The notes under the pieces were generated by a model. The model saw only the letters and a list, made by a program, of their open reading frames with translations. It did not search any database and had not been told where the DNA came from. A stretch of 64,000 bases of DNA from Ureibacillus manganicus DSM 26584 (GTDB lineage Bacteria > Bacillota > Bacilli > Bacillales_A > Planococcaceae), in the NCBI RefSeq assembly GCF_000772945.1, contig NZ_JPVN01000012.1, forward strand, positions 1 to 64,000, given 5' to 3'. Made by a program: the position numbers and the translations under genes. This document shows positions 1 through 64,000 of the stretch, piece by piece. Position 1 is the first letter of the stretch. Every line of letters begins with the position of its first letter.

Positions 1-662
1 CTCTCCATAAAAGAAAATTTGATAAAGCTCAAATTTTGTCAGACATTCAGTCGAATGTCTAAAAAAACATCTGCTGGCATCAATTTTGATGTCCAAAATT
101 TTGTTTCTATAATAGAAACTTTTAAATCATTAACGTTTTGTTGTTCAGTTTTCAAGGTTCATGTTTTTCTGTCGTTTGCGACAGGAATTATATTATATCA
201 AACACAATTTATTATGTCAATATAATATTTTTATTTTTTTCGTTTTTATCATTAACATTAACCTGTCCAGTGACAAGAATTTTATTATATCAGAATAATA
301 TATTCTCGTCAAACAATATTTTCAATTAAGATAATAATAGATTGAGAAAAGTATTTTATCGCATTAAATTAGCTATATTTTTCAGCATCTTATTGCGACA
401 ACTTTTCTATAATAACTCTCTAAATAATAAAATGTCAATATAAAATTATGTAGAACTTTCATTTTATTTCGCTTTACTTTATCGACCTCAAATAGATCTG
501 TTTAAATGCTTCTATTACAATATCCTTCTGTGAATTCCAAAAACAATACTTTCTTATAATTCTAAATGAAAATAATGTATTGTTTGTAGTTGTTATTGAG
601 AACACTTTCATAGGGAGATGTTGTTAACAAGTATAATCATATTCAATTTAGGGAGGATTTCA
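1..662. other. AT-rich non-coding stretch at the left edge
   Basis: I see no convincing gene here; the two short frames at 19-225 and 138-329 overlap each other, lack ribosome binding sites and have low-complexity composition. A perfect 8-bp hairpin lies at 41-60 (AGACATTC/GAATGTCT) and a perfect inverted repeat at 103-119 (GTTTCTAT-A-ATAGAAAC). Neither has the T-run of a clear terminator. The last part holds the leader of the gene at 663. Confidence 0.6.
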
Positions 663-851
663 ATGCCGGAAAAAAATGAATTATTCAATATGTATTCAAT
701 GCTAAATACAATGCAAAATCAGCTGAACCAATGCAAATTATATTTAGAAACAATTATGGATGAAAAAGGCTTTGACTATAGTACAATTTTAGAGGACTAT
801 GATGTTGTTCAATATGATGGTGAGGATTTTTACGACAACAAATTATCGTGA
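663..851 (+). CDS. small acidic protein of unknown function (62 aa)
   Basis: This encodes a 62-residue acidic soluble protein that I do not recognise. The ATG at 663 is chosen because GGGAGGA lies at a good distance just upstream; an in-frame ATG at 618 would leave only one base after its GGGAG. The first half is rich in Met, Asn, Gln and Leu and looks helical (MYSMLNTMQNQLNQCKLY). The second half is rich in Asp, Glu and Tyr. There is no signal peptide or membrane segment. A hairpin at 860-882 follows the stop. It stands alone, convergent with the cyclase gene. Confidence 0.6.
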   Translation: MPEKNELFNMYSMLNTMQNQLNQCKLYLETIMDEKGFDYSTILEDYDVVQYDGEDFYDNKLS

Positions 852-859
852 ATTAATAT

Positions 860-882
860 AACCCCGATGTCAAATCGGGGTT
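860..882. terminator. probable terminator between convergent genes
   Basis: A 9-bp perfect stem (AACCCCGAT/ATCGGGGTT) with a 5-base loop sits 9 bases after the stop at 851 and 37 bases from the end of the opposing gene at 919. The T-runs on either side are weak. Confidence 0.55.
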
Positions 883-918
883 CCTGTTAAAATTATGTAT
901 TAGATGATTCTCTACTTA

Positions 919-2061
919 TTAAGTATGTACTTTTTGTTTATTATATAAAACAACTTGATTACTTCCATTTTCTTTTGCCTCATATAAAGCGTAGTCTGCT
1001 CTACTAATCAAATCATTTGCTATTTTACACTCGCCATCTATTGTTGACACACCTAAACTTACGGTTAGATGAGGGTCAATATTAGAAGCCTCATGAGGAA
1101 TGGCTAAATTCTTAATCGTCAACCTTACTTTCTCAGCAACATACTTTGCATTTGCCAAATCAGTATTTGGTAATAAAATCACAAATTCTTCCCCACCATA
1201 GCGAGCCACTAAATCACTCGAACCACATAGAGTCGTTTCTATCGCTTTTGCTACTTGTTTCAATACCTCATCACCATGCAAATGTCCGTATGTATCGTTA
1301 TATTGTTTGAAATAATCGATATCTAACATAATTATAGATAATGGGGTTTTAGTTTGAATTGCTTTATTAAACTCCGATTGAACGTATTCGTCAAAATAAC
1401 GTCGATTAGCAATATCTGTAAGACCATCCCGTTTAGATCTAAGTTTCGCTTCTTCGAAGGCTTCATGTAATTGTTGTTCAGCACACTTTTTCTCGGTAAT
1501 ATCATTAACCATACCTATCGCATAAGTGGCGCTGTTTTCTATATCGGGAAATAATGTTGTAGTTACATTTCCCCAAAGGATATCACCGTTTTTTCGAATA
1601 TATCTTTTTTCTAAAACATAATGATCGATTTTACCCGCAACCAACTCATTTAATAACTTCATGTTCGTTTGGGCATCATCTAGGTAACTAAAATCCTTAA
1701 ATGTCATCGTACTTAATTCCGCTTCGGTGTATCCAAGCATTTCTTGCAATTTTTTATTCGAAATTATCGGACGGCTATTGTTATCAATTAATGCAATTCC
1801 AATTGGTACAAACTCGAAGATTGCTTTAAAGACTTGAGTATTTTTGTGTAATTCTTGCTTTTTAATCCTCACTTGCTCCTGTAAATATTTTAACTTGTCA
1901 AATTGGAAACCTCCCCACCATGCTATTAATAGCATAATTGGAAAGCCGAAAAATTCCATTAATATAAAATCTCCATCATCTTTTTTCACGTGATATGAGA
2001 TAAATAGTATACCTATTACTAATGCAACTGTTATGGTGATGAGTCTGCCATTGTATTTCAT
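919..2061 (-). CDS. membrane-anchored PAS-GGDEF diguanylate cyclase
   Basis: Predicted to make cyclic di-GMP from two GTP at the membrane. Two short hydrophobic segments (about residues 6-23 and 31-47) are followed by a PAS domain with its PAC end (about 60-190) and a GGDEF domain (about 205-375). The active-site loop reads RYGGEEF and the metal-binding LDIDYFKQYND motif is intact, so it should be active. The inhibitory I-site (RxxD, five residues before the loop) is missing: the positions read GSSD. There is no EAL domain. ATG at 2061 follows AGGGTG by about nine bases; an upstream GTG at 2073 is less likely. Confidence 0.88.
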   Translation of the reverse strand: MKYNGRLITITVALVIGILFISYHVKKDDGDFILMEFFGFPIMLLIAWWGGFQFDKLKYLQEQVRIKKQELHKNTQVFKAIFEFVPIGIALIDNNSRPIISNKKLQEMLGYTEAELSTMTFKDFSYLDDAQTNMKLLNELVAGKIDHYVLEKRYIRKNGDILWGNVTTTLFPDIENSATYAIGMVNDITEKKCAEQQLHEAFEEAKLRSKRDGLTDIANRRYFDEYVQSEFNKAIQTKTPLSIIMLDIDYFKQYNDTYGHLHGDEVLKQVAKAIETTLCGSSDLVARYGGEEFVILLPNTDLANAKYVAEKVRLTIKNLAIPHEASNIDPHLTVSLGVSTIDGECKIANDLISRADYALYEAKENGSNQVVLYNKQKVHT

Positions 2062-2455
2062 TGAAGTACACACCCTGTAATTTGTTCATCTATCATTATA
2101 ATGGATATTACTCCAATATAAATATAAATTTTGAAATAAATGTATGTTTGAATTATTTTCATAATTTTCTAACTACTTTTCTACATATTCTATATATTAC
2201 TTCGCGTATTCTTCTTAGATTGACAAAATTCAAATTCGATACAAAACCAACACTTTTACCCACTGCAAATTGACGAAACGCTGTCAAATCTTGCGCTTAC
2301 CTGGGAAATGATATTCGTTTTGATTAGGAAATAATGTGTATTTTCATTGGAAATATCATTCTCACTCTCACTTCCAAAATATTTCGCAAAATTCCTTAAG
2401 CACAAAAAAGTACGCAACCAACAAATGTAGGTACGCACTTCAAACGGATTATGAC

Positions 2456-2881
2456 TCAATCATCCAAGTTAATTGTTTTATCTTTCCTCGAAACTAAAAT
2501 ATCCTGAATAATTTCTATGTGACAGGATGCCCAAGCTTTTTCTCGAAAATGTAGAAAAAGACTAAAAGTTATGCCTATCAAATAAATCAAAATAAATATT
2601 AACCAATTACGACTACCATCGGCAAATAAAATTTTATCTAAGTGCTGAGAGAAAAACAGAAATAAAAACGGAATCGACGATACGTAAATCGGAATCATTC
2701 CCGAACCATTTTTCTCCTTTATCAAACGGTAGAAAATTAGTTTTAGAACATCACTTTCAATCGAATCATAAAATTCACGTACTTCTTTTAGTTCTTTTAA
2801 GTACTTGGATTGTCCAATCAATTCTGGATTTTTTCTCAAACGACGATAAATTTTATGTGCATCACCACGAAACAAGTTCAT
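2456..2881 (-). CDS. two-span membrane protein of unknown function
   Basis: A 141-residue protein with a charged, Lys/Arg/Glu-rich N-terminal half (1-58), two hydrophobic segments (about 62-80 and 90-110) and a short hydrophilic tail ending in LDD. AAGGAT stands nine bases before the ATG. I do not recognise the family. It is monocistronic as far as can be seen: the next minus-strand genes lie upstream beyond a 130-bp gap. A 67-codon frame overlaps its stop but has no supporting signal and was not called. Confidence 0.6.
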   Translation of the reverse strand: MNLFRGDAHKIYRRLRKNPELIGQSKYLKELKEVREFYDSIESDVLKLIFYRLIKEKNGSGMIPIYVSSIPFLFLFFSQHLDKILFADGSRNWLIFILIYLIGITFSLFLHFREKAWASCHIEIIQDILVSRKDKTINLDD

Positions 2882-3011
2882 TTAAACAGCATCCTTTTTA
2901 AATAGACTAGCTTGTGGAATTTACTTTTCCATAAAATTTATATTGTGAAACTAGGATGGTTTTATACTAAAATGACTTCATTTTTTTAAGCACTTAAGAC
3001 GTGTTATTTAA

Positions 3012-3572
3012 TTATTTATTAGAAGGGTGACAAAAACAATCTAAAGTATGATCATTTACCATTCCAACAGCCTGCATAAAAGAATAACAAATCGTACTAC
3101 CTACAAATTTAAAACCATCTTTTTTTAATTGTTTGCTCATTCGATCACTCAGTTCTGTAGTTGCTGGCACTTCGTTTTTCGATACCCATTCGTTTATCAA
3201 AGGTTTGTGATCCACAAAGCTCCATATGTAATTTGAAAATGAACCATGTTCTTGTTGTAGCTTTAAAAACGACCGTGCATTTGTAATAACACTCTGAACC
3301 TTTAGTCGATTACGAACTATACCTGGGTCTTCTAACAACGATTTAATTTTTTCATCCGTATAATTAATAATTTTTTCTGCATCAAATTCATCAAAAACTT
3401 TTCGATAATTTTCCCGCTTTTGTAAAATGGTCCACCAACTTAAACCAGCTTGCGCCCCTTCTAAGCACAACATCTCAAACAATTGTCGGTCATCGTATAA
3501 AGGCACTCCCCATTCCTTATCATGATAATCAATATATAATTGTTCTTTTGTTACCCAATCGCATCTTTTCAT
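3012..3572 (-). CDS. tag: DNA-3-methyladenine glycosylase I
   Basis: Base-excision repair enzyme that removes 3-methyladenine from alkylated DNA. The protein follows the E. coli Tag pattern throughout: N-terminal KRCDWV, YHDKEWG, LCLEGAQAGLSW, KRENYR, GFKFVGSTICYSFMQA and a C-terminal HTLDCFCH. The Cys and His residues at both ends match the zinc site of Tag. Length (186 aa) is normal. The start is uncertain: ATG at 3572 matches family N-termini, while a GTG at 3584 is better spaced from AAGGGA. The methyltransferase gene ends only about 20 bases upstream, so the two are probably co-transcribed. Confidence 0.93.
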   Translation of the reverse strand: MKRCDWVTKEQLYIDYHDKEWGVPLYDDRQLFEMLCLEGAQAGLSWWTILQKRENYRKVFDEFDAEKIINYTDEKIKSLLEDPGIVRNRLKVQSVITNARSFLKLQQEHGSFSNYIWSFVDHKPLINEWVSKNEVPATTELSDRMSKQLKKDGFKFVGSTICYSFMQAVGMVNDHTLDCFCHPSNK

Positions 3573-3593
3573 AATCTCACGCACCAACTTCCC

Positions 3594-4220
3594 TTATTTG
3601 CTTAAACGATAAATTAAAAACCTCTCATAACTATTCTTTTCATATAAATTTGGAATCTCTATTTCGTTTATTAGTTGAAACATAGTCTGATATTCTAAAA
3701 AGAACCGATACTCATCATTCGCGTAATATAAAATAATATCAATTTCACGATTAGTATTTTCTACAGAATGCAATATATTATTAATTACTTTCATAAAGAT
3801 TTGGATTGAAAATGGATTAAAAAAATAGAAACGGTTGTCTTTTGGTTGAATTTCATATTGTTCAGCCTTGCAACATAGAATATGAATTCGATTTTCCTTT
3901 CTCTTTAGTTTATTTAAATACCTTTCTTTATTTATCAATGCATCACTATAAAATACTTCATTCATTTCAACCCCAGTTACATAGCCGTCAAATAAATAAT
4001 TCAAGTAAAAAATTAGTCGACCTTTTCCACAACCAAAGTCCACTAAGCGATCACGCTCAGTTACTTTATAATGCTTACATAATTCTTCTAAAGCACTGTA
4101 AGGTGTTGGTTCATATGGATGATAATAAGTAGAATCGTTTACTTCGTTCTTCTTACCAATTGTTTGGATATTCAACTTCTCTTCATAATACAATTCTTTC
4201 ACTTTGAGTTCCCCAATCAT
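3594..4220 (-). CDS. class I SAM-dependent methyltransferase, target unknown
   Basis: A 208-residue protein with the glycine-rich SAM-binding motif VDFGCGKGRL (about residues 60-70) followed by an acidic end of strand 2 (GVEMN) and a motif IV-like FFNPF. This is the Rossmann-type methyltransferase fold. There is no membrane segment and no recognisable target domain. The NPF in motif IV could suit an N-methyltransferase, but the substrate cannot be read from the sequence. It lies directly upstream of tag on the same strand; a repair link is only a guess from position. Confidence 0.75.
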   Translation of the reverse strand: MIGELKVKELYYEEKLNIQTIGKKNEVNDSTYYHPYEPTPYSALEELCKHYKVTERDRLVDFGCGKGRLIFYLNYLFDGYVTGVEMNEVFYSDALINKERYLNKLKRKENRIHILCCKAEQYEIQPKDNRFYFFNPFSIQIFMKVINNILHSVENTNREIDIILYYANDEYRFFLEYQTMFQLINEIEIPNLYEKNSYERFLIYRLSK

Positions 4221-4382
4221 TTCTTATTAACATATACATATGTAAAAAAATTAACACAACTTAAATAGAAAAGTTGTGTTAGCTAAAGCTATAAATTTGA
4301 TTAAATTGTTAAGAATATAAAATTAGTTCATTAAAAAAACTAGTCACATACTATAATATTTAATAAGGTGGAAAATATAAAA

Positions 4383-4425
4383 TAAAAAAAAGCAAGAGAG
4401 TAGATCGTCATCTAACATCTCTTGC
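4383..4425 (-). terminator. terminator of the gerK-type operon
   Basis: GCAAGAGA/TCTCTTGC form an 8-bp stem (4392-4399 with 4418-4425). On the minus strand it is followed by a long run of T (complement of 4383-4390). It lies about 190 bases after the small D-type gene and has no other candidate operon. Confidence 0.7.
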
Positions 4426-4612
4426 AAATTAACAGATTATCGTCGTAACTTTCCAAAACGGATTCGTTAACGTCATTTACTTTAACAGCAATTTTATTAG
4501 AAAACTAGTATATATTACTCCCTAGTATGGCAGAGTATACTAATTCAAATTTCTAATCATGGTTTTTCTAATTTGTATTGTTCACATTTGTTAGCAAGGA
4601 TATCCTTTTCTA

Positions 4613-4774
4613 TTACCAACTTAGGACTGAAAAAAATGGCGCGATAATTATGGAGATCGCTAAGATACACACTGCTATGGAACCAGTTTTATTTTTTTGT
4701 CGCCATAGCTCTATTGAAAAACCAATTGTATAAAGAAACATTCCAATCATTATTATCCATACGATTATATTCAA
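4613..4774 (-). CDS. small two-span D-type germination protein (53 aa)
   Basis: Reading the minus strand after the gerKC stop gives a TTG start at 4774, one base beyond that stop. It is preceded by GTGAGGG within the end of gerKC, so translation is probably coupled. The 53 residues form two hydrophobic helices (about 3-21 and 33-50) joined by a short basic loop, ELWRQKNKTG. Small two-span D proteins in GerA-family operons are known modulators of receptor function in Bacillus spores; size, topology and position fit. No ATG start and short length make it easy to miss. Membership is inferred from context rather than sequence identity. Confidence 0.62.
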   Translation of the reverse strand: MNIIVWIIMIGMFLYTIGFSIELWRQKNKTGSIAVCILAISIIIAPFFSVLSW

Positions 4775-4775
4775 T

Positions 4776-6020
4776 TTAATCCCTCACTTGATTTAAGTCA
4801 GGTAATTTACTTTGTTCGCCAAATGTTCCAATATAAACATTTACACTAACATTTACTTTCATATTTGGATAAGTCTTCATCCAGTCAAACTTTTCAAAGT
4901 CATGGCTTGTCCAAAATTTTTTTCTAGCAATTAGCGACCAACCAAAAGCTTCCCCCTTAAATTCTTCCTGAGTTCTTTTAATCAGCTTACTCAACTTTTT
5001 TTGCACTTCTTCTTCAATATGAAATTTTAATTGTTCTATTTTTCCATTATCGAAGGTTTCCATACTGTGAATTGATAATATATCCATATAAAGTGGTACT
5101 GTTACATCAATTGTTGGTGTGTACCCATTAAGATTAATTTTTACATCATTCTTTTCACGTTTCATTATTCTTGCGGAAAATCTATACTGAGGGGAAAACG
5201 GATCTGGATACGTTGCATAAATTTCGCCCATTTCTAATGTTTCATTCAATACTATCGTAAGACGTGTTTCCTCACCATTCATAGTTCCAATCATCTTCCC
5301 CTCTTTAAATACGGCTGAACCTAAAAATTGTGAATTATTCGATTCTTCTCCTTCTATTTTTAGCTCTCCTGCTAGTAGCTCGTCTTCTCCAACTGTATAC
5401 TTGCCACCAGGAATCTGTTCAGTTGTTGCATACGGCGCTAAAAATAGGCCGGCATCTGATTCTGTAATTGAAAAATAGCTGTGTAGTTTAAAATTAGGTG
5501 TGAGACCTGCTTTATTTGAATTTTCCAAGACAAATTCAAAATACTTATGAATTCTTGTTTCTAGTTTCGGTTTATTTTTTAATAAAAACGTCTTCACTTT
5601 TTCTTTCGTAACAATCATTGGTATATTTCGTTTAATTTCACGATCCTTTGTCACGTCATACATATACCTTATAAATTCAGGGTCTTTAGCTAAATCTTCA
5701 GAAACAATCAAAACATTTAACATGTTATACGTAATTTCTTTTGCGATCACTGCATTTGCAGTGTTTTTTGCAGAAATTATGTCATTAGCTGGAAATGTAA
5801 TAACTTCATGTGCTGGTTCACTTGAGGGTCCTTCTTGTTTTGAAAACTCTGGATTTGCAATTAGATAGGTAATGCTTATTTTATTGTCTTCTCCTTTATC
5901 TAAACCCAAAGCAACGACGTAAGCCCTTTTATCAATACTAACTTGATCCCAACAACCACTTAACATAGGTAATATAAATATTAAAAAGAGAAAATGGAAT
6001 AAGCCAAGTCGAGTTTTCAC
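4776..6020 (-). CDS. gerKC: Ger(x)C family spore germination lipoprotein (C subunit)
   Basis: C subunit of a GerA-type germinant receptor, anchored as a lipoprotein on the outer face of the spore inner membrane. The N-terminus has a hydrophobic signal ending in the lipobox LSGC, followed by WDQ, typical of GerAC proteins, then KRAYVVALGLDKG. The C-terminal region carries the long helix-rich Ger(x)C domain. The GTG at 6020 is preferred: it overlaps the gerKB TGA (GTGA) and follows AAAGGGG, whereas the longer frame begins 36 bases earlier without a site. Length 414 aa is normal. The K designation is only by general likeness; the germinant is unknown. Confidence 0.88.
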   Translation of the reverse strand: MKTRLGLFHFLFLIFILPMLSGCWDQVSIDKRAYVVALGLDKGEDNKISITYLIANPEFSKQEGPSSEPAHEVITFPANDIISAKNTANAVIAKEITYNMLNVLIVSEDLAKDPEFIRYMYDVTKDREIKRNIPMIVTKEKVKTFLLKNKPKLETRIHKYFEFVLENSNKAGLTPNFKLHSYFSITESDAGLFLAPYATTEQIPGGKYTVGEDELLAGELKIEGEESNNSQFLGSAVFKEGKMIGTMNGEETRLTIVLNETLEMGEIYATYPDPFSPQYRFSARIMKREKNDVKINLNGYTPTIDVTVPLYMDILSIHSMETFDNGKIEQLKFHIEEEVQKKLSKLIKRTQEEFKGEAFGWSLIARKKFWTSHDFEKFDWMKTYPNMKVNVSVNVYIGTFGEQSKLPDLNQVRD

Positions 6021-7105
6021 TTTTTTAATTCCCCTTTTAGTTTTGCTGTGATCCATAGTATTAATGGCAGAAATAAAAAAATAGGTGTAGTAAGATAAGC
6101 GAAATTTTCTCTTAGATTAATTAAAGTAAAAACCGGGGCTTCTGGTATCAAACCTAAAAAGACAATTAAAATAGCAATAGATGGCACAAGGTAATTAAAT
6201 TGTTTGATTTTAAAAAGTGCACCAAATAACAATGCACTAATATATAAATAAAATGAAAAGCGTAAAAAGGAAGCGACTAACCAAAATGGTAAGAATAACG
6301 ATTCTACATTCGTTAAAAACCCTAATTGAATGAAACGAATTGTTTCATGAAAAGGATAATTCAAATTGACAATTGACACATAATCAAACAACATAATATA
6401 ACTAATCAGAGCAAGCATATATACTGTTGTAACATAGATGAATCCTATCCAAATTCCCTTTTTATAAACATTGGTACTACGTAAAGAAGTGACAATAAAA
6501 CCTAAATAAAGAAATTCACCTAAAATCGATGCGTTCATTGCACTTTCCTTCATTATTTCAGGAATCCCATTTCCCAAAATGGGATATACATAATTAAACC
6601 TTCCTTGTAATATCGATAAAATTAATACGACAAATAAAGCAATATTTAACCCAATGAGAGAAACCCAAGCAGCGGAACCAATGAACTCTAATCCTTTTTT
6701 TGCGCCATATGCTGCGACTCCAATTAAAACAATATAAGTGAAAAATAAAGGCGTCTTAACAAAGTACATCGTTTCAATGATATCGGCATACGTGGCAGAA
6801 TTTATTACAATCGAATATGTTTCCGTCGTCCATAGTAGAAAAATAACAAAAAATCCAATATATTTTCCTAATAAGCGAAATATGATATCGATTAAATTTT
6901 GGTCCTCATAAGCAATAATCAATTTTGTTAAAAGGTAGATGGGAATGAAAGAAAATAAGCCCATTAAGATTACTGTAATCCAAGCAGCACTCCCTACTTT
7001 ATCAAATAATGAAGTTGGTGTGTTATCAGTCACTTTTGTACCAATTGTAATTAGAATAATGGCCAAAAATTCCCTTATTCCGATCTTTCCTTTTGTATTA
7101 TCCAT
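6017..7105 (-). CDS. gerKB: GerB-type spore germination permease subunit
   Basis: B subunit of the germinant receptor, a polytopic inner-membrane protein of the APC-related spore germination family, thought to bind the germinant. The 362 residues contain about ten hydrophobic segments. The N-terminus KIGIREFLAIIL is characteristic of GerB proteins. The ATG at 7105 lies one base after the gerKA stop and six bases after CGGGAG; the longer frame start at 7129 would sit inside gerKA. The 3' end overlaps the gerKC start by four bases. Confidence 0.88.
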   Translation of the reverse strand: MDNTKGKIGIREFLAIILITIGTKVTDNTPTSLFDKVGSAAWITVILMGLFSFIPIYLLTKLIIAYEDQNLIDIIFRLLGKYIGFFVIFLLWTTETYSIVINSATYADIIETMYFVKTPLFFTYIVLIGVAAYGAKKGLEFIGSAAWVSLIGLNIALFVVLILSILQGRFNYVYPILGNGIPEIMKESAMNASILGEFLYLGFIVTSLRSTNVYKKGIWIGFIYVTTVYMLALISYIMLFDYVSIVNLNYPFHETIRFIQLGFLTNVESLFLPFWLVASFLRFSFYLYISALLFGALFKIKQFNYLVPSIAILIVFLGLIPEAPVFTLINLRENFAYLTTPIFLFLPLILWITAKLKGELKK

Positions 7106-7106
7106 T

Positions 7107-8639
7107 CTATTCTCCCGCTTTTTTCTCAATATCCTTTGGTTTTAAGTACCCAGGTCTAAATAATTCATTTTTTACAAGTCTTCTAAAAATAGTATCTTTA
7201 GCTGTAGAATCATTTGGTGTCATTGGAGCTAAATATGGAACACCAAAAGATTTAATGGATGTCACATAAAGTAAGCAAATAGTAAATAATGCTGTCAATC
7301 CAAATAGACCAAAGACCCCTGCTGAAATTAGAAATGGAAATCGCAATAATCGAACAGTATAGTTCAAATTTGTATCACCTATGGCAAAGGAGCTTAATCC
7401 TCCAAGAGCTACAATAATAACAACTAAAGGACTAACAAGGTTTGCTTGTACAGCAGCTTGCCCCAAAATTAAAGCTCCTACAATTCCAATGGTTGGACCT
7501 ATTGGCTTTGGTACACGCAATCCACCTTCACGTATCAGCTCAAAAGCAATCTCCAACATTAATATTTCAACTAAAGATGGAAAAGGGACGATTTCTCGCG
7601 TCGAAGAAATGGCTAATAATAAATCGGCAGGTATCATTTCCACGTGATAATTCGTAATTGCAATATAAATAGCAGAAATAAATAATGTTATAAACAATGC
7701 CATTAACCTTAATATTCTTATAAAGTTCCCAAATAAGAATCTTAAATAATGATCTTCTGAGTTATGGAAAAATGACCAAAAAGTTGCTGGTAATATTAGT
7801 GAATCGGGCGAATTATCCATAAGTAATACGATAAATCCATCTTCAATGAATTCGCTTGCACGATCTGGTCGTTCTGTATATAAAATTGTTGGAAACAGTG
7901 AGTATATATGGTCTTCGAGATATTCTTCTAAAACCGAAAGATTTTGAATGGAATCTATATCTAGTGAATTGAGTTTATTTTTTATATTTGTTATTAGTTC
8001 TTCATTGGCAATATCTTTTATATAAACTAAGTACAATTCATTTTTCGCTCTTTTTGAAATGGTTGTGGATTCAACAATGAGTTTTTCATCTCGAATTCTT
8101 TTTCGGATCAATGAAATATTTGTCATGGCCTGTTCATTAAAAGACTCTTTTGGCCCTTTTACAACCACTTCATTTTCTGCTTTTTCAACGCTTCTACCTT
8201 GAAAGTTTCCCGAACTAATAATGTAAGCATACGGTTCGCCATCGACGAAAAGTGTCGTATTGCCATTATTGATTTCAACTAATATATCTTCAATCACATC
8301 TGCTTTACGAACTTGCGGCGATAATAACAATTCTATTTCTTTTGATTCATCCTCATTAATAAGTAATGGGCGAATAACAAGTTCTTCGATTAACTTAGTA
8401 TTTGAAATTGAACTAATAGTGATTACTGCAGCATTTTTTTTGATTCCACCAATTTCAATGTAGCGGATATTTACGTCACTATTATTTGGAACATAGTAAA
8501 TTTTTTTGAATAATTCCATAGTATCTGCTAAACTCGAATCAATCTGTTTTTTCTTTAACAAATCATCCTCGGTAGCAGCTTTTTCAAATGGGGGATGCTC
8601 CTCTTTCAACAGTTTCTTAAAAAATCGCTTCACTCTCAT
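7107..8639 (-). CDS. gerKA: GerA-type spore germination protein (A subunit)
   Basis: A subunit of the receptor. It has a long hydrophilic N-terminal domain (about residues 1-240), then the family signature around PDRASEFIEDGFIVLLMDNS, and a C-terminal membrane part including REIVPFPSLVEILMLE, GPTIGIVGALILGQAAV and a final hydrophilic tail with the PGYLKPK motif. The start is uncertain: ATG at 8639 gives a typical 510-residue product, ATG at 8666 is possible, and the far upstream GTG/ATG codons give an atypical N-terminus. Promoters in this class are normally read by SigG in the forespore; I did not identify one with confidence. Confidence 0.9.
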   Translation of the reverse strand: MRVKRFFKKLLKEEHPPFEKAATEDDLLKKKQIDSSLADTMELFKKIYYVPNNSDVNIRYIEIGGIKKNAAVITISSISNTKLIEELVIRPLLINEDESKEIELLLSPQVRKADVIEDILVEINNGNTTLFVDGEPYAYIISSGNFQGRSVEKAENEVVVKGPKESFNEQAMTNISLIRKRIRDEKLIVESTTISKRAKNELYLVYIKDIANEELITNIKNKLNSLDIDSIQNLSVLEEYLEDHIYSLFPTILYTERPDRASEFIEDGFIVLLMDNSPDSLILPATFWSFFHNSEDHYLRFLFGNFIRILRLMALFITLFISAIYIAITNYHVEMIPADLLLAISSTREIVPFPSLVEILMLEIAFELIREGGLRVPKPIGPTIGIVGALILGQAAVQANLVSPLVVIIVALGGLSSFAIGDTNLNYTVRLLRFPFLISAGVFGLFGLTALFTICLLYVTSIKSFGVPYLAPMTPNDSTAKDTIFRRLVKNELFRPGYLKPKDIEKKAGE

Positions 8640-8873
8640 TTTTTCCAAGAATATATACAACTCCATATTTTTTCTTATTGTTCCACCGAAATATAAAGTT
8701 ATGTATAAAAATTGTAAATTGGAATGCGTTAAGGATAAACTGTGATAAATCGTATCCACCATTTCCTTCTCCAAAACAATTAGAAAACACAAGTAAGTAG
8801 CACAAAACCTCAAATACTGCTAAAATCATATAGTTATAATAGTACGTGTAATTAAAGGAGATTTACTAAGTCA

Positions 8874-10625
8874 ATGAATATCGTCTTAACCACACTTAAT
8901 GCAAAATATATCCATACGAATATTGCGATTCGTTATTTGAAAGCGGCCGCGCTGCCTGAGTTTAATCCAACAATTGTTGAATATACGATTAAAGATCCGA
9001 CGTTTAATATAGTTACGGATCTTTACCAATACAAACCAGATGTTGTCGGCTTTAGTTGTTATATTTGGAATATCGAAGAAACGATTCGTGTTATAAAAAT
9101 GCTCAAAACAGTCTCCCCTGAAACTAAAATTGTATTAGGTGGGCCAGAAGTGTCATACGATACGAACTATTGGGTTCGGCACCTACAAAATGAAGTAGAT
9201 TTCATCATTATGGGAGAAGGCGAATTTTCTTTTAAAGCACTTTTGAGACATTTAAATGAAGAAATCCCTCTAGAAGATGTTCCAGGTGTTTGTTATTTAC
9301 AAGATGGAAAATTCAAAATCCATCCGCAACCGACTAAGGTTGACTTACGCGAGTTGCCAAGTCCATATCGTTTTGAAGAAGATCGTCCTCATTTAGGCAA
9401 ACGTATTCAATATATCGAAACTAGCCGTGGCTGTCCGTTTAGTTGCCAATTCTGTCTTTCTTCCATTGAAGTTGGAGTACGCTACTTTAACAGAGAGAAA
9501 ATTAAAGAAGACATCCGCTACCTTATGGCAAATGGTGCTAAGACGATTAAATTCGTTGACCGTACCTTTAATATTAGCCGTAGTTATGCAATGGAAATGT
9601 TCCAATTTTTAATTGATGAACATGTACCAGGTGTTGTTTTCCAATTTGAAATTACTGCGGATATAATGCGTCCAGAAGTTATTCAATTTTTAAATGACAA
9701 CGCCCCTAAAGGACTATTCCGTTTTGAAATTGGTGTACAATCCACGAATGATGAAACAAATGAACTTGTAAAACGCCGTCAGAATTTCGAGAAACTAAAG
9801 CGTACTGTGACAATGGTAAAAGACGGTGGGAAAATCGATCAACACCTTGATTTGATTGCAGGTTTACCTGAAGAAGATTATGATAGTTTCCGTAAAACCT
9901 TTAATGATGTGTTTGCAATGCGTCCAGAGGAATTGCAGCTTGGTTTCTTAAAATTATTGCGTGGTACAGGACTTCGAGTAGAAGCCGAAAAATTTGGCTA
10001 CACATACGTAGATATTGCACCATATGAAATTTTCTCAAACAATGTATTAACATTTGATGAAATAATCCGTATTAAACAAGCAGAAGATGTACTGGAAAAA
10101 TATTGGAATGACCACCGAATGGATCAAACAATCGAATACCTTGTAACAGAAGGTTTTGAAACACCATTTGACTTCTTCCAAAACTTCGGTACATTCTGGG
10201 AAGATAAAGGCTGGTCGAGAATTGGGCACCAATTAGAAGATTTATTCACTCGATTAGAAGAATTCCTAATAACTCAAAACCATGTGAATTTACCTGTCGT
10301 TCGAAGTTTAATGAAGCTAGATTATTTGTCAAAACAACAATTCCAACCGCGCAAATTATGGTGGGAGGAACGCATTCAACAAGATGAGCATAAACGCATT
10401 TACAGCATATTAAAAGAATCTCCAGAGCTTGCAGGCAGTGAATTTGCAGAGATGGCGCTAACTGAAAAGGAATTCTTTAAGCACTCCCTTCTTACACCAT
10501 TTGGTATTGATTTTGAAGCTTGCCAAGATGGAAAGATTGTACCGCAGGATGGAATTTTACTTACGATTTTCCGTCAAGGACAAGCACCATATTTTGCAAC
10601 GTTAAATGATATGAAAATTAAATAA
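8874..10625 (+). CDS. B12-binding-domain radical SAM protein (DUF4080 type)
   Basis: A 583-residue radical SAM enzyme of unknown reaction. An N-terminal cobalamin-binding-type Rossmann domain (about 1-130, with VVGFSCYIWN and LGGPEVSYD) is followed by a radical SAM core. The CxxxCxxC cluster motif falls at C187, C191 and C194 (RGCPFSCQFC). A long C-terminal region (about 380-583) matches the general layout of the DUF4080 group. The N-terminal domain lacks the DxHxxG motif that gives base-off cobalamin binding, so B12 may be bound differently or not at all. A TATAAT lies at 8835-8840 and AAGGAG before the ATG, although the spacing is long. A terminator follows at once, so the gene is monocistronic. 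Confidence 0.82.
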   Translation: MNIVLTTLNAKYIHTNIAIRYLKAAALPEFNPTIVEYTIKDPTFNIVTDLYQYKPDVVGFSCYIWNIEETIRVIKMLKTVSPETKIVLGGPEVSYDTNYWVRHLQNEVDFIIMGEGEFSFKALLRHLNEEIPLEDVPGVCYLQDGKFKIHPQPTKVDLRELPSPYRFEEDRPHLGKRIQYIETSRGCPFSCQFCLSSIEVGVRYFNREKIKEDIRYLMANGAKTIKFVDRTFNISRSYAMEMFQFLIDEHVPGVVFQFEITADIMRPEVIQFLNDNAPKGLFRFEIGVQSTNDETNELVKRRQNFEKLKRTVTMVKDGGKIDQHLDLIAGLPEEDYDSFRKTFNDVFAMRPEELQLGFLKLLRGTGLRVEAEKFGYTYVDIAPYEIFSNNVLTFDEIIRIKQAEDVLEKYWNDHRMDQTIEYLVTEGFETPFDFFQNFGTFWEDKGWSRIGHQLEDLFTRLEEFLITQNHVNLPVVRSLMKLDYLSKQQFQPRKLWWEERIQQDEHKRIYSILKESPELAGSEFAEMALTEKEFFKHSLLTPFGIDFEACQDGKIVPQDGILLTIFRQGQAPYFATLNDMKIK

Positions 10626-10635
10626 TCGATTTTCT

Positions 10636-10668
10636 ACAAGGGACTTATTTTAAGTTCCTTGTTTTTTT
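10636..10668 (+). terminator. Rho-independent terminator
   Basis: An 11-bp stem with one G-U pair (ACAAGGGACTT/AAGTTCCTTGT) is followed by seven T, 11 bases after the radical SAM stop. Confidence 0.9.
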
Positions 10669-10834
10669 ATGTAGGTTATTTTGAATTCATTTGTGCAAAA
10701 TAATATCGAAGAATAGAAAAAGTCTGAAAAATTTTAAGGAACATCTTGAATTGTTTTCCCGTCATAGCTATTATGAATTCTATGAATTAAAAATTCAGCC
10801 TTATCTAAATATTATACATATGGAGGTTTTTTCC

Positions 10835-11338
10835 ATGAAGTTATCACCAAAAGAGATGGAAATTGTTGAGATTTTGGAAACTAATGCGCGGATCGCTACT
10901 GATGTTATAGCTAAAATGGTTGGTTTGAGTATAGAAGAAACAGAACAAGCCATCAAAAAATTAGAAGAAAATAAAGTTATTGTTAGATATATTTCCCTTG
11001 TCGATTGGACAAAGGTGGAAAATCACCCAGGTGTTCGCGCAATGATTGACGTAAAAGTAACGCCAAAACGCGGAGTTGGATTTAATGATATTGCTGAACG
11101 AATTTATCGTTTCGATGAAGTGAGCTCAGTCTATTTGATGTCTGGTACTTATGATTTGTCTATTATTGTTGAAGGAAAATCGTTAAACGAAGTCGCTAAC
11201 TTTGTATCACAAAAGCTTTCTACATTAGAATCTGTGATCTCGACTACAACTCACTTTATCTTGAAAAAATATAAACATGATGGGATCATTCTTGAAACCG
11301 AAACAATTAAAGACAAAAGAATAGTGGTGTCTCCATAA
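10835..11338 (+). CDS. alaR: Lrp/AsnC family regulator, AlaR-like
   Basis: A 167-residue AsnC-type regulator with an N-terminal winged helix (about 1-60, including IATDVIAKMVGLSIEETEQA) and a C-terminal RAM ligand-binding domain (about 75-150, with GTYDLSIIVEG). The start at 10835 has ATGGAGG eight bases upstream; the long frame beginning at 10691 has none. Its stop overlaps the ATG of the aminotransferase (TAATG). The gene pair matches B. subtilis yugG-yugH, reported as alaR-alaT, in which the regulator activates its neighbour for alanine synthesis. The name rests on this pairing and is inference. Confidence 0.78.
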   Translation: MKLSPKEMEIVEILETNARIATDVIAKMVGLSIEETEQAIKKLEENKVIVRYISLVDWTKVENHPGVRAMIDVKVTPKRGVGFNDIAERIYRFDEVSSVYLMSGTYDLSIIVEGKSLNEVANFVSQKLSTLESVISTTTHFILKKYKHDGIILETETIKDKRIVVSP

Positions 11339-12510
11339 TGAAATCTACACGAACAACTTATATATCTAAAATGGCAACAGATTTAAAACCATCTGGTATT
11401 CGACGCTTTTTCGACTTAGCTGCTGGAATGGAAGGTGTGATCTCTCTTGGTGTGGGTGAGCCTGACTTCGTAACACCTTGGCATATCCGCGAAGCAGCGA
11501 TTAATTCCCTCGAGCGCGGGTTTACTTCCTATACACCGAATGCTGGAATACTTGAATTACGTGAAGAAATAGCATTTTATATGAAAAACCAATTTCACGT
11601 GGAATACGCTCCAAAGGATGAAATTATTGTTACTGTAGGGGCAAGTTCTGCAATTGATCTTGCGATGAGAACAATTTTAGACCCCGGGGAAGAAGTTATT
11701 GTCGTGGAACCGTGCTTCGTATCTTACGTGCCAATGGTTGAATTAGCCGGTGGAGTTGCCGTTCGTGTACAAGCTACAAAGGAAAATGATTTTAAAATTT
11801 TGCCTGAACAATTAGAATCTGCAATTACATCTAAAACAAAAGCTATCATGCTTTGCTCACCAAACAATCCTACTGGTACCTTGTTAAATCAAGCGGAATT
11901 AAAAGCAATTGCTGATTTAGCCATTGAGCATGATTTACTGATTATTGCTGATGAGATTTACGCAGAACTTTCTTATGATGACGAAGAATATACGAGTATG
12001 GCTGCTATTGACGGGATGAGAGATAGAACGATTTTAGTCTCTGGGTTCTCAAAAAGCTTCGCGATGACAGGTTGGCGACTTGGCTTTGTTTGTGCTCCTA
12101 TTGAGATCTCAAGCGCGATGTTAAAGGTACATCAATATGCATTATTGTGCGCATCGACTATGTCACAGTACGCTGCTATTGAAGCTTTGAGAAATGGACG
12201 ACCTGATGTTGAAGAAATGGTAAAAAGTTATCGTCGTCGCCGAAATTTTATCGTTCAATCATTTAATGAGATCGGTCTGACATGCCATGAACCAGGTGGT
12301 GCTTTCTATGCATTCCCTTCTATTGAGTCAACGGGCTTAAGTTCACAAGAGTTTGCTGAACGATTACTTATGAAAGAAGGCGTAGCAGTCGTTCCTGGAG
12401 ATGTATTCGGAGCTAGCGGCGAAGGTCATATTCGTTGTTCCTATGCAACTTCTCTGGAAGAATTGCAAGAAGCTGTGAAAAGAATTAAGCGATTTATTGA
12501 TTCGTTGTAG
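11338..12510 (+). CDS. alaT: class I PLP aminotransferase, AlaT-like
   Basis: A 390-residue fold-type I aminotransferase. The PLP lysine lies in SGFSKSFAMTGWRLG; other hallmarks are the N-terminal GEPDFVTP, the SPNNPTGT loop, the DEIYAEL aspartate region and the substrate-carboxylate arginine in HIRCSYA. It resembles YugH/AlaT, which exchanges amino groups between glutamate and pyruvate, though PatA-type enzymes look similar. It is translated from the base overlapping the regulator stop, so expression is coupled, and ends at a strong terminator. Confidence 0.82.
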   Translation: MKSTRTTYISKMATDLKPSGIRRFFDLAAGMEGVISLGVGEPDFVTPWHIREAAINSLERGFTSYTPNAGILELREEIAFYMKNQFHVEYAPKDEIIVTVGASSAIDLAMRTILDPGEEVIVVEPCFVSYVPMVELAGGVAVRVQATKENDFKILPEQLESAITSKTKAIMLCSPNNPTGTLLNQAELKAIADLAIEHDLLIIADEIYAELSYDDEEYTSMAAIDGMRDRTILVSGFSKSFAMTGWRLGFVCAPIEISSAMLKVHQYALLCASTMSQYAAIEALRNGRPDVEEMVKSYRRRRNFIVQSFNEIGLTCHEPGGAFYAFPSIESTGLSSQEFAERLLMKEGVAVVPGDVFGASGEGHIRCSYATSLEELQEAVKRIKRFIDSL

Positions 12511-12526
12511 TAAATTTTATGATTCT

Positions 12527-12574
12527 AGGCTGTCCGAAAGTGTGTTTTCTTTCGCTTTTGTGACAGCCTTTTTA
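12527..12574 (+). terminator. Rho-independent terminator
   Basis: A long stem AGGCTGTC/GACAGCCT (12527-12534 with 12562-12569) has a second inner pairing CGAAAG/CTTTCG and is followed by TTTTT. Confidence 0.88.
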
Positions 12575-12881
12575 TGTGTCTTGACACTTAAGGGAGGAAT
12601 CAATAGAAATCTTAGAATCTCATTTAAGTTGTCCAAATAACACGTCTATCTAGACAGAAATCACAGTTCCCGCTTAAAGATTCCAAAATAAAGAGCAATC
12701 TATACAAAGATCCCTTCATCATTAGGTACTTTTACTAATGATAGTACGCTTTAGTCAACAAATCCCATTTACAAAGACAAGTTCTCGCCATATTCTAATC
12801 CGCTTACTCAATCCCACCTCCCCCTTCTCTCACAATCCCCTGCCCACAACATACTATAGTAAAAAGAATGGAGGTGTTAAG
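12575..12881. other. intergenic leader before the transporter-hydrolase pair
   Basis: About 300 bases without a convincing gene. The frame upstream of 12882 is open but has no ribosome binding site at its earlier starts. A promoter for the pair should lie here; I could not pick a good -35/-10 pair. Confidence 0.5.
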
Positions 12882-13949
12882 ATGAATCACTCACGCAAAA
12901 GTTGGGCACCAATTGAAGTCGTAGGGATGATTATTGTTGTCATCGCTTTAATTGCATTATTATTTGCTCCAGGTTCACTTTCTCAATTATTTGATTTGAC
13001 CATCAATGAAGTCTATACCGTAGTAGTCACAATCTTCTTAACAGGTACGGTCGGAATTGCAATCATCGTCAGTGTGATCTTAGGCAGAATTTTAGAAAGA
13101 CTTGGTTTTACAGACGGATTAATTCGTTTGTTTGTCCCTATCATGAAATGGATGCGCATTAATCCAACGGTTATTATTCCTAGTATTTATAATATTTTAG
13201 GGGACATCAATGCAGCTGGTAAAATTGCAGCACCAGTTTTAGTAAAAGCGAATGCGACAAAAGCTGAGCAACAAATTGCCGTTGCAACGATGATTCAATC
13301 CCCACAATCCTTTGCAACTTTTGTATTAGGGTTGTTAGCTCTTTCTGCTGCTGGTATTAGTTTGTTTCCAATTATTATTCTTTCAATATTTGTTCCCCTC
13401 ATCGTTGTTCCTTTTATACTTTCAAGAACAATTTATCGCGATACAAGAAAAGTAGATTTACATGAACTTCCCCGCTTTACACCAAAAACAAAACCGCTTG
13501 AAACATTGTTCCAATCAGCAAAAGAAGGTACTGAACTACTTTTACTAGTCATTATTCCTGCTGTAGCTGCCGTGTTCTTCATCATTGGCGTATTGAAATT
13601 CATAGGTGTTTGGGAATTTATTCACTCTATATTATCTGTTACGTTAACCTATTTAAGTATTGAACCGACATCTGGTATTATCTCAATTCTTGCAGCACCT
13701 ACTCTTGCAGTTGCACAACTCGCAGATATTGCTAGTTCAATTCCACCTGGACTCGTTGTTGGCTCTTTTGTAATTGCAAACTCAGGTTTACCACTTTCCG
13801 TAATTTTTGGTCAAATGCCTGCAACATGGAAAGAATGTTCAAGTTTAAAAGAAAAAGATGTCATTGAAGCTGCCCTAGTCGGCCTTGTCCTTCGTTTTGC
13901 TACAGCATGGTTCCTTGGTTTTGTCATCACTCCATTTTTGGTGGTGTAA
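12882..13949 (+). CDS. polytopic membrane protein with nucleoside-recognition (GATE)-like domains
   Basis: A 355-residue inner-membrane protein with about nine hydrophobic segments in two halves, each with a GATE-like stretch (for example SIYNILGDINAAGKIAAPVLVKA and later PPGLVVGSFVIANSGLPLS). This is the layout of nucleoside-recognition-domain proteins and related transporters. The ATG at 12882 follows ATGGAGGTG. It ends three bases before the amidohydrolase, so a shared small substrate imported and then hydrolysed is a reasonable idea, but the substrate is unknown. Confidence 0.68.
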   Translation: MNHSRKSWAPIEVVGMIIVVIALIALLFAPGSLSQLFDLTINEVYTVVVTIFLTGTVGIAIIVSVILGRILERLGFTDGLIRLFVPIMKWMRINPTVIIPSIYNILGDINAAGKIAAPVLVKANATKAEQQIAVATMIQSPQSFATFVLGLLALSAAGISLFPIIILSIFVPLIVVPFILSRTIYRDTRKVDLHELPRFTPKTKPLETLFQSAKEGTELLLLVIIPAVAAVFFIIGVLKFIGVWEFIHSILSVTLTYLSIEPTSGIISILAAPTLAVAQLADIASSIPPGLVVGSFVIANSGLPLSVIFGQMPATWKECSSLKEKDVIEAALVGLVLRFATAWFLGFVITPFLVV

Positions 13950-13952
13950 GCG

Positions 13953-15173
13953 TTGTCAAAATATATTATAAAAGCACATAAATTTGTAACGGTTTCAGAG
14001 CTTGGCACAATTTATAACGGAGCAATGGTCATAGAACATGGTAAAATAATTGCTCTTGGGTCATGGCAAGATATCAAACAAAGAAATAATGAACAGTTAC
14101 CTATCACTGATTTTGGAAATCTAACTGTTGCTCCAGGCCTAATAGATTGTCACACACATTTACTAGAGTTTGCTCCAACATCTTTATACCCTGTTACAAA
14201 AGATACACAAACCCTTGCAGCAAAAGCAATTTTATTGAAAACTTTGGCTTCTGGTATTACCGCTCTCGGTGAACAAATTTGCGGAAGTCCTATGTTATAT
14301 AAAGAAATTAATGATTTAAAAAGATCCATGAAAGATTTTCCGATAGATATCTCTTATGCTACAACAAGCATTTCCATTGGATTAGAACCAATCCAACACT
14401 TTACTTCTGTCACTGGTTCAATTGCAGTTGATCGGGATGTTTTAGTTCAACATAACATTATTATGTCAATTGCACAAAATAGCGAGTTCCCCGGAGAAAA
14501 CATATTCATCAACGCAACACCTGCTAACTTTACAAAAGACCTTATCCCAAATGCTGGAGTAATTATTTATTCGCAAGAAGAACTGAACACCATTGTCTCT
14601 ATCTTTCATTCAATAAATCGAAAAATCGGAACCCATGTTGCAGGTGAAGTAGGAATCGATATGGCTCTTAACGCAAAATTTGACGTGCTACATCACGCCC
14701 ATGGAATTTCTGACGAGCAAATCAATCGAGTTGCACATCAAAAGGTCAAGATTGTTGCCACCCCACTCGGAGGTACTCACCTTCCACCAAACACTGTTGA
14801 AGAAGTAATGAAAATGGTTAATGCTAATATCACAGTTGCAATTTCAAGTGATGGATACTTACCACCACACGAAAATACCGTTACATTTCCAAAAATTATG
14901 CAAGGCTTAATTGGCCCAGATTCTCTCATGGCGATTGCGAATCCTTTTATGAAAAAATTACACGAGGCAGGTTTTGGTGAAAACGATATACTTTCCCTAA
15001 TCACATTAAACCCCGCAAAAATACTCGAAAAAGATCACCAATTCGGAAGTTTAGAAGTTGGAAAAGATGCGAATTTTCTTGTTGCAGATGGAATACCGGG
15101 GTTAGATATTGTAGATGTCGAACAAATAAAAGCAGTCTATTTCTGCGGAGAAAAGATGATTCAACGTAATTAA
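13953..15173 (+). CDS. amidohydrolase family metal-dependent hydrolase
   Basis: A 406-residue amidohydrolase of the imidazolonepropionase/cytosine-deaminase-like superfamily. It has a split beta-sandwich (N-terminus and the end, ANFLVADGIPG), the metal-binding HxH in LIDCHTHLLEF, a histidine in IGTHVAGE, another in LHHAHG and an aspartate in AISSDGYLPP. A TTG start at 13953 is used, three bases after the preceding stop; no ATG is near. It is cytoplasmic. Its partner is the GATE-like membrane protein just upstream, and a terminator follows. The substrate cannot be named. Confidence 0.8.
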   Translation: MSKYIIKAHKFVTVSELGTIYNGAMVIEHGKIIALGSWQDIKQRNNEQLPITDFGNLTVAPGLIDCHTHLLEFAPTSLYPVTKDTQTLAAKAILLKTLASGITALGEQICGSPMLYKEINDLKRSMKDFPIDISYATTSISIGLEPIQHFTSVTGSIAVDRDVLVQHNIIMSIAQNSEFPGENIFINATPANFTKDLIPNAGVIIYSQEELNTIVSIFHSINRKIGTHVAGEVGIDMALNAKFDVLHHAHGISDEQINRVAHQKVKIVATPLGGTHLPPNTVEEVMKMVNANITVAISSDGYLPPHENTVTFPKIMQGLIGPDSLMAIANPFMKKLHEAGFGENDILSLITLNPAKILEKDHQFGSLEVGKDANFLVADGIPGLDIVDVEQIKAVYFCGEKMIQRN

Positions 15174-15180
15174 TAAAATT

Positions 15181-15218
15181 ACCCGTTTCTGTAAAGTGAA
15201 TACAGGAACGGGTTTTTA
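15181..15218 (+). terminator. terminator between convergent genes
   Basis: A 13-bp stem with one G-U pair (ACCCGTTTCTGTA/TACAGGAACGGGT) is followed by TTTTT on the plus strand. The reverse reading has a weaker run and may also serve the channel gene. Confidence 0.88.
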
Positions 15219-15221
15219 ACT

Positions 15222-16484
15222 TTACTTCAATGTATTACTATTTCCACCACTTAACAAACCCGATTTCAAATCATTCCCACTTGGATTTTGGAAAATGCGT
15301 AACCCAAACTCTGGAGCTACCGCAAATAGATGATCAAATATATCGGATTGAATTGTTTCATACTGAGCCCATACCGTTGTATTTGCAAATGCATAAATCT
15401 CTAATGGTAAACCATTTTCAGTTGGCTCCAATTGTCTTACCATCAATGTAGATTCTTTATTGATTCCCGGGTGGTTTTGTAGGTAATTTCCAATATAAGC
15501 ACGAAATACTCCAATATTCGTCAATGCTCTACCATTCACAATATTACTCCGGTCAAATTTATTTTTCGAATTGAAATTTTCAATTTCTTTTTCCCGTTCA
15601 ACGATGTATTCCTTCAAATAGTGAATACTTTTACATTTTTCAATCATCTCATCGGAGCAAAAAGAAATACTAGTCGTGTCAATTAAGAGAGACCTTTTTA
15701 AACGTCGTCCCCCTGAAGCCTGCATCCCACGCCAATTAATAAAAGAATCAGAAATAAGCGCATAACTTGGAATCATTGTAATCGTGCGGTCAAAGTTTTG
15801 GACTTTTACTGTATTTAAAGAAATATCTATGACATCCCCATTAGCACCAAATTTAGGCATTTCAATCCAATCACCTACACGAACCATATCATTACTACTC
15901 AATTGAACGCCTGCAACAAATCCTAAAATGGAATCTCTAAAAATTAACATTAAAACGGCAGATAATGCCCCAATCCCGCTCAAAATAATTACTGGACTTT
16001 CACCTAGTAGATTCGCAATAATTATGATCGATCCAATAATGAAAAGAACAATTTTAGCTACTTGAATATACCCTTTAATCGGTCTCACTTTTGAAATTTC
16101 AAAATTTAAGTAAATATCATTAAGGGCATCAAGCAAACTATTAATCACGCTAATTGCTACAATAATAATATACAATACAGCAAACTTTTCAATTATTTCA
16201 GTATATGCAGGAAAAGACCTCGCAAAATAATAAATAATAACAGCAGGAACTACGTGTGATAGTTTATGAAATACTTTTTTTTCTAATAGAATATTATCCC
16301 ATTTATATTTGTTATTATTTACGATATGTGTGATGAACCTGATTACCACTTTCTTAGTTATGAAATTTGCGATAATACATAAGAGTATGATCGATAAAAT
16401 CATAATACCTATAGCTAAATAGTCAGCCCAAAAGTCGTTAATTCCAATCCCAGTTTCAAGGAGGTAATCATGAATGTATTCCAC
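15222..16484 (-). CDS. MscS-type mechanosensitive channel (YbdG/MscM-like)
   Basis: A 420-residue small-conductance mechanosensitive channel. About five N-terminal membrane spans end in a pore-lining helix region (ILSGIGALSAVLMLIFRDSILGF), followed by the beta domain with VGDWIEMPKFGANGDVIDISL and NFDRTITMIPSYAL. The MQASGGRRLKRSL segment and the overall length (E. coli YbdG is about 415 residues) point to the YbdG branch, which has extra membrane helices and a modest osmotic-shock role. A GTG start at 16484 follows ATGGAGG by seven to eight bases. Confidence 0.86.
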   Translation of the reverse strand: MEYIHDYLLETGIGINDFWADYLAIGIMILSIILLCIIANFITKKVVIRFITHIVNNNKYKWDNILLEKKVFHKLSHVVPAVIIYYFARSFPAYTEIIEKFAVLYIIIVAISVINSLLDALNDIYLNFEISKVRPIKGYIQVAKIVLFIIGSIIIIANLLGESPVIILSGIGALSAVLMLIFRDSILGFVAGVQLSSNDMVRVGDWIEMPKFGANGDVIDISLNTVKVQNFDRTITMIPSYALISDSFINWRGMQASGGRRLKRSLLIDTTSISFCSDEMIEKCKSIHYLKEYIVEREKEIENFNSKNKFDRSNIVNGRALTNIGVFRAYIGNYLQNHPGINKESTLMVRQLEPTENGLPLEIYAFANTTVWAQYETIQSDIFDHLFAVAPEFGLRIFQNPSGNDLKSGLLSGGNSNTLK

Positions 16485-16861
16485 TAAAATTCCTCCATTC
16501 TATGTATTATTTTCATTGCAGTATATTCTTAAAACAAAATCTATTATACTGACTTTCTTAAAATAAACAAAATAAAAAAACCATTTCCTATGTTACGTGT
16601 TACCAGCACCTAACGGAAACGGTCTTCTATTTCGAATCACTTGTATTCTGACTTTATTATATAATAGCTGTTTTTCTGAAACAACCGGTAAATTATAGAA
16701 AGCTAATTATCATCAAACAATGCGATTTTGTTTAACATTCAGCTTCCATCCGCCACCAAAAGTCACAATTGTACCATTCACACAACTTGCTTTCATCCGC
16801 TACTAATAATAGCGCCTCAACAACAATTTTTTATTGGCTAAAGAATTAACACTATATTCTT
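16485..16861. other. intergenic region without a recognisable gene
   Basis: About 375 AT-rich bases. They contain the leader of the channel gene on the right-to-left strand and the 3' side of the kinase-like gene. An imperfect repeat (ACCATTTCC with GGAAACGGT, around 16580-16625) is not convincing as a structure. I see no ORF with a ribosome binding site. Confidence 0.5.
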
Positions 16862-17731
16862 TTATATAGTAGAAAGTCTTTTCCAAGCAAAATACAAATC
16901 CTCAACAGTAGGATATCTCTCATTGCGATCTTTACTCACTACTTTCATTGCCACTTTGTGCAGACCATCCCCTGCTTCCCACTTTGTAATCGAACGATCA
17001 AGTTCCCCACCCAATAGTCCAAAGGCGATTGCTCCTATATTAAACACATTCGTTCTTTCATCAATATTAGCTCCTAATTCAAACTCCTCTGGGGACATAA
17101 ATCTCTGAGAGCCCCACATTCTGCCCATTGTATTTACTAAGGGTTTCTTCCTATATAAATCTATATCGCAGATTTTTGTTTTACTGTTTTTAAAATCGTA
17201 AAGGATGCTTCCATCATAAAAATCGACAGCTACATACCCTTTCTGCTCTACATGAACATGGAATTCTAATAGACTCTGAAATGATCTTAACCGATCGGTT
17301 ATGGGCAACTGTCTAAAGCGAAAATAGGGCGAATCTGGATGAGTATATTTATGTGGAGGAGGAAATGTCCAATGGGGATGAAGATTTTCCCCTTCAAACC
17401 ATTCGAAAACTAACGCAAATCCCTCTCCAATTTCAAGAGAATCCAAAAGATTCACTAGATATGGATGTTGTAAATCATGATATACGTTAACTGAATCTTT
17501 TAATGTTTCAATCGCCTCGCTTGGTTCACCGGAAAAATTTATAGTCTTTGCACCAGCATACTTTACAAACTTTTTAACACCATCTTTTTCAACCCCAAAA
17601 CTGATATTCCCAGAATCCTGCTCTGAAAATACCATAAATACACTCCCAAACTCTTGGAACCATTCAAAGTTATGTTTTTCTTTTAACTGAAAGGACATAT
17701 TACCAACACTAACATCAATTAAATTATCCAT
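16862..17731 (-). CDS. divergent protein-kinase-like protein
   Basis: A 289-residue cytoplasmic protein with the overall order of a Hanks-type kinase but altered motifs. A lysine in KKFVKYAGA could be the ATP lysine. The catalytic loop HRDLKxxN reads AVDFYDGSIL, keeping the aspartate but not the lysine or asparagine. DFG reads DID, and the APE-type segment is MSPEEFELG. The hinge region contains VFEWFEGENL. It may bind nucleotide weakly or be an active atypical kinase. The ATG at 17731 follows GAGG by seven bases. There is no membrane segment. It is monocistronic, divergent from the qox operon across a 440-base gap. Confidence 0.7.
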   Translation of the reverse strand: MDNLIDVSVGNMSFQLKEKHNFEWFQEFGSVFMVFSEQDSGNISFGVEKDGVKKFVKYAGAKTINFSGEPSEAIETLKDSVNVYHDLQHPYLVNLLDSLEIGEGFALVFEWFEGENLHPHWTFPPPHKYTHPDSPYFRFRQLPITDRLRSFQSLLEFHVHVEQKGYVAVDFYDGSILYDFKNSKTKICDIDLYRKKPLVNTMGRMWGSQRFMSPEEFELGANIDERTNVFNIGAIAFGLLGGELDRSITKWEAGDGLHKVAMKVVSKDRNERYPTVEDLYFAWKRLSTI

Positions 17732-18030
17732 AGATAATCCTCGCACATTATTATAGTAGGAAAATTTTGTTCTATAAAAAAATAGGAATAGTATTATACA
17801 TTCTACAGCAATTAGCTCTTTTCCTTTTGCATTTCAATTTTCTTTATTTTAGACTTACGCCATCCACTCTTTTTTCCATTTAATTCATCAAGAAATTCCA
17901 TTAAAAAGCTCTTAAATACAGAATTGGAAGCCTTTTCAAAATTCTAAGCACCTAATTCTGAACGCAACAAAAATTGCAAGTAATCACCTCAAAAACTTTA
18001 AATAAATTATGTCTTTTTTTTAAACTATAA

Positions 18031-18063
18031 GTGACTAATTTATGAATTAAACACTATAGTCAC
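18031..18063. promoter_or_regulatory. inverted repeat upstream of qoxA
   Basis: GTGACTA (18031-18037) and TAGTCAC (18057-18063) are perfect inverted copies separated by 19 bases, in the 440-base gap between the kinase-like gene and qoxA. They lie about 35 bases upstream of a TACAAT (18097-18102) that could be a -10 element. A regulator site is possible; none is recognised. The rest of 17732-18170 shows no gene. Confidence 0.35.
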
Positions 18064-18170
18064 CGTGAAAACATTTTTTATCGGAAATTATTCTATTACA
18101 ATGAATCTAATGATTGTAAAAGGATCATTAAAATCAGTTTTGTTACGTATAAGGGGAAAGGAGTATCCTA

Positions 18171-19085
18171 ATGAAATTAAAATGGGCATTGTTAGTCTCA
18201 CTAACAACACTTACTGCCATTCTTGCAGGCTGTGAACCCTTAATGGTTCTGGATCCAAAAGGACCAATGGCTGCCAGACAGGCAAGTGACATTATGTTAT
18301 TGATTGTGTTAATGTCGTTTATCGTCATTGCCGTATTAGTAATTTTAGCTATTGTACTATTTAAATACCGCGCATCAAAAATGCCTGAAGATTACGAACC
18401 ACCTCATATTGAGGGGAATATTTGGGTAGAAGTAATTTGTATAGGGGTACCTATTATTATTGTTGCCTTCTTATCTTTTGTTTCAATAAAAAGTAACTAC
18501 ATCGTTGAATCGGCTCCAACTGGATATGAAGAAGAACCTTTAGTAATTTATGCTTCCTCATCTGACTGGAAATGGCACTTCAGTTATCCTGAACAAGGTA
18601 TTGAAACAGTGAACTATTTGTATATTCCAACAAATAGACCACTAGAGTTCAAACTTTACTCATATGGCCCGATTACAAGTTTCTGGATTCCACAACTTGG
18701 TGGACAAAAATATGCGATGGCTGACATGGTAACAACTTTACATTTAGCTGCTGATGAACCTGGTGAGATGATGGGTCGTAACGCAAACTTCAGTGGTAAA
18801 GGATTTACTGAAAATACATTTAATGTAACAGCTATGTCACAAAAAGATTTCGATGAATGGGTTGAAGATGTTTATAAAACAGCTGACCCAATTACAGAAG
18901 AAGAATTTAACAAATTATTAGAACCTGGTCATTTAGGTCAAATGACATTTACTGGTACACACTTAGATTTCAGTCCTGCTCCTGAACATAACCACGGTTC
19001 AGACGGTGACGAAACAGAAGCTGAACATGATGAACATTCATCACACGATGAAACAAATGAAGAATCAGACCACAGCGGTCATTAA
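18171..19085 (+). CDS. qoxA: quinol oxidase subunit II
   Basis: Subunit II of the aa3-type menaquinol oxidase, a lipoprotein on the outer face of the membrane. The signal ends in the lipobox LAGC, followed by the Qox-typical VLDPKGP. Two membrane helices follow (about 42-65 and 85-105), then a cupredoxin domain containing WKWHFSYPEQGIETVNYL and FWIPQLGGQKYAMADM. The CuA ligand set of cytochrome c oxidases is absent, as expected for a quinol oxidase. The last 35 residues form a His/Asp/Glu-rich tail beginning EHNHGSDGDETEAEHDEHSS, which could bind metal. RBS GGGAAAGGAG precedes the ATG. First gene of qoxABCD. Confidence 0.95.
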   Translation: MKLKWALLVSLTTLTAILAGCEPLMVLDPKGPMAARQASDIMLLIVLMSFIVIAVLVILAIVLFKYRASKMPEDYEPPHIEGNIWVEVICIGVPIIIVAFLSFVSIKSNYIVESAPTGYEEEPLVIYASSSDWKWHFSYPEQGIETVNYLYIPTNRPLEFKLYSYGPITSFWIPQLGGQKYAMADMVTTLHLAADEPGEMMGRNANFSGKGFTENTFNVTAMSQKDFDEWVEDVYKTADPITEEEFNKLLEPGHLGQMTFTGTHLDFSPAPEHNHGSDGDETEAEHDEHSSHDETNEESDHSGH

Positions 19086-19144
19086 TCTACTATAGAAAAA
19101 CTAGATTTTGAGAATACCCTTTTAATCTAGAAAGGAGAATAAGG

Positions 19145-21094
19145 ATGGAATTCTTTGAAAGATTCGCCGTACCTCACCCAAGTCCGATGATTTATGCTTC
19201 CATGGTTGCGATTGGTTTAGTCGTAATTGGAATTGTCTTCGGGATCACATATTTTAAAAAATGGGGTTACTTATGGCGTGAATGGTTTACAACTGTCGAC
19301 CATAAGAAAATCGGGATTATGTACTTAATCTCTGCCTTACTAATGCTTTTCCGTGGTGGAGCTGATGCAATTTTAATGCGTTTACAGCTTTCTTCACCAG
19401 ATATGGAAATTTTAGACGCACAACATTATAATGAAATCTTTACTACTCACGGGGTTGTAATGATTATCTTTATGGCGATGCCATTTATCTTCGCCTTTAT
19501 GAACTTAGTTGTACCACTTCAAATTGGGGCACGTGACGTAGCGTTCCCTCGTTTAAATGCACTTAGTTTCTGGTTATTCTTTGCTGGTGCTATGTTATTT
19601 AACATTTCATTCGTAGTTGGTGGTTCTCCTGATGCAGGCTGGACTTCATACTTCCCTCTTGCGGGTAATGATTTCAGTACATCAGTTGGTACTAACTACT
19701 ACATGATAGCAATTCAGATCTCTGGGATTGGTTCATTAATGACAGGGATTAATATGATCACAACGATCTTAAAAATGCGTGCACCAGGCATGACTCTTAT
19801 GAAAATGCCAATGTTTACTTGGTCTGCATTTATCGCAAACGTAATTATCGTGTTTGCATTCCCTGTATTAACAATTGCTTTACTTATGGGTACTACTGAC
19901 CGCCTATTTGCAACTAACTTCTTTACAACTACTAATGGTGGTATGGATATGCTTTGGGCAAACTTCTTCTGGGTTTGGGGACATCCTGAAGTTTACATTT
20001 TAATCTTGCCTGCATTCGGTCTTTACAGTGAAATTATTTCAACGTTCTCAAGCCGTAACCTATACGGATATAAATCAATGGTAGGCTCAATGGTTCTCAT
20101 TTCCCTACTATCATTCTTAGTTTGGACTCACCACTTCTTTACAATGGGTCAAGGTGCTTTAACGAACAGTATCTTCTCTGTTACAACAATGGCTATTGCT
20201 GTTCCAACCGGTGTTAAGATCTTTAACTGGTTATTCACAATGTATAAAGGAAAAATTCGATTTACTGTACCAATGCTTTACTCGATCGGATTCATTCCAT
20301 TATTTACTGTTGGTGGAGTTACTGGGGTAATGCTTGCTATGTCAGCAGCGGACTACCAATTCCACAACACAATGTTCTTAGTAGCTCACTTCCATAACAC
20401 GATTATTCCGGGTGTTGTATTTGCGATGTTAGCTGGTTTAACTTATTATTGGCCAAAATTCTTTGGCTTCATGCTAAATGAAAAAATCGGTAAATGGTCA
20501 TTCTGGTTACTTTCTGTAGGTTTCGTACTTGCCTTCTTCCCAATGTATATCACTGGATTAGACGGTCAAGCACGTCGTATGTACACTTACTCTGAAGCTA
20601 CAGGCTTTGGACCATTAAACTTGATGTCATTCTTCGGTGCTGCATTAATGGCGATTGCATTCGTAACAATCGTTTATAACATTCTTTACAGTATTAAAAA
20701 TTCACCAAGAAACATTGGTAATGACCCATGGGATGCACGTTCTTTAGAATGGGCTACTCATACACCAGTACCAGAATATAACTTTGCTAGACTTCCACAA
20801 GTTGCTTCAAGTGAAGCATACTGGGATGCAAAGAAAAATGGTCACAAATTGTTTACAGGTGAACTTAAAGATATCCATATGCCAAATAATAGCGGCGTTC
20901 CATTCATCATGGGGATTATTTTCTTCGTCGCAGGGTTCTCATTCATATTCGCACTATGGGTACCTGCAGTAATTGCATTAATCGGTATTTTCGCATGTAT
21001 GGCACTACGTTCATTCGAACTAGATCATGGACGTCATATACATGTTAAAGAAATAAAAGAGATAGAGTCACAATATGAGGGAGGTGCTAAGTAA
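19145..21094 (+). CDS. qoxB: quinol oxidase subunit I
   Basis: Catalytic subunit with heme a, heme a3 and CuB, reducing oxygen to water with proton pumping. Length (649 aa) equals B. subtilis QoxB as I recall it. Visible ligand regions are the heme histidine in TTHGVVMIIFMAMP, WGHPEVYILILP with the CuB histidine and cross-linked tyrosine, THHFFTMG with two CuB histidines, and the heme histidines in LVAHFHNTIIPG. About 14-15 membrane helices. RBS AAAGGAG; the stop overlaps the qoxC start (TAATG). Confidence 0.97.
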   Translation: MEFFERFAVPHPSPMIYASMVAIGLVVIGIVFGITYFKKWGYLWREWFTTVDHKKIGIMYLISALLMLFRGGADAILMRLQLSSPDMEILDAQHYNEIFTTHGVVMIIFMAMPFIFAFMNLVVPLQIGARDVAFPRLNALSFWLFFAGAMLFNISFVVGGSPDAGWTSYFPLAGNDFSTSVGTNYYMIAIQISGIGSLMTGINMITTILKMRAPGMTLMKMPMFTWSAFIANVIIVFAFPVLTIALLMGTTDRLFATNFFTTTNGGMDMLWANFFWVWGHPEVYILILPAFGLYSEIISTFSSRNLYGYKSMVGSMVLISLLSFLVWTHHFFTMGQGALTNSIFSVTTMAIAVPTGVKIFNWLFTMYKGKIRFTVPMLYSIGFIPLFTVGGVTGVMLAMSAADYQFHNTMFLVAHFHNTIIPGVVFAMLAGLTYYWPKFFGFMLNEKIGKWSFWLLSVGFVLAFFPMYITGLDGQARRMYTYSEATGFGPLNLMSFFGAALMAIAFVTIVYNILYSIKNSPRNIGNDPWDARSLEWATHTPVPEYNFARLPQVASSEAYWDAKKNGHKLFTGELKDIHMPNNSGVPFIMGIIFFVAGFSFIFALWVPAVIALIGIFACMALRSFELDHGRHIHVKEIKEIESQYEGGAK

Positions 21095-21690
21095 TGAAGC
21101 TAGATCACACTCAACCACTAGAGTATAGTACAGATCAAAATCAGTTAAATATTTTAGGCTTCTGGATTTTCCTTGGCGCTGAAATTATGTTGTTCGCTAC
21201 CCTATTCACGTCATACTTCATTTTCGAAGGAAGAACTGGTAGCGGCCCTACACCAGCAGAAATTTTTGAAATTACTCCAGTACTAATTGAAACATTTGTT
21301 TTATTAACAAGTAGTTTTACAATTGGACTTGGTGTGCACGCGATGAGACTTGGACGCAAAAATGCGATGCTTACTTTCTTTGGAATTACCCTACTTCTTG
21401 GGTTAGTGTTCCTTGGAGTAGAAATCTATGAATTTATGCATTATTACCATGTTGGTGCAACGTATCAAACAAGTGGTTTCACTGCTGGTCTATTAACATT
21501 ATTAGGTACACATGGTGCTCACGTTACTTTAGGTCTATTCTGGGGATTATTCATTATCCTTCAAGTGAAAAAACGTGGGTTAACACCTGAAAATGCAAAT
21601 AAATCATTTATTTTCTCTCTTTACTGGCATTTCTTAGACGTAGTTTGGATCTTTATCTTCAGCTTCGTCTATCTGAAAGGAATGATGTAA
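21094..21690 (+). CDS. qoxC: quinol oxidase subunit III
   Basis: A 198-residue integral membrane subunit with five helices, of the COX3/CyoC family: GFWIFLGAEIMLFATLFTSYF near the N-terminus, the conserved glutamate in GVEIYEFMHYYH, and the LYWHFLDVVWIFIFSFVYL end. It stabilises the oxidase and the oxygen path. Translation is coupled to qoxB through the TAATG overlap. Confidence 0.96.
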   Translation: MKLDHTQPLEYSTDQNQLNILGFWIFLGAEIMLFATLFTSYFIFEGRTGSGPTPAEIFEITPVLIETFVLLTSSFTIGLGVHAMRLGRKNAMLTFFGITLLLGLVFLGVEIYEFMHYYHVGATYQTSGFTAGLLTLLGTHGAHVTLGLFWGLFIILQVKKRGLTPENANKSFIFSLYWHFLDVVWIFIFSFVYLKGMM

Positions 21691-21691
21691 T

Positions 21692-21973
21692 ATGAAAGAA
21701 TTATTTCCTGCTAAACAGGTGATGGGCTTAGTCTTTTCATTGGTTTTAACATTAGTTGCATTGCTTGTTCATTTTACGGATATGTCCTTTGCAGTTGGCA
21801 TGACAATCCTACTTGTAACAGCGTTTATCCAAGCGTTTTTACAGTTAGTTGTCTTTATGCATGCTGGGGAATCAAAAGATGGTAAAGCCATTTATACGAA
21901 TGTATTTTACGGTTTTATTATCGCCTTAGTTACGATATTTGGTTCATTATTAATCCTTATTTGGGATATGTAA
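21692..21973 (+). CDS. qoxD: quinol oxidase subunit IV
   Basis: A 93-residue, three-helix subunit (CyoD/QoxD family). The third helix region carries QLVVFMHAGESKDGK. The ribosome binding site (AAAGGAATG) lies within the 3' end of qoxC and the ATG is one base after its stop. It closes the operon, followed by a strong terminator. Confidence 0.95.
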   Translation: MKELFPAKQVMGLVFSLVLTLVALLVHFTDMSFAVGMTILLVTAFIQAFLQLVVFMHAGESKDGKAIYTNVFYGFIIALVTIFGSLLILIWDM

Positions 21974-21977
21974 AACG

Positions 21978-22011
21978 AAAAGCTTGAGACTTTGTTCTCA
22001 AGCTTTTTTTG
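21978..22011 (+). terminator. terminator of qoxABCD
   Basis: A 12-bp perfect stem (AAAAGCTTGAGA-type arms around a 6-base loop, 21978-22005) is followed by a T-run. Confidence 0.93.
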
Positions 22012-22031
22012 TGTAGTAAATAGTAACCTCG

Positions 22032-22250
22032 CTATTCAATATTTAGTTGTGCACTACTAACTTTACGATTATTAGTTTTTGATTTGTTTTCCAATATACT
22101 AAAGAACATACCAAGGATAAATATATACATACTGCTTTTAGCAATTTCAATTCCATACCAAATGGAAAGGCTTCCAAAAGCACTGATCCCAATTAACGCA
22201 ATCCCTAGAACAAATAAGAAAATAGAAAAGTATTTAAACCCCTTTATCAT
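22032..22250 (-). CDS. small two-span membrane protein, unknown
   Basis: A 72-residue protein with two hydrophobic segments (about 7-28 and 37-55) and a basic, Ser/Asn-rich cytoplasmic-looking tail (NKSKTNNRKVSSAQL). The ATG at 22250 lies downstream of AAGGGG; the ATG at 22274 has no site. I do not recognise it. It is convergent with qoxD and divergent from the gene at 22485. Confidence 0.55.
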   Translation of the reverse strand: MIKGFKYFSIFLFVLGIALIGISAFGSLSIWYGIEIAKSSMYIFILGMFFSILENKSKTNNRKVSSAQLNIE

Positions 22251-22484
22251 TCTGATGCAACCCCTTTTCTTCATTGTTGTACAAACTATTTTTTCCGTTC
22301 ACAGTTTAGACAACTTTTGTTAACAAAATTGTAACATATAGTCTCAAAAAAGAAAATACTTCTTTTTCACCACTTGACAAAGAGTGATTGAATGGTGAAA
22401 ATTATTGTTTGATGCTAAAATAAAGTCATTATATTTAGATAGTTCTATATTCATTCAATGCATCATTTCGAGGAGGATCTTATA

Positions 22485-22937
22485 GTGGGTTTTAATTTGT
22501 CTGAAGTTACAATTGAACGTTGTGATAAAGAAACAGAAGATATTATTTCTAAAGAAGAAACATCTTTTCTTAACACATCATTAAAACATGTTAAACAGAA
22601 TCAAAATGAGTTTATTTATATTGAGTCCCCTGCTTTTGATGAAATTAAAGTAGATGCGATTTCATTAGAATTGGACGATGTTTTTCAAACATATACAGCA
22701 TTATTTGGACTAGCAATGCAAAAGAAGTATACAGCCGCGATTAAAAACTATTTAAATGATAATTTAAAAGGCGAAAATAAATATTTTAGTGCAAGTTTTT
22801 CTGGGGACGAAGGAATGTGGGATTTAAATATTCCTCTAGATTATATTCAAGGTTTTTCAGAAGATATGACGATTGGAGAAGCTCTTTCGTTAACTTATCA
22901 ATTGATCGAAACATTAGTGAACGAAATTAAGCAATAA
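22485..22937 (+). CDS. soluble protein of unknown function (150 aa)
   Basis: A GTG start at 22485 sits eight bases after a perfect AGGAGG; the longer frame from 22458 would place that site inside the gene. The 150 residues are acidic and soluble, with an N-terminal part rich in Glu, a central LELDDVFQTYTALFGLAMQK helix and a C-terminal helix (LTYQLIETLVNEIKQ). No catalytic motif is visible and I do not recognise the family. It is a single-gene unit ending at the terminator at 22945. Confidence 0.65.
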   Translation: MGFNLSEVTIERCDKETEDIISKEETSFLNTSLKHVKQNQNEFIYIESPAFDEIKVDAISLELDDVFQTYTALFGLAMQKKYTAAIKNYLNDNLKGENKYFSASFSGDEGMWDLNIPLDYIQGFSEDMTIGEALSLTYQLIETLVNEIKQ

Positions 22938-22944
22938 TATATGA

Positions 22945-22998
22945 AAAATGCCTTTTTAGTTTTAAGCAAATGTTTGCAAAAATTTAAAAAGGCATTTT
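22945..22998. terminator. bidirectional terminator
   Basis: A 14-bp perfect stem (AAAATGCCTTTTTA with TAAAAAGGCATTTT) lies between convergent genes, with T-runs in both directions. Confidence 0.88.
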
Positions 22999-23023
22999 CC
23001 TTTTATATAAAAACCGCATTTTT

Positions 23024-23884
23024 TTACTGTGTAGTAGTAAGCATCATTGATCTCGCAATATTATACAAATCTTCGCCATTTAATCGAATGTCTGATCCCA
23101 ATATGATAGATAGCTCATAACTTCCTGATTTATCTTCGCGAATCTCACCTACACCATTAAATACAATTACCTTCTTAATAGAAAGCAAATCTTTAATTGC
23201 CCAAAATTTTTCTAAATAACTTTTATTAAGTGGTTCTTTCTTAAATCGTTCTTCAAAGACAATCTTTATTTCTTCATCTTGATAGCCTACTATAATTTCA
23301 GCAACTGAATCTATAAGTTCAATATCTTTCACAAAACCTTTAATTAGTCGTACTTCCCCAATGTCAGTTGGAATAATCGCATCAACAAATTTTGATAATA
23401 GCTTCTTACCTTTAAAATGTGTATCCCCTTCATCAACTTCTCCACCAAATAATCTCATTTGAACTGTTTGCTCTGTAAGTTGCCCATCCTTTTTTGGACT
23501 TTTCTTTCTTATTTCATTTTTATTTTCCTGAACTGCTATAGGTATTTCATTTTCCGAAAGAATCATTGACTTATAAGCTCTCACTAATGCATCTTGCTTT
23601 CGACGATTACTAATATTTACTGTAACGGCTTTCCCCAATTTTATGAGGGTTCTTGTTTCAACTCGATCTAACTGATACATACAATCAGACGAATGATTAC
23701 TATACCTCCAAGTTTTATAATGTGCCTTGGGGCCGCTACTAAATGAAACTTTTGCTATGCAGTGATCAGTTGGGCAATATAATTTTCCTTTATAAATTGC
23801 ATCATACTTTTTCTTTGTCATTTCTTTAAGAGTTATGATCTTGATGTCATCATCCGTTATATATCTAGCTGTTGGAATTCGCAT
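23024..23884 (-). CDS. unknown protein with a CoiA-like N-terminal Cys/His cluster
   Basis: A 286-residue soluble protein. The N-terminal region (about residues 33-70) has LYCPTDHC followed by HYKTWRYSNHSSDC, a Cys/His pattern reminiscent of the zinc-like N-terminus of the competence protein CoiA and related nuclease-linked proteins, but the HFAH signature is not intact. The middle (105-160) is basic and low-complexity. The C-terminal part (160-286) is mixed alpha/beta with no motif I can name. GGAGG precedes the ATG by seven bases. It is monocistronic. A role in nucleic-acid handling is only suggested by the Cys/His region. Confidence 0.55.
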   Translation of the reverse strand: MRIPTARYITDDDIKIITLKEMTKKKYDAIYKGKLYCPTDHCIAKVSFSSGPKAHYKTWRYSNHSSDCMYQLDRVETRTLIKLGKAVTVNISNRRKQDALVRAYKSMILSENEIPIAVQENKNEIRKKSPKKDGQLTEQTVQMRLFGGEVDEGDTHFKGKKLLSKFVDAIIPTDIGEVRLIKGFVKDIELIDSVAEIIVGYQDEEIKIVFEERFKKEPLNKSYLEKFWAIKDLLSIKKVIVFNGVGEIREDKSGSYELSIILGSDIRLNGEDLYNIARSMMLTTTQ

Positions 23885-24012
23885 AAATATACCTCCATTG
23901 ACACAAAGTTTTTTATTTCAAAACTATTAACTCCTTGATGATGCTATATTCTACCTAATTATAGAATGTAAAACGATTAAATGAAAGAATATTCAAATAA
24001 TTAATAGAGAAA

Positions 24013-24041
24013 AGACCAGTCAGCTTTCTTCTGACTGGTCT
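24013..24041 (-). terminator. terminator of the AraC-type gene
   Basis: An 11-bp perfect stem (AGACCAGTCAG/CTGACTGGTCT) is followed on the minus strand by TTTTCTCT. Confidence 0.88.
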
Positions 24042-24068
24042 AAATTTATATATAATATAATTTTCACG

Positions 24069-24938
24069 TTATTTGATTTCTTTTTTCTTCACAGAAATCC
24101 ACACTTCACTATAAACATTTTCCGATGCACCATTGTGCTTTGTAAAAGAAATCCCAGGTAAATCTGTAATTTCATAATCTGCTGAAGGTAACCATTCAGA
24201 ATAGATTTTTGCAGTCGTTTCTTGAAGCATTGCAGGAAATGGTCCTTCATTCGGAAAAATTGCCCAAAAACTTTCTTCTATAGTAATTTGCTCTAAATCT
24301 TCAAAGGGATTATCTTTTGTCGTTGCAAACCCAATCATATGTGTTAAATTGCCCTTTTCTTCTAAATAGCTATCATCAAAATCATAGGAAACATTCAATA
24401 CATAATGGGGATATAAATCTGCAAGTTTATGCATTTCATCTCTTTGTTGCTTTGTAATAGACTGGGCTAATTCTAAGATTGAGTTATTTACTCCCTCGAA
24501 TTGTATTGGTACTCTTTTTGCTACCCCTACTATATTAAACTTCTCTTTCTTCTCAATTTTGAATTCCATGGAGTTCCCACCTCTAATATCAATAATAAAT
24601 GTAAATTTGGGAAAAGACTTTTGAATTTTGTTTTTGGCAACTTCAGATGGTAAAAAACCACACCATTCACGAAAGGCTCTGGAAAATCCTTCGATTGACT
24701 GATATCCATATTTAAAGGCAATGTCAGTTACTTTTGCACCGTTGATTAATTCCACGTTCGCTAATGACAATCTCCTATTTTTAATATATTCATTTAATGA
24801 CATGCCAGATAAATACGAGAACATTCTTTTAAAATGATAATCAGACATTCCTACAATCCTTGAAATATCTGTTCCGGTGATACCTTCCGTTAAATGGCAT
24901 TCAATATAATCCATCAATTGATTGAATTGTTGTAACAT
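24069..24938 (-). CDS. AraC family regulator with GyrI-like effector domain
   Basis: A 289-residue regulator. The N-terminal AraC double helix-turn-helix (about 1-105) includes MSDYHFKRMFSYLSGMSLNEYI and the second-HTH signature IAFKYGYQSIEGFSRAFREWCG. The C-terminal GyrI/SOUL-like ligand domain (about 124-286) starts EFKIEKKEKFNIVGV and carries IGFATTKDNPF and a late WLPSADYEI motif typical of small-molecule-binding domains of this type. Such proteins often control drug or stress responses, but no target gene adjoins it here. AGGAGGGG lies five bases before the ATG. Confidence 0.88.
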   Translation of the reverse strand: MLQQFNQLMDYIECHLTEGITGTDISRIVGMSDYHFKRMFSYLSGMSLNEYIKNRRLSLANVELINGAKVTDIAFKYGYQSIEGFSRAFREWCGFLPSEVAKNKIQKSFPKFTFIIDIRGGNSMEFKIEKKEKFNIVGVAKRVPIQFEGVNNSILELAQSITKQQRDEMHKLADLYPHYVLNVSYDFDDSYLEEKGNLTHMIGFATTKDNPFEDLEQITIEESFWAIFPNEGPFPAMLQETTAKIYSEWLPSADYEITDLPGISFTKHNGASENVYSEVWISVKKKEIK

Positions 24939-25100
24939 CCGTTCCCCTCCTTTACATCTATATAGTAAAAGTAAAATAATTTTTTCACTTGATATTTTTT
25001 ATACGAAATCAATCGGAATTAATAAGAAATTGAATGTATTAGAAAATTATTCTTTACTAAATAGCTTTAATAGATTTCCAATAGTTCTATTGTAAATAAA

Positions 25101-25128
25101 AGAGCCCTACTAAAATTAGTAAGACTCT
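25101..25128 (-). terminator. terminator of the methyltransferase gene
   Basis: Imperfect 12-bp stem (AGAGCCCTACTA with TAGTAAGACTCT) followed on the minus strand by TTTTATTT, 30 bases after the stop. Confidence 0.7.
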
Positions 25129-25157
25129 TCTAATGAGCACAATACGTTCTATTACTA

Positions 25158-26102
25158 TTATTTGCAAACAATTACTTGTCGTTCAAACTGTTGCTTTTTT
25201 GCAATACCACGATCTACTATTGTGAAACCTGCTCTTTCTAGCAAATGGTCGATCGTGTCGACAGTGATAAACACGACCCGATCTGCAATACGTCTAGCTT
25301 GGTAAATGATATCATATTCTTCTTCAGGCGAAACATGTGAGTAAATATTATAAGGCATATCAATAATTGCCACATCATAATGTTCCTGCACTTCAGAAAT
25401 TGGGCCTTTTGTTATTTTGCCGTCAAGCTCGAAAAAGGTTAGATTCTCTCGTGCTCCGACACAAACAAGAGGACTTATATCTCTTCCTACAATATTCACA
25501 CCCATCGAAAGTGCTTCTACAACAACTGTCCCAATACCACAGCAAGGGTCAATGACTTTTACATTTTCAATTGCTGGTACTGCAATATTTACAACTGATC
25601 TTGCCACTCTTGTGCTTAATGCAGTCGAATAACTTTTAGGTTTATGTTTGTGTTGACGCCACACTGACTCCGATTTTGTATGTTTCCCAAAATACCATCG
25701 ATTTTCTAATAGAATTAGCCCGTAGACAACATCTGGGCGATCTAACTCAGGTTCTCCATCTATACATAAGCCGATTTCACGCTCAATTTTACGACGTTCT
25801 GGGTGATGAATTTTACCTGTACTTCCTAAATTCATCGTATTTAAGCAAACTACTTTATATGAATCTGCTGTAACTAGCAAATCTTTTACTAGCTCCTGCA
25901 TATCTTCAATACTATTACTTTCATATAACACTTCAAGCCGATCTTGTATATACGGACTACGACTTGGATCCACCTCAAGGTTACTCTTCAAATAATTCAT
26001 GTCAGTATCAAATTGAAATAAAGCTCTCATTTCAAGTCGACATAGATCGTATTCATCCTCATGGTGGGAATAAGTATAAATGTATGTTTTATTATGTTGC
26101 AA
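25158..26102 (-). CDS. TRM11-like SAM-dependent methyltransferase
   Basis: A 314-residue class I methyltransferase of the UPF0020/TRM11 type that modifies nucleic acid, most likely a tRNA guanine. SAM motif I is VIDPCCGIGTVVVEAL (about 185-200), followed by VGRDISPLV, and the catalytic motif IV is DMPYN, a variant of D/N-P-P-Y. The N-terminal half (1-150) is divergent and could be a reduced THUMP-type RNA-binding region. The start is a TTG at 26102 with GAGG rather far upstream. It is a single gene with its own terminator. Confidence 0.72.
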   Translation of the reverse strand: MQHNKTYIYTYSHHEDEYDLCRLEMRALFQFDTDMNYLKSNLEVDPSRSPYIQDRLEVLYESNSIEDMQELVKDLLVTADSYKVVCLNTMNLGSTGKIHHPERRKIEREIGLCIDGEPELDRPDVVYGLILLENRWYFGKHTKSESVWRQHKHKPKSYSTALSTRVARSVVNIAVPAIENVKVIDPCCGIGTVVVEALSMGVNIVGRDISPLVCVGARENLTFFELDGKITKGPISEVQEHYDVAIIDMPYNIYSHVSPEEEYDIIYQARRIADRVVFITVDTIDHLLERAGFTIVDRGIAKKQQFERQVIVCK

Positions 26103-26329
26103 TCTTAAGTACCATCCTCACTGAATAATTAGAAAAACACATTTCGACCCAAATTGGTCGAGATGATGTCTTTTCTTATGCGGATTTCCGCGAAAAAAAA
26201 TAGACAGTCGGAAATTGACTGCCTTATTATTCATTTTTTTCTTCAAACTTTATGAATATAGTATTAGTATACACTTTTTACAAATGCATTTCTATTGAAT
26301 CACCAATAATACAGATATTAACATCGTTT

Positions 26330-26361
26330 TAAAACAAAAAGCCGAGCCCAAAAACTCGGCT
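26330..26361 (-). terminator. terminator of the SCP2 gene
   Basis: AGCCGAG/CTCGGCT 7-bp stem (26340-26346 with 26355-26361), followed on the minus strand by TTTTTGTTTT, 14 bases from the stop. The rest of 26103-26374 holds only small hairpins such as TCGACC/GGTCGA at 26144-26161. Confidence 0.88.
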
Positions 26362-26374
26362 CAGCTCTATAATT

Positions 26375-26698
26375 TTACTTTTGGTAATAATCTAATATAC
26401 TACTTAATTTTAAAAGTTGAGATAGGTCCCCTTTTGCTTTAATTTTCCCAAAGAAGAAAGCAGTTTGAGGGTTTAGTTCACCAGCTACTAGCTTTTCAAA
26501 GTTTTCACTTGTAATTTGTACAACACAAGCAGCCCTTTCAACTTCATCTACAACAACAGCCTTATCCTCAAGAAATTGAACGTTATATGTTTCTCCCACA
26601 TCTGTAAACTCAAATTGAATGGTATTTTTATAACCTCTTAACCCACTACCATCCTGGTCAATCTTTTCGATCAAATTATTGATTGCAACGCCACTCAC
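26375..26698 (-). CDS. SCP2 sterol-binding-domain protein
   Basis: A 107-residue single-domain protein of the SCP2 (sterol carrier protein 2-like) fold. Visible features are the IQFEFTD strand, AACVVQITSENFEKLVAGEL and the end segment FFFGKIKAKGDLSQLLKLSSIL, typical of SCP2 domains, where glycine and lysine of KxKGD are conserved. In bacteria these bind lipophilic molecules; the ligand is unknown. A GTG start at 26698 follows AAGGGGGA by six bases, whereas the ATG at 26722 has no site. Confidence 0.82.
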   Translation of the reverse strand: MSGVAINNLIEKIDQDGSGLRGYKNTIQFEFTDVGETYNVQFLEDKAVVVDEVERAACVVQITSENFEKLVAGELNPQTAFFFGKIKAKGDLSQLLKLSSILDYYQK

Positions 26699-27059
26699 AT
26701 TATATCCCCCTTTTGAATCCATCCATTAACTACATAATACCAATTCTCCCCTACTTTTCAACAATAATTTCTACTTTAAGTAAATTTCTTATCGAGCCTT
26801 ATTTACAATAGTATTGATTCAATAATAATGATATTTTGAGAAAATAATAAAGGCGTTATAAATCAATTACGTTGAAATGCCTATAAGAACAATTTGCCTA
26901 TCAATCTTGTAAGTGAAAACCGTAGTAAAATTTCTAAATTGTTTCTATGCTCTACTTATTATCTCTATTTTTTTTAATAAAACTATGTTAAACGTGCAGT
27001 TCAACGAAATACTCGAACATATTTATAGTACATAAGATAAATAAGAGGATGATATTATT
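26699..27059. other. intergenic region between SCP2 gene and glycan cassette
   Basis: About 360 bases between divergent genes, with no gene I can support. It should hold promoters for both sides. Confidence 0.5.
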
Positions 27060-28445
27060 ATGATTTTTGAAAATAAATCTGGAAAACGGTGGGTTGTCGT
27101 TAAAAGTATTTTTTTGATATTTCTACTATTGGTTCTAACATTGTCTACATGTTACGTTCTAGACCACTATGGATATTATAAATTTCCAGTAATGGTAGAA
27201 TGGATACATTTCTGTGGTTCGATCTTGCTGTATATATTTGTAGCTTATATATTAGTCACCATCATCATTGGGTTTATTCGCATGTTTATCATATTTTATT
27301 TTGTTGCAAGACAAGTGAGAAGGAAAAAAATTATCCATAAATATAAAAAAGCTAACAGAAAAATTCTACGCCCTTATCGGCCATTTGTTTCCGTCATTAT
27401 CCCTGTATATAACGAAGAAGTGGTTATCAGAAGGACTATACATTCGATTTTAAAAAGCAATTACCCCCTTCTTGAAATATTAGTAGTCGATGACGGTTCG
27501 ACAGATAGAACTGCTTCAATTATTCGAAAAGAGTTCGCAAAATATCATAGGGTTCATTTTATTCGCAAAAGAAATGGCGGAAAATCTTCTGCACTTAACT
27601 GTGGGATAGATTATGCTATTGGGGATATTATCGTAACTATTGATGCAGATACGATGTTTAAAAAATCAACGATATCCTATTTAGTAAGACAATTTTCTGA
27701 CCCAAATGTAGCTGCTGTTTCTGGAAATTGTAAAGTTGGGAACATTAGAAATCAGGTTACACTCTGGCAACATATTGAGTATGTTACTGCAAACAATCTC
27801 GATAAAAGAGCCTTTGAAGAAATAAATGCCATTACTATTGTGCCAGGTTCAAACAGTGCATGGAGAAAATCTGTCATTCAAAGAGTGGGATATTTCGAAG
27901 ATGATACGCTCGCTGAAGACACAGATTTAACGTTAAAAGTGATCAATTCAGGATACAAAATTATCTATGAACATCGCGCAATTTCCTATGAAGAAGTACC
28001 TGAAACGATAAAAGATTTTTTAAAACAACGATTCCGTTGGTCCTATGGAATATTACAAGCAATTTGGAAGCATCGAAAAACAATTCGAAAATCCAATAAC
28101 AAAATGCTTAAGTACGTTGCAATTCCAAGCTTACTTTACAACTACTTACTATTTCTAACAATGCCAATAGTAGACATAATGTTCATTTGGGCATTAATCA
28201 ATGGTTATGTTTCAATTTATATATTTGCATTAATATTCTATTTAACAGACTTCTTGAATTCCTATGTAGCATTTAAAGTCGGAAAGGAAAATAAGAAGCC
28301 ACTTTATTGGATTGTTGTGCAAAGACTTGCATACCGAGTATTTTTCGCATATATAACTTGGAAAACATTTTACCGAGCAATCAAAGGACGAAAAGTTGGT
28401 TGGACAAATTTAAAAAGAACTGGGAACAATTCTTTCAAATCGTAA
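27060..28445 (+). CDS. processive family 2 glycosyltransferase
   Basis: A 461-residue membrane glycosyltransferase of the hyaluronan synthase/IcaA/BcsA type, expected to polymerise and perhaps export a beta-linked polysaccharide. Two N-terminal helices (about 14-34 and 52-83) precede the GT-A domain, which begins VSVIIPVYNEE (110-120). Catalytic motifs are VVDDGSTDRT (142), DADT (195), the EDTD acid (286) and the QRFRW product-binding motif (323-327). Two or more C-terminal helices follow from about 348. AGAGGATG precedes the ATG. It begins a cassette with WbqC, PIG-L and DegT genes. The polymer is unknown. Confidence 0.88.
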   Translation: MIFENKSGKRWVVVKSIFLIFLLLVLTLSTCYVLDHYGYYKFPVMVEWIHFCGSILLYIFVAYILVTIIIGFIRMFIIFYFVARQVRRKKIIHKYKKANRKILRPYRPFVSVIIPVYNEEVVIRRTIHSILKSNYPLLEILVVDDGSTDRTASIIRKEFAKYHRVHFIRKRNGGKSSALNCGIDYAIGDIIVTIDADTMFKKSTISYLVRQFSDPNVAAVSGNCKVGNIRNQVTLWQHIEYVTANNLDKRAFEEINAITIVPGSNSAWRKSVIQRVGYFEDDTLAEDTDLTLKVINSGYKIIYEHRAISYEEVPETIKDFLKQRFRWSYGILQAIWKHRKTIRKSNNKMLKYVAIPSLLYNYLLFLTMPIVDIMFIWALINGYVSIYIFALIFYLTDFLNSYVAFKVGKENKKPLYWIVVQRLAYRVFFAYITWKTFYRAIKGRKVGWTNLKRTGNNSFKS

Positions 28446-28536
28446 ATTATACCAAATAATTGGAATTAATCCCAAACCAGCTTCCACTCTTTGAATACTA
28501 TAGTTTGCAAAATAGTAAAAGAGAGGTTTGATGTTT

Positions 28537-29220
28537 ATGAAGATTGCCATCCATCAACCAAATTATTTACCATGGATCGGATTCTTCGATAAATTAGATC
28601 AAGTTGATCGATTTGTCCTACTAGATAAAGCACAATTTTCCAAAGGTAATTTTATTAATCGAAATAAAATAAAGTCTCCACAAGGTTCACTATTTTTAAC
28701 TGTACCAATAAAAAATAAACTAAAACCAATAAATGAACTTGTCATTGATCATCAAAAGAAATGGCAAGTTCAACATTGGAAATCCATAGAAGCAAACTAC
28801 AAAAAAGCGCCATTTTGGTCACTTTATCATAAAGGTTTTGAACAAATTTATCTTCAAAAGTGGGACCTTTTAGCACCTTTTAATATTACACTAATCAAAC
28901 ATATTTGCTCGTTATTATCGATTTCGACTGATATTTTTGTAGAATCAGATTTCGGAATCGATTTTGGTTCAAATAATACTAGAAATGTTAATATCGTTTC
29001 CCATTTAGGTGGCACGATTTACGTATCAGGAACAGGAGCGAAAGCTTATAACCAACCTAATGAATATACAAATAACGGAATCGAATTAATTTATCAAGAC
29101 TTCAAGCACCCTTTCTATTCACAGCGATATGGTGATTTTGAATCCAATCTATCAATTATCGATTTACTATTTAATTGTGGGCCAGAATCTATAAATATCA
29201 TTCGCATGCAAAGAAACTAG
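28537..29220 (+). CDS. WbqC family protein
   Basis: A 227-residue protein of the WbqC family, found in O-antigen, capsule and other surface glycan clusters. The N-terminal signature is KIAIHQPNYLPWIGFFDKL; further family features are FSKGNFINRNKIKSPQG, LTVPIK and the IYVSGTGAKAY segment. The biochemical role of the family is not firmly set; modification of an amino sugar is often proposed. The start at 28537 gives the family N-terminus ten bases after AGAGAGG; ATG at 28531 is possible. It lies 91 bases after the glycosyltransferase gene. Confidence 0.87.
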   Translation: MKIAIHQPNYLPWIGFFDKLDQVDRFVLLDKAQFSKGNFINRNKIKSPQGSLFLTVPIKNKLKPINELVIDHQKKWQVQHWKSIEANYKKAPFWSLYHKGFEQIYLQKWDLLAPFNITLIKHICSLLSISTDIFVESDFGIDFGSNNTRNVNIVSHLGGTIYVSGTGAKAYNQPNEYTNNGIELIYQDFKHPFYSQRYGDFESNLSIIDLLFNCGPESINIIRMQRN

Positions 29221-29270
29221 GTAAAACGTCTCATAGACGAACGTATTAGTATTATCGAGGAGGTGAAATC

Positions 29271-29954
29271 TTGATCACATCAGGAAAAGAACGAATTTTG
29301 ATCATAGCGCCGCATGCAGACGATGAGGTGCTAGGTTGTGGAGGGCTCATTGAAAAAGCATGTCGATTTAATAATGAAGTGAAAGTAATTGTCGTTGCAG
29401 TTGGAAATGTTACTCATCCACATAGTGGAGAACATGTGAAGGCAGATACAAGAATTCAAGAATTGAAAGATGCTCTTGGCATACTAGGATGTACTAATTT
29501 TGAAATAATGTACAAAAACAAAGATTCCCTTCTCGATACCATTCCGAGAAATGACATAATTTCAAGACTCGATACAATCATCGAAGATTTTCAACCTTCA
29601 ATGGTTTTCATCCCTCTACCTAGCTACCATCAAGACCATATCGTATTATATGAGGCTTGCTTTGCAGCATTAAGACCGAAACCTTCACATTCGATTAAGC
29701 TCATTGCGGTTTATGAATACCCGTTAATCTCTTGGCAGTTTCAAAAGTTTTGGAACACAGGAGAATTGTATCTAGATATTTCTGAAACCATTGACAAAAA
29801 AATCGAAGCATTTCTAAAGCATAAATCCCAAAGACGCCCGACGAAACATCTAATTTCGCCGGAAAATGTGAAAAAATGGGCTGAAATGCGCGGATTAGAA
29901 ATTGGCTTAGATTATGCAGAAAAATATTATATTTTACGTTCACACCTTTTATAA
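29271..29954 (+). CDS. PIG-L family deacetylase
   Basis: A 227-residue zinc-dependent de-N-acetylase of the PIG-L/LmbE family. The PHADDE motif (residues about 14-19, in LIIAPHADDEVLGCGG) provides the metal and catalytic residues, and the second metal histidine lies in PSYHQDHIVLY. These enzymes remove acetyl groups from GlcNAc-containing substrates. The start is a TTG at 29271, five to six bases after GAGGAGGTG. Position between WbqC and DegT genes suggests it deacetylates a sugar of the same glycan. Confidence 0.88.
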   Translation: MITSGKERILIIAPHADDEVLGCGGLIEKACRFNNEVKVIVVAVGNVTHPHSGEHVKADTRIQELKDALGILGCTNFEIMYKNKDSLLDTIPRNDIISRLDTIIEDFQPSMVFIPLPSYHQDHIVLYEACFAALRPKPSHSIKLIAVYEYPLISWQFQKFWNTGELYLDISETIDKKIEAFLKHKSQRRPTKHLISPENVKKWAEMRGLEIGLDYAEKYYILRSHLL

Positions 29955-29971
29955 TTTACCGAAATGGAGGC

Positions 29972-31030
29972 ATGAGCATCATAGGAAAAGGATCAAACGA
30001 AAACTGGATATGTCGAGACCCCATCCCACATAATCGACCTACCTTGGGCAAATCAGAGGAAAAATTCGCCATTAATATTCTTCGTTCAGGTTGGCTCGCA
30101 CAAGGAAGTGCTGTTGAAACCTTTGAACGTGAATTTTGTGAGTTTTTAGAAATTCCAGAAGATTGTGCAGTAGCCGTTTCTAGTGGCACAGCAGCATTAT
30201 ATCTTTCTTTGTTAGTTAATGGTGCAAAAAATCGAACTGTAGCTTATCCTGCCTATACTTGTTCAGCACTTCGTAATGCAGTCGGTTTAGTAGGTGGGAA
30301 CCATGCTTTAGTAGATAGTCAGTCTCAATCTCCTAATATGAATATCGAACAAGTACCTAAACATGCATCAATTGCAATCATTCCACATATGTATGGAATT
30401 CCTCAAGAAATTCCATACAATCTGCAACAATTATTAACAATCGAAGACTGTGCACAATCTCTTGGTGCCAGAGTAAATGAAAAGTACACTGGACTTCAAG
30501 GTGATCTTGGTGTCTTTTCTTTTTTTGCCACTAAACTAATGACCAGTGGCGGCCAAGGTGGCATGATTATAGCAAAAGACCCAGCCATCATACAGGAAAT
30601 AAAAGACTATCGTTTGTTTGATAAAAGAAGTGATGAGAAATTACGCTTTAACTTCCAAATGACAGACCTACAAGCAGCAATTGGTATTGCACAAATAAGA
30701 CAATTCCCTTCCTTTATCAAACGTAGAGAAGAAATCTATCAACAATATAAAGAAGCAGGATTACCATTACTAGATGGTCCACCAAATATTACACCTGTTC
30801 GGTTTAGAGCAATTATACAAACAACAAAACAAAACGAACTTATTACCGCGCTACGACTAAACAATATTACCTCGGTAATCCCTCTGCAAGAATGGGAGCT
30901 TTTAGGGCCAAAAAATATGTATACAAATGCATATCATTGGACACAAAATCTTGTCTCCCTTCCAATCTATCCAACATTAAAAGATGTGGAAGTAAAATTA
31001 ATTTTGGAAATCACAAAAAATATATTGTAA
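29972..31030 (+). CDS. DegT/DnrJ/EryC1 sugar aminotransferase
   Basis: A 352-residue PLP enzyme expected to aminate a nucleotide-linked keto-sugar. The PLP lysine is in FFATKLMTSGGQGG; VAVSSGTAALYLSL and TIEDCAQSLGA (PLP-ring aspartate region) also match, as does the N-terminal IPHNRPTLGKSEE. The start is odd: the ATG at 29972 is one base after GGAGG (29966-29970), too close for efficient initiation. No other ATG, GTG or TTG is better placed in frame, so initiation may use this ATG weakly or an ATC seven bases after the site. Last gene of the cassette. Confidence 0.86.
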   Translation: MSIIGKGSNENWICRDPIPHNRPTLGKSEEKFAINILRSGWLAQGSAVETFEREFCEFLEIPEDCAVAVSSGTAALYLSLLVNGAKNRTVAYPAYTCSALRNAVGLVGGNHALVDSQSQSPNMNIEQVPKHASIAIIPHMYGIPQEIPYNLQQLLTIEDCAQSLGARVNEKYTGLQGDLGVFSFFATKLMTSGGQGGMIIAKDPAIIQEIKDYRLFDKRSDEKLRFNFQMTDLQAAIGIAQIRQFPSFIKRREEIYQQYKEAGLPLLDGPPNITPVRFRAIIQTTKQNELITALRLNNITSVIPLQEWELLGPKNMYTNAYHWTQNLVSLPIYPTLKDVEVKLILEITKNIL

Positions 31031-31140
31031 TTTAAATGCATAGTTGGTAAAATTTCGGCATATAGTTGAATAGCTTACTAGAATTCTGCCCTACTTTTCA
31101 ATTAAGTTGTGGCAGATTCTTTTATGAAAGGAAGAATAAG

Positions 31141-31779
31141 ATGATCGTTAAACAAAGATATTTGTTAAAAGATGAAGTTGTTTATTGTAAAGTAACAGAT
31201 CCTGCTTCCGTTGTCTTAGCAAAATTGAATGATTCTGGCTATCGCTGCATTCCAGTATTAGATGAAGCTTTAGAAAAGTTTGTTGGAAATGCATATAAAG
31301 TGGACATTCTTGAGCATCAACTAGAACATGATGAAGATGTATCTATCTCAAATTTACTAACTGACCAAGATGGATTTATTAGTGAAGAAAGTTCTTTTTA
31401 TCAAGTATTTTTCTCTATTAAACAATTGCCTTACTTAGCAGTGAATGATGAGAATGGATTATTTGCAGGGATACTTACTCACTCCAAAATTTTCGAAATT
31501 TTAGAACAGGCTTGGGGTTATAAAACAGGAAGTTGCGCATTAACTCTTGCTTTCCCTGAAACCGACGGGATACTAGCGAAAGCACTAACTGAAATAAAGA
31601 AAAAACACCCAATACACTGCGTCTTTTCACTAGATGATAACGAATGGTATTTAAGGAGAGTAATTGTTACACTTAGTAAAGGTGCAACTAGTAAGACAGT
31701 GAAAGAAATCGAAACACTACTCCATAAAATAGGCACTCGTATTATTGATGTGGAAGTGTTTGATAAAGAAAATTTCTAA
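31141..31779 (+). CDS. cbpA: CBS-pair/ACT-type cyclic di-AMP binding protein (CbpA-like)
   Basis: A 212-residue cytoplasmic protein with two CBS repeats (about 8-65 and 75-130; GYRCIPVLDEALEKFVGNAY and LPYLAVNDENGLFAGILTHS) followed by an ACT-like domain (about 135-212). This arrangement matches CbpA, a cyclic di-AMP binding protein described in Listeria and related Firmicutes; DarB of B. subtilis has only the CBS pair. The ATG at 31141 follows AAAGGAAG; the longer frame from 31066 has no site. Monocistronic, ending at a terminator. Ligand binding is inferred from architecture. Confidence 0.68.
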   Translation: MIVKQRYLLKDEVVYCKVTDPASVVLAKLNDSGYRCIPVLDEALEKFVGNAYKVDILEHQLEHDEDVSISNLLTDQDGFISEESSFYQVFFSIKQLPYLAVNDENGLFAGILTHSKIFEILEQAWGYKTGSCALTLAFPETDGILAKALTEIKKKHPIHCVFSLDDNEWYLRRVIVTLSKGATSKTVKEIETLLHKIGTRIIDVEVFDKENF

Positions 31780-31788
31780 AAAATTCAA

Positions 31789-31813
31789 GCCACTCCTAAG
31801 AGTGGCCGTTTTT
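31789..31813. terminator. terminator between convergent genes
   Basis: GCCACTC-CTAA-GAGTGGC hairpin (31789-31806) followed by TTTTT on the plus strand; the minus reading also ends in a T-run a few bases later. Confidence 0.9.
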
Positions 31814-31814
31814 A

Positions 31815-32642
31815 TTAATTATCCAAGTTAAATTTATAAATTTTTCTGTCATTTAATTGTTGAATAGGTCGATTATTATGTGAGTAAATTTCTGCAAAAG
31901 CTTCAATTTGAATTGCCGACATTTCAACAGGTTTTTCAAAAAGAATCCATGTTACACCTTCAGTACAAGGTGGAGTTGTTAATGATCCACTGTATTGAAA
32001 TACACTTTTATCTTCAGGTAACACTTCGTTTAAGTCGATTGAACGGTTCACCTCGATTGGTTGACTCGTTATATGTTCGGGTAAAAGTGCCCATAAATCA
32101 ACTAAGTCTGTATTAACCTTTCCTTCTTTGATAAAAAATCCAATAACTGCTTGTTTGCCATCTTTTGCCTCATGAACAAGATGTCCTTCCATATTATAAG
32201 TTTGACCATTTAATTGGTGTTCACTTGGTAAATGAAAATGGATTTGAACAAGTGTGAATTCTTCTCCATCTATCGTTAGTGAATTTTTTCCTGATGGATC
32301 CTTAACTTCAATGGTATATCCATTATTTTCAACTAAAAACTTCGTTGGTTTATAATTGATTTCTATCTTTTCAAAACTTCGTTCTTCCCAAACACTATTT
32401 TTATCAATGTTTATTGGTGATTGTTCATACCCTCCTCCACAAGCATAATAAGATGGATCAATACTTACCCATTCTTTAGGTCCATTTTCATCCTCGTAAG
32501 TCCAGTATACTTGTTTTGCAACACCTTCTTTATTTTCTTGCTGTATTTCTTCAGAGGGAACGTCACTCAATGATACATAGACTATAATTGCAACAACAAT
32601 TTGTACAGATAATAAAATTAAATAAAATTTAGTTCTACTCAA
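31815..32642 (-). CDS. alpha-class carbonic anhydrase, exported
   Basis: Interconverts CO2 and bicarbonate outside the membrane. A hydrophobic N-terminal segment (about residues 5-26) serves as signal or anchor. The alpha-CA domain begins WTYEDENGPKEW; the zinc histidines are the two in IHFHLPSEH and one in EGHLVH. QSPINI and SLTTPPCTEGV are conserved. The cysteines in YYACGGG and PPCTEG are placed for the usual disulfide. Length 275 aa is normal. A TTG start at 32642 follows AAGGAGG by seven bases. There is no Tat or lipobox motif. Confidence 0.93.
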   Translation of the reverse strand: MSRTKFYLILLSVQIVVAIIVYVSLSDVPSEEIQQENKEGVAKQVYWTYEDENGPKEWVSIDPSYYACGGGYEQSPINIDKNSVWEERSFEKIEINYKPTKFLVENNGYTIEVKDPSGKNSLTIDGEEFTLVQIHFHLPSEHQLNGQTYNMEGHLVHEAKDGKQAVIGFFIKEGKVNTDLVDLWALLPEHITSQPIEVNRSIDLNEVLPEDKSVFQYSGSLTTPPCTEGVTWILFEKPVEMSAIQIEAFAEIYSHNNRPIQQLNDRKIYKFNLDN

Positions 32643-32770
32643 AACTTAACCTCCTTCGATGTAAATTCACGATGTATTACTAAATTATCCAAAAATATCT
32701 AATCTTAACGAAACTTGCTCCTTTTTAACCAAAAAATATGTACCACTATATAAATAGGGAGGTTTTACTT

Positions 32771-32809
32771 TGAAAATAAAAAGGTTGCCAATTGAAAATT
32801 GACAACCTT
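32771..32809 (-). terminator. terminator of yqhH-yqhG
   Basis: A 13-bp stem with one mismatch (AAGGTTGCCAATT with AATTGACAACCTT, 32781-32809), followed on the minus strand by TTTTTATTTT. Confidence 0.88.
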
Positions 32810-32819
32810 GCTAGAAACG

Positions 32820-33605
32820 CTAAAGTAAATAAAACAATCCTCCATTAATTATTTCGACTTTAATTCTTGGATTGAACCGCTCTTTTAATGCTTTTTTTTC
32901 GATTTCATAGCATTCTGGCTTTTCTTCCACACCTTCATAGAAGTAATCTAATACTTCTTGCTCTTTTTCCCATCTCATATTTGCCTCATGTGCCCATGTA
33001 TGATCATCATTTTGAACAATTGATTGAATCATTTCATCTAATCTTTCTAATCCTCTATGAGGTTTAATAATATATGGCAAACAAAATATATTTTCCGGTT
33101 GTTCGTTTTGTAACTCGAGCTCGAAAATAGATTCGTGAAAATGGTCCTGTATGTTACCATTGACCAAGTTAATGCCCAAAGAATATAGTTTTTCTTTCGT
33201 TTGGTCACAATAATAAGAAATTTTGTAATTTACACAAAAATAAGGCATTAATGTTGGACGATTTCCATTTTCAACAATCGGAACACTTTGATACATTTTA
33301 ACAAATGCCCCGAGCTCTTTCGTCGCTTTAAATATTTGGTTTAATCGCCTTGAGCCAAAATGGATCATTTCCCCCATAAACTGATTTTCAATTTTGCTTC
33401 TGTCTGTAATTAACGTTAATCTTGCTGGATTCGAAGGCATGCCTGTCGTTTCAACATATTGCCAGTAAAACGGCCGATTCATAATTTTTTTATCTATATC
33501 TATCGTCAACTGAACCGTCATTATATGCCCTTCATCAGATTCTATTTCACATTTTGTTTCACGAAAAAAGGTGCGTAAATAATCATGAACTTGGGTAGCA
33601 AACAT
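32820..33605 (-). CDS. yqhG: YqhG family protein
   Basis: A 261-residue soluble protein resembling B. subtilis YqhG, of unknown function. It is next to the SNF2 helicase gene in the same order as in B. subtilis (yqhH then yqhG). Family features include the N-terminal FATQVHDYLRTFF, the MNRPFYWQYVE segment, FGSRRLNQIF and FNPRIKVEIINGGLFYL at the end. The ATG at 33605 lies nine bases after GAGGAG; the ATG at 33614 would directly abut it. It may act with the helicase. Confidence 0.85.
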   Translation of the reverse strand: MFATQVHDYLRTFFRETKCEIESDEGHIMTVQLTIDIDKKIMNRPFYWQYVETTGMPSNPARLTLITDRSKIENQFMGEMIHFGSRRLNQIFKATKELGAFVKMYQSVPIVENGNRPTLMPYFCVNYKISYYCDQTKEKLYSLGINLVNGNIQDHFHESIFELELQNEQPENIFCLPYIIKPHRGLERLDEMIQSIVQNDDHTWAHEANMRWEKEQEVLDYFYEGVEEKPECYEIEKKALKERFNPRIKVEIINGGLFYLL

Positions 33606-33654
33606 TAACTTCATCTCCTCGTAAACATAGTTTCAATACTGATATAGAAAATAC

Positions 33655-35172
33655 TTACGTTGCCAAAATGGCATCAAGATCACCAACAACCTTTTCGAAG
33701 ACATCGATTTTATCGCCCAACAAATCTAATATTTTCTGTTCAATCGTATCTTCTATCGCTAAATTATAAATATGAACATCGTGTTCTTGGCCAAGTCGAT
33801 GAACACGCCCTATTCTTTGTTCAATTTTCATCGGATTCCATGGCAAGTCGTAGTTAATAACATGATGACAAAACTGAAGGTTAATCCCCTCACCTCCAGA
33901 TTCAGTTGCGATTAGTACTTGATCCCTTTCTCTAAATAATTGCTTTACCCAATCTCGCTTACTCTTACTAAACTTCCCGTTAAAGAGGCTACTTGAAATG
34001 CCTTTAGTATATAAATACCACTGTAAATATGCTTGTGTTGCTCGATATTCAGTAAAAATAAGAACTTTATCGTTAGCAGCTTCAATAATTTCAAGCACTT
34101 TTTCAGCTTTTGAGTTGACTTCTAAAGTCATCATTTTTGCAATAATACTTTCGATATAATCGGTTTCTTCTTTTGTAATACACTTTTCTAGCATTTTATT
34201 AAGTGTTAAAAATGTCGCTTCTTTACTACTACACATTTCCTTCAGTAACGTCACCATTGTAAAGGAGCTTTTAAAAACGGATGAAACATTTTTTAAATCG
34301 AAAATCATATCGTAAATTTCACGTTCACCTTCAGTAAATATGACTGGGATTGTTTGAACTTTACGACTTGTCCATTCAATTCCTGTATCCTGTCTTCGAT
34401 TTCGCACCATTACTTGATTCACAAGCTCTTTTAAATATTTCTCCTCTTTTAAAGTGTGTTTTGTTGCTGAAAAAGAAGATTGGAACGATTCAAAATTCCC
34501 TAAATGGCCTGGTTTTAACAATGAAACAAGGTAAAATATTTCAAATACATCATTTTGAATTGGAGTTGCGGTAAGTAATAAGCAAAACTTCTTCTTTAAA
34601 CTTTGCACAAATTCATAAATTTGTGTTTTATGGTTTTTTAACTTATGTGCCTCATCAATAATAATCATGTCATAATCTTGCTCATAAATTTTTTCTCTAT
34701 GAGGGCTTTTCTTCGCAGTATCCATACTCATAATGACCACATCATATTGATCTAACGGGGTATTCTTTCTATATGGGATTGCTGGGATGAAAAAACGAAC
34801 GTTAAGTTCTGTGACCCACTGGTTTTGCAGCGAGGCTGGAACTAATATTAGTGCTTTCTTCACTAAACCACGAATCATATATTCTTTCATAATCAACCCT
34901 GCTTCAATGGTTTTTCCAAGTCCAACCTCATCAGCTAAAATGGCTTTGCCATTCATTTTTTCAATGACTGTTTGAGCTGCCTCCATTTGATGAGGTAAAA
35001 ACATTAAATTAGTTAAAAATTTAGGTGCTTGTAACCCTGAAAACTCAGGGATTAAATTCATTTTTTCTATTTCATAACTCATTTTGTATAATGACCAACT
35101 ATCCCAAGGACCATTTTCCTCAAGTCGTTTGTTAAAATCTTCTCTCCAATTGGACGACCTTTCGATATTCAT
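33655..35172 (-). CDS. yqhH: SNF2-family DEAD/DEAH-box helicase YqhH
   Basis: A 505-residue SWI2/SNF2 ATPase that acts on DNA or DNA-bound proteins. RecA lobe 1 has Walker A ADEVGLGKTIEAG (about 82-93), DEAH in MIIIDEAHKLKNH (about 174) and LLLTATPIQND. Lobe 2 has LIATESGGEGINLQFC and IEQRIGRVHRLGQ with the arginine finger. It resembles B. subtilis YqhH. The ATG at 35172 is eight bases after GAGG; a GTG at 35181 overlaps that site. In B. subtilis the pair adjoins gcvT; here it does not in this window. Confidence 0.9.
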   Translation of the reverse strand: MNIERSSNWREDFNKRLEENGPWDSWSLYKMSYEIEKMNLIPEFSGLQAPKFLTNLMFLPHQMEAAQTVIEKMNGKAILADEVGLGKTIEAGLIMKEYMIRGLVKKALILVPASLQNQWVTELNVRFFIPAIPYRKNTPLDQYDVVIMSMDTAKKSPHREKIYEQDYDMIIIDEAHKLKNHKTQIYEFVQSLKKKFCLLLTATPIQNDVFEIFYLVSLLKPGHLGNFESFQSSFSATKHTLKEEKYLKELVNQVMVRNRRQDTGIEWTSRKVQTIPVIFTEGEREIYDMIFDLKNVSSVFKSSFTMVTLLKEMCSSKEATFLTLNKMLEKCITKEETDYIESIIAKMMTLEVNSKAEKVLEIIEAANDKVLIFTEYRATQAYLQWYLYTKGISSSLFNGKFSKSKRDWVKQLFRERDQVLIATESGGEGINLQFCHHVINYDLPWNPMKIEQRIGRVHRLGQEHDVHIYNLAIEDTIEQKILDLLGDKIDVFEKVVGDLDAILAT

Positions 35173-35414
35173 TTTCGTCACCTCACAATTTCTCTAACTT
35201 ATTTTGTCCAAAATAGAGAAACATATGTTCACAATTTACTTTTTGAGATTTATAAAGAAAGAAAATACTTTATTAAATTTTTTAAAAATTTCTCAAATCT
35301 AGTAAAGTTCTACATGATAGATGAATAGACTATATATAGGATAGGAATATTGTGGTAGAATTTACTTACAAATGCAGCGATTTCAATACGTGAAACTAAG
35401 AGGAGGTAATTTTT

Positions 35415-36791
35415 GTGCCAACAAAAAGAGAATTGTTAGAAGAAATATTGAGGAAAATGGATAGTATTGAACAATCACAAAGTATTATGAACTCTTCAAT
35501 TCAAGAATTACAATCTTCACATTATAATATGAAGCAATCAATACAAGTATTAGAGTCATTACAAGGCCAAAGCTTCGAACCAAGTGCTCAAATTCAATCA
35601 CTTGATAGTAGAACAGAATCCCCTTCTTTGGAATCGCAAAATAATCATTTAAACCAAACATTAGCCCTTTTGAAATCTACTCAAAATGTTATTAGTTCGT
35701 CTATTTCTGAATTATATTCTGAAATGACTGTTATAAAGTCAACGCTAATGAATCGCGAGACGAAGGATCGAATAATAACAGATAAGATTGATGACACAAA
35801 GGCCTCAATCTCAGATGTACAAAAATCAATTAATCAAATGAATAGCAAAGTGACAGAATTACAAACTTCACATATTATGATGAAGTCAAATGTAGATGAA
35901 ATGAAAACATCACAAGTAGAATTGAAACAATCATTTAACGATATTACTTCTATGACTAGTGAAACTATTACTACTGAAGTTGATTTAACTGCCATCAATG
36001 AACTTAAAACTTCTTTTAGTAGTTTACAGAGCTCAATTGATGGAGTGAAAAATTCTATCACTCAAATAAATAACAAAGTTACAGATCTACAAAACTCACA
36101 GAGTATAATAAAGTCGAATGTAGATGAAGTAAAAACGTCACAAGTAGAATTGAAACAATCGTTTAGCGAATTAACCTATATGACAAATGAATCTAAATCT
36201 ACACATATTGAACTGCCAGCTATAGATGAACTTAAAAATACTTTTGGAACAATACAGGATTCAATTGATGGTGTAAAAAATTCAATTTTTGAGCTTCAAG
36301 CTGCACAAAGTATTACAAATCTATCTGTTCAAGAAATTCAATCTTCACAAAACAATTTACAAAATGCAGTTGCAGAATTACAAGTATCTAATATCGAATT
36401 AAATAACAGTGTGTTCGATATTACAAATTCTCAATCTGAGTTAAAAGAAAACATTACTAAATGGCAAGATTTTGACCGTGCTATAAAGGATTCAATTAAC
36501 ACTAGCCAACAGGATTTACAACCCATCACAACTCAAATTGAAAAATACAGTAATCGCATTAATTTGTTGAAAAATTATATTGACCGACTTCATGAAAATC
36601 TAGAAAGAGTATACGATGAAATCGATACAATTAAAGGACATACAATCAAAAACTCTACTTTACTGACGCCATTGAATCATATTGTACCGAAGATTTTGCA
36701 AATTGAAACAGATATGAATATATTGAAAAAGCAACTAGAATCAAATTCTTTTCGTGCAACTCAAGAGCTTATAAAAAATATGGATGTTTGA
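35415..36791 (+). CDS. long coiled-coil protein with internal tandem repeat
   Basis: A 458-residue hydrophilic, almost entirely helical protein rich in Ser, Gln, Asn, Ile and Leu with heptad spacing, no signal peptide, no membrane segment and no cysteine. Motifs such as SSIQELQSS, VTELQTS, SNVDE-KTSQVELKQSF and SSIDGVKNSI recur. A near-exact 76-residue unit occurs twice in tandem (residues 139-214 and 215-290), and weaker copies flank it. The C-terminal 110 residues are less repetitive (NRINLLKNYIDRLHENLERVYDEIDTIK in part). A GTG start follows AGAGGAGG. It is divergent from yqhH. I do not recognise the family; a structural or scaffold role is a guess. Confidence 0.7.
   Translation: MPTKRELLEEILRKMDSIEQSQSIMNSSIQELQSSHYNMKQSIQVLESLQGQSFEPSAQIQSLDSRTESPSLESQNNHLNQTLALLKSTQNVISSSISELYSEMTVIKSTLMNRETKDRIITDKIDDTKASISDVQKSINQMNSKVTELQTSHIMMKSNVDEMKTSQVELKQSFNDITSMTSETITTEVDLTAINELKTSFSSLQSSIDGVKNSITQINNKVTDLQNSQSIIKSNVDEVKTSQVELKQSFSELTYMTNESKSTHIELPAIDELKNTFGTIQDSIDGVKNSIFELQAAQSITNLSVQEIQSSQNNLQNAVAELQVSNIELNNSVFDITNSQSELKENITKWQDFDRAIKDSINTSQQDLQPITTQIEKYSNRINLLKNYIDRLHENLERVYDEIDTIKGHTIKNSTLLTPLNHIVPKILQIETDMNILKKQLESNSFRATQELIKNMDV
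35829..36284 (+). repeat. tandem in-frame 228-bp duplication
   Basis: Two adjacent copies, 35829-36056 and 36057-36284, each encode 76 residues of the coiled-coil protein. For example AAATTGAAACAATC-type blocks and the GATGGNGTNAAAAATTC block recur exactly 228 bases apart. The copies differ mostly at third positions and in the Thr/Glu-rich stretch. Confidence 0.85.
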
Positions 36792-36808
36792 AACACATAA
36801 CATACAAA

Positions 36809-36840
36809 AGGCAGAATCCTTAATTGGATTCTGCCTATTT
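36809..36840. terminator. bidirectional terminator
   Basis: An 11-bp perfect stem (AGGCAGAATCC/GGATTCTGCCT) between convergent genes, with T-runs on both sides (TTTTT on plus, TTTTG on minus). Confidence 0.9.
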
Positions 36841-37290
36841 TTAATTCATTTCAGCTATATTTTTTACTCTTTCAACAAACTGGACGACAACTTTATCGGA
36901 CTTTGATAGTTTTAGCATAATTTTTATAAACCATTTTAAAGGCTTGTTTGATGTCGTATATTTAAAGTACGTTTGGTGATCATCGATTTTTTTCAATTCA
37001 TATGCTGCAGTAATATCAAACATATTTGCAAGGTTGAATGTAATTTTCAATTGTTTTTCTTCTGGAGTATTTTTATATTCAAGCACCTTTACATCGTACA
37101 CCACCACTTTTTTACCTTCTTTGTAGCCTTGACGATAAATTGTGCCAATTTTATCATCAGTTATATGAATTGGTTCATTACTAACTACCTGAGGCATAAT
37201 CTTTTGCATATCTTCTAAATTACCGTCAAAAAACCTCCATATTTCCTCTATGTTTGCGTTTATTTCAATATCTTTAGTCCATGTTTTCAA
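36841..37290 (-). CDS. SRPBCC (START-like) domain protein
   Basis: A 149-residue small hydrophobic-ligand-binding domain of the SRPBCC/polyketide-cyclase type. It begins with the usual strand and helix KDIEINANIEEIWRFFDG, has the central strands with GTIYRQGYKEG and VLEYKNTPEEKQL, and ends with the long C-terminal helix. It is cytoplasmic; the ligand is unknown. A TTG start at 37290 follows GGGGGA by six bases. Confidence 0.75.
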   Translation of the reverse strand: MKTWTKDIEINANIEEIWRFFDGNLEDMQKIMPQVVSNEPIHITDDKIGTIYRQGYKEGKKVVVYDVKVLEYKNTPEEKQLKITFNLANMFDITAAYELKKIDDHQTYFKYTTSNKPLKWFIKIMLKLSKSDKVVVQFVERVKNIAEMN

Positions 37291-37479
37291 TTGGTATCCC
37301 CCAAACTATTACTTCTAATTTCATCATACTTTGTTGAGATTTAACTTTCCATAATTTCACTCTTACAGTGAGTTACCAATTTATTAGTTCTCCTTTTGTT
37401 ACAAGGTGTGCGTTTGCCAAAGTAATCCTTAGTGAAACACATAAACTATGAAGTGAAATAAGGAATGAGGTGTAAAAAG

Positions 37480-37731
37480 ATGTCGAAAAACGAACATAAT
37501 GACCACCATGGCACTGGTGCAAAATTCCTTGTAGCTGGTGGATTTATATCTTCACTTGGCGAATTTATTCAAGCTATCGGCGGCTCTCTTCTCGCTGTGG
37601 AAAAAATGAGAGCACATAAAAAGATAGAGAAACAATTCAATCATAAAATTAATGACTTAGAAAAAGAAATTCATTATTTAAAAGAAGAAATGAAAGAAAT
37701 GAAAAAAATGAAAAAAAGTGATATGAAGTAG
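37480..37731 (+). CDS. small helical protein with coiled-coil tail, unknown
   Basis: An 83-residue protein. The N-terminus is His-rich (NEHNDHHGTG); a Gly-rich hydrophobic segment follows (about residues 13-38, LVAGGFISSLGEFIQAIGGS), long enough for one membrane helix. The C-terminal half (45-83) is a Lys/Glu-rich coiled coil ending in Met/Lys repeats. ATG at 37480 is seven bases after AATGAGGTG. I do not recognise the family. Confidence 0.6.
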   Translation: MSKNEHNDHHGTGAKFLVAGGFISSLGEFIQAIGGSLLAVEKMRAHKKIEKQFNHKINDLEKEIHYLKEEMKEMKKMKKSDMK

Positions 37732-37747
37732 CTAATGTATATTCTAC

Positions 37748-38158
37748 TTACATATCAGTTATTTCAATGTATTTTTGAAAGTAAGTAGTAATTTCTTTAA
37801 TTTGTATATTTTGCTCGTCATTCGTAAAAGTATATACACTACAATATTCACATTTCTCATGATTAGAAAGTGTTACAGCTGCATTGACGGCTCCAGCTGT
37901 TCCATGTGAAATAATGGATTGTATAAATAATTCTTTGACAGGCAAATTTCCTACCTCCTCCATAAAATCTATTACTTTTTCCTTCCCCTTCAATGTTTGT
38001 AACCCTATAATGTGCCATCGAATGTCTTCGGTAATATGATCAAAGAAAAATTGCATATTTCGATTTGACATTTGAATGTTTAAATCTATTAAAAAATTGA
38101 TGAGTGGAGAATCTCCAACATCTTTTTGAACGTTTACTTTTATTTCATTTTGTACCAT
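37748..38158 (-). CDS. SnoaL-like/NTF2-fold protein
   Basis: A 136-residue cytoplasmic protein with the cone-shaped SnoaL/NTF2 pattern: an opening helix (PLINFLIDLNIQMSNRN), FFFDHITEDIRWHIIG, the LKGKEKVIDFM helix and late strands (CEYCSVYTF, IKEITTYF). Such domains bind or convert small hydrophobic molecules. AAGGAG lies five bases before the ATG. It is convergent with the gene at 37480. Confidence 0.72.
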   Translation of the reverse strand: MVQNEIKVNVQKDVGDSPLINFLIDLNIQMSNRNMQFFFDHITEDIRWHIIGLQTLKGKEKVIDFMEEVGNLPVKELFIQSIISHGTAGAVNAAVTLSNHEKCEYCSVYTFTNDEQNIQIKEITTYFQKYIEITDM

Positions 38159-38332
38159 GTGTGCTCCTTTTACTAAAAATATCTATCGAATACTATATCT
38201 TAATTTTCAGAAAATTACTATTCTATTTTTCAAAAAAATTCTAATACATATTTATTTTTTTTAGTTCAATGTTTTATTGTTTAATATAATTCTCTTCATT
38301 GTCAAAAATTGAAAATAGATTTTTGAACAATA

Positions 38333-38348
38333 TGTGAATTGTATCACT
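38333..38348. promoter_or_regulatory. Fnr/CRP-like box before microprotein operon 1
   Basis: TGTGAATTGTATCACT fits TGTGA-N6-TCAC(A/T), the Fnr box of Bacillus. It lies 129 bases before the microprotein start and exactly 28 bases upstream of a TACAAT hexamer (38377-38382). The same box, spacing and TACAAT occur before operon 2. A further shared block GTTGATATATAACA lies at 38392-38405. Regulation by Fnr is inference. Confidence 0.6.
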
Positions 38349-38476
38349 ATCTATTTTCTTTTATGTTGATTGGGTGTACAATGGTCTCAAGGTTGATATA
38401 TAACACAATTAATAACAATACATTTATGTGTCAGTGTTCTATAACAAAAATAATAAACTGTATGGAGGCGATCCTA

Positions 38477-38599
38477 ATGTGGGTTGTAACAGTATTTGAA
38501 AAAAGTTCAGTTCGAATCTTTAAGTTTACTAAAAAAGAAGAAGCAACAAAAATTCTGCTTGGTTACAAAGGATCTGCCATTTTATCATATACAAACTAA
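38477..38599 (+). CDS. MWVVTVFE-family microprotein A (40 aa)
   Basis: A 40-residue protein beginning MWVVTVFEKSS and ending SAILSYTN. The ATG at 38477 follows GGAGG by eight bases; the longer open frame from 38339 runs through the promoter region. Predicted order is strand (WVVTVF), strand (RIFKF), helix (KKEEATKILL), strand (AILSYT). Three paralogues follow at 38651, 40728 and 40939; by eye 27 of 40 residues match copy D. No signal peptide. The family is not one I know. It is the first gene of a two-gene unit ending at the terminator at 38799. Confidence 0.75.
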   Translation: MWVVTVFEKSSVRIFKFTKKEEATKILLGYKGSAILSYTN

Positions 38600-38650
38600 A
38601 GACAGAAATAGCAAGATAAAAGTAAGCTTAATTACAGGAGGCAATTGTCC

Positions 38651-38788
38651 ATGTGGGTACTAACAGTTTTTAAACAAGACACTTACCATTTTTTCGAATA
38701 TGAAACGAAAGAGGAAGCACAAGAAGCTCAAGAAAATACAGAGTTTCCATCAATCATTACATTCACAACTTTATCATTAGTTGCATAA
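38651..38788 (+). CDS. MWVVTVFE-family microprotein B (45 aa), diverged
   Basis: A 45-residue paralogue that keeps the N-terminal MWVLTVFKQD, the FFEYETKEEA strand-helix pattern and a hydrophobic C-terminal strand (SIITFTTLSLVA), but has lost the SAILSYT ending. AGGAGG stands nine bases upstream, 51 bases after gene A. It is the most divergent of the four. A strong terminator follows 10 bases after its stop, so A and B form a bicistronic unit. Confidence 0.72.
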   Translation: MWVLTVFKQDTYHFFEYETKEEAQEAQENTEFPSIITFTTLSLVA

Positions 38789-38798
38789 TGACAAAAAG

Positions 38799-38830
38799 AG
38801 AGACGCCGTAAAATATCAGGCGTCTCTTTT
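38799..38830. terminator. bidirectional terminator
   Basis: AGAGACGCC/GGCGTCTCT 9-bp stem with T-runs in both directions (TCTTTT on plus, TCTCTTTTT on minus); it ends microprotein operon 1 and the DoxX gene. Confidence 0.9.
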
Positions 38831-38831
38831 A

Positions 38832-39194
38832 TTAATTGAAAAAAATTCGACCAACTGTGATGAATAACGCGATGAATAAGAATATACAACTAACTTTTAC
38901 GTCTTTATATTCTTTACGATTGAAATGAAAGAATATGTTAAACAACATAAGTATTACTAATACAGAAGCTGCAATTTGCGCTATCATTGTTAAACTCTCA
39001 AAAATGATTGGTAAAACTAATCCAAAAGCTGCAATAATTTCAATAATTCCAATGAACACAACTAACCCCTGCGGAACATCTCTTACCCAAGGTATATTCG
39101 CTCTTGCTATCGGATATTGAAAAGCCTTCAGTACACCGTCCATCATAAACATTAACATTAATGTAATTTGAAAAATCCACAGCACAACATTCAT
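38832..39194 (-). CDS. DoxX family membrane protein
   Basis: A 120-residue protein with four membrane helices. The first contains LMLMFMMDGVLKAFQYP and the second is preceded by VPQGLVVFIGIIEIIAAFGLVLP, the glycine and glutamate pattern of DoxX/DoxD-like proteins. They are linked to redox and thiol stress in some bacteria; the role here is unknown. GGGGGAAG lies five bases before the ATG. It is divergent from the oxidoreductase gene at 39492, and the two may share an operator. Confidence 0.82.
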   Translation of the reverse strand: MNVVLWIFQITLMLMFMMDGVLKAFQYPIARANIPWVRDVPQGLVVFIGIIEIIAAFGLVLPIIFESLTMIAQIAASVLVILMLFNIFFHFNRKEYKDVKVSCIFLFIALFITVGRIFFN

Positions 39195-39220
39195 GCAGGC
39201 TTCCCCCTTGTCATTGAATG

Positions 39221-39235
39221 ATTCAAATATTGAAT
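39221..39235. promoter_or_regulatory. inverted repeat between doxX and oxidoreductase genes
   Basis: ATTCAA-ATA-TTGAAT, with a third TTGAAT half-site just before it (39214-39219), lies 27 bases upstream of the doxX start in the divergent region. It could be an operator shared by the two genes. No specific regulator is implied. Confidence 0.35.
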
Positions 39236-39491
39236 TTGCTTAATTAACTGCGAATCACTAATATAATCGTCTATATAGAGTATTCATATCTCTCAATTTT
39301 GGGAGTAAGTTTAAAGATGTTTTACGGCAATCTTCAAGTCTTAGACAAGAATAATTTTCAATATGACTTTTTACAAACCACAATTATTTTTAATCACATA
39401 ACTCTTACAACAACATTTTGTATATATTTAATGGGAGGATCTTTTTCATCACGAATTGACGTCAAAGGAACGTATGACGAGGAGGAAGATA

Positions 39492-40442
39492 ATGAAAGCC
39501 TATATTTCAAATCAATATGGTTCACCGGATGTTTTAGAATTGAAAGAGGTTGAAAGACCCAATTGTAATGACAATCAAGTTTTAGTTAAAGTTCATGCAA
39601 CATCTATAAACTATGGTAATATCGTACTCTTACGAGGAAAACCTTTTGCGGCACGTTTTGTATTTGGTTTAACAAAACCAAAATTTAAAATTCCTGGTGG
39701 AGATATTGCAGGAACAGTTGTTGCGATTGGAAAAAATGTTAAACAGTTTCAAGTTGGTGATGAAGTATTCGGAGATTTATCGAGTAGCGGTTGGGGTGGA
39801 TTTGCAGAATTTGTAGCAGTACCAGAGAATGCAATCTCGCTTAAACCAAAAAATAGTACGTTTGAAGAAGCGGCTGCTTTACCAATGGCAGCTACCACTG
39901 CCCTACAAGCACTCAGGCAAAAAGGAAATATTAAAGAAGGCCAAAAAGTACTAATCTATGGAGCCTCAGGTGGTGTTGGTACTTATGCCGTACAAATTGC
40001 AAAAGCATTAGGTGCGGAAGTGACAGCAGTATGTAGTACAAGAAATGTTGAAATCATTAAATCTTTAGGTGCCGATCATGTAATAGATTATAAGAAAGAG
40101 AGCTTTTCTGAAGAAAATACGTATGATTTAATACTTGGTGTCAATGGATATTTGCCAATTGGAGTGTATTTAAAAGCATTGAAAACAAGTGGGAAGTTTA
40201 TCCACGTTGGTGGTTCCCCAAAGCAAATGTCTCAAGCAATCTTCCGTTCAATTGGAAATAAAAAGGTGTCGATTTTCTTACAATCACACAAACAAGAAGA
40301 TTTGAATTTTATTAAAAATCTGTTTGAGGCCGGTCAACTAAAATCAGTTATAGATCAAAGATTTACTTTTCAAGAACTAAAAGAGGCAATGAAATACTTC
40401 GAAGAAGGTCATGCGCAAGGAAAGGTACTCATCACATTATAA
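39492..40442 (+). CDS. zinc-independent MDR / quinone-oxidoreductase-like enzyme
   Basis: A 316-residue NADP-dependent medium-chain reductase. The N-terminal GroES-like domain includes VKVHATSINYGNIVLLRG and IPGGDIAGTVVAIGKNVKQF; the cofactor-binding motif is VLIYGASGGVGTYAVQIAKALGA in part (about 150-172), followed by VCSTRNVE and GADHVIDY. Zinc-binding cysteines are absent, so it belongs to the quinone reductase branch. ATG at 39492 is preferred, with GAGGAGGAA upstream. It lies between the two microprotein operons and ends at its own terminator. Confidence 0.88.
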   Translation: MKAYISNQYGSPDVLELKEVERPNCNDNQVLVKVHATSINYGNIVLLRGKPFAARFVFGLTKPKFKIPGGDIAGTVVAIGKNVKQFQVGDEVFGDLSSSGWGGFAEFVAVPENAISLKPKNSTFEEAAALPMAATTALQALRQKGNIKEGQKVLIYGASGGVGTYAVQIAKALGAEVTAVCSTRNVEIIKSLGADHVIDYKKESFSEENTYDLILGVNGYLPIGVYLKALKTSGKFIHVGGSPKQMSQAIFRSIGNKKVSIFLQSHKQEDLNFIKNLFEAGQLKSVIDQRFTFQELKEAMKYFEEGHAQGKVLITL

Positions 40443-40449
40443 CAATTTG

Positions 40450-40476
40450 AAACCATTCAACCATTGAATGGTTTTT
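40450..40476 (+). terminator. Rho-independent terminator
   Basis: 11-bp perfect stem AAACCATTCAA/TTGAATGGTTT with a 3-base loop followed by a T-run, eight bases after the oxidoreductase stop. Confidence 0.9.
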
Positions 40477-40585
40477 TGTAGTTATATACCCATTATTATT
40501 AAATACCCCTAATTCCTAACATTAAACCTAAATATGCATGCAGTTTGCAAATGATTTTGTGAAATCGTTAACAAATTGAATAATA

Positions 40586-40601
40586 TGTGAATTATTTCAC
40601 T
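40586..40601. promoter_or_regulatory. Fnr/CRP-like box before microprotein operon 2
   Basis: TGTGAATTATTTCACT has a fully symmetric core (GTGAA/TTCAC). It is 127 bases before the gene and 28 bases upstream of TACAAT (40630-40635), the same geometry as operon 1. Downstream, GTTGATATATAACA is repeated at 40643-40656 and a perfect 14-base palindrome TTGTTATATAACAA lies at 40686-40699, within the probable leader. Confidence 0.62.
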
Positions 40602-40727
40602 ATCTATTTATTTTTACCATTATTAGGTATACAATGGATTTAGTTGATATATAACAATGTAATTTACAATACAACAATTAATTGATTGTTATATAACAAC
40701 AGATTATATTTGAGAGGAGATCCTACA

Positions 40728-40850
40728 ATGTGGGTTGTGACAGTTTTCGAGCAAGATTCTTTTCGAATGTTTGAATTTGAGGAAATGAATGAAGCTACTT
40801 TAGTCATGGCAAGCTTTAAAGGTTCAGCAATCTTATCTTATACTAAATAA
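40728..40850 (+). CDS. MWVVTVFE-family microprotein C (40 aa)
   Basis: A 40-residue paralogue: MWVVTVFEQDSFRMFEF, a helix with NEAT, and the end FKGSAILSYTK. AGGAG stands eight bases before the ATG. By eye 27 of 40 residues match copy D. It was found by reading the sequence because it is shorter than usual gene-finding limits. There is no terminator before gene D, 88 bases downstream, so they are probably co-transcribed. Function unknown. Confidence 0.75.
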   Translation: MWVVTVFEQDSFRMFEFEEMNEATLVMASFKGSAILSYTK

Positions 40851-40938
40851 ATTTACTTAATGATTGAACGCTAGTAACTATGGAATTTACAGTAAGTACT
40901 GTTTGATGATAGAGAAGAAAATATTGGAGGTTTTATAC

Positions 40939-41061
40939 ATGTGGGTTGTAACTGTATTCGAACAAAATTCTTATCGAATATTTGAGTTTGTTCAACAGGA
41001 AGAAGCGACAAAATTATTAGAAATCTTTAAACATAGTGCAATTTTATCTTATACAAAGTAA
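40939..41061 (+). CDS. MWVVTVFE-family microprotein D (40 aa)
   Basis: A 40-residue paralogue: MWVVTVFEQNSYRIFEF, then QQEEATKLLEIFK and the SAILSYTK ending. GGAGG stands eight bases before the ATG; the longer frame from 40864 lacks a site. Same predicted strand-strand-helix-strand order as its relatives. It ends microprotein operon 2 at the terminator 10 bases beyond its stop. Confidence 0.76.
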   Translation: MWVVTVFEQNSYRIFEFVQQEEATKLLEIFKHSAILSYTK

Positions 41062-41070
41062 TTTACTAGT

Positions 41071-41098
41071 GAGCATCAATACGTTGATGCTCTTTTTT
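41071..41098 (+). terminator. terminator of microprotein operon 2
   Basis: GAGCATCAA-TACG-TTGATGCTC, a 9-bp perfect stem, followed by TTTTTT. The 280 bases after it, up to 41380, carry no gene; a direct repeat of TTGTGA (in 41240-41265) and a TATACAAT (near 41310) may be the promoter of the next gene. Confidence 0.92.
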
Positions 41099-41380
41099 GT
41101 ACCATTTCCCTTTCATTTTTCGACTCGACCGAATAACTAAAAACCCCTTTTTTACTCCATTCTACACAATTCTTCTATTACGTACCCTTTTTTTGTCATT
41201 TTCTTCAAATTAAAATACAAATTATGAACAATTTAAACACTAAATTGTGACAAATTTGTGAACAATGCTTTTTCATGCACAATCCGACAAATTTTTCATA
41301 TTTTCTATTATACAATGATAGAGCTTTAAGAGATTTGCCCCTACTAAAAGATGAAAAATACTAGACGGAGGAAAGAAATA

Positions 41381-41545
41381 ATGAAAGACTTTTTATTTAA
41401 AAAAGTTTTAAAAGTAGCAATTGAAATGAAAAGAAAAGATATGTACAAAAAGGCACATGACTTAGGTTTTACACATCCAGAAACGGTTACTTGTAGTCAA
41501 GAGTTAGATGCTTTACTCAATGTATATTCCCATAAAGTAGCGTAA
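41381..41545 (+). CDS. Spo0E-like aspartyl-phosphate phosphatase (54 aa)
   Basis: A 54-residue protein matching the Spo0E family: an N-terminal helix (about 1-25), then GFTHPETVTCSQELDALL, with the family signature SQELD, and the closing helix (NVYSHK). Spo0E-like proteins dephosphorylate Spo0A-P and restrain sporulation; the SQELD motif carries residues needed for activity. Length is typical. ATG at 41381 follows CGGAGGAAAG; the frame from 41351 lacks a site. It is a single gene with its own terminator. Confidence 0.82.
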   Translation: MKDFLFKKVLKVAIEMKRKDMYKKAHDLGFTHPETVTCSQELDALLNVYSHKVA

Positions 41546-41611
41546 TTCTTCATAATTAAAATTAAGTGGAGTGAATTATATAGATCTATTACATATAAAT
41601 ATATGATAGAG

Positions 41612-41649
41612 CCCAGTTATGTTAGATTAAGTCTACTAACTGGGTTTTT
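41612..41649 (+). terminator. Rho-independent terminator
   Basis: CCCAGTTA/TAACTGGG outer stem with inner TTAGA/TCTA pairing, followed by TTTTT, about 65 bases after the Spo0E-like gene. Confidence 0.87.
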
Positions 41650-41714
41650 AACCTTTTCTTTGATAGTTTAATATATTAAATATGTAAAACATATTTGCAA
41701 ATTGGGAGCGCGTC

Positions 41715-42894
41715 ATGACAACAAGAAAATTTCGTCAACCACGCTATTCTTTAATTACCTTTCTTTTGACCATTTCTGGATTGTTTATTTTAATGTGTAT
41801 GTATATCCCCATACCTTTGACGAATTCTTTCATAAACTTTTTTTCAATTTCTGAAACACAAGCTATTTGGATTGGTAGTTCCTTTTCTTTATGTTATGGT
41901 ATCTGTTGTTTAATTTATGGACCATATTCAGATCACTACGGTAGAAACATTTTTTTAATTTCAGGAATTATTGTTTTATGCATCATTACATTTATTATTA
42001 GCTTTGTAGACCATTACCCTACCTTTATTGTTTTAAGAATACTACAAGCCATTGGGGCTGCAGCATTTGTACCAATATCATTAGTGTATGTTGCAGAATT
42101 ATTTCCACCTGAAAAACGTTTGACTGCTATTGGTTTTATCACATCCGGTTTTCTTGTGGCAAGTGTCCTATCTCAAATATTTGCGACGTTAGTAGATTAT
42201 TACTTAGGTTGGCAAGCGATTTTTCTTATACTAGGTATCATTTACTTTGTTCTTACAATTACTTCTATTACCTATTTACCCATAATAAAAAAGATTAAAC
42301 ATAAAAAATCCATTTTTTCAAAGTTTTCTGAAATAAAACTGCTTTTTCGTAGAAAAGAACTGTTATTTTCATTTTCTATTACCTTTTTATTGCTCTTTTC
42401 GTTAATTGGCATGTATACAATCTTAGGTAAATATCTTTCCTCATCTCCATTTAATTTTTCTGAAGATAGTATATTATTAGTACGCAGTTCTGGCTTAATT
42501 GGAATAGTAGTTACATTTTTCACAAGTTTAATAACAAAGAGATTTGGAGTATATCAAACTTTTCGTATAAGCCTGGTATTTTCCTCTCTAGCGTTGTTGT
42601 TAATGGGTTTAAGTTCAATCCCTACCTTCGTTACTATTTTTAGTATTATTTTTATTGCAGGAATTGCACTATTAGTTCCTATCAATATTATGCTAATCAG
42701 TTATCATGCCGGTGATCAAAAAGGTACTGCAGTACTATTTAGCATTTATTTTATTTATTGGAGCTAGTGTAGGCCCATTATTAGCTAATTACATTATGCA
42801 AATAGGAACTGCTTTGATTGCATTTTCTGTTTTTAGTGGATTTATATTTTTCGGTTTCATTTTATCAATTTCCATAAAAAATAATGAAATATAA
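41715..42894 (+). pseudogene. MFS transporter interrupted by a frameshift
   Basis: The first frame (41715-42767) encodes about eleven helices of a major facilitator, including the loop 2-3 motif GPYSDHYGRNIF and PEKRLTAIGF. It stops abruptly within a helix. The correct continuation (FILFIGASVGPLLANYI to the end at 42894) is in the next frame, overlapping from 42706. A net shift of one base near 42727-42737 separates them. Joined, the protein would be about 392 residues, normal for the family. The cause may be a real mutation, a two-base loss or one-base gain, or a sequence error. ATG at 41715 follows GGGAG. The substrate is unknown. Confidence 0.82.
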
Positions 42895-43032
42895 CTTACG
42901 AAACAATTTTCAAAATAGTTCCTAAGTACCTACATTTCATTAGACATAGTTTATTGAAATAAGTTACAAGTTTATTGAATTTTTTTCCTTATATTATAAA
43001 AATTTTTATACGAAATGCAGTATTAGGAAAAA

Positions 43033-43069
43033 CAGGTGCAGAAAAAATCCTTTGATATTTCTACACCTG
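43033..43069 (-). terminator. terminator of the PrpE-like gene
   Basis: 12-bp stem with one mismatch (CAGGTGCAGAAA with TTTCTACACCTG) followed on the minus strand by TTTTTCC, just after the stop at 43085. Confidence 0.85.
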
Positions 43070-43084
43070 CTTCTCAATAACTAG

Positions 43085-43870
43085 TTATTTTTGTATTGGA
43101 TTATCGTTTCCTTCTTTACCTGAGTAATTTTTCTTTGCAGGTACAAAAACAAATTCATTTTCAGGATATCGATAAGTCGTTAATTTTCCGCCAAACACTA
43201 ATCCTTGATCGATATTGATAGTGTTATTTATGGTCATTGGTTCTCGTTTTGGATCATGTCCCCAAATAATTAATAAGTCATTGTTATGATTAATAAACCA
43301 GTCTTTCCTTATAGGCTTACCATTTTGATCGGTTCCAGCGACATCACCATATCTGCAGAAATCTTTAATTCGTGAGTTTTCCTTTCCAATATATTCGCCT
43401 TTAATTCCTGCATGGGTACAGACAATTTTATCAACATTGGATTCTTGTAAAATATAATGGGAAGGTGCATTCATCAATAATTCTTTTAGCTGTCTTTTAA
43501 ATTCTTTAGTCTTTTTTGGATCATTTATCTTTTCGTATTCTAAAAATTCCTGTTCAACTAGTTCATCGCCATGTCTAAGCTGAACTTTCCTTCCATCTAA
43601 CCATCTAGCTATTTTCCAACCATGATTGCTGTCAGTCATATAAGCCAGTCTTGCGTTAACATGGTTTAGAAAAAATTCCATACAACGCAGCGATTGTGGC
43701 CCTCTACTCATCACATCTCCTAATGACACCAACGTTCGCCCTTCTGGATGTCGAAAAAGGCCATCCTCCCCCTCTATATAGCCAAGCTTCACTAACATTT
43801 CGAGAAATTCGTCGAAACATGCATGTATGTCACCAATAATATCTACACCTTTACTAATTTCAATTTTCAA
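43085..43870 (-). CDS. PrpE-like PPP-family phosphatase, altered motifs
   Basis: A 261-residue protein following B. subtilis PrpE (diadenosine tetraphosphatase, linked to spore biology) over most of its length: IIGDIHACFDEF, VCTHAGIK, KDFCRYGDVAGT, GKPIRKDWF, IIWGHDPKREP, NNTINIDQG. The metal motif GDxH is intact, but GDxxDRG reads GDVMSRG and GNH reads SNH, so two metal or catalytic positions are changed. It may have altered activity or specificity. TTG start at 43870 with AGGAG upstream. It is a separate unit from the tat operon, with terminators on both sides. Confidence 0.8.
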   Translation of the reverse strand: MKIEISKGVDIIGDIHACFDEFLEMLVKLGYIEGEDGLFRHPEGRTLVSLGDVMSRGPQSLRCMEFFLNHVNARLAYMTDSNHGWKIARWLDGRKVQLRHGDELVEQEFLEYEKINDPKKTKEFKRQLKELLMNAPSHYILQESNVDKIVCTHAGIKGEYIGKENSRIKDFCRYGDVAGTDQNGKPIRKDWFINHNNDLLIIWGHDPKREPMTINNTINIDQGLVFGGKLTTYRYPENEFVFVPAKKNYSGKEGNDNPIQK

Positions 43871-43914
43871 TTGTTTTTACTCCTTTCATCATTCTAATAG
43901 ACCATATTCAAACG

Positions 43915-43944
43915 AAAAAGCACACCACTACTAGTGTGCTTTTT
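43915..43944 (-). terminator. terminator of the dehydrogenase-tat operon
   Basis: An 11-bp perfect stem (AAAAAGCACAC/GTGTGCTTTTT) overlaps the tatC stop and is followed by T on the minus strand. Confidence 0.88.
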
Positions 43945-44812
43945 CGGTTAATCTTAAGTTAGATGCCCGCTTAACCTCTACTTTTCGAACGATATAAATG
44001 CTTATTTCATATAAACCAATCATCGGAAATAAAATTAATAATTGACTAATAAAGTCAGGTGGTGTTATTAGAGCAGAAACTACAGCCATACTAATATAAG
44101 ACCATTTCCTGACGTTTTTCATCGAATTTGATGTTAGAATTCCGATGGATGAAAGAAATAAAGCAACAATAGGCAATTCAAATAGTAAACCAATTGGAAC
44201 TGTCGTCATAATGAGAAAATTTATATAGTCAGTAGCAGTGATCATAATATCAAAATTCATTTCACCTAGACTAATTAAAAACTGGTAACTCATTGGATTC
44301 ACTACAAAGTATCCAAAGGCGAGTCCAAAAAGAAATAGAAGAAGCATGATTGGTGAGTAAAGTCCGATAAACTTCTGCTCTTTTTCATAAAGACCAGGCT
44401 TTGCAAATTGCCAAAGAAAATTACAAATAAAAGGTAAGGATAGACCTAATGATAACGTAATCGAAATAGAAGTATAGGATTTAATTACTTCTAGGGGACC
44501 AAGAATGACTAGGCTATGTCCCCTAGATATATAAGGAAACCAAAAATTAATTGTTGAAAAAACCGTAACGAAAAGTGTTACAAAAACAATCGAACTTTTT
44601 ATGAGCTGCTTCCGTAAATCAACTATATGGTCAAACCATGATTCATTGGGTTCTTTCATTTTGTTTGTTGTATCAAAGTTAATAGCACTTTCTTCTTTTT
44701 CAATCATTTCTTCTGGCTCTATATTCTCATCAGTCTCATCGGCCAAGAGTTCTGATTCCTTCTTTTTTTTCTTATCCAAAGGACTTAAATTGTTGTATCC
44801 ATAAGGATCCAT
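43931..44812 (-). CDS. tatC: twin-arginine translocase subunit TatC with acidic N-terminal extension
   Basis: TatC receives twin-arginine signal peptides at the membrane. After residue about 60 the protein is a normal six-helix TatC: DHIVDLRKQLIKS, the PF-containing first loop (NFWFPYISRG), LPFICNFLWQFAKPGLYEKEQK and VVSALITPPDF. The first 60 residues are an unusual, charged extension (KKKKKES, then a run rich in Glu and Asp, EENIEPEEMIEKEES-like) absent from ordinary TatC. The ATG at 44812 is eight bases after AGG; a GTG at 44821 is possible. Last gene of the operon, 12 bases after tatA. Confidence 0.92.
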   Translation of the reverse strand: MDPYGYNNLSPLDKKKKKESELLADETDENIEPEEMIEKEESAINFDTTNKMKEPNESWFDHIVDLRKQLIKSSIVFVTLFVTVFSTINFWFPYISRGHSLVILGPLEVIKSYTSISITLSLGLSLPFICNFLWQFAKPGLYEKEQKFIGLYSPIMLLLFLFGLAFGYFVVNPMSYQFLISLGEMNFDIMITATDYINFLIMTTVPIGLLFELPIVALFLSSIGILTSNSMKNVRKWSYISMAVVSALITPPDFISQLLILFPMIGLYEISIYIVRKVEVKRASNLRLTEKAH

Positions 44813-44824
44813 TTCAATCACCTA

Positions 44825-45037
44825 CTATGCATCTTCGGTCTTTTTTACTTCCTTTAAAACAGTTTTCTTATCGTCCTCATCATCTGCAATGGCTTCGCGA
44901 GCTGACTTTTTGAATTCGGATAACGTCTTACCTACAGCTCCACCAATTTCAGGTAACTTCTTAGGACCAAAAACAATTAGCACAATGACTAAAATTATGA
45001 TTAACCCTGGAACACCAATAGAACCAAAACCACCCAT
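44825..45037 (-). CDS. tatA: twin-arginine translocase subunit TatA
   Basis: A 70-residue TatA: a short N-terminal helix ([18 protein letters not shown]), the [10 protein letters not shown] hinge, an amphipathic helix ([18 protein letters not shown]) and an acidic tail. It forms the pore with TatC. AGGAGG is nine bases before the ATG. Position between the dehydrogenase genes and tatC makes a dedicated pair for that substrate likely, as with other Bacillus TatA-TatC pairs. Confidence 0.93.
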
Positions 45038-45056
45038 AATAAATTCCTCCTATTAT

Positions 45057-46769
45057 TTAGACAAGACTGCCACCAGTTTTACTGTAATTAATAATCCCTT
45101 CTGCACAACGGTAAGCTAGTGCTCCAGCAGTTCCAGTAGGGTTATAGCCACCATTGTGTGCAAAGTTCCCTGCTCCTACAACGAATAGATTTTCTGCATC
45201 CCAATGTTGCAACCACGGATTCACTACACTAATCGCTGGGTCGTTCCCCATAACAGTTCCACCAGTATTATGAGTCGTTTGATAAGGGACAATATCATAA
45301 TCGGTTAGAGGATTTGCTGCAACCACAGTTTTTGCGCCCATTTCCTTCATAATTTCAGCAGTCTTCTCTGAAAGGTATTTATGAAGGTTCCGATCTTGTT
45401 CTGTAAAATTGTAAGTTATCTGCAATAATGGCACCCCGTAAGCATCTTTATAATTCGGGTCAAGTGACATAAAGTTTTCCTTATGTGGCATAGATGCCCC
45501 TTGTCCTCCAATGTTTAATGTTCTTGTATAATAGTGAATTGATGCCTTTTTAAATTCAGCACCCCATGCAGGAGTATCAGGTGGAACTGGATTAAACTGA
45601 ATTGGACGCTGACCAGTTTGAGTGATCGTTAGACTTGCACCATGGATAAAATCAAGGTTTGAATGGTCAAAAGAATCACCATTGTAATCGTCAATTGTCA
45701 TTCCCAATGCACCAGCACCCATAAAGGTATTAAATTGTTCATCAAAGAAGCCTGTAGCGCTAGGTAAAATTTGGTAACAGTAATTTCTTCCGAGTGTACC
45801 TCTTCCTGTATCAGGATTATACTGCTCTCCTATATTAGACACCATCAGCAGTTTTGCATTATTCAAAACATAAGATGTTAAAACTACAATTTCAGCAGGT
45901 TGAATAAACTCTTCACCAGTAACTGTGTCGATAAAACGAACTCCTGTAACTTTATCTCCTTGTTTTAGTACTTCAACTACGTTTGAGTGGAAACGGATAT
46001 CATAATTACCTGTCTCCAATGCTGTTGGAATAACTGTTATTTCAGCGGAGGATTTCGCTCCATACTCACAACCGAAACGTTCACAGAATCCACAGTATTG
46101 ACAAGCTGCTATCGTTGAACCGTCTGGATTTGTATAGGATTCAGAAAGGTTTGCAGATGGCATCATGAAAGGATGATAGCCGAGATTTGTCGCTGCTTTT
46201 TCAAAACGTTGTAAAATAGGTGTTTTTTTCATAGGTGGTGTTGGGAAAGGTTTTGATCTTTTTCCCCAAAACGGATTATTATCTTCTCCTGAAATTCCGG
46301 CTGTATATTCAAATTTAGTGAAATATGGTTCAAGCTCATCGTAAGTGACACCCCAATCTTGAAGTTGGTAGTCGCTACCAAGTTTGTTAGCACCATATTT
46401 TTCATCTGTCATTGATTTGATTTGAAAATCGTATGGTAAGAAGCGCCAATTATGACCATTCCAGTGTGTACCAGCTCCACCCAAACCTTCTCCTAATAAG
46501 AATGATCCCATCATACGCATTGGAAGTGCATTCATTTTTCTAGTATTACGAAATGTTATTGTTTCTTTTGATAAATTTTGGAATAACTCATAACGAATTG
46601 CATAACGAAATTCATCATGAGCCATAAAGAAATCTTCTGTTCCTCGTTTTGCTCCACGCTCTAATCCACGTACTTTTAAGCCCGCTTTTGAACATTCTGC
46701 ACCAATGATTCCACCTAACCAACCAACACCGACTGTTACAACATCAACTTTATCTAAAGTAGTAGCCAT
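45057..46769 (-). CDS. GMC-type FAD oxidoreductase (gluconate/sugar dehydrogenase large subunit)
   Basis: A 570-residue flavoprotein dehydrogenase. The FAD dinucleotide motif is VTVGVGWLGGIIGAECSKAG, the second GMC signature contains LGEGLGGAGTHWNG, and the C-terminal catalytic region has THNTGGTVMGNDP and HNGGYNPTGTAG, with the histidine pair. A cysteine cluster, CQYCGFCERFGC (about residues 214-225), resembles that of FAD sugar dehydrogenases that carry a small iron-sulfur cluster. It has no signal peptide, so export probably depends on the Tat signal of the partner encoded upstream. AGGAGG precedes the ATG. The sugar substrate is not determinable. Confidence 0.85.
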   Translation of the reverse strand: MATTLDKVDVVTVGVGWLGGIIGAECSKAGLKVRGLERGAKRGTEDFFMAHDEFRYAIRYELFQNLSKETITFRNTRKMNALPMRMMGSFLLGEGLGGAGTHWNGHNWRFLPYDFQIKSMTDEKYGANKLGSDYQLQDWGVTYDELEPYFTKFEYTAGISGEDNNPFWGKRSKPFPTPPMKKTPILQRFEKAATNLGYHPFMMPSANLSESYTNPDGSTIAACQYCGFCERFGCEYGAKSSAEITVIPTALETGNYDIRFHSNVVEVLKQGDKVTGVRFIDTVTGEEFIQPAEIVVLTSYVLNNAKLLMVSNIGEQYNPDTGRGTLGRNYCYQILPSATGFFDEQFNTFMGAGALGMTIDDYNGDSFDHSNLDFIHGASLTITQTGQRPIQFNPVPPDTPAWGAEFKKASIHYYTRTLNIGGQGASMPHKENFMSLDPNYKDAYGVPLLQITYNFTEQDRNLHKYLSEKTAEIMKEMGAKTVVAANPLTDYDIVPYQTTHNTGGTVMGNDPAISVVNPWLQHWDAENLFVVGAGNFAHNGGYNPTGTAGALAYRCAEGIINYSKTGGSLV

Positions 46770-46785
46770 AATTTTATTCCTCCAA

Positions 46786-47556
46786 TTAATGCGTCATACT
46801 GCTAATTGACTGTGGCTCAATTTTTTGAAACTCTTCGTTTTCGATTTGTGCGATATAACTCATCTGATGTCCTGGGAATCCTTTCATTTTCCAACCTTCC
46901 ATGTTTTGATTTCCACTATAGATAGGATCAGCATAAGCTCCCTCAAGTGTTGCTTGACGAAGAAGTTTAAAGAAGAAATCTGACGTTACTGCCAACATTT
47001 CTACTTCGCCTTTTTGAAACGCTGTAAGTATTTCATCCATTTGCTCTGGTTCTAATTCGGCAAAACCCATTTGATATCGAGTACGGGCTTCTTCATCCAA
47101 TTTAGCAATTCCTTGGGTAAAGATTTCAGCACGAGTTAGCCTACTTTGATACCCCTGAGTAGTTGCACCATCTGCAAATGGGCCTTGCATGTATTCTTTC
47201 GCGTTCATTCCATAGGCACCAGCCAATTGGTTATCAATAAAATATGGAACACCTAATCCAATTGCACCTGGTCCTATATCATCTTCTGGGAATATACGTT
47301 CAGTCGCTTGAGAAAGAACGTTAAATGCAGTCATAGTGGAGAAAAACTTAAGACCAACATTAACTGGATGGTCTGCTGTCTGTCCGCTACTATTATTTCC
47401 CTTTTGGTTACCAGTTGTATTGGTAGTGCCCTTATCGCGGTTTACATTGTAACCAACAAGTCCACCTATAATCCCGCCTCCAATTAAAGTACCAGTTGCA
47501 ATCCCTGTTGTTTTCATGAAGTCACGGCGAGATACGCCTTTTTTTTCATTTACCAT
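46786..47556 (-). CDS. gluconate 2-dehydrogenase subunit 3 family protein with Tat signal
   Basis: A 256-residue small subunit of the dehydrogenase. The N-terminus has a classical twin-arginine signal, VSRRDFMKTTG, followed by a glycine-rich hydrophobic stretch (GIATGTLIGGGIIGG). The mature part begins after a low-complexity Asn/Gly/Thr linker (41-62) and matches the subunit 3 type (LSQATERIFPEDDIGPGAIGLGVPYFID). It is the first gene of a four-gene operon (subunit 3, GMC subunit, tatA, tatC) and carries the export signal for the complex. GGAGG lies before the ATG. No cytochrome c subunit follows, unlike many Gram-negative counterparts. Confidence 0.85.
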   Translation of the reverse strand: MVNEKKGVSRRDFMKTTGIATGTLIGGGIIGGLVGYNVNRDKGTTNTTGNQKGNNSSGQTADHPVNVGLKFFSTMTAFNVLSQATERIFPEDDIGPGAIGLGVPYFIDNQLAGAYGMNAKEYMQGPFADGATTQGYQSRLTRAEIFTQGIAKLDEEARTRYQMGFAELEPEQMDEILTAFQKGEVEMLAVTSDFFFKLLRQATLEGAYADPIYSGNQNMEGWKMKGFPGHQMSYIAQIENEEFQKIEPQSISSMTH

Positions 47557-47739
47557 GTTGAAGCCTCCAAAGTAGTTAATTTTTAGCTTCTAAAAGTATT
47601 GGGAATAATTTAACAAATTAAACAATATTATGCGAAACTTGTATAAAATAATTTACACAAAACTCTACTTGCAAAATATGAATCAATAAATATAATATTT
47701 AAATCGATTTTTTCCTTCTTTTTGTTTTTTCCATAAAAA

Positions 47740-47785
47740 AACTACACCTCCATTGTTAGATGTGTCTAACAATTGGGGTGTAGTT
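47740..47785 (-). terminator. terminator of ilvE
   Basis: Long 21-bp stem with mismatches (AACTACACC-/GGTGTAGTT, inner TTGTTAGA/TCTAACAA), followed on the minus strand by TTTTTTT. Confidence 0.9.
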
Positions 47786-47809
47786 CAATTTAGGTTTGTG
47801 TTTAATTCA

Positions 47810-48874
47810 TTAAAGTTTAATAGTCCAGCCAAAAGTATCTTCAATTGTACCGTTTTGAATTCCAGTTAAAGTATCATAAAGCATTTGTGAAACTTCACCG
47901 ATTTTACCATCATTAATGATTAGTTTCTCATCAAGGTATTTTAACTCACCTACTGGAGAGATTACTGCAGCAGTTCCTGTACCGAACACTTCTTCTAGCG
48001 TTCCGTTATGAGATGCTTCAACAATTTCATTAATTGAGATGCGGCGTTCCTCAACTGGAACGTTTTTAGATTTTAGTACTTGAATCATTGAGTCACGAGT
48101 AATACCAGCTAAAATACTACCATTTAATTCAGGTGTAATTACAGTGCCATTGATTTTAAAGAAGATGTTCATACTGCCAACTTCTTCGACATATTTATTT
48201 TCTTTCCCGTCTAACCAAAGAGTTTGAGCGTAGCCTTCTTTTTCTGCAATTTCTTGCCCTTTTAGAGCACTTGCATAGTTGCCACCAGTTTTTGCTTCAC
48301 CCGTACCACCTTTTACCGCGCGCACAAACTGTTGTTCAACCATAATTTTAACAGGGTTAATACCCCCTTTATAGTAAGAACCAGATGGTGACATAATAAT
48401 AATGAACTTATAGTTTTTAGATGGATGTACCCCTAGGTTTGCTTCTGTAGCAATGATGAATGGACGTATGTATAAAGAAGTCCCTAGTGCATTTGGTACC
48501 CAATCACGGTCAATCGATACTAGTTGTTTCAATGCTTCTAGTGCAAATTCCTCATCAATAGCAGGAATCACTAAACGTTCATTTGATTTGTTTAAACGTG
48601 CAAAGTTTCGATCTGGGCGGAATAATAATACTTCACCATCAACTGTTTTATATGCTTTTAAGCCTTCAAATACAGATTGACCATAATGGAATACCATAGA
48701 AGAAGGATACATCGGAATTGGTTGGTACTGAGTTATTTTAGCATCATGCCAGCCTTTACCTTCTGTATATTCTACAATGAACATATGGTCTGTAAAATAA
48801 TGACCAAAGCCTAATTCATCTACTGCTGGTTTTTCTTTTGGATTTGTTGTTAACTCTGTGCGAATATCTAGCAT
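47810..48874 (-). CDS. ilvE: branched-chain amino acid aminotransferase
   Basis: A 354-residue fold-type IV PLP enzyme for the last step of valine, leucine and isoleucine synthesis (or first of their breakdown). The PLP lysine is in GGTGEAKTGGNYA; VFEGLKAYKT, RPDRNFARLNKS, LYIRPFIIATE and the C-terminal VFGTGTAAVISPVG also fit IlvE. ATG at 48874 follows ATGGAGG by seven bases; the longer frame from 48949 lacks a site. Single gene; I see no T-box in the leader. Confidence 0.93.
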   Translation of the reverse strand: MLDIRTELTTNPKEKPAVDELGFGHYFTDHMFIVEYTEGKGWHDAKITQYQPIPMYPSSMVFHYGQSVFEGLKAYKTVDGEVLLFRPDRNFARLNKSNERLVIPAIDEEFALEALKQLVSIDRDWVPNALGTSLYIRPFIIATEANLGVHPSKNYKFIIIMSPSGSYYKGGINPVKIMVEQQFVRAVKGGTGEAKTGGNYASALKGQEIAEKEGYAQTLWLDGKENKYVEEVGSMNIFFKINGTVITPELNGSILAGITRDSMIQVLKSKNVPVEERRISINEIVEASHNGTLEEVFGTGTAAVISPVGELKYLDEKLIINDGKIGEVSQMLYDTLTGIQNGTIEDTFGWTIKL

Positions 48875-49019
48875 TGAAATGCCTCCATTGTAATAAGAAT
48901 GTTCTGAATTTTTAATTGCGAATTCAGCCAATACTTGCAATCTATGCAACTTGTTTGAATAGTACGCTATTCTTACTATTATACTAGCTAAATAGACTTT
49001 TCTCTACCTTAGAATTGCA

Positions 49020-50195
49020 CTAATATTCATAATCATCTCTTAATTCTTCTAACATTTGATGAAACTGATTATATGCATCTTCTACTTCTTGCATTTTTGA
49101 AAGGAATGCATTACTTTCATAAGGCGTCATCGTTTCTAATGTCTTTTGTGCATGTTTTGCAGCTTCAAGCAACTTTTCATTCATTATTAGCAGTTGATTT
49201 TGGACTTGATTTGTTTCATTAATACTAGAGTGGTTATGAATAATCTCTATATTTTCTTCAAGGATTGCTATTTTTTCTGTAATTGCCTCTTGTTGGGCTG
49301 TAGGGTGATCTATATTAATACCGTTGTTATAATCTTCGACTAAACCATTAAAAAGAGGTACTGATTTTTCATTATATTGTTCAATCATCCAATTCAACTC
49401 ATCTAAAACGGGGTCTCTATGAAGGTTAAATAGGGCAACTTTTTTCTTTCCAGTAACATAATCACCTAATCCAACTTGTGTAGCCACATCGATAAAACTA
49501 TGACTTTTAATCACATTTTGAGGAATCAAAAGAATAGCAAATATGATCCCAGTTGTAATAATTGTTTTAAAAAAGCTTATGAAAAATCCTTCTTTTATTA
49601 ATGTTTTTGAAGCAGGAATCCACATACCAAGTAGCATTCCAGCAAGCAACCCACCTAAATGTCCAGTTATCGAAATCCCAGGAATTAAGAAAGTTGAAAT
49701 AATATTAACTGCCGTAATAACAACCATTGGATAGGCAATTTCCTTCGTTAAAAGTGGATGTTGTTTTACCATTAACGCAATATAAATCCCTAAAAATCCA
49801 AATACCGCGCTAGATGCACCACTACTCGTAAGATCCGTCGTAAAAAGTAAAGTTACTAGACCACCGAAAAACCCAGTTAGATTAAACAAAATGACAAACC
49901 TTATCGTTCCAAATACACGTTCGATGAAGGGAGAAATAATGTAAAGAGCGATTAGATTACTAGCCAAATGTAACACTCCACCGATATGTTGGTATGTCGA
50001 TGTTAATAAATAAGGAAATTCGGTCCATTCTTTGTTATTCGATTGCATGGCACCAAATTGTCTCGCCGTTTCAAAGTCAGTTGCACCTTTCCCGTATACG
50101 TGCGTTAATATGTGGAGAACAATTAATGCAAGTATAATAATTGATGTGGCAGGGAAACGTCTCACATATGTTTTCCAACTACTTTCATATATCAC
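49020..50195 (-). CDS. rhomboid family intramembrane serine protease
   Basis: A polytopic intramembrane protease. Six hydrophobic segments in the N-terminal half contain the catalytic serine in SSGASSAVFGFLG, a variant of GASGA, and the catalytic histidine in SITGHLGGLLAGMLLG. HIGGVLHLASNLIALYIISPFIERVFG is the usual helix-2 histidine/asparagine region. A C-terminal hydrophilic helical tail of about 130 residues follows. GTG at 50195 is best supported, with GGAGTGA upstream (391 aa); ATG at 50276 adds 27 residues without a good site. Related in design to B. subtilis YqgP/YdcA. Confidence 0.85.
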   Translation of the reverse strand: MIYESSWKTYVRRFPATSIIILALIVLHILTHVYGKGATDFETARQFGAMQSNNKEWTEFPYLLTSTYQHIGGVLHLASNLIALYIISPFIERVFGTIRFVILFNLTGFFGGLVTLLFTTDLTSSGASSAVFGFLGIYIALMVKQHPLLTKEIAYPMVVITAVNIISTFLIPGISITGHLGGLLAGMLLGMWIPASKTLIKEGFFISFFKTIITTGIIFAILLIPQNVIKSHSFIDVATQVGLGDYVTGKKKVALFNLHRDPVLDELNWMIEQYNEKSVPLFNGLVEDYNNGINIDHPTAQQEAITEKIAILEENIEIIHNHSSINETNQVQNQLLIMNEKLLEAAKHAQKTLETMTPYESNAFLSKMQEVEDAYNQFHQMLEELRDDYEY

Positions 50196-50283
50196 TTTAA
50201 AATCACTCCAAATGATTTGGCTTTTGTCCAATTTAAAAATACGCTTTGAATTTCTTTCATGAAAAACAAAGCGCATTTTCCTA

Positions 50284-50955
50284 TTAAAGAGGTAACAATG
50301 TTACTCTTTCTTCCTTTTCAAGATTCTCTATCATATCAATCCATTCAGCAGGCTTATTGGATAGTACAGAGTAATAATCTTTTAGAAAATCTGTAATTAA
50401 AGATGAAGGTATTTCTGTAACAGTTTCATCTAATGGCATAAAGCAGAAATCAAGACCTTTGACTGCTTCCCCATCATTTTTCCAAGATGGGTGAACATAG
50501 TTAAAATTAAGTTTTTTATACCCTAAATGTGACAAGACTTCTCTACGCACAAATGGATTCATTGGCTTAACGCCACCAAAGTCAAAATCTTCTCGAACAT
50601 ATGGGTCATAAATTTCAGCAAACATGCCAAATAATGTTTTTCCATTTTGCTCAGCTAGTAAATGCAAATCCTGCTCACGATTTTTTGCTAAAAAACGACC
50701 GATTGATAAGCCAGGTCTTCCGATAATTGTAAAATCCGTCATTGCAATATTCCATGGTGGGTAATAACGATATTCTGTTGCACCAACAACTTCATCATTA
50801 TGTACTGCAACAAATACACGAATTCCTGGATCTTCTAATGGCTCTTTCCAAAGCTCAAATTCTAAAACTTCCTCTGGTGGGAAAACTTCCCCTAAAAGAG
50901 TGTGCATTTTTGCAAAAAGCGGATCCTCGATATTAGTAATACGAATATATTGCAT
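50284..50955 (-). CDS. GNAT-type N-acetyltransferase
   Basis: A 223-residue protein with the general GNAT pattern: an opening strand and helix (IRITNIEDPLFAKMHTLLGEVF), VFVAVHNDEVVGATEYRYY, IGRPGLSIGRFLAKNREQDL in the acetyl-CoA loop position, and a late HLGYKKLNFNYVHPSW. The acetyl-CoA loop RxxGxG/A is poorly conserved, so it is a divergent member. AAGGAGA lies eight bases before ATG 50955. Substrate unknown. Its stop is close to the rhomboid gene, so the two may be in one transcript. Confidence 0.6.
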   Translation of the reverse strand: MQYIRITNIEDPLFAKMHTLLGEVFPPEEVLEFELWKEPLEDPGIRVFVAVHNDEVVGATEYRYYPPWNIAMTDFTIIGRPGLSIGRFLAKNREQDLHLLAEQNGKTLFGMFAEIYDPYVREDFDFGGVKPMNPFVRREVLSHLGYKKLNFNYVHPSWKNDGEAVKGLDFCFMPLDETVTEIPSSLITDFLKDYYSVLSNKPAEWIDMIENLEKEERVTLLPL

Positions 50956-51101
50956 AACCTTTGTCTCCTTTACATCTATAAAAATCATTTTGTAGTAGAA
51001 TAATTTATATTATAATTTCGATAATAGAAAGACAAATCCTTCTATTTAGCATTATTTCTTATTGTTCATATATGAAGCTATTTTTCTAAATAACGTAAAC
51101 G

Positions 51102-51485
51102 TTACACTTCAATGAATTGCAATAGTTCTCCATTGATGCCCTTACACATAATTGTTTTTTTCCCGAAAGCTGTAAGACTTGGCTTATCATTTAAAAATGG
51201 AACACCTTTGTCTTGTAATTCATTAATCATTTCTTCGATATCTTCTACAGCAAATGCGATATGATCGATTACACCGTTTACATATGGGCTCTCTTTTTCT
51301 TCCAGTTCTTCAATGAGCTCAATTTCCACCTCTGGATGACCGATAATGGAAAGAAATGCAATTTTGCGTTTGCCAGTGTTCGCTGTCGTTCTCAATTGAA
51401 AGTTTAATAGGTTCACGTAAAACTCAATGGATTCTTCTAAATTCTTTACAATAATGGCAGTATGCTCGATTTTCTTAATCCCCAT
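51102..51485 (-). CDS. VOC superfamily (glyoxalase/dioxygenase-like) protein
   Basis: A 127-residue single vicinal-oxygen-chelate protein with two beta-alpha-beta-beta-beta modules. Metal ligands can be placed: His in KKIEHTAIIVKNL, Glu in EVEIELIEE, His in GVIDHIAFAVEDI and Glu in GELLQFIEV. The pattern is close to lactoylglutathione lyases, and methylglyoxal or a similar small molecule is a possible substrate. AGGAAGG lies five bases before the ATG. Confidence 0.83.
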   Translation of the reverse strand: MGIKKIEHTAIIVKNLEESIEFYVNLLNFQLRTTANTGKRKIAFLSIIGHPEVEIELIEELEEKESPYVNGVIDHIAFAVEDIEEMINELQDKGVPFLNDKPSLTAFGKKTIMCKGINGELLQFIEV

Positions 51486-51858
51486 GTTAACCTTCCTTTC
51501 GCTATTTATATATTAAAAGATAATCTTTAGCAATATGGTATCACACTTAACCTTTTTATAATATTCAGAAGACTGAAAAACTGAAGGTGTTCTTAACTCC
51601 ATTAGGTATTTTTCTAAAATTTTTTATAAATGACTCAAATGACATTCTATAATTCTTCTTTCCAATTAGATGGAGACTTTTCTTAAATTATTATATATGA
51701 ATACATTTTAGAAGATTAAACTTTCGTAATTTTGTAAATGATAAATTAAACACAGATAATTGGTATAATCCTTATTATTGAACCTAAAAATCCATTTCAG
51801 AGGAATATGATTACATTAAGAGCTTTGCAGAAGTTATCGAAATATTATCATAACTATA
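51486..51858. other. intergenic region upstream of the proBA promoter
   Basis: About 370 AT-rich bases between the divergent VOC gene and the proBA leader; no gene or clear structure seen. Confidence 0.5.
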
Positions 51859-51887
51859 TTGACAATTTTGAAAAAATCGGTCATATT
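51859..51887 (+). promoter_or_regulatory. SigA-type promoter of proBA
   Basis: TTGACA (51859-51864), a 17-base spacer and CATATT (51882-51887) match the vegetative consensus in 6/6 and 4/6 positions. Transcription would start near 51894, just ahead of T-box stem I. Confidence 0.7.
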
Positions 51888-51893
51888 TAATGG

Positions 51894-52147
51894 AAATATA
51901 TTATACAAGCGTATCGAAGAATAGTATGTAGTCATTCAATGAACAGAGAGCGATCGTTCTAGGCTGAAAAACATCGTACCTTAGAATCTACAGAACCTAC
52001 TTCGCTAGCTTCTAGCAAAACTAGACGCCTTACTCTAGCGTTAATGAGAGTTTAAAGTGGGATTAATGTAATCCAATTTAGGTGGTACCGCGGAAGTCAA
52101 TCGACCTCTTTTCGCCCTATTGTTATAGGGAGAAAAGAGGTTTTTTA
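51894..52147 (+). promoter_or_regulatory. T-box leader, proline specifier
   Basis: Stem I can be folded: CGAAG (51915-51919) pairs with CTTCG (52000-52004), and TGTAG pairs with CTACA above it. Between them is the specifier loop, with AGTA on the 5' side (51923-51926) and GAACCTA on the 3' side. The specifier codon is CCT (51996-51998), proline. The GA motif AGAGAG lies at 51945-51950. The antiterminator core GGTGGTACCGCGG is at 52081-52093, and the terminator (17-bp stem 52104-52141, then TTTTTT) ends 20 bases before proB. Uncharged tRNA-Pro should favour read-through. T-box control of proBA is known in B. subtilis. Confidence 0.93.
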
Positions 52148-52167
52148 TTATTTTAGGAGGCAAGAAG

Positions 52168-53277
52168 ATGATAAAAAAGCAACGGATTGTCGTGAAAATT
52201 GGAAGTAGTTCCCTCACGAATTCTAAAGGTGAAATTGACCATGAAAAACTACAAGATCATATAGATGCAATCGCAGCACTAAAACGTCAAGGGCATGAAG
52301 TATTACTTGTTTCATCTGGAGCTGTTGCAGCTGGTTTTCGAAAACTTGGCTATCCTTCAAGACCAATTACTCTTAAAGGAAAACAAGCAGCAGCTGCTGT
52401 TGGGCAAAGTTTACTTATTCAGCAATATGCTATGGGGTTCCAAGAATATGAAATGATTACAGCACAAATTTTACTTACACGTACTGACTTTTCTAAAAAA
52501 GAGCGCTATAAAAATGCCTATGCAACTTTTACAGAGCTATTAGAAAGATCAATTATACCGATTATTAATGAAAATGATACTGTGTCCATCGCAGAGCTAA
52601 CATTTGGGGATAATGATATGCTATCCGCTTTAGTAAGTGGGCTCGTCCATGCAGACCAACTAATAATTCTAACAGATATTAATGGCTATTATAACGACAA
52701 TCCTAATAAAAATCCGAATGCACAGCGTATAAACCATCTTTCGGACATTACAGAGGAAATACTATCTAAAGCAGCTGGTAGTGGATCGAAAGTAGGCACA
52801 GGAGGTATGCAATCTAAACTTCTAGCAGCACAAACAGCTCTCAATTCAGGCGTAACGGTATTTATCGGTAAGGGAACAGGTGCAAATAAATTAATCGATA
52901 TTTTAAAAGGTAATGGCGACGGTACTTATATTAGCAAAAATCATTCTTCTACAATGCCAAACAACAAACAATGGATTTCATTTACTGAAGTTTCAGGTAA
53001 GATTTTCATCGACGAAGGTGCAAAAATTGCTTTACTAGACAAAGGGAAAAGCTTATTACCTGCTGGTGTTTGTGAAGTAGAAGGAGAATTCACTGCTGGA
53101 GATGTTGTAGAAGTTTACTGCAAAGATATACTTCTTGGTCGTGGTGAAGTCCATTATTCTAGTGAAGAGTTAACCTTTGCCTTAGGAAAACGTACAGAGA
53201 AAAATTTGTCAAAACCTATTGAAGTCATTCACCGTAATAACTGGGTAAGAATAAAACTGGAGGAGGAATCGAAATGA
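52168..53277 (+). CDS. proB: glutamate 5-kinase
   Basis: First enzyme of proline synthesis, phosphorylating glutamate with ATP; usually inhibited by proline. The amino-acid kinase domain (about 1-255) has [44 protein letters not shown] and [13 protein letters not shown]. The C-terminal PUA domain is at about 275-360. Length 369 aa is normal. AGGAGG is 9-10 bases before the ATG. The stop overlaps the proA start (ATGA), coupling translation. Controlled by the T-box upstream. Confidence 0.97.
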
Positions 53278-54539
53278 CAAATCAAATAATGGAAAGTGAA
53301 GTTCGATTAAAAGGAAGACTTGCAAAAAAAGCGAGTACTATATTAAATATAAAAACTACTGATGAAAAAAACCATGCCCTTCTTAAAATAGCCGAACAAT
53401 TACTAAAAGACCAAACTGAAATCATTGAAGCAAATAAAAAAGATCTTTCGTCTGGAAAAGAGAAAGGCTTAACAGATTCTGTTCTTGACCGCATTCTATT
53501 AAATGAATCACGAATTACATCGATGGCTAATTCTGTTGAAGAATTAATTGCATTAAAGGATCCTGTTGGTGAAATTCTTGAAACAATTCAAAAAGAGAAC
53601 GGATTAAAAATAGAAAAGCAGAGAGTACCTCTTGGAGTAATTGGTATGATCTATGAGGCTCGACCAAATGTGACAGTTGACGCGGCATCCCTTTGTTTAA
53701 AAACAGGAAATGCTGTAATTTTAAGAGGTAGTTCTTCAGCAAAATATTCGAACAAAGCACTAGTACAATCAATTCACAGAGCATTAGAAAATACATCTAT
53801 TCCACTAACTGCTGTTCAATTAATTGAAGATACGAGTCATGAAACAGCAAGTGAATTATTCCAATTAAATGACTATTTGGACGTGTTAATTCCACGAGGA
53901 AGCAAGAAATTAATTGACCTTGTTGTGAAAGAGTCTACAGTACCAGTATTAGAAACTGGTGCAGGTAACTGTCATATTTTTGTCGATGAATCTGGTCAAT
54001 TTGATATGGCACAAAATATTATCATCAACGCTAAAACCCAACGTCCATCTGTATGTAACGCAGTGGAAAGTTTATTAGTTCATCGGGAATGGTTTAACCA
54101 AAATGGTGTTCAACTCTTGAAACGTTTACAGGACTCAGGTATTACAATCGTTGGTGATGAACATATTTGTGCTGTTCTACCTAATGCTGTTAAAGCCACT
54201 GAGGAAGATTTCGCTTCGGAATTTTTAACTTTAACAATTAGCGTTAAAGTCGTGGAAACTGTAGAGGATGCTATTAACCATATTAATTATTATGGTACAA
54301 AACATTCAGAGGCTATTATTACTGAAGATGAGTTAAATGCGGCAACATTTTTAAAAAATGTTGATGCAGCTGCAGTTTATCATAATGCATCAACAAGATT
54401 TACTGATGGATTTGAATTTGGTTATGGTGCAGAGATTGGCATCAGTACACAGAAACTTCATGCTCGCGGACCAATGGGATTGCCTGCCCTTACTTCTTCA
54501 AAATATTTCGTTTATGGGAATGGACAAGTTCGTAACTAA
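53274..54539 (+). CDS. proA: gamma-glutamyl phosphate reductase
   Basis: Second enzyme of proline synthesis; NADPH-dependent reduction of glutamyl phosphate to the semialdehyde. An aldehyde-dehydrogenase-fold protein of 421 residues with [46 protein letters not shown] and the catalytic cysteine in [16 protein letters not shown]-terminal [13 protein letters not shown] is typical. Start ATG overlaps the proB stop. A strong terminator follows. Confidence 0.97.
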
Positions 54540-54548
54540 TGAAAATGT

Positions 54549-54576
54549 GGTGGGGAATAATCCCCACCTTTTTTTA
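54549..54576 (+). terminator. terminator of proBA
   Basis: GGTGGGGA-ATAA-TCCCCACC hairpin followed by eight T. Confidence 0.93.
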
Positions 54577-54665
54577 TTCTTTATAAAATGGACGAATAGG
54601 AACTAATGCATTTTTAATTAATCTTAGTTAGTTAAACTTCACTCTAAAAATCGTCCGTCAGAATA

Positions 54666-55724
54666 TTATTGATTAGCTGTATATTTTCTAATAGCAGGTA
54701 AAATCTCATTTCCAATAATTTCAATGTTTTTCATTAATTTATCGAATGGAACACCACCAAAATCCATTTGACCAATGTAACGTTGATGCCCGAATAATTC
54801 ATATTGATAAAGGATTTTTTCAATGATTTGTTGCGGACTTCCTACATTCATTACATTTTGAGGATCTGCACCTTGAGCAAATTGATACATTGGGAATCCA
54901 CGGCCGTTTGATAATTTCATACCTCCATCAATATGCGGATGATATTCTTTAATTGCATCTTGAGTTGTTTTAGCAGCATAGAAAAATCCAGCGGTTGCAA
55001 CTGGTAATTCACTTGGATCAAAACCATTTTCTTTAAGTGACTCACGATATGCATCTATTGAATATTTAAAGCTCGTTGCAGGTCCACCAAGCATAGCTAT
55101 CATCATTGGTACTCCTGCTCGTCCAGCTTTAACTGCTGAGGCAGGTGGTCCACCAACAGCTCTCCAAATCGGAAGTGTGCCATTTAAGGGGCGAGGTAGA
55201 ATTTGAGCATCTTTTAAGGGTGCACGGAATTCCCCACTCCAGTTTACGATTTCTTCTTTATTAATTTGTAATAAGAGATCGAACTTTTCTTCAAATAATT
55301 CTTCGTAATTGCGAAGATCATAGCCTAATAAACTAAATAAACCAACTCGTGAGGCTCGTCCAGCAATAATTTCAGTACGTCCATTTGATATTAAGTCAAT
55401 TGTTGCAAAGTCCTCATACACACGCACAGGATCTAGTGTACTAACTATCGTTGATGAACTTGATATTTTGATATTATTCGTCGCTTGAGCGATTGCCGAT
55501 AATACAACGGAATGTGCTTGAGTTGTGAAATATTCTTGGTGACTCTCCCCTACACTAAAAAAATCAATTCCTGCTTGTTCTGCTAGTTTAGCTAATTCAA
55601 TAATTTCTTGAATCCTTTGTTGCGCTGAAATGCGCTCTTTTGAATGGGGATTTGCCATATGATCTCCTAAAGTATAAATGCCAAACTCTAAACCATTTTT
55701 CGGGTTAATGCGATATTTTTCCAT
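54666..55724 (-). CDS. luciferase-like (LLM) flavin-dependent oxidoreductase
   Basis: A 352-residue TIM-barrel monooxygenase of the luciferase-like group (F420/FMN). It begins FGIYTLGDHMANP and has IDFFSVGESHQEYFTT, SSSSTIVSTLDPVRVYEDFATIDL in part, GRTEIIAGRASRVG and the WRAVGGPPASAVKAGRAGVPM region. These proteins use reduced FMN; the substrate is unknown. ATG at 55724 is eight bases after GGGGAG; the longer frame from 55793 lacks a site. Monocistronic. Confidence 0.85.
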   Translation of the reverse strand: MEKYRINPKNGLEFGIYTLGDHMANPHSKERISAQQRIQEIIELAKLAEQAGIDFFSVGESHQEYFTTQAHSVVLSAIAQATNNIKISSSSTIVSTLDPVRVYEDFATIDLISNGRTEIIAGRASRVGLFSLLGYDLRNYEELFEEKFDLLLQINKEEIVNWSGEFRAPLKDAQILPRPLNGTLPIWRAVGGPPASAVKAGRAGVPMMIAMLGGPATSFKYSIDAYRESLKENGFDPSELPVATAGFFYAAKTTQDAIKEYHPHIDGGMKLSNGRGFPMYQFAQGADPQNVMNVGSPQQIIEKILYQYELFGHQRYIGQMDFGGVPFDKLMKNIEIIGNEILPAIRKYTANQ

Positions 55725-55961
55725 TTTTAAAACTCCCCTTTTATTTAATTTTGAATAATAATTCACAATAATAGCATTATATCTTGAATTCAAGATTTAT
55801 AATATACAACCTTTGATTGAAATAATTAGACGTTTGTGACCTAAATATTCCCATTGTTTTGTATTAATATAAAAGGATATTAAGGTTTAATAAATAAAAA
55901 TTGATTGCGAAAGCTTTCCCATTTTCGCAATCAATAAATCAGCCAATATAAATAAATAATT

Positions 55962-56642
55962 TCATATTGATATTTCATGAATAACTTTTATATGTTCTAT
56001 ATTCAAAAATACATGTGAATTTTCACCCGTTTGTACTTCTACCATTTTACCTAAAAGGTTTTTAATTAATCCCGTATGGTTACCTTTGAATCCTAGATTA
56101 ATAACAACCAGTTTATTAATCTTGCTTTTTATTAGTAAATCGAATTGATCTGCTAATTTATGATTGGGAGTAATGGAATAAAATTGCTCTTTTGTTAACC
56201 CATATGGATGTATTTCTTCTGTATGTGGAATGATCCATTTTAAATGTTTGGTTGAAATGTACATTGTTTTATAAATTGGCGAATGAAAAACAAAATAATC
56301 TTTCATTACATTCACTATAACACCATGTAATGGCTGTCTATTCATTACATTGACTTCTGTATACATACCAATTGCCTGAGTCAACACATCTGATAAAGAT
56401 AATTCCTTAAGAGCATCATCAGTAAAATATTCTGGTTTCGTAATTGGACTTTGAATATCTTCTACTTGCTGTGCGGTCGAAATATTTTGAATATGTTCAA
56501 ATGAGATATATAAATATTCTTTTCCAGTATACAGCACTAGTATTTCACTACTTTGATCGATGATTTTTCCTTTTACAAGAACATCTCCAGCAAGGATTAC
56601 TTCAACGATTTCTTTTATTTCCGGTTCAAACTTATTAAACAA
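55962..56642 (-). CDS. CotB-like spore coat protein, three-repeat form
   Basis: A 226-residue protein made of three diverged copies of a roughly 45-residue strand-rich unit (about 14-54, 88-138 and 178-222). Each follows the pattern V...G-GxI/L-x-D/N-x-L-V-x-Y-I-x-hHIK. The units end IQNIS, LKWIIP and IKVIH, and the pattern recalls the GKL...DYI...LEHVKSI unit of B. subtilis CotB. A TTG start at 56642 follows AGGAGG by six bases. It lies 173 bases after the second CotB-like gene on the same strand. A mother-cell coat role is inferred; no Ser/Lys-rich tail is present. Confidence 0.62.
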   Translation of the reverse strand: MFNKFEPEIKEIVEVILAGDVLVKGKIIDQSSEILVLYTGKEYLYISFEHIQNISTAQQVEDIQSPITKPEYFTDDALKELSLSDVLTQAIGMYTEVNVMNRQPLHGVIVNVMKDYFVFHSPIYKTMYISTKHLKWIIPHTEEIHPYGLTKEQFYSITPNHKLADQFDLLIKSKINKLVVINLGFKGNHTGLIKNLLGKMVEVQTGENSHVFLNIEHIKVIHEISI

Positions 56643-56815
56643 GTTCTCCCTCCTTATTAAGAAAAGAACTAGAACACTGAAAAGAACTATGGGAAAATTT
56701 ATATGTTTTATAGAGTTGTTTGAATTATGTTATGGACAATATTTGTTATTTTTATATACTCCCATAGTTACTTTAATAAGATGTGAAAGTTATTTGAGGC
56801 GTAACATTAAGCTAG

Positions 56816-57313
56816 TTATTTTCTTCTGTTTGTTTTTCTACTGTTCTGTTGATTTTTTGCATTAGAATCAGTTTCTTCACTTTCTTCCTGTGTTGCAAAT
56901 TGACCATTACTTACACTACGAATATGGTGCATCGAAACCCTAATTAATTCTTCGTTTGCAATAAGTGTTATATAATCGTCTGAAACAGAATCAAGTACAC
57001 CTTCAATATTTTCAGGAATGATTTTTACCCATTGATGATCGAAATTATTATTGATCATCGTTTTGAAATCTAAACCAGAAAATTGTTGTTCAACTTCTTC
57101 CGGTATAAATGTATCAATTTGTTCCTGTTCTTTTAAACTCTGACTAATGGATTTTACATGGTAAAGTTTATAGACTACAAGACCATTATTTTTTGTTAAT
57201 AACGTAATATAATCATCACCGTATCCTATGCACTTACCTACAGCAGAATGAGGGCCACCGCGATCAACTTTTATAGTTTGACCTTTTAAATGTCTAAATA
57301 GTTCGCCATTCAT
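56816..57313 (-). CDS. CotB-like spore coat protein, two-repeat form
   Basis: A 165-residue protein with two copies of the CotB-type unit (about 10-57 and 92-134). The first, VDRGGPHSAVGK with YKLYHVKSIS, closely resembles the VYRGGPESKKGK...YQLEHVKSI of B. subtilis CotB as I recall it. The second keeps the pattern in EGVLDSVSDDYITLI and MHHIRSVS. A short Glu/Asn/Lys/Arg tail (140-165) replaces the long Ser/Lys-rich tail of CotB. AGGAGG precedes the ATG by 11 bases. It lies directly upstream of the three-repeat gene. Confidence 0.75.
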   Translation of the reverse strand: MNGELFRHLKGQTIKVDRGGPHSAVGKCIGYGDDYITLLTKNNGLVVYKLYHVKSISQSLKEQEQIDTFIPEEVEQQFSGLDFKTMINNNFDHQWVKIIPENIEGVLDSVSDDYITLIANEELIRVSMHHIRSVSNGQFATQEESEETDSNAKNQQNSRKTNRRK

Positions 57314-57416
57314 TTTAAAATTAACCTCCTATTTTTTATTTCTTGCTCAATATATGGCAAAGTACCCAATTCATTAATGTTAAATGCCTATAAACAAATT
57401 AATTATTTTTAACAAG

Positions 57417-57449
57417 AAAAAACCGCCTCGCGACCCGAGACGGTTTTTT
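57417..57449 (-). terminator. terminator of argGH
   Basis: AACCGCCTCG/CGAGACGGTT stem with a G-U pair, extended by A/T runs on both sides; T-run on the minus strand, about 55 bases after argH. Confidence 0.9.
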
Positions 57450-57502
57450 GAACTTTATATTTTTATAATTCGTATCCTATGAACCAATGATGTATCAACT
57501 TT

Positions 57503-58888
57503 TTAGAATTGTTTAGGAACTATGCACTCTTTCGCCTTTTCGATTTGAAGTCGTACTTGGTCAAATCCAGTACCACCCAGTGAATGTCGTCTACGGACAG
57601 CAGCTTCTGGACGTAACACTTCATACACATCTTCTTCGATCAGATTACTTTCAGCTTTCATATCTTTAAGTGGCAAGTCTAATAAATAAATACCTCTTTG
57701 AATACAAGTAAATACTAGCTTTCCTGTCACTTCATGCGCTTCACGGAATGGCATACCTTTTGTTGCCAAATAATCAGCAAGCTCGGTTGCATTAGAGAAA
57801 TCGCTATGAACTGCTTTGTGTAGTCTTTCCGTGTTTACTGTCATCGTGCGGACCATGCCTTCAAAGATCTTCAAAGAGCCTAGTATTGTTTGAACAGTAT
57901 CAAACATACCTTCTTTATCTTCTTGCATATCTTTGTTGTAAGTTAACGGTGTTCCTTTCAATACCGTTAACAAGCCCATTAGGTTACCGTAAACACGACC
58001 AGTCTTGCCTCGAATAAGTTCAGCCATATCTGGGTTTTTCTTTTGAGGCATAATTGATGAACCTGTAGAAAATGCATCATCTAATTCGATAAATTTAAAC
58101 TCATCTGTTGACCATATAATAATCTCTTCAGCAAAACGAGACAAATGGGTCATTAGAAGACTAGCGTTTGATAAAAATTCTACGATGAAATCACGATCAC
58201 TAACCGCGTCCATTGAATTTTCATAAACTTTACTAAATCCAAGGTATTCTGCAGATTTCAGACGGTCAATTGGAAAAGTTGTTCCAGCCATCGCGCCAGC
58301 ACCTAGCGGTAAAATATCGATACGTTTCATTGAATCATTGAAGCGTTCTTTATCACGCTCTAACATCCAAAAATAAGCCATTAAATGATGACCAAAACTG
58401 ATAGGTTGAGCACGTTGTAAATGTGTATAACCTGGAGCAATTGTTTCAATATGTTGTTCAGCTTTATCTACAATCGTTTTTTGGAAAGTTTCAATTAGAT
58501 CGATAACTTCCACAACACGTTTCTTTAAAAATAGATGAACGTCTGTTGCAACTTGGTCGTTACGGCTACGGCCTGTATGGAGTTTTCCTCCAACAGGACC
58601 GATTATATCCGTTAACATTTTTTCTAAATTTAAATGGATATCTTCGTTTGCTACACTAAACTCGAGCTCCCCAGCCTCTGCTAATCTGTTAAGCTCTGCT
58701 AAACCGCCAAGAATCTTCTCTACGTCTTCAGTAGACAAAATACCTTGTGCGCCTAACATTGTTACGTGTGCAACACTACCTTCTAGATCTTCCATTACTA
58801 ATTGTTGGTCAAATCCGATTGATGCGCCGAATTCATCTACCCAGCTTTCCGCTGATTTCTGAAAGCGGCCACCCCATAATTTTGTCAT
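57503..58888 (-). CDS. argH: argininosuccinate lyase
   Basis: Splits argininosuccinate into arginine and fumarate, the final step of arginine synthesis. A 461-residue member of the fumarase/aspartase superfamily with the signature [16 protein letters not shown], the N-terminal [34 protein letters not shown] and [16 protein letters not shown]. Start ATG follows GTAGGTGTC. It lies 42 bases after argG in one operon. Confidence 0.97.
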
Positions 58889-58930
58889 GGTGACACCTAC
58901 TTTTTTAGATCCAAATGATGCAAGTGGAAA

Positions 58931-60142
58931 TTATTTAGTAACCTTTTCTGTGTTTTTTGCAACTTCTGCTGCTACTACTGTTGGAAGACCCCATAATTCA
59001 ATGAAACCAACTGCAGAATTGTGATTGAATTTATCAGCTTTTGAGTAAGTTGCTAATTCTTCAGAATATAGTGAGTTTGGTGATTTACGTCCTTCAACAA
59101 TTGCATGACCTTTGTATAACTTCACGCGAACTGTTCCATTTACATATTTTTGAGTTTCTTTTAAAAACGCTTCGAGTGCTGTACGAATTGGGTTGAACCA
59201 AAGACCTTCATAAATGATTTCAGATAGTTTTTGTTCAACAATTGGTTTAAAGTGAGCTAACTCTTTTACTAGAGTTATATCTTCAAGTTCTTTATGAGCA
59301 GTTAAAAGCACCTTTGCACCAGGTATCTCGTAAACTTCACGTGATTTAATACCAACTAAACGGTTCTCAACGTGATCGATACGTCCAATTCCATGTGCAC
59401 CTGCTACTTTATTTAACTCTTGGATTAGATCAGCTAATTTCATTTCTTGTCCATTAATCGAAACTGGTTTACCTTCTACAAATTCAATTTCAACATATTC
59501 TGCTGTATCAGGTGCGTTTTCGATTGAAACAGTTAATCCATAAGCTTCTTCTGGTGGAGCAACCCAAGGATCTTCCATTACACCAGCTTCGTTCGCACGT
59601 CCCCAAAGATTTTGGTCAATTGAGAATGGTGAATCGATTGTTGCAGGAATTGGAACACCGTGTTTCTCTGCATATTCGATTTCTTCGTCACGACTCCATC
59701 CCCACTCACGAACTGGTGCAAGAACTTCTAGGTCTGGGTTTAAAGCTTTAATAGATACTTCAAAACGCACTTGGTCATTTCCTTTACCTGTACATCCGTG
59801 AGCAACTGCATCTGCATTTACTTGGTTAGCAATCTCTACTAATTTTTTAGATATTAAAGGACGAGATAATGCAGAAACTAATGGATATTTTTGTTCATAC
59901 CAAGTATGACCTTGTAAAGAAATAAGAGCATATTCTTCAGCAAATTCGTCTTTTGCATCAACCATATATGATTCAACTGCACCTACTTGAAGTGCTTTGT
60001 TTTTAATGAATTCTAAATCCTTACCTTCACCTACATCTAAACATACAGCAATTACGTCCCAACCTTGTTCTTTTAACCAAGGAATTGCCACTGATGTATC
60101 TAAACCGCCTGAATAAGCTAAAACAACTTTTTTGTTTGCCAT
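58931..60142 (-). CDS. argG: argininosuccinate synthase
   Basis: Joins citrulline and aspartate using ATP. A 403-residue enzyme with the ATP-pyrophosphatase P-loop [31 protein letters not shown], the citrulline/aspartate-binding [12 protein letters not shown] and the late [15 protein letters not shown] precedes the ATG by nine bases. First gene of argGH, with a well-formed promoter at 60208-60236. An ArgR box cannot be asserted. Confidence 0.97.
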
Positions 60143-60207
60143 AATGTATTGCCTCCGATAAATTCATGTCTGTATTTTTATACAACTATATAAAACTTTA
60201 TACACGA

Positions 60208-60236
60208 ATAGTATCATGTAATAAAAATAAAAACAA
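60208..60236 (-). promoter_or_regulatory. promoter of argGH
   Basis: On the minus strand TTGTTT (60236-60231), a 17-base spacer and TACTAT (60213-60208) form a good SigA-type promoter about 65 bases before argG. Confidence 0.68.
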
Positions 60237-60270
60237 GTGAAATTTTATTAATATAAGACAATTCAAAAAA

Positions 60271-60313
60271 TGAGCAGAAACCTATACTTAACAAGCATTT
60301 TTGGTTCTACTCA
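60271..60313 (-). terminator. terminator of the SDR gene
   Basis: GAGTAGAACC pairs with GGTTTCTGCTC with one bulge, followed on the minus strand by a T-run (complement of AAAAAA near 60265-60270). Confidence 0.65.
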
Positions 60314-60321
60314 GACAATAA

Positions 60322-61074
60322 TTATTTCTTATTAAAAAATCTTCTTCCCACTTTTTCAGCTATACTAGGTGCAATTGCATAAAGTTTACTTGTAATCCCT
60401 AATACTTTCGGTAAATTTACTTCTCTTACTGGATGATTAATGCAATTTACTACACATGTTGCTACCTTTTCAGGCTTTAATAGGAAGTTTTTTATTGTTT
60501 CTCTATATGCATTTGTTGCATCAGCCTTTTGTAAAAATGGTGTATCAATTGGACCTGGATAAATCGTTGTTACCTTCACATTATAAGATTCAAGCTCTAA
60601 TCTAAGTCCATTTGAAAAGCCTGTTATCGCATGTTTGGATGCAGCATATACACTAGCTTTTCTTGTTGCAACTTTTCCAGCTTGAGAGCCAATAAAGATA
60701 ATATGCCCTGAATTTCTCGTAATCATGTTTTTCGCCAATCTTCTCGTTAAAACAATAGGAGCACGAACATTTACATCAATCATCATATCAATTTCTTCAT
60801 CTAATAGATCAAATGCATTTTGAAATATACCTAACCCAGCATTCATTATTGCAACATCAATGGGAGGTAGAGAATTACAAACGTACTCAATATCTTCTGT
60901 TTTCGTTAAATCAGCTTGCAAGACATTTGCTCCTAATTTACTTAACATTTCAAGTGAAGGTTCATTTCGTCCAGTTGCATATACAGTATGTCCAGACTTT
61001 ACACACATTTCTGTAATCAATCGACCAATTCCACTAGTAGCACCCGTTATAAAGATTACTTTACCATGCTTCAA
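60322..61074 (-). CDS. short-chain dehydrogenase/reductase
   Basis: A 250-residue classical SDR. Cofactor motif FITGATSGIGRLITEM (about 7-23), NAGLG (about 82), catalytic Ser in IIFIGSQAGKVA and YxxxK in YAASKHA, then PGPIDTPF. ATGRNEPS at the end of strand 2 suggests NADP preference. TTG start at 61074 follows AAAGGA by eight bases. Substrate unknown. A C-terminal amphipathic helix might associate with membrane. Confidence 0.87.
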   Translation of the reverse strand: MKHGKVIFITGATSGIGRLITEMCVKSGHTVYATGRNEPSLEMLSKLGANVLQADLTKTEDIEYVCNSLPPIDVAIMNAGLGIFQNAFDLLDEEIDMMIDVNVRAPIVLTRRLAKNMITRNSGHIIFIGSQAGKVATRKASVYAASKHAITGFSNGLRLELESYNVKVTTIYPGPIDTPFLQKADATNAYRETIKNFLLKPEKVATCVVNCINHPVREVNLPKVLGITSKLYAIAPSIAEKVGRRFFNKK

Positions 61075-61169
61075 ATTGTATGTTCCTTTCTTAAATATCC
61101 ATACTTTTTTATATAATGTGGACCCAATCGAAAGTTTTCTTTTTTGACTGCAATTAAATTAACCACATT

Positions 61170-61195
61170 AAAAAAGAGTATAGAAAACTCTATAC
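61170..61195 (-). terminator. terminator of nsrR
   Basis: GTATAGA-AAAC-TCTATAC stem, followed on the minus strand by TCTTTTTTAA, 14 bases from the stop at 61210. Confidence 0.85.
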
Positions 61196-61209
61196 CCTTC
61201 AAATTTAAC

Positions 61210-61647
61210 CTATTTCATATTTAGCAAATTAAATAATTCATCTTTAGATGTTAAAAAGTCTGCTAAACAGTATTGGTCAAGTACTTTTAAGTAAGCCTTC
61301 AATGCTTCACCTAATGCATTTTTAAGTTGACAGGCAGGAGAAATCCTACACAAATTATTTTCAGAACTAAAACACTCAACTAAGTGGAAATCTTCTTCTG
61401 TTTGACGTACTACTTGCCCGATCTTTATATCCTTAGGATCCATGGCAAGTCGAATTCCACCACCTCGCCCACGGATTGTCTCGATATAGCCGTGTTGACC
61501 TAAATCATATGTTACCTTCATTAAATGATTTTTTGATATATGGTAAGCATCTGCAATTTCTTGTATTGTTGTTAACTTATCTGGACTTTTCAGGCCAAGA
61601 TATAGCAAAGTCCTGAGTGAGTAATCTGTATATAATGTTAAGCGCAT
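61210..61647 (-). CDS. nsrR: Rrf2-family nitric oxide sensing repressor NsrR
   Basis: A 145-residue regulator with an N-terminal winged helix (about 1-70: TDYSLRTLLYLGL, TIQEIADAYHISKNHLMK, IRGRGGGIRLA) and the three iron-sulfur cysteines C92, C100 and C106 (VECFSSENNLCRISPAC). This spacing matches NsrR, whose [4Fe-4S] cluster reacts with nitric oxide. It is divergent from hmp, its usual target, and operator-like repeats lie between them. ATG at 61647 follows GGTG. Confidence 0.93.
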   Translation of the reverse strand: MRLTLYTDYSLRTLLYLGLKSPDKLTTIQEIADAYHISKNHLMKVTYDLGQHGYIETIRGRGGGIRLAMDPKDIKIGQVVRQTEEDFHLVECFSSENNLCRISPACQLKNALGEALKAYLKVLDQYCLADFLTSKDELFNLLNMK

Positions 61648-61730
61648 TAGTTACACCACACTTTCTAATTACATTATATCATCATTAATAGTCAAATATT
61701 AAATATGACACATAATTTTACCTCTTTAAA

Positions 61731-61749
61731 GATGTATTTTGAATACATC
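61731..61749. promoter_or_regulatory. NsrR-like operator
   Basis: GATGTATT-TTG-AATACATC is a perfect inverted repeat close to the NsrR consensus (AAGATGYATTTN-AAATRCATCTT type). It lies between nsrR and hmp, 82 bases from the nsrR start. Weaker half-sites (GTGTATTTTAGAT near 61772 and ATGTATTTATGAT near 61811) follow. Confidence 0.72.
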
Positions 61750-61751
61750 AA

Positions 61752-61809
61752 TTGTGGCGATTTTGTTAAAGGTGTATTTTAGATAATTTTTTGTGACCAT
61801 TTTGTTAAA
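61752..61809 (+). repeat. 39-bp-period direct repeat in the hmp promoter region
   Basis: TTGTGGCGATTTTGTTAAA (61752-61770) and TTGTGACCATTTTGTTAAA (61791-61809) match in 17 of 19 positions, 39 bases apart. Each is followed by a TGTATTT half-site, so the operator arrangement itself has been duplicated. Confidence 0.72.
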
Positions 61810-61878
61810 CATGTATTTATGATATTGCTTTTAAAAATACTCGAGAGTATAGTGGCATTAGAAAGGACGTGTTAGATT

Positions 61879-63048
61879 ATGTTATCTCAACAAACAATCG
61901 ACATTATTAAATCAACAGTACCGGTATTAGAACAACATGGTGTTACAATTACAAAAACTTTCTATCAAAACATGTTTAATGAACATCCAGAATTACTAAA
62001 CATTTTTAACAAAGCAAACCAACAAAGAGGACGTCAACAAACTGCTTTAGCAAACACTGTTTTAGCTGCAGCAAAATACATTGACAACCTTGAGCCAATC
62101 GTTCCAGTAGTAATGCAAATTGCACATAAACACCGTGCATTAGGTATTCTTCCAGAACATTATCCTATCGTTGGTGAAAATTTATTAAAAGCAATTAAAG
62201 AAGTACTTGGAGATGCTGCAACAGACGATATTATCGGTGCGTGGGCAAATGCATACGGAGTTATCGCAGATGTATTTATCTCAGTTGAAGAAGATTTATA
62301 CCAAAAAGCTGAGGCTAACGGAGGATGGCGTTTATTTAAGCTGTTTAAAGTAGCTAAAAAAGTTGAGGAAAATGCAGAAATTACTTCATTCTATTTAGTA
62401 CCAGAAGATGGTTCTGCTTTACCTGGTTTTGAAGCAGGTCAATATATTACGGTCCGTGCAAAAGCACCAGGAGAAGAGTATATTGCAAATCGTCACTACA
62501 CTTTATCTCAACCGTCGAATGCAAATGAATTCCGCATTTCAGTAAAACGTGAAGACGCTTGTGATCCAAAAGGTGTAATTTCAAATTACCTTCACAATAA
62601 TGTAAACGAAGGCGACGTTATTGAAGTAAGTGCACCAGCTGGTTTATTTACTCTAGATAATTCGGACAACCCTGTATTATTTGTTAGCGGTGGTATCGGA
62701 GTAACACCATTAAACACAATGCTTCAATCAATCGAAACTGGACGCGACGTTACATTTGTTCACACAGCTCGCAACGAAAATGTAATCGCTTTCCAAGAAC
62801 AAATTGAAACTAAAGTGAATGAATTAAACGGCAAATACCGCGCCTTCTATTCTGATTCTGAAGGATACATCACAAAAGAAGTATTAGCACCTTATGTGAA
62901 AGAAAATACAGAGCTTTACGTATGTGGTCCAACACCATTCTTAGAAGCAGTAGTTTCTATTGCTAAAGAATTAAATATTCCAAATGATAAAATTCACTAT
63001 GAATTCTTTGGTCCTGCAATGACGTTAAAAGCATTCGCAAACGCTTAA
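61879..63048 (+). CDS. hmp: flavohemoglobin, nitric oxide dioxygenase
   Basis: Converts nitric oxide to nitrate with oxygen and NADPH. The N-terminal globin (about 1-138) has distal Tyr29 in KTFYQNMF and proximal His85 in [10 protein letters not shown]. The FAD domain (about 150-255) has [10 protein letters not shown] and the NAD domain (255-389) has [26 protein letters not shown] and HYEFFGP. Length 389 aa is normal. It is divergent from nsrR and likely repressed by it. RBS GAAAGGA before the ATG. Confidence 0.97.
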
Positions 63049-63087
63049 TTAATACGAGCGATTCAAATTTAAATCCTAACATTATTT

Positions 63088-63133
63088 AGTCCTGAATGAT
63101 TGGCCCACCATCCAATCGTCCAGGACCTTTTTT
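63088..63133 (+). terminator. terminator of hmp
   Basis: A long imperfect stem (AGTCCTG/CAGGACC with inner ATGATTGG/CCAATCGT) is followed by TTTTTT. It ends within two bases of the opposing gene. Confidence 0.85.
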
Positions 63134-64000
63134 AACTTCGCGAATATATATTTAGTCCTTCTATTACTTCACATTTTACTAAACCTTCACTTTCTAAAAT
63201 ATCTAAATATCCGATTGTTTTAGATATTGTTAGTCCTAGCTGAGTTCTGTAAATTGATGAATATAGTTGTTGTGTTACTTCTATGACTGATTTCGGTTTA
63301 TCTAAAATATCATAAACCTGCTCTGCTCTCACTCGGTCTCTTTCAAGCCTTGTTGTAATAAGCTCAGACACGTTTGTTATTTCGTTACCGTGCCCAGCGT
63401 ATACCTTATTTACTTGGAGATCTTTTAATAATACTAAAGAATTTCTATATTCTAGTAATGCTTTAGATCGTTCTAAAGTTAAATTTACAGGAGGTTCTAT
63501 TAATGGGTTTGAGGCAACATGCTCTAACAGTAAATCACCACCGATAACAGAGTTTGATTTCGTATCATGGAAAATGAGATGGCTTTCAGCATGACCTGGC
63601 GTATAATACGCCTTTAAACCAGGATGACCAGGAACTTCATCTTGATCTTTAAGTAATTGAGTTAATGGAATCGTTCCAAAATAAGACATTTCTTCACGAT
63701 TCTCTAAATATTTTTCAATAAACTTTTCAGGTACTGCGTTTCTCTTTAAATGAAATCTGTAAAATTCGCTTCGGTACTCTAGAAAGTCTTTATTTTTTCT
63801 TAGAAAATGATCAATATATTCATGGCCTAGAATGTTAGCTTTTGGAAAGGCATCTACCCATCCTGCATGATCTGGATGATGATGCGTTAAGACAACCTGT
63901 TCAATGTCATTAAGATTATATCCAGCATCATTAATACCCTGCTTTAATGCCTCATAAGCATCTTTCGTCTTAGTACCAGCATCGAAAAGTGATAAAGTAT
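63132..64000 (-). CDS. metallo-beta-lactamase fold hydrolase, 5' end off the window
   Basis: Partial: at least 288 residues are visible and the start lies beyond 64000. The zinc motif is LTHHHPDHAGW (HxHxDH), followed by the metal histidine in YYTPGHAESH and the aspartate in VIGGDLLLE, with a late histidine in VYAGHGNEI. The C-terminal part (about 75 residues) includes a winged-helix-like region with VIEVTQQLYSS and ILESEGLV, as in the larger MBL-fold proteins of the LACTB2/glyoxalase-II-like type. The shorter frame starting at the internal ATG (63689) would lose the zinc site, so the longer one is right. Substrate unknown. Confidence 0.85.
   Translation of the reverse strand, partial: TLSLFDAGTKTKDAYEALKQGINDAGYNLNDIEQVVLTHHHPDHAGWVDAFPKANILGHEYIDHFLRKNKDFLEYRSEFYRFHLKRNAVPEKFIEKYLENREEMSYFGTIPLTQLLKDQDEVPGHPGLKAYYTPGHAESHLIFHDTKSNSVIGGDLLLEHVASNPLIEPPVNLTLERSKALLEYRNSLVLLKDLQVNKVYAGHGNEITNVSELITTRLERDRVRAEQVYDILDKPKSVIEVTQQLYSSIYRTQLGLTISKTIGYLDILESEGLVKCEVIEGLNIYSRS

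Follow-up and report, generated by a model that had tools for sequence, protein, structure and literature searches.

Small proteins rank among the least annotated portions of bacterial genomes, and the locus described here raises the question of whether four very short ORFs encode proteins and, if so, what these might do. The ORFs (A to D) lie in two pairs within the first 64,000 nucleotides of contig NZ_JPVN01000012.1 of Ureibacillus manganicus DSM 26584; this whole stretch is called the window below. The preliminary description had proposed four related genes with strong ribosome binding sites, and all four frames were confirmed in the sequence (Table 1), each with GGAGG or AGGAG 8–9 bases upstream of the ATG. 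Its estimate that A, C, and D are about two-thirds alike also held: pairwise identities are 62–69%, and all three proteins terminate in SAILSYT. A search of the organism's own genome with A as query retrieved D (E 5e-12) and C (E 4e-11), a likeness far beyond chance, while B shares 41% identity with D (E 5e-5) and has the C-terminus PSIITFTTLSLVA. The claim that both pairs form units with their own promoter block and terminator stood for the blocks, which are conserved upstream of each pair in an alignment of relatives, and for the terminator of C-D, which was detected by a terminator scan; that of A-B was recognized by eye only, the scan having missed the inverted repeat because its loop is too long.

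Table 1. Features of the two gene pairs in the window (positions counted from the first letter of the window).
Feature	Position	Strand	Basis or remark
TGTGA-N6-TCACT palindrome, redox-regulator type, A-B promoter	38333..38348	+	144 bp 5' of the A ATG
Putative -10 TACAAT, A-B promoter, good -35 absent	38377..38382	+	Inferred from alignment of relatives
Leader palindrome 1, TGATATATAACA, A-B	38394..38405	+	Leader-box scan
Leader palindrome 2, TGTTCTATAACA, A-B	38435..38446	+	41 bp past palindrome 1
Microprotein A, 40 aa, short type	38477..38599	+	Sequence, ORF list, own-genome search
Microprotein B, 45 aa, long type, TLSLVA tail	38651..38788	+	Sequence, comparison, tree
Terminator-like inverted repeat 3' of B, AGAGACGCC-11-GGCGTCTCT-TTT	38799..38827	+	By eye
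Cre-like site TGAAATCGTTAACA, 11/11, C-D promoter	40560..40573	+	Cre scoring, module search
TGTGA-N6-TCACT palindrome, C-D promoter	40586..40601	+	26 bp past cre start
Putative -10 TACAAT, C-D promoter	40630..40635	+	Inferred from alignment of relatives
Leader palindrome 1, TGATATATAACA, C-D	40645..40656	+	Leader-box scan
Leader palindrome 2, TGTTATATAACA, C-D	40687..40698	+	42 bp past palindrome 1
Microprotein C, 40 aa, short type	40728..40850	+	Sequence, ORF list, own-genome search
Microprotein D, 40 aa, short type	40939..41061	+	Sequence, ORF list, own-genome search
Terminator 3' of D	41071..41092	+	Terminator scan

Relatives of these proteins, roughly 40–60 residues long, were found in 13 of 19 genera, with 137 of the 261 searched genomes of the order carrying at least one; many loci are closely related, so that the family and locus counts given throughout are not independent. 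Two subfamilies can be distinguished, one of about 40 residues (A, C, and D) and one of 45 residues with a TLTLVA-type tail (B). The branch between 22 long and 34 short rows of a 56-row tree received an SH-aLRT value of 98, in a reconstruction with few columns, a program warning on meeting long branches, and 23 of 52 inner branches left open. Judged by this comparison, B is a member of a conserved 45-residue subfamily and not a diverged odd copy. Reading frames are kept in the relatives, and synonymous exceeds non-synonymous change: mean pS is 0.68 vs. a pN of 0.26 among 76 distinct short-type proteins (pN < pS in 2844 of 2850 pairs), and 0.55 vs. 0.22 among 21 long-type proteins (210 of 210 pairs). 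The family is thus under purifying selection, as had been suspected, and neither of two refuting outcomes named beforehand, loss of the frames in relatives and equal rates of the two kinds of change, was observed. The accompanying argument from the keeping of four copies was only partly right, as copy number varies between close relatives: genomes G006 and G018 possess the locus without A (G006 also without D), G002 and G011 carry an A-B-type pair there and no C-D, and single family genes are common among the loci. These observations support the view that all four ORFs are real genes of an undescribed family under selection. A rough Chou–Fasman average over the family predicted an initial strand, a long helix in the middle, and a final strand, the second strand of the putative compact strand-strand-helix-strand fold suggested earlier not being clear.

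In agreement with the initial impression that no known family looks like this, significant matches were absent in Pfam, NCBIfam, PHROGs, PADLOC, and PDB sequences (best values 0.054 and 0.066 in Pfam, 0.0085 in PHROGs, and 0.73 in PDB; none in NCBIfam and PADLOC). An Rfam search over positions 37500–41700 yielded four matches up to E 1, each below its gathering score and hence rejected. Text searches of the literature with the starts of the protein sequences and with Lysinibacillus small proteins returned no paper, and searches on proline operons and on unannotated small-protein families gave no title on this microprotein family. Small-protein catalogs exist that may contain the window's ORFs unnamed (PMC11364881).

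The genes are preceded by an elaborate upstream region, in which a cre-like site is followed by a TGTGAA-N4-TTCAC palindrome, a -10 without a good -35, and two leader palindromes. Of 96 upstream regions, 81 carry the TGTGAA palindrome with 9–10 of 10 positions matching, against an expectation of 0.35 from base shuffles, and the other 15 lack it in good form; the majority of relatives have it between -130 and -155. A cre-like score of 10–11 out of 11 was reached in 49 of 71 distinct upstream regions vs. 0.2 expected (single-base shuffles were the null model for palindrome, cre, and leader-box counts alike). With a score of at least 9, the site is present in 52 of the 71, in all 52 starting exactly 26 bp before the palindrome, and it is absent from 19, including that of copy A. 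A search of 101 genomes for the exact cre-palindrome module returned 31 occurrences, spread over 24 genomes, each of them lying 111–152 bp upstream of a family gene; the reversed-pattern control occurred nowhere in this set. The exact module is missing from 14 of the 38 relatives that bear family genes. That a dedicated composite control region travels with the family genes in the window's own bacterial family, the Planococcaceae, is well supported by these counts. Promoter-like sites by the sigma-70 consensus were fewer than in shuffled sequences (11 vs. 17.6), and none coincided with the putative -10s.

The leader itself contains two TGTTATATAACA-type palindromes in 59 of 75 cases, spaced by 41–43 bp in 54 and by 30–32 bp in five, with unconserved sequence in between; the paired boxes are missing in the remaining 16 leaders. 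In the organism's own genome, the exact 13-base box occurs as a phased pair only before C and elsewhere as single boxes, and a second pair, one box of which carries a mismatch, stands before A. Such palindromes could act as DNA or as RNA. In the latter case, which we regard as unlikely, the transcript would fold into a 5' stem-loop at the boxes, with a protective or regulatory effect on the mRNA. A strong stem is predicted for copy C (z -3.8, against a dinucleotide-preserving null model) and for several relatives, and in 37 related leaders pairing beside the boxes was slightly in excess, with 76 pairs vs. 61.6 expected with shuffled partners (p 0.01) and, for the nearest pair alone, 22 vs. 17.7 (p 0.07). 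The mean z over 75 leaders, however, is only -0.8, with 19 of 75 below -1.5 and +0.4 for copy A, and a spacing of about 42 or 32 bp, corresponding to helical turns, suits DNA binding more than a loop. An RNA stem was therefore downgraded as the main explanation on z values, pairing excess, and box spacing. The distance of about four helical turns instead points to an additional DNA-binding regulator, an argument based solely on box spacing.

Which regulators might act on the upstream module? Catabolite-activation promoters of CcpA carry a cre site, with the consensus TGWAANCGNTNWCA, upstream of the promoter. Likewise, the cre-like site lies here about 75 bp 5' of the presumed transcript start, at a fixed place in the 52 regions and with all 11 positions matching before copy C; unlike in those promoters, it is rigidly coupled to a redox-type palindrome, the exact module standing only before this family in the 101 genomes. 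The palindrome in turn resembles Rex operators in its core, and the organism's own genome encodes a Rex-type protein. The operator of Staphylococcus aureus Rex is given as TTGTGAAW4TTCACAA (PMC2883068), and its core TGTGAA-N4-TTCAC is identical in the family palindrome. The flanks agree only in part: of 59 distinct sites selected for a good core, 24 have A as the base preceding the core and 21 have T as its last base. Moreover, the arrangement at the family site, beside a poor -35 and with the cre-like site 26 bp further upstream, would suit activation. Judging from the sites, the regulators would be of CcpA and redox type. Oxygen or redox control, hinted at early on, is in keeping with the conserved TGTGAA-N4-TTCAC, but the preliminary description missed the CcpA-type site, the leader palindromes, and the homologs near catabolic genes described below. 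TGAAC and TGTGAA also stand about 11 bp apart, which may make ResD, given its binding consensus, a further candidate.

Since TGTGA-N6-TCACA fits the Fnr consensus, the palindrome might also be an Fnr site and the proteins might serve anaerobic growth as part of an Fnr-controlled gene set. The genome does encode an Fnr-like protein, with a C-terminal cysteine motif, CCENCPSSIC, that presumably corresponds to the Bacillus Fnr cluster. Yet an Fnr search at E 1e-30 came back empty in five of 24 module-bearing genomes (G001, G007, G016, G018, and G026; G018 is only 76% complete). Across the order, 166 of 261 genomes are Fnr-positive, but the 39 g3 genomes with family genes all fall outside that set. 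The palindrome center also lies about 36 bp before the -10, whereas about 29 bp would be expected for a class II site. As five module-bearing genomes gave no match at this threshold, Fnr was downgraded as regulator, and we consider this explanation improbable.

Gene neighborhoods offer a further indication of function. In the window's own bacterial family the neighbors vary, the largest neighbor cluster comprising 16 loci, and no conserved partner gene was found. Distant homologs of Bacillaceae lie in some cases right behind a catabolic or transport gene. Among 29 Bacillaceae-type genome places, all read by hand, eight (L173, L198, L200, L201, L202, L212, L216, and L220) have a catabolic or permease gene on the same strand that stops 15–75 bp upstream, while 21 have no such gene within 80 bp upstream (for example L197, L199, L203, L205–L207, L210, and L221). 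At six further genome places (L211, L213, L214, and L217–L219) the neighboring gene encodes a sigma-54 activator or a class-III aminotransferase. On plasmids, a catabolic or transporter gene stands 34–78 bp upstream in six (L194, L196, and L226–L229) of seven places viewed out of nine found, some of which are near copies of each other. Pfam assigned PrpF at L173, DHDPS upstream at L198, a sigma-54 activator and a Na+/H+ antiporter at L213, and the aminotransferase at L219; all other neighbors carry names given by eye or taken from the record. One distant homolog, the Priestia plasmid protein WP_171843308.1 (MWIITTYSNLNNTTMFEYENEIEARKAF...), is encoded behind proline catabolic genes and a permease and has a longer C-terminus (KILSEVIYF). 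Copies in Priestia megaterium follow the proline genes or glutamate dehydrogenase. It is recorded as a hypothetical protein; part of the wider family is therefore already annotated, without a function.

We tentatively propose that the proteins are small soluble adaptors or regulators of metabolism that tune an enzyme or transporter, have their own dedicated promoter, and would be produced according to carbon and redox state. For the members in the window's own bacterial family, we envisage short stand-alone mRNAs, driven by a promoter that joins a CcpA-type site to a redox-regulator palindrome adjoining a weak -35; the two phased palindromes over the transcript start might be the target of a third regulator, a DNA-binding protein that would probably act as a repressor. 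The most likely partner of the proteins would be a transporter or enzyme from central or amino-acid metabolism, whose activity they would adjust by binding under plentiful carbon and a changing NADH or oxygen state. The net charge ranges from -6 to +4 across A to D, and a shared binding surface is therefore not obvious. A broader version of this proposal, which we consider speculative and rather doubtful, would define a widespread Bacillales class of dedicated metabolic "tuner" microproteins: many Bacillaceae members would be wired to one set of catabolic genes just upstream, with its enzyme or permease as their target, whereas in the window's own bacterial family the same fold would have been freed into stand-alone bicistrons with a three-input promoter (carbon, redox, and phased repressor), the short and long members of a pair perhaps forming heteromers that adjust central metabolism.

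The phased boxes might alternatively be bound by the family proteins themselves, as autoregulatory DNA-binding proteins acting on their own leaders. Both the phased spacing and the restriction of phased pairs, in the organism's own genome, to the leaders of C and A would fit, but the spread of charge, the location of distant homologs behind unrelated genes, and the absence of boxes from the Sporosarcina regions examined (L070, L071, and L108) speak against it, and we regard autoregulation as distinctly improbable. Although the genes are tiny, duplicated, and bicistronic, a toxin-antitoxin, bacteriocin, or phage origin of the pairs is very improbable indeed, given no PADLOC match for any of six proteins, a single non-significant VapB match (E 0.066) among 25 members, no family match in a phage collection, a weak best PHROGs value, no leader peptide or membrane stretch seen by eye, and the frequent single genes.

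The metabolic adaptor proposal has a possible parallel in SR1P of Bacillus subtilis. To our knowledge, the two share no sequence resemblance; SR1P, about 40 residues long, contains cysteine, whereas all four window proteins lack it, and it is encoded in a dual-function sRNA instead of a bicistronic mRNA with paralogs. As a model for microprotein action on a metabolic enzyme, however, this carbon-regulated, glycolysis-linked small protein binds GapA (PMC8152036, PMC8501984). The family here is deeply conserved, falls into two subfamilies, and combines a rigid control region exclusive to it among 101 genomes with recurring catabolic settings of distant kin; its function can therefore be addressed directly by asking which enzyme or transporter and which regulators are involved. 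One paralog of genus g14 stands before a CggR-like gene, at 174–176 bp in nine loci and 246–521 bp in four, the assignment coming from a Pfam run on one locus, L043.

All four small reading frames proposed in the preliminary description were present, each with a good ribosome binding site (see table), and a genome-wide search with D as query returned exactly four matches, A to D, in the 4.05 Mb (81 contigs) of the window's genome. Variation among the family genes is highest at third codon positions, and synonymous exceeded non-synonymous change both in the short type (mean pS 0.68, pN 0.26; 2850 pairs, 76 distinct proteins) and in the long type (mean pS 0.55, pN 0.22; 210 pairs, 21 distinct proteins). 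Judged by sequence comparison this is the substitution pattern of translated proteins under selection, as had been suggested from the retention of four copies.

Coordinates of the small genes in the window
Feature	Position	Strand	Description
A	38477-38599	+	short type, pair A-B
B	38651-38788	+	long type, pair A-B
C	40728-40850	+	short type, pair C-D
D	40939-41061	+	short type, pair C-D
Spo0E-like gene	41381-41545	+	small aspartyl-phosphate phosphatase (PF09388, E 5e-15), shortly 3' of D; TTGTGA half sites upstream (read from sequence)

A single 40-residue query matched 38 of 101 genomes, and a 25-row profile 137 of the 261 genomes of the order, spanning 13 of 19 genera, with one to six family copies per matching genome. 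In a sample of the class, 21 of 398 genomes matched: 17 from the window's own bacterial family and four from elsewhere, three of these in a single other genus (the four at E 4e-10 to 1e-6). The DNA pattern for MWV..TVFE occurs in 68 stretches of named genomes, mostly of Lysinibacillus, Ureibacillus, Sporosarcina, Caryophanon, Psychrobacillus, Metasolibacillus and Metalysinibacillus. The 25-row alignment shows little or no variation at M1, W2, V3, T5, F7, E16, E22, A23 and T39. No description of the family was found in the profile libraries, PDB sequences, PADLOC, phage collection or literature searched. A distant member from Priestia has an annotation, as a hypothetical protein, and three plasmid records with window-type copies have no gene annotated at those positions, in a gene table that is incomplete.

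Short-type proteins have 39–42 residues and end mostly in AILSYTK or AILSFTK, long-type proteins have 45 and end mostly in TLTLVA or TLSLAA. One branch (SH-aLRT 98) parts the types in a 56-row tree (22 long, 34 short) that has few columns, long branches that meet and 23 of 52 inner branches open. Ureibacillus pairs commonly follow a short-then-long order, and short-short pairs also occur. The locus of the four genes holds only an A-B-type pair in genomes G002 and G011, and B and C without A in G006 and G018, the latter with an additional D-like gene. In Caryophanon latum, as well as in members of genera g16 and g3, three to five family genes stand in an array (L129, G056:C3, G265:C1, G298:C74).

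Upstream of the first genes lies a TGTGA-N6-TCACW palindrome, mostly 130–155 bp before the ATG and in other cases 88–130 bp before it, which scores at least 9/10 in 81 of 96 regions (15 score lower) against 0.35 expected from base shuffles. Among 59 distinct palindromes, preselected for a good core, conservation extends to the bases immediately 5' of the core, mostly GAAC and sometimes GAAT. The palindrome is preceded by a CcpA-type cre site that scores 10–11/11 in 49 of 71 distinct regions against 0.2 expected and is perfect at copy C; each of the 52 cre-like sites with a score of 9 or more begins exactly 26 bp ahead of the palindrome, and copy A and 18 other regions of the 71 lack one. The exact combined module occurs at 31 places in 24 of the 101 genomes (reversed-pattern control, 0), each lying by its coordinates 111–152 bp before a family gene, and is absent from 14 of the 38 family-bearing genomes. 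About 36 bp past the palindrome centre follows a −10-like TACAAT, TAGAAT or TAAAAT, which a consensus promoter scan does not flag, and the −35 region is merely a pyrimidine-rich stretch; this putative layout would resemble that of activator-dependent promoters. Outside the usual genera, Peribacillus asahii (L068) carries a window-type gene with the palindrome, a cre-like site (9/11) and leader boxes 42 bp apart, which suggests horizontal transfer of the gene plus its promoter. A record named Arthrobacter (L116, NZ_JADHDX010000001.1), probably a misnaming, contains a family gene resembling those of Sporosarcina that has the palindrome and a cre-like site and no leader boxes. A plasmid named Stenotrophomonas rhizophila (L035, CP031730.1) shares its gene order with the Lysinibacillus fusiformis plasmid L034 and was probably misassigned or is a contaminant.

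Right after the inferred transcript start, two further palindromes (Ureibacillus form: TGATATATAACA and TGTTATATAACA) are both found in 59 of 75 distinct leaders, against 0.6 such pairs per pass in leader shuffles made for the first 60 member entries. Their start-to-start spacing is 42 bp (34 leaders), 43 (12), 41 (8), 32 (4) or 30 (1), and the sequence between them is not conserved. The simplest reading is a spacing of four or three DNA turns, which would place two putative operators on one face. These boxes might instead form an RNA stem, as the prediction for the copy C leader (z −3.8) would allow, but copy A gave z +0.4, the mean over 75 leaders was −0.8 and pairing next to the boxes is only slightly in excess; a stem is possible in some species and not in general.

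We take the upstream palindrome as a putative redox-type site, of Rex or ResD. The S. aureus Rex operator is TTGTGAAW4TTCACAA (PMC2883068), and its core equals that of the family palindrome. The window's genome encodes Rex and an Fnr-like protein. Fnr is a poor candidate, because the module is present in five genomes that gave no Fnr match at E 1e-30 (G001, G007, G016, G018, G026) and the 166 Fnr-positive genomes of the 261 include none of the 39 g3 genomes that carry the family; many Fnr-positive genomes, for example of g8, lack the family. In the window's own genome, TGTGA-N6-TCACW sites also precede NADH dehydrogenase-, ATP synthase operon- and ba3-type oxidase-like genes (L137/L138, L139 and L145; names by eye), possibly a redox regulon; sites of this type number 21 genome-wide against 11 for the reversed control.

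Given the composition of the promoter, the putative inputs would cause the proteins to be made under abundant carbon and a changing redox state, and a third protein on the leader would block production. The genomic surroundings of some homologues suggest that the proteins may act near catabolic enzymes and transporters. A protein of 40 residues that is soluble, varies in charge and keeps its hydrophobic positions would fit an enzyme adaptor or inhibitor; SR1P acts on GapA, and the family proteins are proposed to act on an enzyme likewise. The four class-sample genomes outside the window's own bacterial family encode distant homologues, for example the 48-residue MWVITLFLKESVKMYEFSTEEEARDAFKRLKGCKFLSEIVYFNDPCFL. 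A profile of six distant homologues matched 27 of 299 genomes of their order, in 12 of 116 genera. Bacillaceae-type genome places number 29 once one duplicate and one window-type locus are taken from the 31, and at eight of them a catabolic or permease gene on the same strand has its end 15–75 bp upstream. It is PrpF-like in L173, L201, L202, L212 and L216 (L220 shows the end of a PrpF-like gene), an amino-acid permease in L200, and in L198 an enzyme of the DHDPS family, after which comes an aldehyde-dehydrogenase-like gene. Six further places (L211, L213, L214, L217–L219) adjoin sigma-54 activators or a class-III aminotransferase, and the remaining 15 show no such catabolic, permease, activator or aminotransferase setting. 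Across the groups of eight and six, neighbours were named by Pfam at four loci and by eye at the others. A single query detected nine plasmid records, eight from Priestia and one from Cytobacillus; in six of the seven viewed a gene lies 34–78 bp upstream. In L194 and L228 this gene is a permease that follows the genes for pruA and proline dehydrogenase, in L196 and L229 a Glu/Leu/Phe/Val dehydrogenase, the same protein in both, and in L226 and L227 an MFS transporter; L195 has pruA and, by eye, an ornithine-cyclodeaminase-like gene at a greater distance upstream. One family copy in genus g14 precedes a CggR-like gene.
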